The notes beneath the pieces were generated by a model. The model saw only the letters and a program-made list of their open reading frames with translations, was not told the DNA's origin and ran no database searches. Below, piece by piece: positions 1-43,452 of a stretch of 43,452 nt of DNA (positions are counted from its first letter, which is position 1; each line of letters begins with the position of its first letter). The stretch lies in contig JAITGN010000129.1 of NCBI GenBank assembly GCA_031280565.1, positions 1-43,452 on the forward strand, written 5' to 3'. Source of the DNA: Accumulibacter sp. Its GTDB lineage: Bacteria > Pseudomonadota > Gammaproteobacteria > Burkholderiales > Rhodocyclaceae. Position numbers and translations under genes: made by a program.

Positions 1-195
1 ATCGGAAATCACACTTTTCCTGCCACAATTATTGTATTTCAGAAGGTGTGTTTCAGTGTTTCGGTAAGCTCCCCAAATCTTGGCGACGGCACTTTTACTG
101 ATGAATAGCCAACGCGCTAGGTTTGCATCTGTTTCGCCGTTGTTCTTGTGCTTGATACCTTTATTTCTTTCCACATTTGAAATCGGTTTTTGCAT
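1..195 (-). CDS. IS630-like transposase, N-terminal 65 residues (partial)
   Basis: This is an open reading frame that runs off the left edge. It starts at ATG 195 behind a strong AGGAGG ribosome binding site (204-209) with 8 nt spacing. The visible 65 residues contain GETDANLARWLFISKSAVAK, a helix-turn-helix of the kind that starts IS630-family transposases, followed by a basic NNCGRKS stretch that usually links to the second DNA-binding helix. The catalytic DDE domain would lie beyond the window. The gene sits at the element end and points inward, as expected for an insertion sequence. A free-standing helix-turn-helix regulator is less likely, because the reading frame starts right where the terminase gene is broken. 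The family call is from recall of motif shape, not a search. Confidence 0.6.
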   Translation of the reverse strand, partial: MQKPISNVERNKGIKHKNNGETDANLARWLFISKSAVAKIWGAYRNTETHLLKYNNCGRKSVISD

Positions 196-222
196 AATAT
201 AATCCTCCTGTCGAGTGATTGT

Positions 223-251
223 ATTATATGCGGTTGTCTAACATTTGTCAA
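223..251 (-). promoter_or_regulatory. Consensus sigma-70 promoter of the transposase gene
   Basis: On the minus strand TTGACA (246-251) and TATAAT (223-228) are both perfect matches to the consensus and are separated by exactly 17 nt. The start codon lies 27 nt downstream of the -10 box. The -35 box lies just inside the inferred element end, so the promoter travels with the element. Confidence 0.75.
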
Positions 252-260
252 AATGCAATA

Positions 261-508
261 TAACCGATCTGCGCTGATTTTTGCGCAACGACGCGCCGGA
301 CGCCCGGCCGCCCGCACGCCGCTAGCACGCCGCGCAGGGCGGGAACGTTTTCTGTCCGGAAAGGCCCGGCAAAATCCGGATTTTCCTCAGCCGAAAGATA
401 ACGGTATTTTTCCGCCCATTCCAGCGGCATCAGCGGCGCGCGCGGGCGCAAGACCGCGAAAACACGGGCTATCAGGGCGTTCAGGGCAGCTTGGACGGAG
501 GGGTTCAT
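261..508 (-). pseudogene. Phage terminase large subunit (GpA/TerL type), N-terminal remnant
   Basis: The frame starts at ATG 508 and encodes about 80 residues resembling the N-terminus of lambda gpA-type terminase large subunits: a helical start, then PLEWAEKYRYLSAEENPDF, a FRTENVPALRG stretch, and VVAQKSAQIG, where the Walker A-like motif (normally KSAQVGKTE or similar) should follow. Homology stops exactly inside that motif, where IS630-like sequence begins; four foreign residues and a stop follow. The ATPase centre and nuclease domain are gone, so it cannot package DNA. On the upstream side the start codon abuts repeat family A at 509, so any small-terminase gene is also lost. This is a remnant of a prophage near the guaA 3' end. 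I am fairly sure of the family and sure of the truncation. Confidence 0.65.
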
Positions 509-676
509 CAGAAACTAACTCCGGTTTGAAACCCCGCCCTTCAGGGCGGTGTGGAGGTTGGAACCCCGGCCTGAAGGCCGGGGTTTCGACCGTAGCCATT
601 GGGGAGGGGATGCAAACCCCTCCCCAATGATGTTAGAGCGACAGCGCCTTCCGGGCTGTCGCTAATTTCTTGCTCA
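509..676 (+). repeat. Repeat family A, copy 1: four consecutive hairpins
   Basis: Four perfect or near-perfect stem-loops follow one another: 534-549 (CCGCCC/GGGCGG, loop TTCA), 562-585 (11-bp stem AACCCCGGCCT), 597-629 (13-bp stem, 7-nt loop) and 637-663 (9-bp stem AGCGACAGC). Related copies lie at 26565-26734 (inverted) and 42331-42502 (degraded). No protein frame runs through it. The arrangement recalls the subterminal hairpins of IS200/IS605 elements or their non-autonomous derivatives, but no tnpA or tnpB gene is present. Confidence 0.8.
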
Positions 677-771
677 GAAACTCACTTCGGTTGGAAACCT
701 CCCCCTTCAGGGGGATACTCTTGTTTGGGAGAGGCGTCACCTCTTCCAAACGGTCGCCCGCTTGCGGGCGG
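675..771 (+). repeat. Diverged tandem variant of repeat family A
   Basis: The start CAGAAACTCACTTCGGTTGG matches the start of copy 1 (509 onward) with substitutions. Three stem-loops follow: 700-715 (TCCCCC/GGGGGA, loop TTCA), 723-751 (12-bp stem with one G-T pair, 5-nt loop) and 755-770 (CGCCCGC/GCGGGCG). The first two correspond in order and shape to hairpins 1 and 3 of copy 1, although the stem sequences differ. Confidence 0.65.
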
Positions 772-781
772 GGATTGAAAC
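753..781 (+). other. Solitary CRISPR-repeat-like sequence (type I-C-like)
   Basis: The 29-nt sequence begins GTCGCCCGC, has a short palindrome (CGCCCGC/GCGGGCG) and ends GGGGATTGAAAC. That is the layout of type I-C repeats, which are about 32 nt, begin GTCGC and end GGATTGAAAC. No second copy occurs in the next 300 nt and no cas gene is present in the window. It may be an array relic or a chance product of the hairpin-rich repeat. It is not an array. Confidence 0.35.
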
Positions 782-993
782 GCAATACCATGTTCAGAAA
801 GTCGCTCGTTTCGCCTCTCTAGCCCTTGTGCATCAACGGTTTGTGCGATTTCGATACCATGAACCACCGAAAAGTCGTGACATGGTATCGAGCGCCGATT
901 ATGGCATTAGTCCCAATAATACCATTCGCCATGCCATAAAAAAACAGTGCTTGGGGGGATGTCATGTTGCCAGCCGGAACTAGACTCAGACGT

Positions 994-1019
994 AAAAAAG
1001 CCCGCAGTAACGCGGGCTT
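994..1019 (-). terminator. Rho-independent terminator downstream of guaA
   Basis: On the minus strand AAGCCCGC, a short loop and GCGGGCTT are followed by a run of six T. It lies about 50 nt past the guaA stop codon. Confidence 0.9.
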
Positions 1020-1066
1020 GCGGGGTGTTTCGTGCTTTTGATTTCAAGTCGCTGCCGAACGCCCGA

Positions 1067-2644
1067 TCACTCCCACTCGATCGTCGCGGGCGGTTTCCCT
1101 GAAATATCGTAGACAACGCGGTTTATTCCGCGCACTTCGTTGATGATCCGGTTCGAGACGCGCTTCAACAGGGCATAAGGCAATTCCGCCCAATCAGCGG
1201 TCATGAAATCGCTCGTTCGCACTGCCCGCAAGGAAACGACATAATCATACGTACGGCCGTCGCCCATCACGCCGACGCTTTTCACCGGCAGAAATACGAC
1301 AAACGCCTGGCTGGTCAGGTCGTACCAGCTTTTTCCGCTTTCCGGATCGATGGCGGAACGCAGTTCGTCAATGAAAACAGCATCTGCGCGCCGAAGAATA
1401 TCGGCATATTCTTTTTTTACTTCGCCGAGAATTCTCACGCCAAGCCCCGGACCAGGGAAAGGATGCCGAAAGACCATTTCGTCCGGCAATCCCAGCGCGA
1501 GACCCAGTTCTCGAACTTCGTCCTTGAAAAGCTCGCGCAAAGGCTCAACAAGCTTCAGGTTGAGCGTTTCGGGCAATCCTCCGACGTTATGATGGCTTTT
1601 GATTGTTTGCGCCATGCGGTTTACGGCGGATTCGATAACATCGGGATAGATGGTGCCCTGGGCAAGCCAACGGGCATTTTTGAGTTTTTTCGCCTCGGCC
1701 TGGAAAACTTCGATGAATTCCCGTCCGATGATCCTGCGCTTTTCTTCGGGATCGGAAACGCCGTGAAGACACCGCATGAAGCGCTCCGACGCATCGACAT
1801 GAATAACCTTCACCCCCAGATTCCGCGCGAAAGTCCGCATGACCTGCCCGGCCTCGTCCAGACGCAAAAGGCCATTATCAACAAAAACGCACGTCAGGCG
1901 ATCGCCGATTGCGCGATGCAGCAATGCGGCGGCGACGGAAGAATCAACGCCGCCAGACAGGCCGAGAATGACTTCGTCCAATCCAATCCGCGCGCGCGCA
2001 TTTTCAACCGCCTCTTCAAGATAATCCGGCATGTTCCAGTCATGTCCGCAACCGCAGATATCATGAAGGAAACGCGAAAATATTTCTTTGCCCTTGAGCG
2101 TATGCGTCACTTCCGGATGAAACTGAACGGCATAGAATCCGCGCGATTCATCAGACATGGCGGCAATCGCACACGATTCGCTGCTCGCGGCGACATTGAA
2201 TCCCGGCGGCAGTTCCGTAACCTTGTCGCCATGGCTCATCCAGACATCCAGAAAGCACCTGCCCGCTTCATTATGCCTGTCGCCAATGTTTCCAAACAGG
2301 CTGGAACCTTGCCGGACGCGAATTTCAGCGTATCCATACTCGCGCTTTCCGGAATTTTCAACTTTACCGCCCAGCTGCTCGGCCATAGCCTGCATGCCGT
2401 AGCAAATACCGAGAACAGGAACACCCAGTTCGAAAACGATTCGCGGCGCGCGCCAGTTTTCCGTTCCATACACTGAGTTTGGACCACCGGAAAGGATGAT
2501 TCCCTTTGGGTTGAAATCCCGGATAAACTGCTCGCTTACATCGAAGGGATGAAGCTCACAATAAACCCGCTGTTCGCGCACACGCCGTGCGATCAGTTGC
2601 GCGACCTGCGATCCGAAATCAAGGATAAGAATTTTCTGATGCAT
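1067..2644 (-). CDS. guaA: GMP synthase (glutamine-hydrolysing)
   Basis: GuaA converts XMP to GMP with ATP and glutamine in the cytoplasm, the last step of guanine nucleotide synthesis. The 525 residues are the usual length. The class I glutamine amidotransferase domain comes first (about 1-200), with nucleophile Cys81 in GICYGMQ and His176/Glu178 in QFHPEVTH. The ATP-pyrophosphatase domain follows, with the P-loop SGGVDSS at 230-236, and then the dimerisation domain ending in PPATIEWE, a well-conserved C-terminus. It lies downstream of guaB on the same strand with a 311-nt gap, so the two may be co-transcribed or separately driven. A clear terminator follows. The 3' end of guaA is a known integration site for genomic islands, and the prophage and IS debris at 1-510 begins shortly beyond it. 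Confidence 0.98.
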
Positions 2645-2955
2645 GTCCTGAAAATAAAATGAATGTATGGAGCGGCCATATTTCTGGCCTGGAAAATTTT
2701 CGCCCTGCGCCTTTCCTTACCGCGTCTAGAAACGCTTCCCGCCCGGCGTCGCCGGAAAACGCCGGATATGGTATGAGGAACATTGGAGATACATTTCCGC
2801 GCCCGGAATGATAGCAAACCACAAAGCGGAAGCTGTCTTCATATCACGTATCTCCTCGACACTCTCCCAAAACCACAGGGGGTCGTAAAAAAGAGTCCAA
2901 AGGCTTTTAGAATCGAAAACGCTCTAACTATTTTTTCGGTCATTTGCCGTAAAAA
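2645..2955. other. guaB-guaA spacer without a gene
   Basis: The 311-nt spacer shows no convincing coding frame; the short frames present lack ribosome binding sites and recognisable motifs. It contains one copy of repeat family D (2909-2926) close behind guaB. No clear intrinsic terminator or promoter could be identified. Confidence 0.6.
2909..2926 (-). repeat. Repeat family D, copy 1
   Basis: On the minus strand it reads TAGAGCGTTTTCGATTC followed by T. Related copies lie at 38562-38578, 39028-39044 and 43320-43336. All four lie near gene ends or in repeat-rich spacers. Confidence 0.6.
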
Positions 2956-4419
<1,464 letters not shown>

Positions 4420-4444
4420 CTACAATCCAGATTCGCAAAGAGGT

Positions 4445-4450
4445 ATTATA
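4445..4450 (-). promoter_or_regulatory. Possible -10 box of guaB
   Basis: TATAAT on the minus strand lies 29 nt upstream of the guaB start. No good -35 hexamer is seen at 16-18 nt spacing, so the site is tentative. Confidence 0.3.
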
Positions 4451-4509
4451 TCGTATGCTCTACTTCTTAAAGATGCATCATTTCTTAAACCAAAAACTTA
4501 AGGGACGCC

Positions 4510-4959
4510 ATGAAACGCTTAATTTTTCTGTCTATCACGCTGCTCGTTTCAATGCTCGCCCAAGCCCAAATCTACCAGTGGAAGGATAAAGACGGGCGCG
4601 TCGTTATTTCCGACAGGCCGCCGATAGACGCGAAGGCAGAACAAAAACGCGGATCGGGCGTATCATCTTCATCCTCGTCTCCAGCGCCCGAGCAGAAATC
4701 CCTTTCAGAACAGGAAATGGAATTCCGCAAACGCAGAAAAGAAGCCCAGGAAAAAGAAGAAAAGGAACAGAAGACCCAGGCACAGGCGCAACAAAAGCAA
4801 AAATATTGCGCCGGATTGAAGAACCGGCTTCAAACATATCAGTCGGGTGAGCGGATCGCGCTGCGAGACGACAAGGGAGAGCGCTATTTCCTTGAAGACA
4901 ACCAGCGTGCGCAGGAAATCCAGGAAATGCAGCAACAAATGGAACAAAGCTGCCAATAG
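4510..4959 (+). CDS. DUF4124 domain-containing secreted protein
   Basis: The 149-residue protein starts with a clear signal peptide (MKRLIFLSITLLVSMLAQAQ, cleavage likely after AQA at 17-19). The DUF4124 core follows at once with IYQWKDKDGRVVISDRPP, the typical YxWxDxxGxxxxSDxPP motif. The rest is a charged, Lys/Glu/Gln-rich region (about 60-105), probably a coiled coil, containing one Cys (KYCAGLKNRL), and a short C-terminal helix ending in SCQ. DUF4124 proteins are periplasmic, common in beta- and gammaproteobacteria, and of unknown function. A Shine-Dalgarno AAGGGA precedes the ATG. It is transcribed divergently from guaB with a 93-nt gap; the same neighbour is found beside guaB in related genomes, as far as I recall. 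Confidence 0.85.
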   Translation: MKRLIFLSITLLVSMLAQAQIYQWKDKDGRVVISDRPPIDAKAEQKRGSGVSSSSSSPAPEQKSLSEQEMEFRKRRKEAQEKEEKEQKTQAQAQQKQKYCAGLKNRLQTYQSGERIALRDDKGERYFLEDNQRAQEIQEMQQQMEQSCQ

Positions 4960-5661
4960 TGGATTCGCAGATTCTGATGGAACGCACTTTCCAACAGCGC
5001 ATGACAGCTTTTGAGATACGCGGGCGGCGGGCGGAAACACGCTTGCCCCGCGCCGGGATTGCCTCTCCAGTCCATTTGCCCTGCCCCATCCTGGGCCTAT
5101 AAAGGAGGCTGACTAAAAAGACAGGCGCGACGCCGTTCATGTGGTTTGACAGGGGCAACACAGATATACGCCATTGATGGTTCGGCACGTTTACCACGAA
5201 TGGCGAAGGGGAGTTCCGCAAGAAATCCGATCGAAAAATATTGCGACGTTCCCAAGCGGTTTTCTATGTAAATCTTGATAAAAATGCTTTAGGAACGTTA
5301 TTGAGATTTCCATATCTCTATTTTTTGCGTTCTTCATTTTCAATAAAATCTGTTTGAAACGTGGGTTATGTTTTTAAGATCACCATTTTTCTTCGAGATT
5401 TTTCAATAGAATCCATCAACGAAGCAGGTTTCCTTTGAAAGATTCCGGAATATTTTGTTAGAAAATCATTTTCATTCGTTTCACGGAGTGAAAATCGTGT
5501 GCGCCAACGCCTCACGCGACAAACAACCGCCGCGAGCCTGACGCTGTCTTGATGGCCCGCGCCGTTTTTATTCCGGCGCAGACAAATAGGAGAATAGCCC
5601 TCCGCCGAATGTCCCTGGCGGAACAGGGACAGGTCCGGCGCAAACCGTTTTTTACTCCGCG
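4960..5661. other. 702-nt spacer without a convincing gene
   Basis: The left part (to about 5240) is GC-rich and contains a fragment resembling repeat family C near 5067-5090 (CTCTCCAGTCC and a GCCCTGCCC stretch). The part from about 5250 to 5480 is clearly AT-rich and holds a copy of repeat family B (5279-5299). Open frames on the minus strand opposite the DUF4124 gene are composition shadows: no start signals and no recognisable motifs. Confidence 0.6.
5279..5299 (-). repeat. Repeat family B, single diverged copy
   Basis: TAAAAATG, a TTA core and ACGTT match the reverse complement of the family B consensus (AACGTCTTTAAGCCATTTTT and so on) at about 16 of 25 positions. It lies in an AT-rich spacer, like the other copies. 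Confidence 0.4.
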
Positions 5662-5883
5662 CTACAGCGTCGCCAGCAGCCTGGCAAGATCCGACCGCAA
5701 TGTATCCGCTTCCGTATCCAGTTGCTGCAATTTTTCATGATCCGCGTCAGTCGCCCTGCCCACCATCACCGCGCGGAGAGGTCGAGTACTCTCGGCATCG
5801 ATCTGTTCCAGCCGCGAGAGTATTCGCATCCGAATGATCTGATCCGGCTTCAGGGGCGGTGAATAATTGGTGGTCTGTTCCAT
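5662..5883 (-). CDS. Small hypothetical protein, 73 residues
   Basis: The start was set at ATG 5883, behind AGAGGAG with about 8 nt spacing; an upstream in-frame start at 5940 has no such signal. The product begins MEQTTNYSPPLKPDQIIRM and continues as a charged, leucine-spaced helix (ILSRLEQIDAESTRPLRAV, then HEKLQQLDTEADTLRSDLAR), probably a short coiled coil. There is no signal peptide or membrane segment. I do not recognise a family. The good ribosome binding site and the regular heptad pattern favour a real gene. It stands alone between two spacers. Confidence 0.55.
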   Translation of the reverse strand: MEQTTNYSPPLKPDQIIRMRILSRLEQIDAESTRPLRAVMVGRATDADHEKLQQLDTEADTLRSDLARLLATL

Positions 5884-6078
5884 ACGATGACTCCTCTTAT
5901 ATGATTCAGGCGATCGCGCCGCCCGTGGCGACACGAACATTCCTATTCATGTAATGCGTTTTTTGAGGGCTATACTCTACACCAGTCGCGCCGCCAGCGG
6001 TACTGCCTCCTGTTCCCGCCGCGCCGGATCGGGCCATTTTTCCGGGTGGCGTAAAATCCGCTCAAACCGGTTTTGCGC

Positions 6079-6291
6079 TCAACGCGACAACCGCCGTTTC
6101 TGGACACCCTCCTGACGCGCCGATTTCCTGGGCATCTCATCCGGCACAGGAAGCGATTCGGCATAATTCTGCCGATCCGGCCAGAAGTTGAAGTCCGGAT
6201 CGTCGATGCCGGGCCGACTGGAATACGCGAAGGATTTTTTTGGCAAGGCGCGGAATTTTCCACTAACGTGATCAAACAAAATAGAAGCCAA
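6079..6291 (-). CDS. Possible small hypothetical protein, 70 residues
   Basis: A TTG-initiated frame encodes a 70-residue basic product with aromatic and proline-rich sequence (AYSSRPGIDDPDFNFWPDRQ, then NYAESLPVPDEMPRKS). The middle reads like natural protein rather than a composition shadow, and no other gene claims the region. The start is weak and no Shine-Dalgarno is obvious. I recognise no family. It lies just downstream, on the same strand, of the DUF805-like gene. Confidence 0.3.
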   Translation of the reverse strand: MASILFDHVSGKFRALPKKSFAYSSRPGIDDPDFNFWPDRQNYAESLPVPDEMPRKSARQEGVQKRRLSR

Positions 6292-6333
6292 AGAAATTCG
6301 CAGAACGATGTATCGCCCATCCCGGAAGGATGT

Positions 6334-6753
6334 TTACACAGGATGGCGTACCATTTCTGAAGCGAACAAGCGGCGCATTGGGATTACCCGCGGAAAAAAG
6401 ACAAAACACATCGTTTTCCAACGGTTTAAAAAGAGGACAAAGTACAACACTGGCATTGTCACCATAAAATACGGAACAATCCTCCAGATGCCTGAAACGG
6501 GAAAATCACACGCGCCTCTGAGTGATAAAGCATAGAAAGAAAGCGTGAACGTCAACATGGCGACAAACAGGATCCATTGCAGTAATCCCCATGGATGATC
6601 ACGATCAAAGGCTGCGATTATGATGGGCACAATCAACGCGGGAATGCAAAATCCCGCCTGGCTCGTCCGTCCCTTGAAATTGAATGTATTCTTGATCGCG
6701 TCGGCAAAAACGTTTTTCAGGAATTTCATGCGGCCATTCTTTTGAGAACTCAC
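6334..6753 (-). CDS. DUF805-like inner-membrane protein
   Basis: The 139-residue product has a short N-terminal amphipathic stretch with NTFNFKGRTSQAGF, which resembles the FxGRxxRxxFW motif of DUF805 (YhaH-type) membrane proteins. Hydrophobic segments follow at about 36-52, 58-76 and 92-110, and then a basic tail. The family is of unknown function. The GTG start at 6753 overlaps the rnfH stop codon by 4 nt (GTGA), suggesting translational coupling; ATG at 6729 is an alternative. Its place at the end of the ratA-rnfH unit is not one I recall as standard. The tail after the last hydrophobic segment is longer than I would expect for DUF805, so the assignment is moderate. Confidence 0.6.
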   Translation of the reverse strand: MSSQKNGRMKFLKNVFADAIKNTFNFKGRTSQAGFCIPALIVPIIIAAFDRDHPWGLLQWILFVAMLTFTLSFYALSLRGACDFPVSGIWRIVPYFMVTMPVLYFVLFLNRWKTMCFVFFPRVIPMRRLFASEMVRHPV

Positions 6754-7061
6754 CTTTCTTCGCCGTTCCCGGCGGATTTTTTCCCTCCGGCAGCGCGTTG
6801 CTTTCTAAGCTCTTTCGGATCGGCGATCAGGGGACGGTAGATTTCAACGCGGTCTCCATCCCGCAATGGCGTATCGTGTTTGACGAGTTTTGAAAAAACG
6901 CCGATTTTATTTTTTGAAAGGTCGATTTCCGGGTATTTCAGCAAAATTCCCGAACGTTCGATAGCATCGCCCACCGTCGCGCCTTCCGGCAGGCTTAGCG
7001 TAAAAATCTTCTGCGTGTCGCTCAGCGGATAAACAAGCTCAATGGTAAGCGGGTCAGCCAT
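6750..7061 (-). CDS. rnfH: RnfH family protein
   Basis: This is a small ubiquitin-like (beta-grasp) protein of the RnfH/UPF0125 family. Function is not settled; the name comes from linkage with rnf genes in some bacteria, and in many genomes it pairs with ratA. Visible features are IELVYPLSDTQKIFTLSLPE at the start, GATVGDAIERSG in the middle, and the conserved LRDGDRVEIYRPLIADPKEL near the end, followed by a basic tail. I chose ATG 7061 (103 residues), which overlaps the ratA stop by 8 nt; a GTG at 7070 would add three residues. No separate Shine-Dalgarno is seen, consistent with coupling to ratA. Confidence 0.92.
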   Translation of the reverse strand: MADPLTIELVYPLSDTQKIFTLSLPEGATVGDAIERSGILLKYPEIDLSKNKIGVFSKLVKHDTPLRDGDRVEIYRPLIADPKELRKQRAAGGKKSAGNGEER

Positions 7062-7497
7062 TTTTCGCACCGTAAATTTTGTCCGCGCGCATTACAAAAG
7101 CATCCACAAAGGTATCCGCGATGGATGCGAATACCGGCGTGAGGAGTCTTTCAAACACGCCGCTGGAAAAAGCGTAGGACATCCTGAAATCGACCCGGCA
7201 CGCATTTTCCGCAAGCCGCTTGAAATCCCAAACGCCATCAAGATGGCGGAACGGGCCGTCCACAAGTTTCAGCCTCATTCTTTCAGGATAGTCTTTTTCG
7301 TTTTCGGTCGTAACACCGGAGCGGATATTCAGAAAATCGACATACAGGGTCGCTACTGTTTTTTTGTCGTCCCGATAGGTCACGCGGGTCGCGCCGCACC
7401 ATGGCAGGAACTCCGGGTAACTTTCGATATTCTCGACAAGATCGAACATCTGTCCTGCGGAGCGCTTGATCAGAATCGATTTCGTCACCCCGGTCAT
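7054..7497 (-). CDS. ratA: RatA, START/polyketide-cyclase-like ribosome-associated protein
   Basis: The 147-residue protein is a single START-like domain of the RatA/coenzyme Q-binding COQ10 family. The N-terminal strand and helix VTKSILIKRSAGQMFDLVEN, the YPEFLPWCGATRV motif and the FDLVENIESYPEFLPWC spacing are typical, as is the C-terminal helix with DTFVDAFVMRADKIYG. In E. coli RatA was described as a toxin that hinders 70S assembly; homologues are also proposed to bind ubiquinone. The role here is therefore open. It is divergent from smpB (59-nt spacer, with a TATAAT on the minus strand at 7531-7536) and overlaps rnfH. Confidence 0.93.
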   Translation of the reverse strand: MTGVTKSILIKRSAGQMFDLVENIESYPEFLPWCGATRVTYRDDKKTVATLYVDFLNIRSGVTTENEKDYPERMRLKLVDGPFRHLDGVWDFKRLAENACRVDFRMSYAFSSGVFERLLTPVFASIADTFVDAFVMRADKIYGAKNG

Positions 7498-7556
7498 CCG
7501 TATCGCCCCCGCAAATCCTGTATCATTGAGATTATAGCATTGCCGGTCAGACCACC

Positions 7557-8003
7557 ATGAGCATCATCATAAACAGAAAAGCCTTTCACGATTATTTCAT
7601 CGAGGAAAAACTCGAAGCGGGCCTTGCGCTGGAAGGCTGGGAAGTCAAGGCGATCCGTTCCGGGCGCGCGAACATAAAGGAATCGTATGTCATTATACGG
7701 AACGGTGAGGTTTTTGTTTTTGGCATGCACATTACACCGCTCCAGGAAACCTCGACCCATATCCGGCCCGACCCGATCCGCACACGGAAACTGCTTCTGC
7801 GCGCTAACCAGATCAACCGGCTAATTGGCTGCGTTGAGCGCGCCGGATATACACTTCTACCCCTTGATTTGCATTTTCAGCGCGGCCGGATCAAGGCTGA
7901 AATCGGCTTGGCCAAGGGGAAAAAATTGCATGACAAACGAGAAGCTGAAAAAGAGCGTGACTGGAACCGGGAAAAGGCAAGGCTCATCCGTCAGCTCGCC
8001 TGA
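7557..8003 (+). CDS. smpB: SsrA-binding protein SmpB
   Basis: SmpB binds tmRNA and brings it to stalled ribosomes for trans-translation. The 148 residues are the usual length. The N-terminus has [20 protein letters not shown], then [19 protein letters not shown], and the beta-barrel segment with [11 protein letters not shown]. The basic C-terminal tail [20 protein letters not shown] is the part that mimics the anticodon stem in the decoding centre. It is divergent from ratA and convergent with the TrmH gene, with only 14 nt between stops. No ssrA gene is visible in the window. Confidence 0.97.
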
Positions 8004-8017
8004 TTCAACTCTCCTGT

Positions 8018-8806
8018 TCAGACATTGCCCCGCCGCTGACGAAGCGTTTCAAACAGACAAATGGCGGCAGCGGCGGCAACATTGAGCGATTCGATTTTGC
8101 CTGGCATCGGAATCCTCACGCGCCGCCGGACGCTTTTGAAGAGCGCGGGACGTATTCCCTGGCCTTCGTTTCCGAAAACCCAGGCAAGCGGCCCTTTCAA
8201 ATTGATCAAGTATAAGTCCGTCTCCGATTCCAGCGCTGTCAGAATTGTCTCGCCTCTATACGCTTCGATGAAACCGGACAGACACTGATCCTCATGAATG
8301 TCCAGTTGAAAATGCGATCCCATGCCTGCGCGGAGCGTCTTCGGCGACCATGCCCGCGCACAATCCGCCGAAAGAAGAACCTGATTAAATCCCGCCGCCG
8401 CCGTGCTCCGGAAAATCGATCCAAGATTTCCGGAATCCTGGACGCCGTCGAGCAAAACAGCGTCGCGCGTTTTATCCGGTTCGCACTTCGGGACTGGCCG
8501 GGCGGCAATCGCCATGATTCCATCCGGTGTTTCGAGCATTGCCAAACTGTCGAAAAGCGCGCTGGATAAAAGAACGGCTTCTTTCCCCGCGTCCGAACCT
8601 TCGAGAAATGCGGCAATTTCCGGATTCCGGAGCGCTTTTTCGCAAACGAATATTTCAATCGGCGCGTCGAAACGCCGGACATGGCTTTCGACGAGATGCA
8701 AACCTTCAAGAAATATCCGCCCCGTCTTCCGTCGCTCCCTGCTGCTTTCCAAAAGCTTTTTCAGTATCTTGAAGCGCGGATTGTCGCGCGAGGTAATCTC
8801 TCTCAT
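8018..8806 (-). CDS. TrmH/SpoU-family RNA 2'-O-methyltransferase
   Basis: The 262-residue protein has an N-terminal substrate-binding region (about 1-105, with [15 protein letters not shown] and EGLHLVE) and a SPOUT methyltransferase domain. Motif 1 is [14 protein letters not shown] (Asn127 and Arg133 are the catalytic-type residues), motif 2 is VFGNEGQGI, and motif 3 is [20 protein letters not shown], which forms the trefoil knot. The family methylates ribose in rRNA or tRNA using SAM; the exact target (for example 23S rRNA) cannot be told from sequence. Its ATG overlaps the rnhB stop by 4 nt, so it is the last gene of the long cluster. Confidence 0.9.
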
Positions 8807-9396
8807 AAGAGGCGCAACTGGGCTACAGGCGCGTATGTGCGGCGGTGTTCCGGACTCGCGCCATACTTTCGCAAGGATTCGAGATGCTCCGCTGTGGGAT
8901 AGCCTTTATTTCTGTCAAAGCCGTATTCCGGATATTTTTCATGCAGGAGCGACATCGCGGCATCACGCGCCGTTTTGGCGATGATCGAGGCGGCCGCGAT
9001 CGGCGCAACTTTTCCATCCCCCCCGATAATGGCTTCGGCGGGACACGCCAAACGCGGACAGCGGTTTCCGTCGATCAGCGCACGAATGGGGGAAAGCTTC
9101 AAACCCGCGACAGCACGCTCCATCGCCAGCAAGCTGGCCTGAAGAATATTCAACTGGTCGATTTCTTCTCTGTCCGCTTCGGCAACTGACCAGGCCAGGG
9201 CCTTTTCCTTGATTTCCCGCGCCAGATTTTCGCGTTGCTTCGCCGATAGTTTCTTCGAATCGTTCAATCCCTCAACCGGATTCGCCGGATCAAGAATAAC
9301 CGCCGCGGCAACGACAGAAGCAACAAGCGCTCCGCGCCCCGCTTCGTCCACTCCACAAACCAATCCTTCAGGCATCGCAAGGAACGGCATCGGCAT
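8803..9396 (-). CDS. rnhB: Ribonuclease HII
   Basis: RNase HII nicks RNA-DNA hybrids and removes misincorporated ribonucleotides. The 197-residue protein has the [19 protein letters not shown] motif with the first catalytic Asp and Glu (about 17-18), LNDSKKLS, the DGN segment, and [17 protein letters not shown]. The start at ATG 9396 has AGGGAG upstream and overlaps lpxB by 29 nt. The lpxB-rnhB order is standard in proteobacteria. The following gene on the same strand is a TrmH-family methyltransferase. Confidence 0.96.
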
Positions 9397-10546
9397 TTTC
9401 TCCCTGAAGAGTCCGGATAACGGCCATCGCGGCTTTATCTGAATTGTTCTGCCTGAGTTTCAGGTGTATCTCCCTGAAACTATCGAAAAGACGTTCGCGG
9501 CTCGCTTCATCAAAGAAATAGTTCAGCAACGCTTGCGCCATGTTCCGGGGCGTTGCGTCGTCCTGGATGAATTCCGGCACGATGAATTTTCCGGCGAGAA
9601 TGTTCGGCAAGGCGACATAGGGTAAATAATAGAGCCGCTTCAAAAGACGAAAAGTCAGCGGGGCTATTTTGTAGGCAACGACCATCGGCCTTTTGAGCAA
9701 TGCCGCTTCCAGTGTCACCGTTCCGCTCGTAGCCAGCACCACGTCGGCGGCCGCCATCGCTTCGCGCGCGTGACCAAAAAGCAGATGAAACGGCAAATCT
9801 CCCGCACTGGCCTTGTAAACGGCTGTTTCGAATATCCGGCGCGTCTCGCGCGTCGCCAATGGCACAAAAAACATGACGTCCGGAAGCAGCTTTTTCACTT
9901 CACGCGCCGTCTCAATGAAAACGTTCGCCATGGAATGAAGCTCGGAGCAACGACTCCCCGGCAAAAGCGCGATAACCGGTTTTTGCGAGGGAATGTCGAA
10001 CAGTTCCCGCGCTCCACGACGCCCGTCTTCCAACGGAATCATGTCGGCCAGCGGATGCCCGACAAAACTGACCGGTATACCTTTTTTTTCGTAAATAGCG
10101 GATTCAAACGGGAAAAGCGTCAAGAGGTGCGAAACAGCCGCTCCGATTTTTTTGACCCGCCCCCCTCTCCACGCCCAAACCGACGGACTGACATAATGAA
10201 TCGTCTGAATCCCGGCCCGTTTCAGGGCTTTTTCCAAAGCCAGATTGAAATCCGGCGCGTCGACTCCAATAAAAATATCCGGAGGATCGGCAAGCAAACG
10301 CCGTTTCAGTTCCTTGCGTATCCCGGAAATTTCCCTAAAATGTTTAATGACTTCAACATAGCCGAGAACGGCCAGTTTTTCCATGTTGAACCAGGCATCA
10401 AATCCTTGTTCGCACATTTTCGATCCGCCGATCCCATAAAAAACCGCTTTGGGAAGTTTCGATCTGAGCGCCTGAATCAGATGACTTGCCAGTAAATCTC
10501 CGGAAACCTCGCCTACGACCAGCGCGATTTTTACGGTCTTTGGCAT
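9368..10546 (-). CDS. lpxB: Lipid-A-disaccharide synthase
   Basis: LpxB joins UDP-2,3-diacylglucosamine and 2,3-diacylglucosamine 1-phosphate to form the lipid A disaccharide at the inner face of the cytoplasmic membrane. The 392 residues fit the family. Visible are [18 protein letters not shown] at the N-terminus, [51 protein letters not shown], and [11 protein letters not shown] in the nucleotide-sugar half. Its start overlaps the lpxA stop by one base (TAATG). Confidence 0.97.
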
Positions 10547-11319
10547 TACCGGATAATGCCGCGCCGGGACGGTATGGCGAAAAAGTCCAGAATGACCTGT
10601 AATTCGGGGCAGATGTCAGCTTCTTCCTGAAGCCTGGAACGCGCTTCTTCAAGTCTCAGGCCCGCTTTGTAAATCGTTTTGTACGCGCGTTTCAGGGCCA
10701 TCAGGGCTTCCGGGGGAAAGCCGCGCCGCTTGAGTCCTTCGGCATTGACGCCGAAAGGCTTTGCCGTATTTCCGGCCGCCATGACATAAGGAGGAATATC
10801 CTGCAGCACGACAGACCCCACCGAGGTCATGACATGTGCACCAACCCGGCAAAACTGATGCACACCGGTATATCCGCCAAGAATGGCCCAGTCGTCAACA
10901 TGCACATGTCCGCCCAGTTGAGCATTGTTCGCAAATATCGTCTTGTCTCCAACCCGGCAATCATGGGCGATATGCACATAGGCCATGATCCAATTATCGC
11001 TGCCGACACGCGTTATTCCCACGTCCTGAACTGTGCCGACATTGAACGTGCAGAATTCCCGAACAGTGTTTCTGTCCCCGATAACGAGCCGTGTCGGTTC
11101 TCCTGCGTATTTTTTATCCTGGGGCGCTTCGCCGATCGAAGAAAACTGGTAAAAACGATTGTCCGATCCTATTTTTGTATGTCCCGTAATAAGCACATGC
11201 GGGCCAATCCAGGTACCGTCGCCGATCTCGACATGTTCGCCAACGATCGAATAGGGGCCGATAGATACATTTGCCCCAATCCGCGCCTGTGGATGAACAA
11301 TAGCGGTCGGATGAATCAT
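10546..11319 (-). CDS. lpxA: UDP-N-acetylglucosamine O-acyltransferase
   Basis: LpxA transfers an acyl chain from ACP to the 3-position of UDP-GlcNAc, the first step of lipid A synthesis. The 257-residue protein is a left-handed beta helix of hexapeptide repeats ([20 protein letters not shown] and onward) with a helical C-terminal domain. The catalytic histidine is in the YVHIAHD segment (His119). The [14 protein letters not shown] loop is typical. It lies 4 nt after fabZ, which competes with LpxA-C for the same 3-hydroxyacyl-ACP pool. Confidence 0.97.
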
Positions 11320-11323
11320 GCGC

Positions 11324-11773
11324 TCAACCGGCGAGTATATGCTGGGCGCACATCAATTCAGCCTCAGCGGCAACTTCGCCATCGACGCGTGCGACTGCTT
11401 TGTATTTCCACATACTGCGTATCTGGCGCAAAATTTCGACATGCAGATGAAGCTGGTCACCGGGCATGACGGGCTTTTTGAAACGCGCGTTGTCGATTCC
11501 CGCAAAATAAAAAACGGAATTCGCGTCCGGTTTCGTGTTCATGGTCTTGAACGAGAGAATGCCCGCAGCCTGCGCAAGCGCCTCCATGATAAGCACACCC
11601 GGCATGACAGGATGATGAGGGAAGTGTCCTGTAAAGAATTGCTCATTGACCGTCACGTTTTTATAGGCGTGAATCGATTTACCCAGCTCGCATTCGATGA
11701 CACGATCGACGAGCAAAAAGGGATAACGATGCGGCAAGTGCGCCAGAATGGCCTGAATATCCATCTCGTTCAA
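11324..11773 (-). CDS. fabZ: 3-hydroxyacyl-[acyl-carrier-protein] dehydratase
   Basis: FabZ dehydrates 3-hydroxyacyl-ACP in fatty acid elongation. The 149 residues form a single hot-dog fold. The active site segment [20 protein letters not shown] carries His50 and Glu64; [13 protein letters not shown] precedes it. The start overlaps the lpxD stop by 4 nt. Placement inside the lpx cluster is usual and couples the split of 3-hydroxyacyl-ACP between phospholipid and lipid A. Confidence 0.97.
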
Positions 11774-12795
11774 GATTTTTCCCCCGATTGGTCAAATTTT
11801 TTTTCAAGCTCGGCGATACGCTTGGACAATTGCGCGAGCCGCCTTATCTGTGTCGCGTTATGCAGCCATTCCCCGTGCATCTCCATCGGATAAACGCCGG
11901 TATAAACCCCTGGCGTTTTCAGACTTTTCGCTATCAGCGTTCCTCCAGACACATGAACATCATCCGCAAGTTCGATATGCCCCCCAATCATTCCCGCGCC
12001 GCCAATAGTACAGCGTTTACCCACTTTCGTGCTTCCCGCGATTCCGGCGCATCCCGCCATGGCGGAATGGTCGCCTATCTGTACGTTATGCGCGATCTGG
12101 ATCAGATTATCCAGTTTGACGCCATTCCCAATGACGGTATCGTCAAGCGCGCCGCGGTCAACCGCCGTGTTCACGCCGATTTCGACGTCATCACCAATGA
12201 TAACCCGCCCGATCTGCGGAATTTTTACCCAGGCATCGCCTTCTTTCGCAAAACCGAAACCGTCGCCGCCAATAACCGTGCCCGCATGAATGATCGTCCT
12301 TTTACCGATCCTGCAATCGTTGTAAACAACAACTCTTGGATAGAGCAGTGTATCGTCATCAATGAAAACGTCGTCTCCGATCACGCATCCCGGATAAACA
12401 GTCACGTTTTCTCCGAATTGTACGCGCTTTCCGATGACAGTCTGCGCTCCGATGTTCGCCGACGCGGGAAGCTCGGACAATACGACCGCTGAACGGTCTA
12501 TTCCCGAAAAACCGTGCAAAACAGGATTTAACAGCGCAACAACGCGGGCATAATAGGCATAAGGGTTCGGATGAACGATCCTCGCCAGCGAAGTCGTTTC
12601 GGCAAATTGTGGGGATAAAATAACGGCAGAAGCCCGCGTCACCCTCAACTGGTCCAAAAACTTCGGCGTCGATAAAAAAGCGATCTGCCCCGTTTTCGCA
12701 GATTCGAGCGATGCTACCTGTGATACGACAATAGCCGGATCGCCTTCGACTCGACCGCCGAGGCAACGAACGATTTCATCAAGCCGCTTTTCCAC
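11770..12795 (-). CDS. lpxD: UDP-3-O-acylglucosamine N-acyltransferase
   Basis: LpxD adds the second acyl chain, N-linked, in lipid A synthesis. The 341-residue protein has the N-terminal uridine-binding domain (about 1-100, with [20 protein letters not shown] and [11 protein letters not shown]), then hexapeptide left-handed helix repeats. The active-site segment [11 protein letters not shown] carries the catalytic His, and [14 protein letters not shown] follows. The C-terminal helix is [20 protein letters not shown]-like. It follows skp after 9 nt and overlaps fabZ. Confidence 0.97.
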
Positions 12796-12804
12796 GAAAA
12801 ACAG

Positions 12805-13314
12805 TTATTTCGTACTGGACATTACCTTGATAACCCGATCGGTTATATCAATCGAGGGACTCCAGAAAACGGCATCCTGAAGAATCAAGTTGTATTTTTC
12901 ATCGTCAAAAATCTGCTTGACCGCTTTGTTTGCCTTTTCGAAAATGAGCGCATTCTCTTCATTTTGGCGAAGGTTCAGATCTTCACGGAATTCACGCTGT
13001 TTACGCTGAAACTCCCTGGTAAGGTCGTTGATATCTCTTTCTTTCGTGCGGCGCTCGGACTCGGAAATGGTCAGGCCATTTTTGTTGAGCGTTTCTTCCA
13101 TTGACTGGATCTGCTTGGCCAGGCGTTGCAATTCCTGATCCCGCCTGGAAAACTCGGCTTCGATTTTTTTCTGCGCCGCCGCCGCGGCAGGCGCATCCCG
13201 AAAAATACGCTGGATATTGACATAGCCGATTTTAAGGGTATCAGCCAACACGCCAGATACAGGCAACAACATGCCCGCGAAAAAAACTACCAAGACAGTA
13301 AATCTTATCTTCAA
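12805..13314 (-). CDS. skp: OmpH/Skp periplasmic chaperone
   Basis: Skp holds unfolded outer-membrane proteins in the periplasm before delivery to BamA. I set the start at TTG 13314, behind AGGAG with 7 nt spacing, giving a normal signal peptide (MKIRFTVLVVFFAGMLLPVS, cleavage after VLA) and 169 residues; a TTG at 13344 overlapping the bamA stop would add ten residues. The mature part starts with KIGYVNIQRIFRDAPAA and continues as a long charged coiled coil rich in Lys, Glu, Gln and Arg, the tentacle arms of Skp. It ends with a beta strand (YNLILQDAVFWSPSIDITD). Its place between bamA and lpxD is standard. Confidence 0.93.
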   Translation of the reverse strand: MKIRFTVLVVFFAGMLLPVSGVLADTLKIGYVNIQRIFRDAPAAAAAQKKIEAEFSRRDQELQRLAKQIQSMEETLNKNGLTISESERRTKERDINDLTREFQRKQREFREDLNLRQNEENALIFEKANKAVKQIFDDEKYNLILQDAVFWSPSIDITDRVIKVMSSTK

Positions 13315-13340
13315 AACATCTCTCCTAAACCCGCCAAAGC

Positions 13341-15680
13341 TCAAAACGCCTGCCCCATTTGAAACTGGAACCTCTGGATTCTATCATGCTCCTGTTCGTT
13401 GAGCGGGTAAGCGATACTGAATTTCATTGGACCGAATGGAGAAACCCAGGTCGCCGCCAAACCAACCGACATCCGCATCGGCCCCTCCGACCCCATTCCA
13501 GGCGTTTTATTGTTTTTGTCTCCGTAGACCTGCCCCGCATCAAAGAAAGGACCAAACCGAACCGATTTGTCGACGCCAAAGCCGGGGACGGGCATTGAAA
13601 GCTCCGCGTTCATAATCACTCTCCGAACACCGCCAAGCCTGACAGCATCGCCATTTGGCGACATCCAGTAAGGGCCGAGACTGGACAACTCGTAACCACG
13701 CACCGAATTCGGCCCGCCCGCATAGAAATTCTTGTAATAGGGCAACGCTTGTCCGGAAATCCCTCGAGCATATCCAAATTCGCCGTTCAACATAAGCACC
13801 CACGAACCGATGATCGAAAAGAAATGCTGCTGCTGATAGGAAATTCTGTGATACCTGATCGAACCCGCCGGACTCACTTCGTAGTTGATCCGCTGAATCC
13901 CTCCGCGAGTTGGCAGAATGGCGCTGTCTTTCGAATCATTGATCCAGCCTATCGTCAATGGAATGGATGTATTCCCGCAGGACTCCGAGCCGCTACAGAA
14001 TTTGTCCGAAAATTCCCTGTATTGAATCGGCGTATTTGGATCGTTCCGGTCAATCTCCACCGAGGTGTAATCGACCCCCGCGCCAAAATGAATAGACTGC
14101 TTTTCACCGATCGGAATGCCAAAGCGCATGCCAACGCCATTCGAAGTTCTTTTATAGGCATACCCAAGCGACCAGGGATTGCTTTTCGTGTGATAAATAT
14201 CAAAGCCCTGGCTGATGCCATCTACAGAGAAATAGGGATTGGTATAGCTCATCGACACAACACGGTTGATGCGGCCTGTGGCCATTTGCAGGGCCAGATA
14301 TTTCCCGCTGCCGAAGATATTCGATTGCGCTATCGAGGCCTGCAGCATCAGCTTTTCCGCCTGGGAGAAACCGACCCCCCCCATGAGGCTGCCCGTCGAC
14401 CTTTCGGTAACGTTGAAATTGACATCCACCTGGTCCGTCGTCCCCGGAACAGGCGGCGTTTCAACAGACACTTCGCTGAAATAATAAGTTTTATCGATGC
14501 GCTGTTTCGAGAGTTTCACGCGCTCGTCATCATACCAGGCACCCTCCATTTGACGAACTTCCTGGCGGACAACATCGTCCCGTGTTTTCGTATTCCCCGC
14601 AATGTTGATACGCCGGACATAAACGCGCTTTCCCGGGTCGACAAACACGGTAAACGCCACCCGTTTTTTCTCCTTGTCGACCTCAGGCGATACATTGACA
14701 TTGGCGAAAGCGTAGCCTTGGGCTGACAGCCTTTCGCTTATACTCTTGACGCTGCCATTGAGCTTTTCCCTGGAAAAAACGTCGCCTGGCCCGATTTTCA
14801 TTGATGCCCTGAAATCCTCCTCGGACAAAATCAAATCGCCCGCGACTTTTATCGAGGAAACGATATAACGGTCTCCTTCGGAAATATTCACATTGATAAA
14901 GATATCCTGCTTGTCCGGACTGATGGAAACCTGGGTCGATTCAATATTGAATTCCAGATAACCGTTATTGAGGTAATGCGAACGAAGCGTTTCGATATCC
15001 GCGGAAAGCTTCTGTTTCGAGTATTGATCGTTTTTCGTATACCAGCTTATCCAGTTCGGCGTCTGTAACTGAAGAAGGTCAAGGATATCTTTTTCCTTGA
15101 ACGCCCGCGCGCCGACGATGGTAATCTGGCGGATTCTCGCCGCTTCACCTTCGTCGATATTGAAGTTGATCGCCACGCGATTCCGCTCAAGCGGCGTGAC
15201 CGTCGTTGTTACCGCGACGCCGTACCTGCCTCTGGTCAAATACTGACGCTTCAGCTCCTGTTCGGCGCGCTCCAGCATGCTGCGGTCGAAAGAGCGCGAA
15301 ACCGCGAATCCTGTTTCTTTCAATCCCTTGACAAGCTGCTCCTTATCGAATTCCTTTAACCCGACAAAATCGATCTGAGCAATGGCGGGGCGCTCTTCAA
15401 TAGCGACGACAAGCACGCCGCCATCGATTTCCAGGCGAACATCCTTGAAAAAACCTGTCGCGAAAAGCGCCTTGATCGCCTGAACGGCTTTTTCGTTCGT
15501 CATCGTCTCGCCGACTTTCACGGGGAGATAACCGAACACGGTGCCGGCTTCCGTGCGCTGAATGCCCTCGACGCGAATATCCTTGACGACAAAAGGCTCA
15601 AAGGCATTCGCCCCGGAGACGGAAACACACAGACAAGCTCCCAGAAGGATTTTTCTTGTCAAAGAAAACAAATCAGCCAT
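13341..15680 (-). CDS. bamA: Outer membrane protein assembly factor BamA
   Basis: BamA is the core of the beta-barrel assembly machine in the outer membrane. The 779-residue protein has a signal peptide (cleavage after GANA, about residue 27), then five POTRA domains (about 27-430; FVVKDIRVEGIQRTEAGTVF opens POTRA1), and a 16-stranded barrel. The conserved VRGYELSSLGP segment of the lid loop L6 is present. The C-terminus ends in FQFQMGQAF, with the terminal Phe required for barrel recognition. It overlaps the rseP stop by 8 nt and shows no strong Shine-Dalgarno, so coupling is likely. Confidence 0.97.
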   Translation of the reverse strand: MADLFSLTRKILLGACLCVSVSGANAFEPFVVKDIRVEGIQRTEAGTVFGYLPVKVGETMTNEKAVQAIKALFATGFFKDVRLEIDGGVLVVAIEERPAIAQIDFVGLKEFDKEQLVKGLKETGFAVSRSFDRSMLERAEQELKRQYLTRGRYGVAVTTTVTPLERNRVAINFNIDEGEAARIRQITIVGARAFKEKDILDLLQLQTPNWISWYTKNDQYSKQKLSADIETLRSHYLNNGYLEFNIESTQVSISPDKQDIFINVNISEGDRYIVSSIKVAGDLILSEEDFRASMKIGPGDVFSREKLNGSVKSISERLSAQGYAFANVNVSPEVDKEKKRVAFTVFVDPGKRVYVRRINIAGNTKTRDDVVRQEVRQMEGAWYDDERVKLSKQRIDKTYYFSEVSVETPPVPGTTDQVDVNFNVTERSTGSLMGGVGFSQAEKLMLQASIAQSNIFGSGKYLALQMATGRINRVVSMSYTNPYFSVDGISQGFDIYHTKSNPWSLGYAYKRTSNGVGMRFGIPIGEKQSIHFGAGVDYTSVEIDRNDPNTPIQYREFSDKFCSGSESCGNTSIPLTIGWINDSKDSAILPTRGGIQRINYEVSPAGSIRYHRISYQQQHFFSIIGSWVLMLNGEFGYARGISGQALPYYKNFYAGGPNSVRGYELSSLGPYWMSPNGDAVRLGGVRRVIMNAELSMPVPGFGVDKSVRFGPFFDAGQVYGDKNNKTPGMGSEGPMRMSVGLAATWVSPFGPMKFSIAYPLNEQEHDRIQRFQFQMGQAF

Positions 15681-17049
15681 GAATCAACCGGTTTATATCG
15701 TTATAGAACGAACACGCCATTAACAGCATCAATAAAGCAACGCCGATTTTCTGGCCCAGTTCGAGACTTCGCTCAGAAAGCGGCCTGCGCCGAACAAGCT
15801 CCACGACATAATACAGCAAATGACCGCCATCCAGAATCGGGATTGGCAACAAATTGAAAACTCCCAGGCTAATACTGATCATTCCCAGAAAATTCAAATA
15901 ATAATCAAGCCCAAGACGCGCCGACTGTCCCGCATAATCCGCGATGGTCAACGGGCCGCCGATATTTCGCCAGGAAACGGAGCCTGCAAGCATCTTTCCT
16001 ATCATTTTCAATGTAAATAGCGACTTATCATATGTTTCATAGACCGCTTTTCCCAATGCCGGAAAAAAGGCATAACGGACGGTCGTCACGATCTCCTTTT
16101 TTTTCCAGTCCGGCGCCCGGATGAATACTCCAATCCGCCCGATTGTCTTTCCATTCTCATCGACCGCGCCGGGAACAACTGAAAACGACAGCCGCTTCCC
16201 TCCGCGAAGGACAACGAGTTCCATCGATACGCCGGGCGAGGCGCTGATCCGCGCGATCATTTCCGACGAATCCGGGATATTTTCACCGTTGATCGCCACG
16301 ACCTCGTCACCCGGAAGCATTCCGGCATGCGCAGCCGCGCCATCCGGGGAAAGGCGATCGATTATGGGTGGAATTTTTTGACGAAAAAAAACAAGTCCCA
16401 GTTTGCGCAGAAAATCAGCCTCCAGACCCTCTTTTGAAAGAGAAAGATCGAGACGCCGGTGATTGATTTCCCTTTGCGGATTGATAACCACAATCTCCAC
16501 CGAGTCCCGTTCAGCCGCGAGACGAAGCACGCGCCATCGCATTTCCTGCCAGGTTTGAACAGGCTCTCCGTCTATTTTCAGCGCCAGTTCACCTTCCTCA
16601 AATCCGGCAAGAGCAGCGGGAGTTCCAGCCGCGGGCGCCCCAAGAAAGGGCCTGAATTCCTCGGTTCCATGAAAGAACAGCGCCCAGAAAAGCAGGATGG
16701 CAAGCAGAAAATTAGCCGCCGGTCCCGCGACGGCGATTGCCATCCGCCGCCAGACGCTCTGCTGGCTGAAAGCCCTGTGCAACTCGTCGGGAGGAACGTC
16801 ATCATCATCTTCTCCCAACATCTTCACATAACCACCGAGAGGAACGACGCTCAACGCCCACTCTGTCCCGTCGCGGCCAAAACGTTTCGAATAAAGCACA
16901 GGGCCAAACCCCAAGGAAAAACGCAGGATTTTCACTCCCGCCAGACGCGCCACCAGAAAATGACCACATTCATGAACGATAACAAGCACGCTCAGAGCAA
17001 CGATAAAAGCCAACGCATAAAATAAGAAACTGTCCATTACACCCTTCAT
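15673..17049 (-). CDS. rseP: Site-2 intramembrane zinc metalloprotease RseP
   Basis: RseP cleaves the anti-sigma factor RseA and removes leftover signal peptides within the inner membrane. The 458-residue protein has the active-site helix with HECGH (His26, Glu27, His30), two PDZ domains (about 120-200 and 210-300), and the third zinc ligand in PIPILDGGHLLYYVVE near the C-terminus. Four membrane segments are apparent. ATG 17049 overlaps the dxr stop by 4 nt; ATG 17037, with AAGGG just upstream, would remove four residues and is a real alternative. The gene sits upstream of bamA as in most proteobacteria. Confidence 0.96.
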   Translation of the reverse strand: MKGVMDSFLFYALAFIVALSVLVIVHECGHFLVARLAGVKILRFSLGFGPVLYSKRFGRDGTEWALSVVPLGGYVKMLGEDDDDVPPDELHRAFSQQSVWRRMAIAVAGPAANFLLAILLFWALFFHGTEEFRPFLGAPAAGTPAALAGFEEGELALKIDGEPVQTWQEMRWRVLRLAAERDSVEIVVINPQREINHRRLDLSLSKEGLEADFLRKLGLVFFRQKIPPIIDRLSPDGAAAHAGMLPGDEVVAINGENIPDSSEMIARISASPGVSMELVVLRGGKRLSFSVVPGAVDENGKTIGRIGVFIRAPDWKKKEIVTTVRYAFFPALGKAVYETYDKSLFTLKMIGKMLAGSVSWRNIGGPLTIADYAGQSARLGLDYYLNFLGMISISLGVFNLLPIPILDGGHLLYYVVELVRRRPLSERSLELGQKIGVALLMLLMACSFYNDINRLIHG

Positions 17050-18242
17050 GAATATGACTTCATCTTTTCATCGATCACATCAACCGCAAACCGGCGCGCT
17101 TCTTCGGCTGCCAGCAGAATATCCTCCATCGAATCCAGAACGACCGGAGGCATACGCTCCATCGTGGATTCCACGATTTCCGGAATTTCGCAAAAACCGA
17201 TCTTTCTGCCAAGAAAAGCCTGGACAGCAAGCTCATTTGCGATATTCAGCGCCACGGGAACACTTTTTCCAAGCCGCATGGCCTCGTATGCCAATGGTAA
17301 ACACGGGAAACGCCCGAAATCCGGCGGTTCGAAACAGAGCGAAGGCAGCCTGAAAAGATCAAGCGCTCCAACTCCGGAAACGATCCTTTCCGGGTACGCG
17401 AGCGCCTGCGCAATCGGCGTCCGCATATCCGGATTCCCAAGCTCGGCAAGCGCCGAGCCGTCAGTATATCGTACCAGCGAATGGATAATGCTTTGCGGAT
17501 GAATAACAACCTCGATCCGATCGACGGGCACGCCGAAAAGCCAATGCGCCTCAATCATTTCAAGCCCTTTGTTCATTAAAGTCGCCGAATCCACGGAAAT
17601 TTTTTTCCCCATGCTCCAGTTTGGATGGGCGCATGCCTGCTCGGGCGTCGCATCGCGCATTTCAGCACGTGTAGAAGCGCGGAAAGGCCCTCCCGACCCG
17701 GTCAGCAAAAGGCTTTCGACGCCGTGCCGGACAGGTTCGCCTGAATAATCGTGCGGCAACGACTGAAATATTGCGTTATGTTCGCTGTCGAGCGGCAAAA
17801 GCGTCGCGCGGTTTTCCCGGACCGTTCGCATAAAGATTTCGCCCCCCATCACCAGGGTTTCCTTGTTTGCCAGAAGAAGTTTCTTTCCGGCTTTCGCCGC
17901 CGCGAAGGTGGATGGCAATCCCGCAGAACCAACAATGGCGGCTATCACGGAATCAGCTTCCGGCAAGACCGCCATCCGGATCAGGGCGTCTCCTCCCCAT
18001 TTGACACGCGTTGGACAGGATACGGCTCGTAAACGATCCTCCAGAAAGGCCGCGCGGCCAGTGTCTCCAACGACGGCGTATAACGGTCTGAATTCCATGC
18101 ATTGATCAAACAGCCGGTCAATCTGGGTATTCGCGCAAAGCGCGATAACCCGAAATCGTTCCGCATTCAGCCGGACGACTTCCAGCACGTTTTTTCCGAT
18201 TGAACCGGTTGACCCAAAAATGACAATATTTTGAATATCCAT
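17046..18242 (-). CDS. dxr: 1-deoxy-D-xylulose 5-phosphate reductoisomerase
   Basis: Dxr makes 2-C-methyl-D-erythritol 4-phosphate with NADPH, the committed step of the MEP isoprenoid pathway that supplies UppS. I set the start at ATG 18242 (MDIQNIVIFGSTGSIGKNVL), giving 398 residues, the family length. The same frame stays open upstream to 18800, but that part is antisense to cdsA and does not resemble a protein. Visible are the NADPH site GSTGSIGKN, LLLANKETLVMGGEIF, the metal-site segment DSEHNAIFQ, and SMGKKISVDSATLMNKGLEM. It starts 2 nt after the cdsA stop. Confidence 0.97.
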   Translation of the reverse strand: MDIQNIVIFGSTGSIGKNVLEVVRLNAERFRVIALCANTQIDRLFDQCMEFRPLYAVVGDTGRAAFLEDRLRAVSCPTRVKWGGDALIRMAVLPEADSVIAAIVGSAGLPSTFAAAKAGKKLLLANKETLVMGGEIFMRTVRENRATLLPLDSEHNAIFQSLPHDYSGEPVRHGVESLLLTGSGGPFRASTRAEMRDATPEQACAHPNWSMGKKISVDSATLMNKGLEMIEAHWLFGVPVDRIEVVIHPQSIIHSLVRYTDGSALAELGNPDMRTPIAQALAYPERIVSGVGALDLFRLPSLCFEPPDFGRFPCLPLAYEAMRLGKSVPVALNIANELAVQAFLGRKIGFCEIPEIVESTMERMPPVVLDSMEDILLAAEEARRFAVDVIDEKMKSYS

Positions 18243-18244
18243 CG

Positions 18245-19090
18245 CTACAGCCACGAGCCGAAAGGCGACAGCCAAATCAGCGCAACAAGCGGCAGCACCG
18301 ATGTCAGACTGTCGATCCGGTCGAGCACTCCTCCATGCCCAGGAAGAAGACGGCTGCTGTCCTTGATGCCCGCCTGACGCTTCAACATCGATTCGAACAA
18401 ATCGCCGACAACGCTGAAGAGCGCCAGAAAAATCAGCGAGAACAATAACAGCATGGGTTGAAGGGTCACCGATTCCGGGAATTTCGCCTGAAGAACAAAG
18501 CCATAAACAACGACGGCAAGCACGCCGCCGCACACACCTTCCCAGGTTTTTCCGGGACTGATCGCCGGCGCCAGTTTGTGCCGCCCCAAAAGACGCCCAA
18601 AAAAGTACCCCCCGATATCCGCGAGCCAGACAACTGCCATAATGGCAAGCAAAAACCAGGCGCCCAGCCGCTTCAACTGAATCAGCGCCAGCCAGGTCGG
18701 AAGAATAAGCAGCATTCCCGTCGCCATGCCCGCAACGGTTTTTCTCAGCGGCCAGCGGCGCTTCATCCAAAAGGGGACACATAAAAACCAGAAAAAACAC
18801 GCTGGAATATAAAAATAACGCCCAAGCCCCCAGGCCGCTCCGGAAAAATTCGCATCAAACCCCATGGACGACGGAAACGCAAAGACGAGTACCGCACAAA
18901 TCAGCGACATAACGACACCAAAGCTGATCCGCATACAGGAGGAGATCGCCATCAACCCGCCCCACTCCCAGGCGGCAAGCGCGGCAAGCAACGTGACAAA
19001 ACATGCCCAGCCGAGCGGCGGCAATCCAAACAGCGCGTAAACGAAAACCGACAGAAGAACGACAGCGGTAAACACCCGCGCCTTAAGCAT
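18245..19090 (-). CDS. cdsA: Phosphatidate cytidylyltransferase
   Basis: CdsA makes CDP-diacylglycerol from phosphatidic acid and CTP in the inner membrane, the branch point of phospholipid synthesis. The 281-residue protein is mostly membrane segments (about seven or eight). The family signature is complete near the C-terminus: [20 protein letters not shown] followed by [22 protein letters not shown] is the other conserved block. It overlaps the uppS stop by 8 nt. Confidence 0.97.
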
Positions 19091-19910
19091 CGAGCTTCAC
19101 TTCCTGAAGAGGTTTTTCGGGAGAGCGATTCGCGGCCTCGACAGATAACGGCGGCAGAAAGTTTGCCGCCAGCTGTTCGCTGGTCCGACCGAAACGGCGT
19201 TCGCGCCGGCGGTACGAGTCAATAGCCCGATCGAACGCAGCTTGGTCGAATTCCGGCCAAAGCGTATCGGTAAAATAGAACTCCGCATAGGCCAATTGCC
19301 ACAGAAGGAAGTTACTGACACGCTCCTCGCCCCCGGTCCGGATGAAAAGATCGGGTTCCGGAGCATAATTGACCGCAAGATAAGGCGTCAAATCGGCCTC
19401 GGTCCATTTTCCAAGCCTATCCGGATGATCAAGCGCCATTCTGTTGACCGCCTGCAGAATATCCCAGCGTCCTCCGTAATTGACGGCGACTGTCAACGTA
19501 AGTTTGTCATTACCGGCAGTCTGTTGTTCCGCGGCCGCAATCAGCCCGCGGAAATTCGCGTCAAAACATGAAAGGTCGCCGATAATTTTCAGACGCACTC
19601 CATTGCGATCCAGTTTTGAAACCTCGCTTTGAAGCGCTCTGGAAAACAGTTGCATCAAAAGGGCAACTTCCTCCTGTGGACGCCGCCAGTTTTCCGAACT
19701 GAACGCGAAAAGCGTCAGAAATCCGATTCCACGCTCAAGACAATGCCGGACGATGCCGCGAACCGTTTCGACGCCACGATGATGCCCCGCCAGACGGGGC
19801 AACAAACGTTTTTTCGCCCACCGGCCATTGCCATCCATGATAATGGCGACATGGCCGGGCACATCTGTCGTTTCTGGAACTTCACGCGTCGAGCTTTTAA
19901 AGAATGTCAT
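19083..19910 (-). CDS. uppS: Undecaprenyl diphosphate synthase
   Basis: UppS extends farnesyl diphosphate with isopentenyl diphosphate to C55 undecaprenyl diphosphate, the carrier for peptidoglycan and O-antigen precursors. The 275-residue protein has the [20 protein letters not shown] motif with the catalytic Asp, then [22 protein letters not shown], and the substrate-binding end [20 protein letters not shown]. About 25 residues precede the conserved block and a 30-residue tail follows; both are somewhat longer than in E. coli. The gap to frr is 9 nt. Confidence 0.97.
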
Positions 19911-19919
19911 TGGAAAAAA

Positions 19920-20480
19920 TCAAACCGCCATTATTTCGGATTCCTTCTGGGCGGCCAATTTGTCGACTTCCGCGACATACCGGTCTGTCAATTTCTGGAT
20001 ATCGTCTTGCGCGCGCCGCTCTTCGTCTTCCGAACACTCTTTTTTCTTGAGGATATCCTTCAGCGTCGAATTGGCATCCCGCCGCAGATTACGCAAAGCA
20101 ACCCGCGCATTTTCGCATTCATGTTTGACTACCTTGGTCAAATCACGCCGGCGCTCTTCCGTCAATGGGGGCATTGGAACACGGATGATCTCTCCCTGTG
20201 CCGCTGGATTCAGGCCCAGATCGGAGTCACGGATGGCTTTTTCTATCTTGGCCGACATCCCCTTTTCCCAAGCCTGTACACCAATCGTCCGGGAATCAAG
20301 CAAAGTCACACCGGATACCGTGTTGATCGGAACCATCGAACCGTAATATTCCACCTGCACGTGATCAAGCAGGCCAATATGCGCGCGACCGGTACGAATT
20401 TTCACAAGATCGGCTTTAAGCGCCTCAATCGATCTTTGCATCTTGTGTTCGGCTGTTTTTTTCGTCTCGGCAATCGGCAT
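19920..20480 (-). CDS. frr: Ribosome recycling factor
   Basis: RRF splits post-termination ribosomes with EF-G. The 186 residues are the normal length. The long helical domain is visible ([20 protein letters not shown], then [20 protein letters not shown]) with the small domain in the middle ([20 protein letters not shown]). The conserved [20 protein letters not shown] helix and the C-terminal [20 protein letters not shown] are intact. It lies 18 nt downstream of pyrH, the usual neighbour. Confidence 0.97.
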
Positions 20481-20498
20481 GAGAATGTCCTCCAGAAA

Positions 20499-21224
20499 TC
20501 AGCAATACACCAGCGTTCCTTCATTCTCACCGAGCGCGACGCGCCGAAGCGCGCCCTGCTTGAAGATTGAAAAAACATTGATCGGAAGGCGTTGATCCCG
20601 GCAAAGCGCAAAGGCAGTCGCGTCCAGAACGGCGAGATTGCGGGAAATAGCCTCGTTAAAACTGATCCGGTTGTAGCGGGTAGCCATTGGGTCCTTTTTC
20701 GGATCATCGGAATAAATTCCATCGACTTTCGTCGCCTTGAGGACAATCTCGGCGCCGATTTCGGCGCCGCGCAAGGCGGCCGCGGTATCCGTCGTAAAAA
20801 AAGGATTGCCCGTGCCGCCTGCAAAAATGACCGTTTTCCCTTGCTCCAGCGCTCGGATGGCGCGGCCGCGAATATAAGGCTCGACGACCTGCTCAATGTT
20901 CAGCGCGGACTGAACGATGGCCTTCATCCCCGCTGTGCGCATCGCATCCTGAAGGGCCAGACCGTTCATCACGGTCGCCAGCATGCCCATGTAATCGGCC
21001 TGCGCCCGGTCCATTCCGGTCGCCGCCGGCGCGACGCCCCGAAAGATGTTCCCGCCGCCAATGACGATGCCCACCTGAATGCCAAGATCGACGATGCTTT
21101 TGACTTCACCAACGATCTCCGAAATCGTCTGGCGATTAATTCCATAAGCATCCTCCCCCATCAGGGCTTCGCCTGACAGTTTCAGAAGAATGCGCCGGAA
21201 CCGGGGGAGCGGATTTTCGCTCAT
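20499..21224 (-). CDS. pyrH: Uridylate kinase
   Basis: PyrH phosphorylates UMP to UDP. It belongs to the amino-acid kinase fold rather than the P-loop kinases. The 241-residue protein has [20 protein letters not shown] at the N-terminus, the [20 protein letters not shown] loop, [20 protein letters not shown], and [20 protein letters not shown], all conserved. The start overlaps the tsf stop by 4 nt. The enzyme is usually controlled by GTP and UTP. Confidence 0.98.
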
Positions 21225-22135
21225 GAAACTGTCTTGTCCAGATTGCTTTTCGCCGCGGCGGCCTGCGCGGCGACTTCCGCCGCGAAATCGTCCGCGCGTT
21301 TCTCGATCCCCTCGCCGACGACGTACAACCAGAACCCGGCGACGGAAGCGCCTCTTGACTTCAGCAATTGCCCGACAGTCTGCTTTCCGTCCTCAGCCTT
21401 GACAAAAACCTGCCCGAGCAAGGTCATTTCCTTGATGAACTTCTGGACGGAACCTTCGACGATTTTTTCGATCATATTTTCCGGCTTGCCCGCCTCTCTG
21501 GCTTTCTCGGCCGCCACGCGCCGCTCGCTCTCGATCAATTCGACCGGAATTCCATCGGCATCGAGTGATTTCGGCCTGGACGCCGCAATATGCATCGCCA
21601 GGTCTTTACCGAGCGACGCATCACCGCCGACGATATCCACAAGCGCCCCGATCTTCGCGCCGCCGTGGATGTAGGATACGAGTGTTCCTTTGGCTTCAAC
21701 GCGCGCGAAACGGCGCAGCGTGATGTTTTCGCCAATTTTTCCCACCAGGGACGCGCGGCTTGATTCGACGGTACCGTCACCCAATGGCAGCGCGGACAAC
21801 CCCGAAATATCCGCCGGCTTTTTCTCCATGATCAGTTCGCTTGCCCGCGCCACCAGCGCAAGAAAATCCTCGTTTTTGGCGACAAAATCGGTTTCACAGT
21901 TCACTTCAAGCAAAGCAGCCGTCCTGGCATCGCCGGAAATCGTGACGGCGACAACGCCTTCAGCCGTAATTCTCGCAGCCGCTTTACTGGCCCTGGATCC
22001 CAGCTTGATCCGCAGAACCTCTTCCGCCTTGGCAATATCGCCCCCCGCTTCGGTCAACGCCTTCTTGCACTCCATCATCGGCGCATCGGTTCGTTCACGT
22101 AATTCCTTAACCAGACTTGCGGTAATCTCCGCCAT
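21221..22135 (-). CDS. tsf: Elongation factor Ts
   Basis: EF-Ts is the guanine nucleotide exchange factor of EF-Tu. The 304-residue protein has the N-terminal UBA-like domain ([20 protein letters not shown] followed by [17 protein letters not shown]), the core domain with the [17 protein letters not shown] motif, and the dimerisation part with [20 protein letters not shown]. The short C-terminal module is present and the end ([20 protein letters not shown]) is Ala-rich. It follows rpsB after 93 nt; this gap carries no obvious terminator. Confidence 0.98.
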
Positions 22136-22228
22136 CGTTTTTCTCCATTCCTGTTTCTATAAAACGGTCTCCAAACCGCTCCACATAGTCCTTTTCAGCC
22201 GGACGCACCATCGCGCCCGGCGCGCCTG

Positions 22229-22966
22229 TCAGGCGATTTCCTCGACAAACTCATCCCCGGCAATCGTTTCGACAAGTTCCTCGACAAACTGGCTGCGCCC
22301 TTCGAGAATCGCGTCGGCGGCACCGCGGGCATACAGGCGGATCGCGCTTGAAGAATCATCATTCCCCGGAATCAAATAATCGATTCCTTCCGGAGAGTGA
22401 TTGGTATCGACCACGGCGATGACCGGGATACCCAGTTTGTTCGCTTCGGTTACCGCGATCCGGTGATAGCCGACATCCACGACGAACAGCGCGTCGGGCA
22501 AAATATTCATTTCCTTGATACCGCCAATCGATTTTTGCAGCTTCTCAAGTTCGCGCTGCATATGCAACGCTTCCTTTTTGGGCAACTTCTCGATAGAGCC
22601 GTCGTCCCGCATGGCTTCCATTTCCTTGAGGCGTTTGATCGATTGACGGATTGTCTTGAAATTGGTCAACATCCCCCCCAGCCAGCGCTGATCGACATAG
22701 GGCGATCCGGCGCGCGCCGCCTCTTCGGCGATGATTTCCCGAGCCTGACGCTTGGTAGCGACAAACAATACCGTCCCTTTACCGGATGCCAGCTTACGGA
22801 CAAACGCCATCGCCTCGTTGTACTTGACGAGCGTTTTTTCGAGGTTGACGATATGGATTTTGCTGCGCGAACCGAAAATGTACGGGGCCATTCTGGGGTT
22901 CCAGAAGCGGGTCTGATGGCCAAAATGGACACCGGCTTCCAGCATTTGACGCATGGTTACGGACAT
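22229..22966 (-). CDS. rpsB: 30S ribosomal protein S2
   Basis: S2 binds late in 30S assembly and holds S1. I set the start at ATG 22966 ([20 protein letters not shown]), behind AAAGGA, giving 245 residues; the open frame extends upstream to 23023 but the extra part has no homology. The conserved [46 protein letters not shown] and [20 protein letters not shown] blocks are intact, and the C-terminus ends in an acidic stretch. It is the first gene of the long minus-strand cluster. Its untranslated leader is structured (see 22997-23050) and may serve autoregulation. Confidence 0.98.
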
Positions 22967-22996
22967 ACAGTATTTTCCTTTCAGGGTTAAAACCAC

Positions 22997-23050
22997 CATT
23001 CGCCGAACTACGTCCGCCGACAACGGCGGACACCCTTGAACAGGCGAATG
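22997..23050 (-). promoter_or_regulatory. Nested stem-loops in the rpsB leader
   Basis: An outer 8-bp pairing (CATTCGCC 22997-23004 with GGCGAATG 23043-23050) encloses an inner perfect 8-bp hairpin (GTCCGCCG 23012-23019 with CGGCGGAC 23024-23031, loop ACAA on the plus strand). The structure lies 30-85 nt upstream of the rpsB start. S2 is known to regulate rpsB-tsf through its leader in E. coli; equivalence here is inference. Confidence 0.45.
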
Positions 23051-23113
23051 TGCGTAATTGGCGCGCCGTCACCGGCATGCCCATCTTCAGGCGGATGCCT
23101 GAAAAACTTTTGG

Positions 23114-23119
23114 ATTATA
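23114..23119 (-). promoter_or_regulatory. Possible -10 box of rpsB
   Basis: TATAAT on the minus strand lies about 147 nt upstream of the rpsB start, which would give a leader of about 140 nt. No convincing -35 element was found at the usual spacing. Confidence 0.35.
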
Positions 23120-23324
23120 CCTGAACTTCTCTCGCACCGCGATGTTCCACCGTCGAATCGGCACCGCTCCCGCGGTATCCCGCAGCGGGTTTTCACGGCA
23201 AACCGAAAGAAAACCACGCGGACATTTGGCTGCGTACCCCGGCAAAACGAACGCGATGATTTCTCACCGCCAATATTAGATGCTAATATCGAAGCAGTCT
23301 CTCTTACCGGAACGGAACCCTTTC

Positions 23325-24653
23325 ATGAGCAAGCAACACGTAGTCATTATCGGCACAGGCGTTATTGGCTCGTCAATCGCCATCGAAGCCTTGCGCGGCG
23401 GTTTCAATGTCACTCTCATCGACGCCGAAGCGCCCGGCGGCGCTCAGGCTGCGGGCCACGTCGGCAACAGTGTTCTTTCCGCGCATTTGGCCCTCCCCAC
23501 CGCCCTGCCAGGGAAAATCTTCAAATCCTCATGGATGACGGATCCGTTGCCGCCCTCCCCGCACGGATGCGCCTGCGCGCGGTTTACGAATTGGCTGAGG
23601 GATCCTCTCAAACCTTTTTCGTTGCGTCCGGATCGTTTCCCGCAGGCTCTGCCCTGGCTCTGCCGTTACATCTTGAGCGGCCTGAGCTGGGAAAAGGCCG
23701 CAAAAATCACGGCGAATCTGTATCCTCTGCTCAAAGACTCGGCCAAATTGCACAAATGCCTCGCGCAAGAAGCGGGCGTGCCGCGCCTGATCGAGCAAAA
23801 TGGCGCGCTGGCGGTTTTCTCGTCCCGAACACATTTCACCTCCGACCCGCAAGGCTGGACGATCCGCCGTCAGGCCGGGATTGAATGGAAAGACCTCGAA
23901 AACCAGGACTTGCGCGGTGAAGAGCCTGATCTCTCCCCGGAATTCCAGTTTGCCGTCCTGATCGACGACGCCGGAAATTGCCTGGATCCGGGCGCATATT
24001 CAAAGGCGTTGGCGCAACACGCGATCGCAAGCGGCGCCGTATTCCGCCAAACGACCGCAACCGCTTTACGCATAGAAGCCGGAGTCGTAAAGGGCGTCTA
24101 TACACGAAGCGGCGAAATCCCATGCGATAAAGCCGTCATTGCCGCCGGCGCTTCTTCACGTGCGCTGGCGCGCCGGCTTGGCGACTGTGTTTCGCTCGAA
24201 ACCGAGCGCAGCTATCTTATCGAGGTTTCCGGCGTTTCAGCGGGGCCGCGCCGTCCGCTGTTTTTCGATGACCGCAATATTACCGTCTCAAGGACGGAAA
24301 ATGGCGTGCGCATTACAGGCCAGACGGAAATCGACACGCTCGACGCGCCACCCAACTGGAAACAGGCCGACCTCCTGCTGCCGGTTCTGCGCGAGATATT
24401 ACCTGGCTTGCCTCCCGATATTCCGGAAGGAAACATCGGAAGAGGGATGAGCGCGCGGCCCCTGACGCCGGACGGCCTTCCCTGCCTTGGATATGCCTCC
24501 GCAAGCCGCGATGCGATTCACGCATTCGGCCACGGCCGCGCAGGATTCGCCGCATCGGCGCGAACCGCGCGCCTTGTATGCCAGCTTCTGAACAACGGGG
24601 AACCGGAAACCGACATCCGACCTTACGTACCCAACCGCTTCAATTTACTTTAA
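23325..24653 (+). CDS. DadA-like FAD-dependent amino-acid oxidoreductase
   Basis: The 442-residue protein belongs to the DAO family of FAD oxidoreductases, close to the small subunit of D-amino acid dehydrogenase (DadA). The N-terminal dinucleotide fold is VVIIGTGVIGSSIAIEALRG, followed by the acidic end of the second strand (TLIDAE) and GGAQAAGHVGNS. The C-terminal FAD segment GRGMSARPLTPDGLPCLGYA and GHGRAGFAAS are conserved. Residues about 60-100 (FKSSWMTDPLPPSPHGCACA and on) look longer and more divergent than in DadA, before RFPQALPWLCRYI rejoins the family. I chose ATG 23325; an upstream ATG at 23280 lacks homology. The true substrate cannot be read from sequence. It is divergent from rpsB. 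Confidence 0.85.
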   Translation: MSKQHVVIIGTGVIGSSIAIEALRGGFNVTLIDAEAPGGAQAAGHVGNSVLSAHLALPTALPGKIFKSSWMTDPLPPSPHGCACARFTNWLRDPLKPFSLRPDRFPQALPWLCRYILSGLSWEKAAKITANLYPLLKDSAKLHKCLAQEAGVPRLIEQNGALAVFSSRTHFTSDPQGWTIRRQAGIEWKDLENQDLRGEEPDLSPEFQFAVLIDDAGNCLDPGAYSKALAQHAIASGAVFRQTTATALRIEAGVVKGVYTRSGEIPCDKAVIAAGASSRALARRLGDCVSLETERSYLIEVSGVSAGPRRPLFFDDRNITVSRTENGVRITGQTEIDTLDAPPNWKQADLLLPVLREILPGLPPDIPEGNIGRGMSARPLTPDGLPCLGYASASRDAIHAFGHGRAGFAASARTARLVCQLLNNGEPETDIRPYVPNRFNLL

Positions 24654-24655
24654 AC

Positions 24656-24697
24656 TTGAAGAGATTTCCGGCAATATCGCATGATGGAAATCTTCAA
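24656..24697 (+). other. Stem-loop behind the DadA-like gene
   Basis: TTGAAGAGATTTCC (24656-24669) pairs with GGAAATCTTCAA (24686-24697) apart from a 2-nt bulge. No T-run follows, so it is not a canonical terminator. It could stabilise the 3' end of the transcript. Confidence 0.35.
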
Positions 24698-24738
24698 ATG
24701 AAAACATAAATCTGTCGTTCATCCGAAGCGAGATTTTT

Positions 24739-25980
24739 TTGAAGGAACCCACTCCGATTATTCGTCCGTTCGGCGGACTCAGGCCGCTCCCGGAGCGCGC
24801 GCCCGAGATTGTGGCCCCTCCCTATGATGTGCTTTCGGTAGAAGAAGCGCGCGATCTTGCCAAAGGAAAACCCAATTCATTCCTGCATATATCGCGCGCG
24901 GAGATCGATCTTCCGCCCGATATTCATCCCTACGCGCCCGAGGTCTACCACAAATCGGCGCAGAATTTCAGACGTATGATGGCCGGTGGCCTGCTGATCC
25001 GCGACAAAATACCATGCTATTACGCCTACCGGATGAGAAAAGGCTTGCGTGCCACCCAGATCGGACTGGTTGCCGTCCTGCCGGTTTCTGCTTATGACAA
25101 CGGTTATATTCGCCAGCACGAGCAGACGCGTCTGGACAAAGTCAATGACCGCATCCGCCAGATTGAGGCGCTCAATACGCAAACCAGCCCGGTTCTGCTT
25201 GCCCATCCGGACAACGACGATGCCGAATGCCTGGTTTCTCTGATCGCGTCCGGCGATCCGATTACCGACGTCATCAACGACGGCGTTCGCCATACGTTAT
25301 GGCAGACCATCGACCCGGAAATCATCACGCGTCTCAACACGGCCTTCGGTACGATGTCCGCGCTCTATATCGCTGACGGCCACCACCGCCTGGCGGCCGC
25401 CTCGCGCATCGCCGCGGCGCGGCGCGGCCACGGTGCGCCGCCATCCTCCGAATACTTTCTCGCCGTCATTTTTCCGGCCAACCAGATGCGTATCATGGAC
25501 TACAACCGCGTTGTCTGCGGCCTCAATGGCCTTTCGCCCGACGGCTTTCTCAAGGCGCTCGAAACATGTTGCGCCGTTGAGAAAATGCCGAAAGCAGCGT
25601 CGCCGGAAAAAGCGGGAATATTCTCCCTTTATCTTCCTGGACGCTGGTACCGCCTTGCCGTTCATCCCGGCCGCATTCCGGTGAACGATCCGGTACGCGG
25701 CCTTGATGTTTCCATGCTGTCGGATCTGATTCTCGCGCCGATTCTCGGCATCACCGACATGCGCCGCGACAGACGGATCGATTTTGTTGGTGGAGTCCGC
25801 GGCCTGAAAGAACTCGAAAACCGCGTCGACAGCGGCGAAATGGCAGCGGCTTTCGCGCTTTATCCAACATCGATTTCCACCCTGATGTCGGTTGCCGATG
25901 CGGGAGAAATCATGCCGCCGAAATCAACCTGGTTCGAGCCAAAACTCGTCGACGGCCTCGTTTCGCACGTGATGGACTGA
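24739..25980 (+). CDS. DUF1015 family protein
   Basis: The 413-residue protein matches the DUF1015 (SpoU-unrelated, uncharacterised) family. The opening IRPFGGLRPLPERAPEIVAP followed by PYDVLSVEEARDLA is the family's hallmark, as are YIRQHEQTRLDKVNDRIRQI, YIADGHHRLAAASR and ILGITDMRRDRRIDFVGG. Function is not established; the DGHHR motif suggests a catalytic or metal-binding site. The start is TTG 24739 after a run of seven T; no in-frame ATG lies close upstream and the ribosome binding site is weak. It lies 85 nt behind the DadA-like gene on the same strand, so the two may form a unit. Confidence 0.88.
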   Translation: MKEPTPIIRPFGGLRPLPERAPEIVAPPYDVLSVEEARDLAKGKPNSFLHISRAEIDLPPDIHPYAPEVYHKSAQNFRRMMAGGLLIRDKIPCYYAYRMRKGLRATQIGLVAVLPVSAYDNGYIRQHEQTRLDKVNDRIRQIEALNTQTSPVLLAHPDNDDAECLVSLIASGDPITDVINDGVRHTLWQTIDPEIITRLNTAFGTMSALYIADGHHRLAAASRIAAARRGHGAPPSSEYFLAVIFPANQMRIMDYNRVVCGLNGLSPDGFLKALETCCAVEKMPKAASPEKAGIFSLYLPGRWYRLAVHPGRIPVNDPVRGLDVSMLSDLILAPILGITDMRRDRRIDFVGGVRGLKELENRVDSGEMAAAFALYPTSISTLMSVADAGEIMPPKSTWFEPKLVDGLVSHVMD

Positions 25981-26134
25981 TCGAGACCAACAGAGGAGAG
26001 AAACGGCGGCCGATCTCGTTTAGCGGAACCGGAGTAACCCAAGGTCATTATATCGCCATGACAATCCATGAAAGGTTTGAGAATACAGGATATAAAATTG
26101 AAACAACAGAAAAACAAAGATATTGGAAAAACAA

Positions 26135-26272
26135 AAACTAACGTTTTTAAGCTATTTTATTAATTTCGACGAAGCGAAAAGAACAGAATTTAATCAATAA
26201 ACTCATAAATTATTACGTTTTCAACGCATTTTCTTCATTTCCTTATTGAAAATTGCTATAAAACGTTAGTTT
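26135..26272. mobile_element. MITE-like AT-rich element with 13-bp perfect terminal inverted repeats (family B)
   Basis: AAACTAACGTTTT (26135-26147) is matched in reverse by AAAACGTTAGTTT (26260-26272), and the similarity continues imperfectly for about 10 more bases inward. The 138-bp interior is AT-rich and has no coding frame. The left arm contains the family B motif. A related element lies at 41164-41278. No clear target duplication is visible. Confidence 0.5.
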
Positions 26273-26541
26273 ACAAGGGGGCATAGCTTCCCAGCTTCAA
26301 TCTGTCCGGGCGAGATATTTACCCTACCTGCCAGAACGGAAAGTAAAAAATACACGCCGCTTTTATGTTCCTCATCCAGACCAATGTCGTTTAAAAAAGC
26401 GTCAATGGAATGCGTGGAATGTAATTTGAAACGCAACGCTTTCCAGCAATATAAATTGAGCCTTTCTTTCAATCGCTGGCTGCAAGAAACGAGACAACAA
26501 AAAAAGCAGCAGGTTAACAGACAGATTGCCGTAATCACCAC
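26266..26541 (-). CDS. Possible small lipoprotein or membrane-anchored protein, 91 residues
   Basis: A GTG-initiated frame encodes a hydrophobic start (MVITAICLLTCCFFCCLVSC) that fits a signal peptide with an L-V-S-C lipobox, giving lipidation at Cys20. A soluble 70-residue part follows, with SIDAFLNDIGLDEEHKSG, VYFLLSVLAGRVNISP and a Pro-Leu-Val-Asn end. The pattern reads like a real protein, but I recognise no family and no ribosome binding site. Its stop codon lies inside the right terminal repeat of the MITE-like element (26135-26272), and its start lies just outside repeat family A copy 2. It may be a relic fixed between two mobile repeats. Confidence 0.4.
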   Translation of the reverse strand: MVITAICLLTCCFFCCLVSCSQRLKERLNLYCWKALRFKLHSTHSIDAFLNDIGLDEEHKSGVYFLLSVLAGRVNISPGQIEAGKLCPLVN

Positions 26542-26564
26542 AATCAGCGAAATGGAAGGGGACG

Positions 26565-26734
26565 GAGCAAGAAATTAGCGACAGCCCGGAAGGCGCTGTC
26601 GCTCTAACATCATTGGCAAGGGGTTTACATCCCCTTGCCAATGGCTACGGTCGAAACCCCGGCCTTCAGGCCGGGGTTCCAACCTCCGCACCGCCCTGAA
26701 GGGCGGGGTTTCAAACCGGAGTTGGTTTTACGAT
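26565..26734 (-). repeat. Repeat family A, copy 2 (inverted)
   Basis: Read on the minus strand this copy reproduces all four hairpins of copy 1. Hairpins 1, 2 and 4 are the same or nearly the same. Hairpin 3 (at 26630-26643 and around) has the stem CATTGGCAAGGGG/CCCCTTGCCAATG instead of CATTGGGGAGGGG/CCCCTCCCCAATG: two changed base pairs, both still paired. It ends with ACTCCGGTTTG and a short ATCGTAAAA flank shared with copy 3. Confidence 0.8.
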
Positions 26735-26908
26735 CAATTCCGGGTTAGAGGCCGTTTTTCAAGGATATTACGCGCGCAAGAAATCCACGGCGCATACGCG
26801 ATCGCTCTTTTCCGGGGTGGGACAAAGGCTCCACGCGGAACGTTCCGGATTTGCCGCGCGGCGCGAAAAGAGGGAACTCATTGGCATAATATATCACGAT
26901 GAAAAACG

Positions 26909-26940
26909 CGCCATTATGTCAATATGCCAATGCGTCAATA
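26909..26940 (+). repeat. Imperfect 16-nt tandem repeat at the cydB 3' end
   Basis: CGCCATTATGTCAATA and TGCCAATGCGTCAATA match at 12 of 16 positions. The second unit covers the last codons and stop of cydB. Confidence 0.4.
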
Positions 26941-27984
26941 CGCCTCTTCGGAAGCAAGGTATTCCGGAATGATTTTGAATGACAAAAGAGAGTACACCCA
27001 GGCCTGGTAGGCGATAACAACGGGGACGCAGATCAGAGCGACAACGAGCATGATCGTGAGCGTTACTTGCGAGGAGGCCGCGGAAGCGACCGTGATGCTT
27101 GCCGCCGCGCTGATACTCGAGGGAACCAGCGCCGGAAACATGCCGAAAACACCAAACAGGGTCACGCCCACGATAAAAACGGCGCTCGCCGTGAACGCGG
27201 AAACGAGGCGTCCTTTTTTCAGACAGAACGGCTGGGCGAGAAGCACCGTCACAGCCAGAAAGGGTACCGTCAAAAGCGCGGGCGTTTTGAAATAATTGTT
27301 GTAAAGCGGCGTGTAAACCCAGGTCAGCGCCAGGAAAAGCAGTGTCATGACAAGAAGCGCCGGCCAGAGCATGGAGGCGGTTTTCCGGGCTTTGTCATGC
27401 AACGCTCCTTCCGCGCGGATCGCCAGCCAGAGCGCTCCATGAAAAGCAAAAACGATTACAAAGAAAACCCCTCCGGCAATGCCATATAAATTCAACAGCG
27501 AGAGAATGCTTCCAAGATAGATTCCCCGTCCGTCGATTGGAATTCCCTTGAAAAGGTTGGCAAACGCCACGCCCAGCAGAAGCGCGGGCAGAAAGTTACC
27601 GAAAAAGTGGCATGTATCCCACGCTTTCCTCCAGCCGCGCGAATCGATCTTGTTCCGGAATTCGAAAGAAACAGCGCGAAAAATCAAGGCGAACAGCAAA
27701 ATCAGGAGCGGCGCGTAAAGCGCGCTGAACATGACGGCATAAGCCTTCGGAAAAGCGGCAAAAGTCACTCCTCCGGCGGTAATCAGCCAGACTTCGTTGC
27801 CATCCCAGAACGGGCCGGCGGCGTTGTAGACCATCCGCCGCTCATCGTCGTCCGCGGCCACCAGCGGAAGCAGGGTTCCAAGGCCGATGTCGAAACCGTC
27901 GAGAACGAAATAGATCGACCAAAGCAGACCCCAGAGAAAAAACCAGATAATTTGCAGATTCTCGTGACTCAGGATGTCTGACAT
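26935..27984 (-). CDS. cydB: Cytochrome bd ubiquinol oxidase subunit II
   Basis: CydB is the second core subunit of the cytochrome bd oxidase, a high-affinity terminal oxidase in the inner membrane. The 349-residue protein has about eight to nine membrane helices. The N-terminal IIWFFLWGLLWSIYFVLDGF followed by DIGLGTLLP, and FWDGNEVWLITAGGVTFAAF, are the family hallmarks. It starts 16 nt after cydA. I find no small CydX-like frame behind it: the downstream sequence carries only a direct repeat and inverted motifs. Confidence 0.97.
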   Translation of the reverse strand: MSDILSHENLQIIWFFLWGLLWSIYFVLDGFDIGLGTLLPLVAADDDERRMVYNAAGPFWDGNEVWLITAGGVTFAAFPKAYAVMFSALYAPLLILLFALIFRAVSFEFRNKIDSRGWRKAWDTCHFFGNFLPALLLGVAFANLFKGIPIDGRGIYLGSILSLLNLYGIAGGVFFVIVFAFHGALWLAIRAEGALHDKARKTASMLWPALLVMTLLFLALTWVYTPLYNNYFKTPALLTVPFLAVTVLLAQPFCLKKGRLVSAFTASAVFIVGVTLFGVFGMFPALVPSSISAAASITVASAASSQVTLTIMLVVALICVPVVIAYQAWVYSLLSFKIIPEYLASEEAY

Positions 27985-28000
27985 GCTTGTGTCCTCCCGA

Positions 28001-29458
28001 TTAAAAATTTGCCGAAAACGTTCTCTGTGCGTTTTCGCCCGCCCCCCCGGCGGGACCTTGAATGGCGAATTTGCGCAGCAGATAAATGTCTACCGCCCCC
28101 AGAAAACCATAGACGAGAATAAATGCCAGCAGCGAAATCCCGACCGACGAGGCAGGCACGGAAGAAATTCCCTGCGAGGTAGTCATCAGCTTGTAGACGA
28201 GCCAGGGTTGACGTCCGGCTTCGGCGACGGCCCATCCGGCCATCAGCGCAATGTAGGGTAATGGAATATTCCATATTAGCAGGCGCGCAAGCCAGGGCTT
28301 TTCCGCGATTTTTTCCCTGTAGATACAGGCCAGCGTGGAAAGCAGGATGAAGAAAAAGCCCAGCCCGACCATGAGACGGAATGAAAGGAAGGTCAATAGC
28401 ACCGGCGGCATTGCGTTTTCAGGCGTCAGCGGACGGATCAACGGCGAACCGTCCGGCAAAATGGCGACGGGTTTTTGCGGGTCATAATTCGTCTTCGCCT
28501 GGAATTCAGCAAAATCCATAGGGGCAATTTCATTCAGCCCTTTCACTTCGATACCAATATCACCAAAAGCAAGAAGACTGACGAGTCCCGGAATCGGCAG
28601 AAGTTCGAAGGCGTTTCGCCTGTTTTCCTGATCAGGCCAAACGAACAGGTACATTGGAACGGCGGCTGATGTTTCCCAGTGCGACTCCATTGCCGCAAAC
28701 TTGGCCGGCTGGTGTTTTGCCACGACAACGCCATTGATATGCCCCTGAACGAGAAGAAGAACGGCGGCTATCAGAGTAAACGGGGAAGCAAGTCTGAACG
28801 ATTTTCCAAAAAAATCCTTTTCATTGCCGCGCGCAAGGTGCCACGCCGAAATACCCATCAGAAAAAAACCGGAAAGCAGCCAGGCGCCCAGGAGGGTATG
28901 ACAATACATTGTCCACGCGAAGCCATTCGAGACCACTTTGAGAAAACCTTCCCGAAAACCCGCGATGACCGCGCGGTTTCCAACGATTTCATGGCCCACG
29001 GGATGCTGCATCCACCCGTTGGCGAGGATGATCCACAACGCGGAAAGATTGCCTGCGAAAGCGACCGCCCAGATGGAAAAAAGGCTGAGTTTTTTGGAAA
29101 TGCGCCCCCGGCCAAAATGCCAGACCGCAATGAACGTCGATTCCAGAAAAAAAGCCAGCGTGGCTTCGATAGCCAGCAGGGAACCAAAAATGTCACCCAC
29201 GTATTCGGAATATCTCGACCAGTTGGTGCCAAACTGAAACTCCAGCGTGATTCCCGTAACCACGCCGAGCGTGAAGTTCAGGAGAAACAGCTTTCCCCAG
29301 AATCGCGCCATTCGCTCATACTGTTCGTTTCCTGTCCGGACATACAGGGTCTCCACAACCGCCAGAAACACCGAAAGCCCCAGCGTTAATGGCACAAAGA
29401 TGAAATGAAAAAAGACGGCGACCGCAAACTGAAGACGCGATAACACAATGACATCCAT
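28001..29458 (-). CDS. cydA: Cytochrome bd ubiquinol oxidase subunit I
   Basis: CydA holds the haems b558, b595 and d and the quinol site. The 485-residue length and short Q-loop resemble the short-Q-loop type rather than the 522-residue E. coli protein. His18 in FFHFIFVPLTLGLS is the axial ligand near the N-terminus. LEFQFGTNWSRYSEYVGDIF, HTLLGAWLLSGFFL, and GWAVAEAGRQPWLVYKLMTT are conserved. The start ATG 29458 has AGGAA upstream. The 104-nt region before it contains one TTGAT half-site of the FNR/ANR type but no full palindrome, so oxygen control is possible but not shown. cydB follows on the same strand. Confidence 0.97.
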   Translation of the reverse strand: MDVIVLSRLQFAVAVFFHFIFVPLTLGLSVFLAVVETLYVRTGNEQYERMARFWGKLFLLNFTLGVVTGITLEFQFGTNWSRYSEYVGDIFGSLLAIEATLAFFLESTFIAVWHFGRGRISKKLSLFSIWAVAFAGNLSALWIILANGWMQHPVGHEIVGNRAVIAGFREGFLKVVSNGFAWTMYCHTLLGAWLLSGFFLMGISAWHLARGNEKDFFGKSFRLASPFTLIAAVLLLVQGHINGVVVAKHQPAKFAAMESHWETSAAVPMYLFVWPDQENRRNAFELLPIPGLVSLLAFGDIGIEVKGLNEIAPMDFAEFQAKTNYDPQKPVAILPDGSPLIRPLTPENAMPPVLLTFLSFRLMVGLGFFFILLSTLACIYREKIAEKPWLARLLIWNIPLPYIALMAGWAVAEAGRQPWLVYKLMTTSQGISSVPASSVGISLLAFILVYGFLGAVDIYLLRKFAIQGPAGGAGENAQRTFSANF

Positions 29459-29562
29459 GATATTTTCCTGAGGGATTTTCCGGAACAGTTTACAGCGTCT
29501 TTACATTTTTCCGTTCCCGCCAGATCAAATCCATCCCGGCAAAATGGCCATACGGCGAAATT

Positions 29563-32379
29563 TCAACGTTTCCTCCGCCCGGAAGGATCAATGATCCCGA
29601 TATCCTGATTCCGTAAATCGACAATCAGGCTCCGGCCTTCGTCATCAACCCGCAGATCCGCATAACGCGCGGCCTCGAACTCTTTTCCCGTCCCTTCCTG
29701 AAAGAAAAACGAGCCTGAAGTGACGCTCACGCCGCCTTTTTTGAGCCGATAGATAATTTTTTTCTGCTTCCCTGTCAATGGGATGGAAGGATCGTAAAGC
29801 GCCACGTAGCGATAAACGCCGCGCTCGTCCGGCTCAATGACGGCCAGCCTTTCAGTCGGACTGGAGATGTTTTTTTCTTTCTTTTCAAATATTCCGGGAA
29901 AGCGCTGCGACACAGCCCGGGATATCTCGCGTTCCAGCTCGAAACCAAGTGTCATATAGTCGCCCTGCATCAGCGAGCGCGGATCGCGCGGCGTCAGTTC
30001 AAGAACAACCGGTTCGCCGTGGGCCAAAAGCGCCTCTTTGGTGTAGACGGAATGGACAAACGACACCATGAAAAACGCCATGGCTGCGCACAACACCATG
30101 CGCAGCGCAGAATCCATCCTGCTACCGCGGCCGCCGCCGGATGGCTTGCAGAATCCGGCAAGAGCGTCCGGTATCGCCAGATTTCCCTTCTTCAGCGCGG
30201 ATGAAAGCAAAGCCTGCAACGCAAGGGCCGTCAGCGTCAAACCGGCCGTGACGAGCGCAAGCGATTTCGATTTGTCGAGCAGCGTCGTCGTTTGATTGTA
30301 ATACTCCATGACAACGCAAAATGCCGTGTAAAAAACAGACAGGCCGAAAAACGAAAAAGAAGCGGCGTAACGCGCAAGCGCGAACACGAACAGCCCGACG
30401 CCAAACCAGGGAAGGCGATAACTGACGCACGCGACCGCAAGACACAGGACAAAAATCGCCGCGCGGACAGCTTTCGACAGAGAAAGCTCAGCAGAAAGGC
30501 GGAATGCGAACACCAACAGCCCAATCCCCACGCCCACGCCGCATGGCATGAGCGAAAAAAGCAGCGTCCGTCCGAACGGCAAATTTCGCGTAACGGCGGA
30601 GGCCAACCCGACGACCATGAGCGCGGCCAATACGCCTTCTTTGTTCAAGCAGCGCAACGGTTTTGAAATGAAATCGCCGGATTTTTCCCAAAAAAGCGCG
30701 AGCGCAGCCGCCAACGACGAAAACAGAACGAGAGAAAGCGTTCTGTGAAGAAACAAATAACGCATGTAAACGGGAACGCCGGAATTTCCGCTTGCCCAAT
30801 ACGCCCCTCTGAAAAAATAATGATCCAACTGGGCAGACACGAGAAGAACGATAGACGCCGAGGAGAAGAAACGGAAGCTTTCATCGCGCGTCAACACTGC
30901 TGAAATGCTGAAAACGACAAGGGCCGGAACGAATATAAGGGGATCGCGCACGCTGCCGAAGTATTCAAATACAATAGAAGCGCTCAGCGTAATAGCTGCC
31001 GCCAGGGTAATGCAGAAAACAGCCTGACGAATGAAAATACCCCGCTGGCCGGAAAACGCGATCCCCGCTGCGAGAAAAATGAAAGAAATAACAATGACGT
31101 TGAAAAGCGAAAGCAGATCCAATGTCTCCAGCAACAAGACCAGCAGAAGAATCAACACAGGAACAACAATCCAGGCGCACGCGCCCATCAGGGCGCGCGC
31201 GACCCAGGGAGAAGATTCTTCTTCCGCCGCCGGCGGATAAGCGCTCCCGCCCGCGACCTTCTCCCACAAAACAAACCTCATGACGCGCAATGAAAGCAAC
31301 GAAGGCAAAGCCGATGGCGGCGTCTCACTCTCTTCTTCTCCGGCGCGGGGAAGAAAATCCTCCTCCGTTTTCGCGCCGGCCGCCGTATCCTCGCTTCCCG
31401 GAAAGCTGGCTGCCTCCTTGAAGCGCCCATGCAGATGAATCAAAAGCTTTCCAGCCGCCGCGGAAAGGCCCAGAATCGTCAACGACATCAAAAACAGGTT
31501 GGCAGGATCAAAAATGTTTTTGGTATTAACCAACAGCAGCTGAAGGATTAAAACGATCAGGCTCAACAACCCGGCGGCAATCATGAAAAGATCGCGACGA
31601 ACCCGCGTATGCCAGTACCCGCCTCCGGCCAATGTAAACAAGGAAAGCAGAATTATTCCAGTATCTTCCGAAGTCCATGAAAACCGGATCCGGGAATATC
31701 TCGATTCACTCCCCAAGAGCGGGATGTAGTCGCCGGAAATAACCACAGTCAAAAGAACGAGGAGGAGAATGCCGATGCAGCGGGGAATCCACCGCGCGGC
31801 GAGGAAAGGAAGCGCTTTTGACGAACAGAACCGCGATGCCGTCTCGAAGGCGGCCCAGACAAATGCCTGCATGCACAAAAAAACCAGCGTTATATCGTCC
31901 ATCAAACCCAGGTACAACGAAATCCACAGCGTCGCGACCAGCCACAAGGTAAAGAACACCCCGGGACGACGGCTTATCAGGAACAGCGGGAAGAGCCAGA
32001 ACGTCCACGCCCGGAAAAGCTCCCAGGCGTCTGCTCCCGTTTGATAAACCTGCCCATACACGGCAAAAAGCACGCCGCCGAGAATACCGCAAAGCAACAG
32101 GCCCGCATGCGACAACGACGAGGAAAATCCGCGCAAAAGCGCGGGAACGGCGGAGAGCGCCATCAGAAACGCGATAAACCCGAATTTGGCAAAAGAAGAC
32201 AGTTCCGTCCAGTTGTAGGCGAAAAAGCAGATAACCGCCGCTGCGAAGAAAAGCACTCCCGATTGCACAGCGAGAAAACGCCAGAAAAGTCCCCACGCCA
32301 GACGCCGCCGCGGTATTTCGGCAGAGGCGGCGGCGGAAAATGTCAGAAACCCTTTCGTCATTGTTTCAATAAATGTCAT
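29563..32379 (-). CDS. DUF2157 - DUF4401 - GDYXXLXY fusion membrane protein
   Basis: The 938-residue protein joins three parts often found as separate neighbouring genes. Residues about 1-330 are a DUF2157-like block of membrane helices (FFAAAVICFFAYNWTELSSF, then GQVYQTGADAWELF). A charged, low-complexity linker (about 335-400) follows. Residues about 400-760 are a second block of helices resembling DUF4401. The C-terminal part carries the GDYXXLXY motif at about 806-815 (SLMQGDYMTLGFELE) in a soluble, probably periplasmic domain. None of these domains has a settled function. The start ATG 32379 has GAGGAAAA upstream. It precedes cydA on the same strand with a 104-nt gap. The domain order matches the usual gene order, so it is a plausible fusion rather than an error. 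Confidence 0.82.
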   Translation of the reverse strand: MTFIETMTKGFLTFSAAASAEIPRRRLAWGLFWRFLAVQSGVLFFAAAVICFFAYNWTELSSFAKFGFIAFLMALSAVPALLRGFSSSLSHAGLLLCGILGGVLFAVYGQVYQTGADAWELFRAWTFWLFPLFLISRRPGVFFTLWLVATLWISLYLGLMDDITLVFLCMQAFVWAAFETASRFCSSKALPFLAARWIPRCIGILLLVLLTVVISGDYIPLLGSESRYSRIRFSWTSEDTGIILLSLFTLAGGGYWHTRVRRDLFMIAAGLLSLIVLILQLLLVNTKNIFDPANLFLMSLTILGLSAAAGKLLIHLHGRFKEAASFPGSEDTAAGAKTEEDFLPRAGEEESETPPSALPSLLSLRVMRFVLWEKVAGGSAYPPAAEEESSPWVARALMGACAWIVVPVLILLLVLLLETLDLLSLFNVIVISFIFLAAGIAFSGQRGIFIRQAVFCITLAAAITLSASIVFEYFGSVRDPLIFVPALVVFSISAVLTRDESFRFFSSASIVLLVSAQLDHYFFRGAYWASGNSGVPVYMRYLFLHRTLSLVLFSSLAAALALFWEKSGDFISKPLRCLNKEGVLAALMVVGLASAVTRNLPFGRTLLFSLMPCGVGVGIGLLVFAFRLSAELSLSKAVRAAIFVLCLAVACVSYRLPWFGVGLFVFALARYAASFSFFGLSVFYTAFCVVMEYYNQTTTLLDKSKSLALVTAGLTLTALALQALLSSALKKGNLAIPDALAGFCKPSGGGRGSRMDSALRMVLCAAMAFFMVSFVHSVYTKEALLAHGEPVVLELTPRDPRSLMQGDYMTLGFELEREISRAVSQRFPGIFEKKEKNISSPTERLAVIEPDERGVYRYVALYDPSIPLTGKQKKIIYRLKKGGVSVTSGSFFFQEGTGKEFEAARYADLRVDDEGRSLIVDLRNQDIGIIDPSGRRKR

Positions 32380-32480
32380 GATTTTTCCTCAGGTTTCGAT
32401 TCGGGCCAACGAAGCCCCTCCCTTACGCGTGATTTTTTCAGGAGGAAAAGGAGAATTTCCAATTTCCCGCCAGACCCCAT

Positions 32481-32930
32481 TTATGACAAAAGGGAAGGCA
32501 AGGAAAGCCGGGCGCGGATTTCATCCGGAAGCGGCGTTGACTTTCCTGTCGCGCGATCGACCCAGACCATTTTCATCTGCCCCCTCGCGTACAGGGAGTC
32601 TTCTCCCTGTAGACGCACTTCGTAAAAAGCAAGAAAACTGCTGTTTCCGGGCGAAGCGCAGAACATGTTCACTTCGGCCATGCCAGGATATGTCAACGGT
32701 CTCAGAAAAGAACAGGCGGAATTGACAACCACCGGCCCTGCCGCCGAAAGAGCGCGAAATCCCAAGCTTGAAATGAATTCGGCGCAGGCCTGCTCCATAT
32801 AACTGAAATAAACCGCGTTATTGACATGACGATACGCGTCCATATCACCCCACCGTATCGGAACAAGGCAGGTGTGGACGTGAATTCCAGGCGCGGGTGG
32901 CATTTGGCCAGGCAACGGAGATTCTGTCAT
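32481..32930 (-). CDS. YbgC-like acyl-CoA thioesterase (hot-dog fold)
   Basis: The 149-residue protein has the 4HBT signature VPIRWGDMDAYRHVNNAVYF followed by SYMEQACAEFISSLG, with the Asp of WGDMD as the likely catalytic residue. VVVNSACSFLRPLTYPGMAE and YEVRL follow as in YbgC and YneP-like thioesterases. It hydrolyses acyl-CoA of unknown chain. No ribosome binding site is obvious; ATG 32930 was chosen because the preceding gene ends at 32961. It sits between the GspE-type ATPase and the DUF2157 fusion on the same strand. Confidence 0.88.
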   Translation of the reverse strand: MTESPLPGQMPPAPGIHVHTCLVPIRWGDMDAYRHVNNAVYFSYMEQACAEFISSLGFRALSAAGPVVVNSACSFLRPLTYPGMAEVNMFCASPGNSSFLAFYEVRLQGEDSLYARGQMKMVWVDRATGKSTPLPDEIRARLSLPSLLS

Positions 32931-32960
32931 ACGATCGAAAATGCTTTATATCTGGGCACG

Positions 32961-34766
32961 TTATGCGTTTTCCGCCGGCGAGGCCACTTTATAGACTTCC
33001 GAAAGCGTCGTCATTCCGGAGACGATCTTCATCGCGCCGGAAATCCGCAATGGCTTCATCCCGGTCCGGTAGGCCATATCCCGGATTTTTTCGATGTCGA
33101 CTCCGTCGATAATCGCCTGCTTTATTTCCCTGGAAAGCAGAAGGATCTCATAGATACCGATCCGCCCGCGGTAACCGGTCATCCGGCAGTCCAGGCAGCC
33201 GACCGGATGGTAAAACTGCGTCGGACGATTGGCCTTCCACGGCGAAACGAGGTGATTCCAGAGATTGTCTTCTTCCGAGGTGATCGGCGTGGCTTTTTTG
33301 CAATTCGTACACAGCACGCGCACAAGGCGCTGCGCCATGATGCCAAGCAGGGTCGCGCTGATAAGATACGGCGGCAGACCGAGATCGACGAGGCGCGCGA
33401 TTGCCGACGGCGCGTCGTTGGTATGCAAAGTCGAAAGGACGAGGTGACCGGTCAGCGCGGCCTGGATAGCGACTTCCGCGGTAGCGCGGTCCCGGATTTC
33501 GCCGATCATGATGATGTCCGGATCCTGACGCATCAGGGCGCGAACACCCTGGGCGAAATCGAGATCGATCGCGTTCTGCGTCTGCATCTGGTTGAACGCC
33601 GGTTCGACCATTTCAATCGGATCTTCGATTGTGCAGACATTGACAGCCGGCGTCGCCAGGTGTTTCAGCGTCGAATAGAGGGTTGTCGTCTTGCCCGACC
33701 CTGTCGGCCCCGTCACCAGAATAATGCCATTTGGGCTTTCCGACATCGCGTTCCAATTAGCCTGATCCTCGGAAGAAAAACCGAGATCGGAAAAATTGCG
33801 CACCAGCACTTCGGGATCGAAAATCCGCATGACGAGTTTTTCGCCAAACGCTGTCGGCATGGTCGAAAGCCGCAATTCCGCTTCCTGCCCATCGGCGGTG
33901 CGGGTCTTGATGCGCCCATCCTGCGGACGGCGCTTTTCGACCAGATCCATGCGGCCGAGGAGCTTGATACGGCTGACCATCGCGGTCAGCACGCTCATCG
34001 GAATCTGATATATCTGATGCAGCACGCCGTCGATACGAAAACGCACAACACCGATTTCGCGCCGCGGTTCGATGTGAATATCACTGGCGCGCTGCTCGAA
34101 CGCATACAGCCAGAGCCAGTCGACAATATTGACAATGTGCTGGTCATTCGCGTCAAACTGCTTGTCGCTGCGGCCCAGCTCAACAAGCTGTTCGAACGAC
34201 GAAATACCGCTCGATTCCTTGCTCTGCAACGAGGCTTTTTTGACCGAGCGCGCCAGATTGTAAAACTCGACCAGATAACGCGCGACATCCTGCGGGTTGG
34301 CGAACACGCGGCGGATGTTCTTTTTGATGATCGCCTTGATTTCCCTTTCCCAGTCACGCATGAAAGGCTCAATCGTGGCGACAACGACTTCTTCAGCGAA
34401 AACCTGCACCGGAAGGACGCCGAAGCGCGTCGCATAGGCGCTCGACATTATTTCCGTCACCGCCGTAAAATCGATCTTCAGCGGATCAATATGAAAATAG
34501 TCCAGGCCAACCCGTCTGGCGAACCACTCACCAAGGAATTCGAGCGTCATGATCTGATTCGGAGAACGCAGGGACTTCCATTTCTGGTCGGCGACAGCGG
34601 TTAAAGGATGATCCTTGATCCGTTTCAGCCTGGATTCCGCGAGCATTGCGTCAGCACTCGCCCTGGAGATGAGGCCATCTTCCACAAGATAACCGAGCAC
34701 CTCTCCCAGGGTCAGCCGATGTTCCATATGCTCCTCGCCGGAGGAAACGCTTGCCTGTTTGGCCAT
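32961..34766 (-). CDS. GspE/PilB-family type II secretion/type IV pilus assembly ATPase
   Basis: The 601-residue protein is a hexameric secretion ATPase. It has an N-terminal GspE-II/MshEN-like domain (about 60-200), the NIVDWLWLYAFEQRASDIHI linker, Walker A GPTGSGKT (353-360), the Asp box around EDPIE (381-385), Walker B IIMIGEIRD (418-426) and the His box TGHLVLSTLHTNDA. A zinc-binding module with Cys486, Cys489, Cys524 and Cys527 follows, as in PilB and GspE. It stands alone: no pilin, GspF-type or secretin genes are near. Whether it drives pili or secretion is open. The 5' spacer to tmk is 139 nt. Confidence 0.9.
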   Translation of the reverse strand: MAKQASVSSGEEHMEHRLTLGEVLGYLVEDGLISRASADAMLAESRLKRIKDHPLTAVADQKWKSLRSPNQIMTLEFLGEWFARRVGLDYFHIDPLKIDFTAVTEIMSSAYATRFGVLPVQVFAEEVVVATIEPFMRDWEREIKAIIKKNIRRVFANPQDVARYLVEFYNLARSVKKASLQSKESSGISSFEQLVELGRSDKQFDANDQHIVNIVDWLWLYAFEQRASDIHIEPRREIGVVRFRIDGVLHQIYQIPMSVLTAMVSRIKLLGRMDLVEKRRPQDGRIKTRTADGQEAELRLSTMPTAFGEKLVMRIFDPEVLVRNFSDLGFSSEDQANWNAMSESPNGIILVTGPTGSGKTTTLYSTLKHLATPAVNVCTIEDPIEMVEPAFNQMQTQNAIDLDFAQGVRALMRQDPDIIMIGEIRDRATAEVAIQAALTGHLVLSTLHTNDAPSAIARLVDLGLPPYLISATLLGIMAQRLVRVLCTNCKKATPITSEEDNLWNHLVSPWKANRPTQFYHPVGCLDCRMTGYRGRIGIYEILLLSREIKQAIIDGVDIEKIRDMAYRTGMKPLRISGAMKIVSGMTTLSEVYKVASPAENA

Positions 34767-34905
34767 AAATAAAATCCTGAAAAATTACCGGAGCAAGAGA
34801 AGCCGCGTCATGTTTCCTACTATAACAATTTGCGCGCTCAAATACATCCGCGCGTCCGATCGTCCATCGCCTGCCGCAATGAGCGAATGGCATGTAAAGA
34901 ATGAT

Positions 34906-35577
34906 TCAGATACAACAGGTTAAAACATACTCTTCAATCAGCTTCCCGATGTCGCCCTCCGGGCGTTCCGCGTCAATGACGCAAAAATGACGCGAGCTTT
35001 TCGCGCGCGCCAGATAGGTTTGACGAACGCGCTCATGAAAATCGGCCTTTTCCCGCTCGAAACGGTCGGTTTTTCTGCCTTGCGCCAAAATCCGGCTGTT
35101 GGCGACCCGCGTTGGAAGATCGAAAAGAAAGGTCAAATCGGCCCGCAGACTGCCTTGAACCCAGCGTTCCAGGATTTCTATCCGGTTTTCGTCGAGGCCG
35201 CGCCCTCCCCCCTGATACGCATAGGTCGCATCGGTAAAACGGTCGCAGACGATCCAATCGCCCCTTGCCAACGCTGGCCCGATGACCTGGGCGATGTGTT
35301 CACGCCGCGCCGCGAACATCAGCAGCGTTTCGGTTTCCAGGTGCATCGGCTCATGCAAAAGCAGCTCGCGCAGTTTTTCCCCCAGCGGCGTTCCGCCGGG
35401 TTCGCGCGTCGAAACGACGCCGAAGCCCTTCGAGCGCAGCAGATCAATCGCAGCGGCAATATGCGTACTTTTGCCCGCGCCGTCGATACCTTCAAAGGTG
35501 ATGAGCTTTCCCCGCGCAAGATGGCGGCGTATCTCTCCGGCTTCTTCGGGTTCCTGCCGCAAGGCGGGCGCGTTCAT
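34906..35577 (-). CDS. tmk: Thymidylate kinase
   Basis: Tmk phosphorylates dTMP to dTDP. The 223-residue protein has P-loop GIDGAGKST at 30-38, the [10 protein letters not shown] segment, the [16 protein letters not shown] substrate motif, and a LID with arginines (QGRKTDRFE). It carries about 20 residues before the conserved start ([10 protein letters not shown]). Its start overlaps the mltG stop by 4 nt, so they are coupled. In most betaproteobacteria holB follows tmk; here the next gene on the strand is a GspE-type ATPase. Confidence 0.97.
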
Positions 35578-36782
35578 GGCGCGTTCGGGGACGCGCTGGC
35601 CGGCGCTGGCGTATCTGGAACGCCTGGCGTACTCGCCAACGGATTTTCCGGCGCGTTCGTTTGAGGGATTACTGGCGGATTTTCCGCCGGAGCTGCCGAC
35701 GGGCTTTCCGGCGCGCCTGCTGATGCGTCTTGTGCGTCGCCGGCCGGAGGATTTTCCCGCCGCCCTCTTCGTTGATAACGGTCGACCGCCCGGTTATGTT
35801 CTTCGAGCGTATCGGAAAACTGGCTGCTTCCATCGCCGCGCGCGACAAAATAAAACGCCGTGCTTTTCGCGGGATTCAGCGCTGCCCGCAGGGAAGCCAG
35901 GCCAGGCATGGCGATGGGGGTCGGCGGCAGACCAGCGCGCGTATATGTGTTATAGGGCGTATCCGTGAGCAGATCTTGCTTACGGAGGTTTCCGTCAAAT
36001 TCCTCGCCTATTCCATAGATCACCGTCGGATCCGTCTGAAGCGGCATATTCTTTCGCAGACGGTTTACAAAAACGGAAGCGATCATCGGACGCTCCCGGG
36101 CGCGTCCCGTCTCCTTTTCGATAATCGACGCCATGATCAGGGCCTCGTCAGGCGCGCTGTACGGCAGATCCGGCTGACGTTCTTCCCACTCGCGGGCAAG
36201 ATGCGTCCGCATGACCCGGAACGCGCGCGCGAGAATGTCGATATCGCTGCTTTGTTTGGCGAAAAGGTAGGTGTCCGGGAAAAAACGCCCCTCGGGATCG
36301 ACATCGGGCGCGCCGATGCGCCGCATGATGTCCTGTAGCGTCATATCCCTCGTTTCATGGCGCACATCGGGATGCGCGTTGAGCCGCTCGCGCATCTGGC
36401 GGAATGTCCAGCCTTCGATAAACGTAATCTCGGTCTGCGAAACATCGCCGCGCACCAGTTTGTCCAGAAGTTCCTGAAGCGTGATGCCTCGCTGGATTTC
36501 GTAATTGCCCGCCTTGATTTCCGATTCGGCGCGCATGATTTTCCCAAGCAAAAGAAAAGAACTTTGACTGAACGTAACGCCCGCCTTCGATATATCCCGA
36601 ATGGCCGTTCGCAGGCCGCTTCCGGGACGTATCTGAAAATCGGCGCGTTCTCCGGAAAGAACGAGCGGCGCGGAAATATCCTGATAAAACAGCCATCCGC
36701 CGGCCAGCAGAATCACGAGGCCGAAGATAAAAAGCCATTTAGCGATGCTCAGGGTAAACTTCAGGGTTGTCCGCATATACAA
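35574..36782 (-). CDS. mltG: Endolytic murein transglycosylase MltG
   Basis: MltG cuts nascent peptidoglycan strands at the membrane and sets glycan chain length. The 402-residue protein has one membrane anchor (about 8-30), a LysM-like first part, and the YceG domain with the catalytic Glu in [40 protein letters not shown] is conserved. The last 60 residues are a Pro/Ala-rich tail ([20 protein letters not shown] and on) not typical of the family. The start is ATG 36782, divergent from ygfZ with a 211-nt gap. Confidence 0.94.
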
Positions 36783-36993
36783 GAATACGCCGCTTAAAAA
36801 CCGAGGCTACCGAAACCCGGCATAATAACCGAGAAACAGGGCCGTCTGTGAAATAAATCACGAATCTCCCTTCCGGCGAACGCCCTTCGACACGCCGGGC
36901 GAACAGCGTAAACAGACGGAATTCAGGAAACCTTTCGCTCAATGAACACATGAGCCATAATCGGAAAACGTCGTCCAGTATTTCAATTAACCC

Positions 36994-38046
36994 ATGCAAA
37001 ACATTTCCTGGCTCGAATTTCTCGCGGACTCCGGCGCGCGCGCCCTTTCCGGAAACGCGGATATCGCCTTTGATGATGAAACCGCCGAAAGCGCCGCCGC
37101 CCGCGATTCGACGGTCGTCTGTCCGCTGACGCACCTTGGCCTGATCGCTTTTTCCGGAGACGATGCGAAAACCTACCTGCACAACCTGCTGACGAGCGAC
37201 GTCAACCGTCTCGAAGACTGCGCGCTCCAGTATTCCGCGTGGTGTTCACCCAAAGGGCGGATACTCTCGAATTTCATCCTCTGCCGGGCCGACGGCGCGT
37301 ATCGCGCCCTTCTTTCCGCCGGATTGATCGAAACGACGCTGAAACGCCTGCGGATGTATGTTTTACGTTCAAAGGTCACGCTGACTGAAGAACCGGCGGC
37401 GCTCATCGGACTCTCCGGCCCGGAAGCCGCTGGAATTCTGACCGCTCTCGCCCTGCCTGCGCCCGAAAGCGGAGCGGCTGCATTCGACGGAGGGACGCTT
37501 CTCCGCCTTGATCCGCTGCGCTACATCGTGACCGCCGAAACAGACAGAGCGATTGAACTCTGGGAAAAGATCGAAAGAAAAGCGCCCCCCGTTGGAAATT
37601 CCGCCTGGCGATGGCTCGACATCCGCGCCGGAATTCCCTTAATTACGGAAGCGTCCGCGGAAAAGTTCGTTCCCCAAATGATCGGACTCGACAAAATCGG
37701 CGGCGTCAGTTTCACAAAAGGATGCTATCCGGGACAGGAAATTGTCGCGCGCTCGCACTACCTCGGCCAGATCAAACGGCATCTTTGCCGGCTTCATCTC
37801 ACCCTTGGCGAAACGCCCCGGGCGGGTGAAGATATTTTCGACTCCGAAAACGCCGGAACCGCCTGCGGAACGCTAATCTGCGCCGCGCCGTCGCCACAGG
37901 GAGGATTCGACGCGCTTGCCGTCCTGAAGGACGAAGCCGCCTGGCCGGGCCGTCTCCACCTGAACGGCGGACAGATATTCGATTCGGTCGAAGCCGTCGA
38001 CTTTCCGGCGGAATCCCAAAATTCGCCCAAAACGAATTCCGGTTGA
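36994..38046 (+). CDS. ygfZ: YgfZ-like folate-binding Fe-S cluster repair protein
   Basis: YgfZ is a folate-binding protein related to the glycine-cleavage T-protein, needed to maintain some Fe-S enzymes under oxidative stress. The 350-residue product has LTHLGLIAFSGDDAKTYLHN and LLTSDVNRL, and the diagnostic KGCYPGQEIVARSHYLG motif at about 242-258, including the conserved Cys. The C-terminal beta-barrel follows (LHLTLGETPRAGEDIFD). It is divergent from mltG, an arrangement that is usual in betaproteobacteria. Confidence 0.94.
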   Translation: MQNISWLEFLADSGARALSGNADIAFDDETAESAAARDSTVVCPLTHLGLIAFSGDDAKTYLHNLLTSDVNRLEDCALQYSAWCSPKGRILSNFILCRADGAYRALLSAGLIETTLKRLRMYVLRSKVTLTEEPAALIGLSGPEAAGILTALALPAPESGAAAFDGGTLLRLDPLRYIVTAETDRAIELWEKIERKAPPVGNSAWRWLDIRAGIPLITEASAEKFVPQMIGLDKIGGVSFTKGCYPGQEIVARSHYLGQIKRHLCRLHLTLGETPRAGEDIFDSENAGTACGTLICAAPSPQGGFDALAVLKDEAAWPGRLHLNGGQIFDSVEAVDFPAESQNSPKTNSG

Positions 38047-38163
38047 AAACCTTTCCTTTCCATGCGTTGTCGTTCAGCCAATAGCCTGAATCAAGCCCTG
38101 AACAGCGCCACTAAAAGCGAAATGCCTCATCGCATATCTCATCGTATTGGCAAGGAGCGGCGC

Positions 38164-38564
38164 ATGCCTCCGAAAGAACTGATGAAGGAAATTCTTTGGA
38201 GTTTTTCCTGTGGCCACTACGTTTCCCGCGAAAACTTCATCCGCGAGGCAGCCGAATACAACGCGACAACGCGAAATCCGGCGGCTGGATTCCGGACGAA
38301 ACGGTTCTTGCCTTTCCGCGCCTGACCGTTCAGTATTTTTACCGGGACGACGAGGAAAACGACGAGATTGAAGAGGATTTCGATCTGACCGCCGACAATA
38401 ACACCGGATTCACCGCCGGAGAGCTTCTATTCAAGATACACAACCAGGTCATCGAAAACCTGGAAAGCGAAGATCACCACTTTTTCGAAGGATTAACCCT
38501 GTGGGAAGAAGAAACCGGCGATGATACCGGCGCGCCGCGCTACCTGTTGAATCAGGGCAGCTAG
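38164..38564 (+). pseudogene. Small hypothetical gene split by a frameshift
   Basis: Frame 1 starts at ATG 38164 behind AAGGAG and encodes MPPKELMKEILWSFSCGHYV followed by SRENFIREAAEYNATTR. At about 38272-38276 the sense moves to another frame, giving KSGGWIPDETVLAFPRLTVQ, an acidic stretch, and an end at the TAG at 38562. Joined, the product would be about 133 residues, acidic, without membrane segments. The change needs one missing base near ACGCGAAATCC. No slippery heptamer is seen, so a true frameshift or a sequencing error is likelier than programmed shifting. I recognise no family. It follows ygfZ after 117 nt on the same strand. Confidence 0.55.
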
Positions 38565-38578
38565 AGCATTTTCGATTC
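38562..38578 (+). repeat. Repeat family D, copy 2
   Basis: TAGAGCATTTTCGATTC overlaps the stop codon of the frameshifted gene. It differs from the consensus at one base. Confidence 0.6.
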
Positions 38579-38673
38579 AAATAGCGGCATGTGGCCGGGA
38601 GAGGACGGCCTCCGCCTTTCCGGTCTATTCACCCTGCTCCGTCCTGGGCTTGACGAAGGATGCTAATTAAAAT

Positions 38674-38698
38674 AACGTCTTTAAGCCATTTTTAATCT
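38674..38698 (+). repeat. Repeat family B, single copy
   Basis: The 25-nt copy begins AACGTCTTTAAGCCATTTTT and ends AATCT. The copy at 42902-42926 (inverted) matches 22 of its 25 bases. Confidence 0.6.
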
Positions 38699-38719
38699 CT
38701 TTGGGTTTCCGGAAACCTT

Positions 38720-38792
38720 CTTTCCAGTCCGTTCGCCCTGCCTGTCCTGAGCTTGACGAAGGAAGCCTGTCGAAGGGTAAGGATTGGAAAGG
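38720..38792 (-). repeat. Repeat family C, inverted copy
   Basis: CTTTCCAGTCC (38720-38730) and GGATTGGAAAGG (38781-38792) bound a sequence containing GCCCTGCCTGTCCTGAGCTT and CCTGTCGAAGGG. The whole is the reverse complement of the units at 42727-42800 and 43064-43122. Confidence 0.65.
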
Positions 38793-38876
38793 CCAGGAAT
38801 GTCTTTACCTTGAACGCCCCTGATTCAAGAGGCGTTGGGAAGCCCTCGGAGCGTCCGTTCCTACTTCGACAGGCTC

Positions 38877-38975
38877 AGTACGAACGGAAATAGATGCCAT
38901 CAATGCGTTCCGGCAAAATCAGTACGAACGGGAATATATGTCGTCGATGTGTCCCGGCAAAATCACCACGAGCGG
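38877..38975 (+). repeat. 44-nt imperfect tandem repeat, about 2.2 units
   Basis: AGTACGAACGG starts units at 38877 and 38921, each ending in CCGGCAAAATC; a third partial unit starts at 38965. The units differ at several bases. Confidence 0.5.
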
Positions 38976-39027
38976 CGGTGAAAGGGGACAGCGCCACGTC
39001 ATCACCTGCGGGATTTTGCGGTCATTT

Positions 39028-39044
39028 GAACGAAAAACGCTCTA
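39028..39044 (-). repeat. Repeat family D, copy 3
   Basis: On the minus strand it reads TAGAGCGTTTTTCGTTC, two differences from the consensus. Confidence 0.5.
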
Positions 39045-39086
39045 GCGAAAATCTTTGGCAGGGGACATTCTGTCCTTTCCCGCCGC

Positions 39087-39878
39087 TCACTCCTCCGCCG
39101 CATTCATGCAATCGCGGCGAAAACGCCGAAGCGACTCGCGCATTTCAGGCGTCAGGCGGTCCCGCGCCATGCGGACGAGACTGCCGGGAATTTCCCTGTA
39201 AAACGCTTCCGCCACGCTACCCGCGATACAGGCGATCGTATCGCTGTCGCCGCCGATGGAAATCGCCAGCCGGATCGCGTGCGCAAAATCGGCGCTTTCG
39301 AGAAACGCGATAATCGCCTCGGGCACGCTTCCCTGACAGCTCACATCGAAATCGTAACCGGGCCGGATTTCGGCGATCGCGCGCCCTAGGTCGTACTGAA
39401 AAGATGTTTCGACATACGTTCGAATCGAATCTTTTGAATGGCCGGAACGCGCGAGAAAAATGGACGCGGCGACAGCCTGCGCGCCCTTGATTCCCTCGGG
39501 GTGATTGTGCGTGACCTCCGCGGAACGCCGGGCTTCATCGAGGGTTTCCTCGAGCGTTCCGAAAGCCCATCCGACCGGGCCGACGCGCATGGCCGAACCG
39601 TTTCCCCAACTGTTATATGGAGCGCCGTCCTCGCGCTGAAGCCACTGACGGAACGTGCCGCCGTATCCAGCATCGGGATAGCGCAATCCCCACGCTCTGA
39701 GGGCGTTCCGGTAATCGCCGCCGCCCAGGCAGGCCTCCGCTACCGCGAATGTCAACACCGAATCGTCGGTAAAACGGCACGCTGGATGCTCCAGCTCGAT
39801 TTCATTCGGATTTTCTGTTTTCCGGTTCCTCCATTCATAAATGGAGCCGCAAATATCGCCGATGATTCCGCCAAGCAT
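39087..39878 (-). CDS. ADP-ribosylglycohydrolase family protein
   Basis: The 263-residue product belongs to the ADP-ribosylglycohydrolase (DraG-like) family, which removes ADP-ribose from proteins or nucleic acids with two Mg2+ ions. The start was set at ATG 39878 (MLGGIIGDICGSIYEWRNRK) behind GGGAG; the longer frame to 39977 has no homology. The metal motif TDDS (37-40, in CRFTDDSVLTFAVAEA), the NSWGNGSAMRVGPVGWAF segment and the second metal motif GGDSDTIACIAGSVAEAFY are all intact, so it is probably active. No ADP-ribosyltransferase (DraT) or nitrogenase gene is near, so the nitrogenase role of DraG cannot be assumed. Confidence 0.9.
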   Translation of the reverse strand: MLGGIIGDICGSIYEWRNRKTENPNEIELEHPACRFTDDSVLTFAVAEACLGGGDYRNALRAWGLRYPDAGYGGTFRQWLQREDGAPYNSWGNGSAMRVGPVGWAFGTLEETLDEARRSAEVTHNHPEGIKGAQAVAASIFLARSGHSKDSIRTYVETSFQYDLGRAIAEIRPGYDFDVSCQGSVPEAIIAFLESADFAHAIRLAISIGGDSDTIACIAGSVAEAFYREIPGSLVRMARDRLTPEMRESLRRFRRDCMNAAEE

Positions 39879-40007
39879 TTTTTTCTCCCAAACATCACCG
39901 CCGCCCGCCTGGAACGCGTCAAAGGCGCTCCGTCCAGACTCCGGCGAAAAAGACGCAAACGGCAAAAATGCCCACAAAAAACCGCGCTGAAAACCGGAAA
40001 AACAACT

Positions 40008-41048
40008 TCAATCCTCATTCAGGCGGCGACAATAGTCCACACCATCCCGATACTCGGGGGCGTTCCGGAAATCGCCCGGCCCGCCCATCGGCATCAGCTT
40101 TTCGACGCGATCCCGTCTTCGCGTGCCAGAGGACGGCGACCAGCGGCAAAGCAGCTCATCGACAGTTCCGGGCGCATTGCACACCGGCAGCATATCGCAT
40201 CCGGCCTCCCAGGCCGCGCGCGCACGCGCCACGCCATCCCCGGCAACGCATGCGCCCTCCATCGACAAATCGTCGCTGAAAACCGCGCCGTCGAATTCAA
40301 GAATATTTCTCAAATAAGCGTGCCAATACGCTGAAAACCCGGACGGTTGATCGTCAATCGAAGAATAAATCACATGCGCGGGCATAATCGCATCCAGCGC
40401 CAGACGGCGATAGGGCGCGAGATCCGCCGCCATATCGTCCAGCGCGCGTTCATCGACGGGAATCGCGGTATGCGAATCCGCTTCGGCCCACCCATGTCCG
40501 GGGAAATGCTTTCCGCAAGCCGCCATACCGGCCCGGCGCAAACCGGCGATCAAAGCGCCCGCGAGCTGGACGACCGCCTCTGGATCGCTGTGGAACGCGC
40601 GGTCGCCGATAACGGCACTCCGCCCCCAATCAAGATCAAGCACCGGCGTAAAGGAAAGATCAACGCCGCAGGCGCGCAATTCCGCCGCCAGGACAAAACC
40701 AATCGCATACGCGGCATCACGCGCCCGCTGGGGATGGCCTTGCCAAAGACACCCGATCCGGCGCATCGGCGGGATACGCGTAAAACCGTCACGGCAGCGC
40801 TGAACCCGCCCGCCTTCATGGTCGATGGCGATCAGCAAGGGCGGCGAGCGGAGCGCGTGAACCGTCCGCGTCAGATGGAGAAGCTGCTCCGGAGAATGGT
40901 AATTCCGCGCAAACAGGATCAGGCCGCCAACGTTTGGATCAAGAAGGCGTTCGCGGTCGCCCGCGTCAAGTTCCAGTCCGGCGATATCGATCATCAACGG
41001 ACCGCGCGGGCGGTGAATATGGGAATCCGGTTCAAAAGTGGTATTCAT
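40008..41048 (-). CDS. nagZ: Beta-N-acetylhexosaminidase NagZ
   Basis: NagZ is a cytoplasmic family 3 glycosidase that removes GlcNAc from anhydro-muropeptides during cell-wall recycling. The 346 residues include GPLMIDIAGLELDAGD at the start, AIDHEGGRVQRC (74-85), ACGKHFPGHGWAEADSHTAI with the catalytic His-containing loop, and VFSDDLSMEGA at about 257-266 with the nucleophile Asp. An internal ATG at 40994 (MIDIAGLEL) is an alternative start; neither has a strong Shine-Dalgarno. The gene lies upstream of the ADP-ribosylglycohydrolase gene, on the same strand, with a 129-nt gap. Confidence 0.95.
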   Translation of the reverse strand: MNTTFEPDSHIHRPRGPLMIDIAGLELDAGDRERLLDPNVGGLILFARNYHSPEQLLHLTRTVHALRSPPLLIAIDHEGGRVQRCRDGFTRIPPMRRIGCLWQGHPQRARDAAYAIGFVLAAELRACGVDLSFTPVLDLDWGRSAVIGDRAFHSDPEAVVQLAGALIAGLRRAGMAACGKHFPGHGWAEADSHTAIPVDERALDDMAADLAPYRRLALDAIMPAHVIYSSIDDQPSGFSAYWHAYLRNILEFDGAVFSDDLSMEGACVAGDGVARARAAWEAGCDMLPVCNAPGTVDELLCRWSPSSGTRRRDRVEKLMPMGGPGDFRNAPEYRDGVDYCRRLNED

Positions 41049-41546
41049 TGCGCGAGTCTACCGGTTTAAAAAAGTTCCATCGCAAAAACACGCCAAAAAA
41101 TCCGGTAACGGCCGCCGGATGCTTTCTTCTTTCTTGAATGTTCTGGAAAGATAATCCTGTCGTCGTTTTCAAGCGAATTTATGATGAAATTAGACATAAA
41201 ATGGCTTGATACCGCTATTCATTATTCTGAATATCGTTGTTTTCTCCTTCATGCAACATCTAATATCGCTTGAAAACGTGTATCAATTCTTAGAATACGC
41301 CGTATTTTCCATAAAAATATTATAAATCTCAAGTGATCAGGCGGGTTATACGAGAATGACTTCGGAATATCTTGATGTTTCTTGAAATATTCAAGGAACT
41401 GTTCAACCGCTTTTTTAATCAGCATTCCTCGACAGAGTCGGAATAAACGGTTTTCAAAATACTTTTTCAGTCAGCGCCTTGAAGCAGCAACGCCTTTCCA
41501 GTCCTTGGCCTTCGGCGCCAGGCGCGACGGAAAACAGCCGGAACAT
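41049..41546. other. AT-rich spacer, 498 nt
   Basis: The spacer between nagZ and dedA (both minus) contains no supported gene. It holds the MITE-like element at 41164-41278 and, near 41487-41500, GCCTTTCCAGTCC, a fragment of repeat family C just downstream of dedA. Confidence 0.65.
41164..41278. mobile_element. MITE-like AT-rich element with 13-bp perfect terminal inverted repeats (family B)
   Basis: CGTTTTCAAGCGA (41164-41176) is matched in reverse by TCGCTTGAAAACG (41266-41278). The interior is AT-rich and non-coding. The ends share CGTTTT(C/T)AAGC(G/T)A with the element at 26135-26272, so the two belong to one family. Confidence 0.5.
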
Positions 41547-42200
41547 TCAGCTTTTCCGCCGCTCCAGCCACCAGCCGATCAGCGCGGGCAAACATGAAAC
41601 GACAATAATGCCCAGAATCAGAAAAGTCAGATTTTTCCTGACCCAGGGCAGATTGCCGAGAAAGTAGCCCGCCAGCGTCAGGGAAACGACCCAGAGCACC
41701 CCCCCACCCAGATTGAACGCAAGAAAACGCGAATAATTCATCCGTCCAACGCCCGCGACGAAGGGTGCGAATGTCCGCAAAACCGGCATGAAACGGGCGA
41801 TGACGAGCGTTTTCCCGCCGTGCTTTTCGTAGAATGCTTCCGTCTTTCCCAACGCTTCCCGGTTAAAAAAGAATGAATTTTCCCATCTGAATACGCGCGG
41901 CCCGGCAAATCGGCCGATATGGTAGTTCACCGAATCTCCAAGCGTGGCGGCAAGCGTCAGGACAGCCAGCAGCAGGCCGATTTCCATTCCGCCGAGCGCG
42001 GCCAGCGCGCCCGAGACGAACAACAAGGAATCGCCCGGCAGAAAGGGCGTTACGATAAAACCGGTTTCGCTGAAAACGATGGCGAAAAGAATGGCGTAAA
42101 TCCAGATGCCATAGTCGCGGACAAGAATTTCAAGGTATTTGTCCAGATGCAGGATGATGTCGATAACATTGAAACCGCCAAAAGAAAAAAGAGAATCCAT
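41547..42200 (-). CDS. DedA family inner-membrane protein
   Basis: The 217-residue protein belongs to the DedA/SNARE-associated (VTT) family, which includes flippases for undecaprenyl phosphate and phosphatidylethanolamine. I set the start at ATG 42200 (MDSLFSFGGFNVIDIILHLD); the frame extends to 42332, overlapping repeat family A, and that part does not resemble DedA. The conserved blocks are FSETGFIVTPFLPGDSLLFV, the FEKHGG-like segment YEKHGGKTLVIARFMPVLRT with Arg, and APFVAGVGRMNYSRFLAFN. Membrane segments lie at about 30-50, 55-75, 140-160 and 180-200. Which lipid it moves cannot be told. Confidence 0.92.
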   Translation of the reverse strand: MDSLFSFGGFNVIDIILHLDKYLEILVRDYGIWIYAILFAIVFSETGFIVTPFLPGDSLLFVSGALAALGGMEIGLLLAVLTLAATLGDSVNYHIGRFAGPRVFRWENSFFFNREALGKTEAFYEKHGGKTLVIARFMPVLRTFAPFVAGVGRMNYSRFLAFNLGGGVLWVVSLTLAGYFLGNLPWVRKNLTFLILGIIVVSCLPALIGWWLERRKS

Positions 42201-42330
42201 CGCACGTTCGTCAAAATACCGGAATAGAGGCGTCATTCTACAGGAGTCCGCCAGACAAATTGCGCAGACACCCTCGCTGTGAAATGCGCGCGGCTTCCAG
42301 ACCGGGGCTTTTTCCTCACCACATGCCCTC

Positions 42331-42502
42331 ATCGTAAAATCAGCTCCGGTTTGAACCCACGCCCGAAAGAAGCGGCGCGAAGGCTGGAACCCCGCTCAAT
42401 CGGCCGTAGTTTCGATCATAACCATTGGTGAGGGGAGAAAAACCCGTTCCCAATGATGTTGGATCGACAGCGGCTTCCGGGCTGTCGCTAATTTCTTGCT
42501 CA
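42331..42502 (+). repeat. Repeat family A, copy 3 (degraded)
   Basis: The flanks ATCGTAAAA and CTCCGGTTTGAA and the end GCTAATTTCTTGCTCA match copies 1 and 2. Hairpin 4 is intact except one outer pair. Hairpins 1, 2 and 3 have lost much of their pairing. It lies upstream of dedA. Confidence 0.7.
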
Positions 42503-42581
42503 CGACCTGCCCCCTTCCTTCGACATGCCCGGACGGGCGGAGCGGACGAGTCGACATGAACACGGCGTTCTCATTCTCTGT

Positions 42582-42603
42582 CTAAAAAATAGCTAAAGAA
42601 CGT
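42582..42603 (-). repeat. Repeat family B, single copy
   Basis: On the minus strand ACGTTCTTTAGCTATTTTTT matches the family B consensus with one shifted base. Confidence 0.45.
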
Positions 42604-42726
42604 ATATTTTAAATCGCGCCGGTTTGTCCTGAGCCTGTCAAATTTTGGGGTGATCCTGTCGAGCCATATGAACAGCGCGTATTCCCGTTCGTACTGAGCT
42701 TGTCGAAGTATGAACAGGCATTCCAG

Positions 42727-42800
42727 CCTTTCCAGTCCTTACCCTTCGACAAGCTTCCTTCGACAGGCTCAGGACAGGCAGGGCGAACGGACTGGAAAGG
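42727..42800 (+). repeat. Repeat family C unit
   Basis: A perfect 12-bp inverted pair, CCTTTCCAGTCC (42727-42738) and GGACTGGAAAGG (42789-42800), encloses CCTTCGACAGGCTCAGGACA and GGCAGGGCGAAC. The upstream flank (about 42687-42726) is also shared with the second unit at 43022-43063. Confidence 0.7.
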
Positions 42801-42901
42801 CGCTCTTCGACGAGCTTCCTTTGCTTGGCTCAGGACGACGCAAGGCGAATGGATGAAGAAGAACCTCTCTCAGCAGATTCAAACTCTGGAGGCCGTGTCA
42901 A

Positions 42902-42926
42902 AGATTAAAAATGCCTTAAGGGCGTT
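42902..42926 (-). repeat. Repeat family B, single copy
   Basis: On the minus strand it begins AACGCCCTTAAGGCATTTTT and ends AATCT: 22 of 25 identical to the copy at 38674-38698. Confidence 0.6.
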
Positions 42927-43063
42927 GTTTTTATATTTTTCTCTGTTTTTTTTCATTGGGTGGCAATGGCGTTAAAAACCCGTCCGCGATAAACCTGCCG
43001 AAGCATCGGCAACGCCTATCTCCGTTCGTACTGAGCCCGTCGAAGTATGAATGGGCGCTCCAG

Positions 43064-43122
43064 CCTTTCCAGTCCTTACCCTTCGACAGGCTCAGGACAG
43101 GCAGGGCGAACGGACTGGAAAG
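43064..43122 (+). repeat. Repeat family C unit
   Basis: CCTTTCCAGTCC (43064-43075) and GGACTGGAAAG (43112-43122) enclose TTACCCTTCGACAGGCTCAG and the GGCAGGGCGAAC segment. It is shorter than the first unit because one internal CTTCGACA repeat is missing. Confidence 0.7.
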
Positions 43123-43319
43123 ACACTCTTCGACAGGCTCAGGACGCGGGGCGAATGAATCGAAAAGGCGGAATCCACCTTCTCCCGCCCCTTTGGAGCG
43201 CCCTCTTCCGCGTGCGGCTTGCGGGAAAAGGGAAAAGCGCTTCTCTTCCGTGAGCGAGAGAGCGACCTCTCCTCTTTCCAGCGTGTTGGACAGGGCGAAA
43301 CAGCCACATCTCACGCGCT

Positions 43320-43336
43320 GAATCAAGAACGCTCTA
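43320..43336 (-). repeat. Repeat family D, copy 4
   Basis: On the minus strand TAGAGCGTTCTTGATTC differs from the consensus at two bases. Confidence 0.5.
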
Positions 43337-43380
43337 GACAGTGTAGTCACGAGATTGTTTTGATGTGGTATTTATGGCAT

Positions 43381-43411
43381 GCTTCGCTGGTGGATAAATT
43401 ACCAGCGAGGC
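43381..43411. other. 11-bp hairpin near the right edge
   Basis: GCTTCGCTGGT (43381-43391) pairs with ACCAGCGAGGC (43401-43411) with one G-T pair and a 9-nt AT-rich loop. A short CTTT follows, so a weak terminator on the plus strand is possible. Its context is cut by the window edge. Confidence 0.45.
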
Positions 43412-43452
43412 TTTCATGTTCCAAGCGGCGCACCGACGGCACGATATCTCAG

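Follow-up and report, generated by a model that had tools for sequence, protein, structure and literature searches.

A dispersed four-hairpin element in the window

The window, by which we mean the whole stretch of 43,452 nt analysed here, contains three copies, two well preserved and one decayed, of a repeat of about 167 nt (family A), together with a sister element of a second family (family B). Their positions and parts, with the basis of each assignment, are as follows.

504..508, + strand: target pentamer TTCAT 5' of copy 1, host sequence outside the element (role from the empty site)
509..674, + strand: element copy 1, family A, from the first C to TTGCT (boundaries set after the empty-site work)
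528..531, + strand: left-end guide GAAA of copy 1, directly 5' of the hairpin 1 region (guide-target test)
534..549, + strand: hairpin 1 of copy 1, the left-end hairpin, CCGCCC/GGGCGG (sequence, folding, covariation)
560..587, + strand: hairpin 2 of copy 1, GGAACCCCGGCC/GGCCGGGGTTTC (sequence, RNA folding, covariation)
597..629, + strand: hairpin 3 of copy 1, with two compensated pairs and the tetranucleotide GTAG in front (covariation, tag scan)
638..662, + strand: hairpin 4 of copy 1, the right-end hairpin, GCGACAGC/GCTGTCGC (covariation)
663..674, + strand: right terminus of copy 1, TAATTTCTTGCT (comparison of ends among copies)
675..781, + strand: sister element of family B, CAGAAACTCACTTCGGTTGGAAACC...GGATTGAAAC, whose left end abuts copy 1 (relatives in L051, L063, and L092)
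26566..26732, - strand: element copy 2, family A, full length (sequence, DNA search)
26733..26737, - strand: target pentamer of copy 2, the variant TTGAT (sequence)
42328..42332, + strand: target pentamer of copy 3, the variant CTCAT (sequence)
42333..42500, + strand: element copy 3, family A, decayed (sequence, covariance model)

Copy 1 is thus sandwiched between TTCAT and the left end of the family B element. All three copies of the original prediction are present, but its description of four stem-loops in the same order is only loosely true of the decayed copy 3, which is 81% identical, has lost most of the pairing in hairpins 1 and 2, and shows mismatches in hairpin 3. The complement of the pentamer of copy 3 provides the first ATG in a minus-strand ORF of 261 codons; with a DedA-family match beginning at residue 56, the true start of this ORF may lie further in. 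The prediction had also placed no transposase gene nearby, and the contig of the window indeed gave no match to Y1 tnpA (PF01797) or TnpB (PF07282).

The left end of family B is similar to that of family A, and TTCAT also precedes it in L051, L063, and L092:52-160. Its right end consists of a hairpin followed by GGATTGAAAC or GGGTTGAAAC (window 675-781, L051, and L092), which may resemble type I-C CRISPR repeats. Another dispersed intergenic repeat, of the TTCGACAGGCTCAGTACGAACGG type, occupies positions 38719-38967 and 42649-43139 of the window and is also found in L051 and L052; elsewhere in the host genome, one repeat of this type is interrupted by a family A element (L036).

Copy number and distribution

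The host assembly comprises 2,160,259 bases in 145 contigs and is 92% complete. A DNA search found the element in at least 40 places, over 113-168 nt, and a covariance model built from 20 copies gave at least 102 matches at E <= 0.001, a lower bound as 103 of the 1069 candidates were scored. We extracted 41 copies with their flanks, 20 of which are at least 98% identical to their consensus, so the spread of the element was recent. Several host contigs terminate within a copy, as expected for a repeat.

Relatives were found in 8 of the 27 other congeners. Including the host, 9 of the 28 genomes of the genus carry them, with 1 to at least 103 matches each, and the covariance model had no match in the remaining 19. 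Extended to the order, the same search gave matches in 8 of 399 genomes, that is, the host and seven others. The pentamer before the element is mostly TTTAT in one other genus (G068, G290, and G378), and the order of the hairpins is conserved, with TTTAT or TTCAT in front, in other families of the order. Among the matches listed for the left-end pattern, the named genomes are mostly Zoogloeaceae bacterium and Accumulibacter sp., with some Betaproteobacteria or Burkholderiales bacterium and one uncultured proteobacterium; judging from the isolate names, most of these records are presumably termite-gut MAGs. A copy with 79% identity over 91% of the query is also present on one plasmid of Polaromonas sp. 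JS666 (Burkholderiales), where it directly abuts the annotated start of an IclR-family gene. Nothing was found when viral contigs were searched for the exact left-end pattern, or phage records for the element by blastn.

Ends, target site, and empty sites

The left end of the element reads C, GTAAAAC, three variable bases, and CTCCGGTTTGAAACC, followed by hairpin 1. At the right end, hairpin 4 is followed by CTAATTTCTTGCT, and hairpins 2 and 3 lie between the ends. Both ends recur among the copies in hand, including natural short forms, which retain both ends in as little as 57 nt and may have arisen by deletion in place. The 57-nt versions at L170:3418-3474 and L190:1858-1914 have a single hairpin and both ends. 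Compared by eye, the ends C-GTAAAAC and TTGCT do not form terminal inverted repeats. The pentamer preceding the element is TTCAT in 116 of the 148 two-ended copies, GTCAT in 8, TTGAT in 4, CTCAT in 3, TTCGT in 3, and others in the rest.

The boundaries of the element were fixed by an empty site. One copy (G000:C141:37199-37364) sits in the final codons of serC, a gene identified by an NCBIfam match on the C-terminal fragment of a congener (E 6e-60). When the flanks of this copy were joined, matches across the junction were found in 18 of the 27 other congeners, and the element's first C is absent from all 11 aligned junctions. In L221 the empty site reads TTTCAT|GAAGG; the other 10 aligned congeners differ within the pentamer, which may simply reflect the coding sequence of other species. 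Since the empty site lacks the first C of the element, insertion took place 3' of TTCAT, with neither duplication nor loss of the target. The host keeps TTCAT and the element extends from the first C to TTGCT, although a shift of the boundary by one shared T is possible. The serC empty site demonstrates that the element is mobile. It also speaks against a classical MITE, mobilized by a DDE transposase and having terminal inverted repeats and a target duplication, since no duplication is seen.

Orthologous empty sites were not found for the other 17 complete copies in the joined-flank query. A second empty site was provided by the copy of L036, which lies within another dispersed repeat whose unoccupied copies are continuous across the junction. 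In a third case (L022), the joined flanks match a sequence in G004 that proved to be hairpin 4 of another member of the family, the loop of which holds TTCAT on the complement. Hence, the L022 copy appears to have inserted at a TTCAT inside hairpin 4 of another copy.

Folding and covariation of the hairpins

A near-consensus host copy outside the window (L075) folds more stably than expected by chance, with z = -8.7 with DNA energies and -8.2 with RNA energies, and none of 200 shuffles was equally stable. The two sets of energies differ in the preferred structure: with DNA energies the minimum is a long-range pairing between the left arm of hairpin 1 and the right arm of hairpin 2, while RNA energies give the local hairpins. 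The long-range structure also lets TTTC of hairpin 2 pair with the guide GAAA, and TTTT with AAAA in the G290 type, so that the guide may be hidden in one of two alternative folds.

As the original prediction stated, the stem CATTGGGGAGGGG/CCCCTCCCCAATG of hairpin 3 in copy 1 becomes CATTGGCAAGGGG/CCCCTTGCCAATG in copy 2. On its own, this change between two copies is not direct evidence for selection: intermediates exist, with GGGGAGGGG facing CCCCTTCC in L029 and also in L044 and L045 (both truncated at contig ends), and the same pattern results when a hairpin serves as the template for copying. The case for covariation therefore rests on a larger set of copies. We collapsed 118 copies of 155-175 nt at 95% into 67 non-redundant ones, whose alignment has 187 columns. 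In the local model with four hairpins, 84.9% of the cells are paired and 93 show a change in both partners, compared with 31.3 +- 4.1 in shuffles and 12-27 in slid structures. The long-range model has 87.7% of paired cells and 130 double-changed cells, against 58.4 +- 5.6 in shuffles and 8-21 in slid structures. These shuffles ignore the relatedness of the copies, and the figures should not be read as probabilities. The number of pairs with a double change (14 in the local and 13 in the long-range model) is less decisive, as it is reached by 46 and 53 of 500 shuffles, respectively. The approach put forward in the original prediction, a genome-wide collection of copies and a covariance model, gave the host matches described above, and the covariation test on the 67 copies is positive.

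The strongest covarying pairs are found at the top of hairpin 4 (C-G/G-C/A-T) and in hairpin 3 (G-C/T-A). Hairpin 1 alone is paired in only 67.7% of the cells, and hairpin 3 is interrupted by an internal loop in about 19 copies. The hairpins recur in identical order but with different arm sequences in other families of the order, which we regard as a better argument than the shuffle statistics; the covariation is real. An excess of G.T over A.C, as would be expected if a single strand folds, is confined to hairpin 3 (67 vs 12) and comes mostly from one pair; the counts are 9 vs 10 in hairpin 4 and, in hairpins 1 and 2, 86 vs 107 in the local and 37 vs 57 in the long-range model. The idea, formed by eye, that the loop of hairpin 3 pairs with TTGCT fails in one subfamily. 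Some copies are rearranged (L125:1969 ff, L165, and L176), with a left end, a partial body, and an inverted left end, or with repeated internal hairpins. They look as if they had been copied by template switching in the hairpins.

A guide-target code shared with IS605 elements

Each end hairpin of IS608 is preceded on its 5' side by a guide of four nucleotides that base-pairs with the cleavage site (AAAG-TTAC and GAAT-TCAA); the target is retained in the left flank, and an altered guide shifts the target (PMC5934647). We found the same type of correspondence in the IS605 copies of the order, including some with a broken tnpA, where guide and adjacent target are CAAG-TGAC, AAAG-TTAC, AAAA-TTAT, CAAA-TGAT, and GAAG-TCAC. 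The gene-less elements of families A and B, G336, and Polaromonas have GAAA next to TCAT, and three related gene-less elements (G290, G378, and G392) have AAAA next to TTAT. Across the 31 parsed elements, the guide predicts the tetramer followed by C in 28, whereas 10,000 shuffles reach a mean of 7.5 and a maximum of 17.

The code holds for 19 of the 20 IS605 elements, the exception being L293, and for 9 of the 11 gene-less elements, the two misses being family A representatives at the variant sites TTGAT and TCCAT. Ten of the 41 entries of the test, all IS605, were left unparsed; by eye, L280, L287, L291, and L296 fit the code, L281 does not, and the rest are unreadable. The code had first been noticed on L256, L257, and G000:C30 (the same as L286, L273, and L284), and 25 of the 28 fits lie outside that set, although family A, the outgroup rows, and the IS605 listing had already been seen before the test. 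The fit ties the element to the targeting of the IS200/IS605 group, and does not by itself name the transposase. The guide GAAA is absent among the 20 parsed IS605 copies. One IS605 tnpA fragment (G000:C12:1-367, L048) adjoins a family A copy without a gap, its left end against the right end of that copy. The guide of this fragment is TAAA, which would be off-code if its target was TTCAT.

Search for a transposase partner

In the host genome, tnpA is matched four times, on three other contigs, by copies that are broken or truncated at contig ends, and TnpB once. Y1 TnpA was found in 4 of the 10 congeners that bear the element or match it weakly, and in 5 of the 7 element-bearing genomes elsewhere in the order; several of the genomes in these two sets are incomplete MAGs. 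The original prediction had suggested looking for a TnpA gene whose ends match the element. At the tnpA and TnpB loci, searched by end patterns, blastn, and reading, we recognised no autonomous element in which a Y1 TnpA is combined with the two ends of family A. Of the 119 left-end matches, 43 lack a right end within 260 nt, many being cut by contig ends, and these 43 were inspected by eye.

The right ends of the IS605 elements, readable in 11 of 15 loci, all finish in TCAA, in contrast to TTGCT in our element. Hairpin 4 and TTGCT are present, and a guide pairing with TTGCT was not recognised by eye. A RAYT-like gene in G020 (L087) lies near a short TTCATCGTAAAACTA stretch that resembles the left end; this was set aside, as the stretch points away from the gene. 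The element could also have been the right end or guide RNA of a TnpB, but the 3' flanks at 3 of the 5 congener TnpB loci bear no resemblance to it by eye. The orientation of 86 copies relative to GC skew gave no signal of a lagging-strand bias (48 vs 38, p = 0.33). In G000:C30 (L051:1824-1955), a short repeat bounded by AGTGTTCTGTCC/GGACAGAACACT interrupts an IS605 tnpA.

Insertions at start codons

On the opposite strand, TTCAT reads ATGAA. In a simple ORF test, a start-like ATG was found at 13 of 48 copies and at 167 of 2095 other TTCAT sites of the same loci (one-sided Fisher p = 9e-5). A crude gene caller, in which the junction ATG was counted as a start if in frame and within 30 codons of the called start, placed 17 of 73 copies at a start, 18 in intergenic regions, and 38 inside genes, compared with 54, 124, and 759 of 937 background TTCAT sites. 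Copies inside genes are depleted (p = 1e-7), and the ratio of start to intergenic positions is only slightly raised (17:18 vs 54:124, p = 0.049). Hence, the enrichment at start codons relative to all TTCAT sites is strong but largely results from depletion inside genes. Many surviving copies are at start codons because TTCAT is the complement of ATGAA and because insertions in genes are under-represented.

The ORFs starting at the junction ATG include nusB and an amidohydrolase (NCBIfam, above cut-off) and, below cut-off, two rRNA-methyltransferase-like genes, a GlcD-like oxidase, and a PaaK-like ligase; 4 of the 10 tested had no match at 1e-20. Several of these ORFs are outside the 13 above, as the joined frame stays open upstream, and the rRNA-methyltransferase-like genes of L056 and L145 have similar N-termini and are perhaps not independent.

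A GGAG lies 11-12 nt before the position of the ATG in 62 of the 67 non-redundant copies, and is lacking in the Polaromonas copy. Sequestration of this Shine-Dalgarno sequence in a riboswitch-like leader is unsupported, since the trend is opposite: the mean pairing of GGAG on the gene-ward strand in the 62 copies is 0.52, against 0.61 with the upstream part shuffled. No promoter-like site was found around copy 2, where 0.3 were expected. We hypothesize that the GGAG at the left end may be a reason why insertions at start codons are tolerated, which would not in itself prove a regulatory role. A bolder proposal, which we hold to be rather unlikely, is that the element is a single-strand transposon acting as a mobile translation-start adaptor, in which GAAA aims at TTCAT and the built-in GGAG keeps translation going while the 5' leaders of genes, that of nusB included, are rewired.

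Nature of the element and rival explanations

We conclude that the element is very probably a non-autonomous transposable element of the IS200/IS605 type, similar to the haloarchaeal PATEs described below. This was the first candidate of the original prediction, and it is favoured by the fixed pentamer, the absence of target duplication, the hairpins at the ends, and the match between guide and target. A HUH (Y1) TnpA supplied in trans would bind the hairpins near both ends of the single-stranded top strand, and the guide would pair with the TTCAT of both the donor flank and the target. The excised circle would then be re-inserted 3' of another TTCAT. The hairpins would be kept by selection for processing by TnpA and by hairpin-templated copying. 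Against this reading count the difference between the right ends (TTGCT vs TCAA), the failure to find an autonomous element with both ends, and the conservation of the internal hairpins 2 and 3 beyond the needs of end recognition. The patchy occurrence of Y1 TnpA, the broken or truncated tnpA copies of the host, the absence of a GC-skew signal, and the off-code IS605 elements L293 and, if its target was TTCAT, L048 also weigh against it. In addition, 39 of the 67 copies have the tetranucleotide GT[AG]G, the canonical tag of REP sequences (PMC6006769), in the six-base stretch leading to the foot of hairpin 3. Because of this tag, we lowered our confidence in an IS200/IS605 element, still high, and raised that in a REP/REPIN-like element spread by a domesticated RAYT (TnpA-REP) instead of an IS200/IS605 TnpA, which we nevertheless consider improbable. 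The latter would also account for the many gene-less copies with hairpins, and Y1 proteins of the longer, RAYT-like size exist in some congeners, that of L087 next to a TTCATCGTAAAACTA stretch. However, none of the 67 copies has the tag in front of hairpins 1, 2, or 4, and it is also absent from the ten G025-type copies and, by eye, from the outgroup sequences; the repeats flanking the RAYT-like gene of G020 are other ones, and a fixed target pentamer with a predictive guide is a feature of IS605.

Two further explanations concern the hairpins themselves. Hairpins 2 and 3 are conserved with compensatory changes and recur in other families, although transposition should need only the ends. Together with the copies at called gene starts and the position of GGAG, this could point to a structured RNA that has its own function, such as a small RNA or a mobile leader, and for which mobility would be secondary. 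This second candidate of the original prediction seems very improbable to us, since the covariance models of Rfam 15 gave no match in the window at gathering score, copy 2 has no promoter-like site around it, GGAG is not kept in a helix on the gene-ward strand, and the excess of G.T over A.C is seen in hairpin 3 only. There is also little chance that the paired changes arose merely because neutral repeats were copied with a hairpin as template (by template switching or repair), and not through selection or use as a folded strand. Such copying would explain arm swaps such as CCTGAAGG/CCTTCAGG, palindromic rearrangements with inverted left ends (L125 and L165), and the copies changed in one arm only, but it leaves the fixed ends, the target, and the empty sites unexplained, and it fits poorly with hairpins of the same order and different arms in other families and with the collapse of the slid controls.

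Relation to known systems and significance

The closest parallel to an IS200/IS605-type element of this kind is given by the PATEs of Haloquadratum walsbyi, which lack terminal inverted repeats, have palindromes near both ends, and do not duplicate their target (PMC3119063). They are too short to encode a transposase, reach 177 and 194 copies in two strains, include core-deleted forms, and move although intact TnpA genes are scarce or absent (PMC3119063). Family A resembles them in all these respects: no terminal inverted repeats, palindromes at the ends, no duplication, short length, high numbers, core-deleted forms, and scarce TnpA. It differs in being bacterial, in its four hairpins in fixed order across families, in its target TTCAT, in a right end (TTGCT) unlike that of the related IS605s, and in its many copies at start codons.

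Like IS605 and IS608 (PMC5934647; L273-L302), the element inserts 3' of a short target that remains in the left flank, and it has a target-matching guide tetranucleotide at the foot of the left hairpin and a left hairpin of the CCCCGCC-TTCA-GGGCGG kind. Unlike these elements, which carry tnpA and tnpB, it is gene-less, its right end is not of the GAAT...TCAA type, and it has two extra internal hairpins. ISDra2 also has a pentanucleotide target, TTGAT (PMC5934647), and the code described here pairs TGAT with CAAA (L288 and L287), but ISDra2 is autonomous whereas our element is not. REP, BIME, and REPIN sequences with their RAYTs (PMC6006769, PMC3116915) are likewise short, numerous, gene-less hairpin repeats, with GT[AG]G as at hairpin 3 in 39 of the 67 copies; family A differs from them by the lack of the tag at its other hairpins, its asymmetric fixed ends, its defined insertion site, and its empty sites. 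Among the titles and beginnings of abstracts covered on non-autonomous IS200/IS605 elements, IS608 guides, REPIN/RAYT, ISDra2, PATEs, start-codon insertions, and termite-gut Rhodocyclaceae, none describes the family.

The link between guide and target in IS608 has been established by structure and engineering (PMC5934647). The gene-less elements and IS605s studied here provide natural evidence that the left-end guide and the target change together. They also reveal a bacterial family similar to PATEs, with more than 100 copies in two genomes and members in several families of one order, in which the spread of elements without an obvious transposase can be studied. Finally, these results raise the idea that the choice of target, combined with a built-in Shine-Dalgarno sequence, may let a transposon live against start codons.
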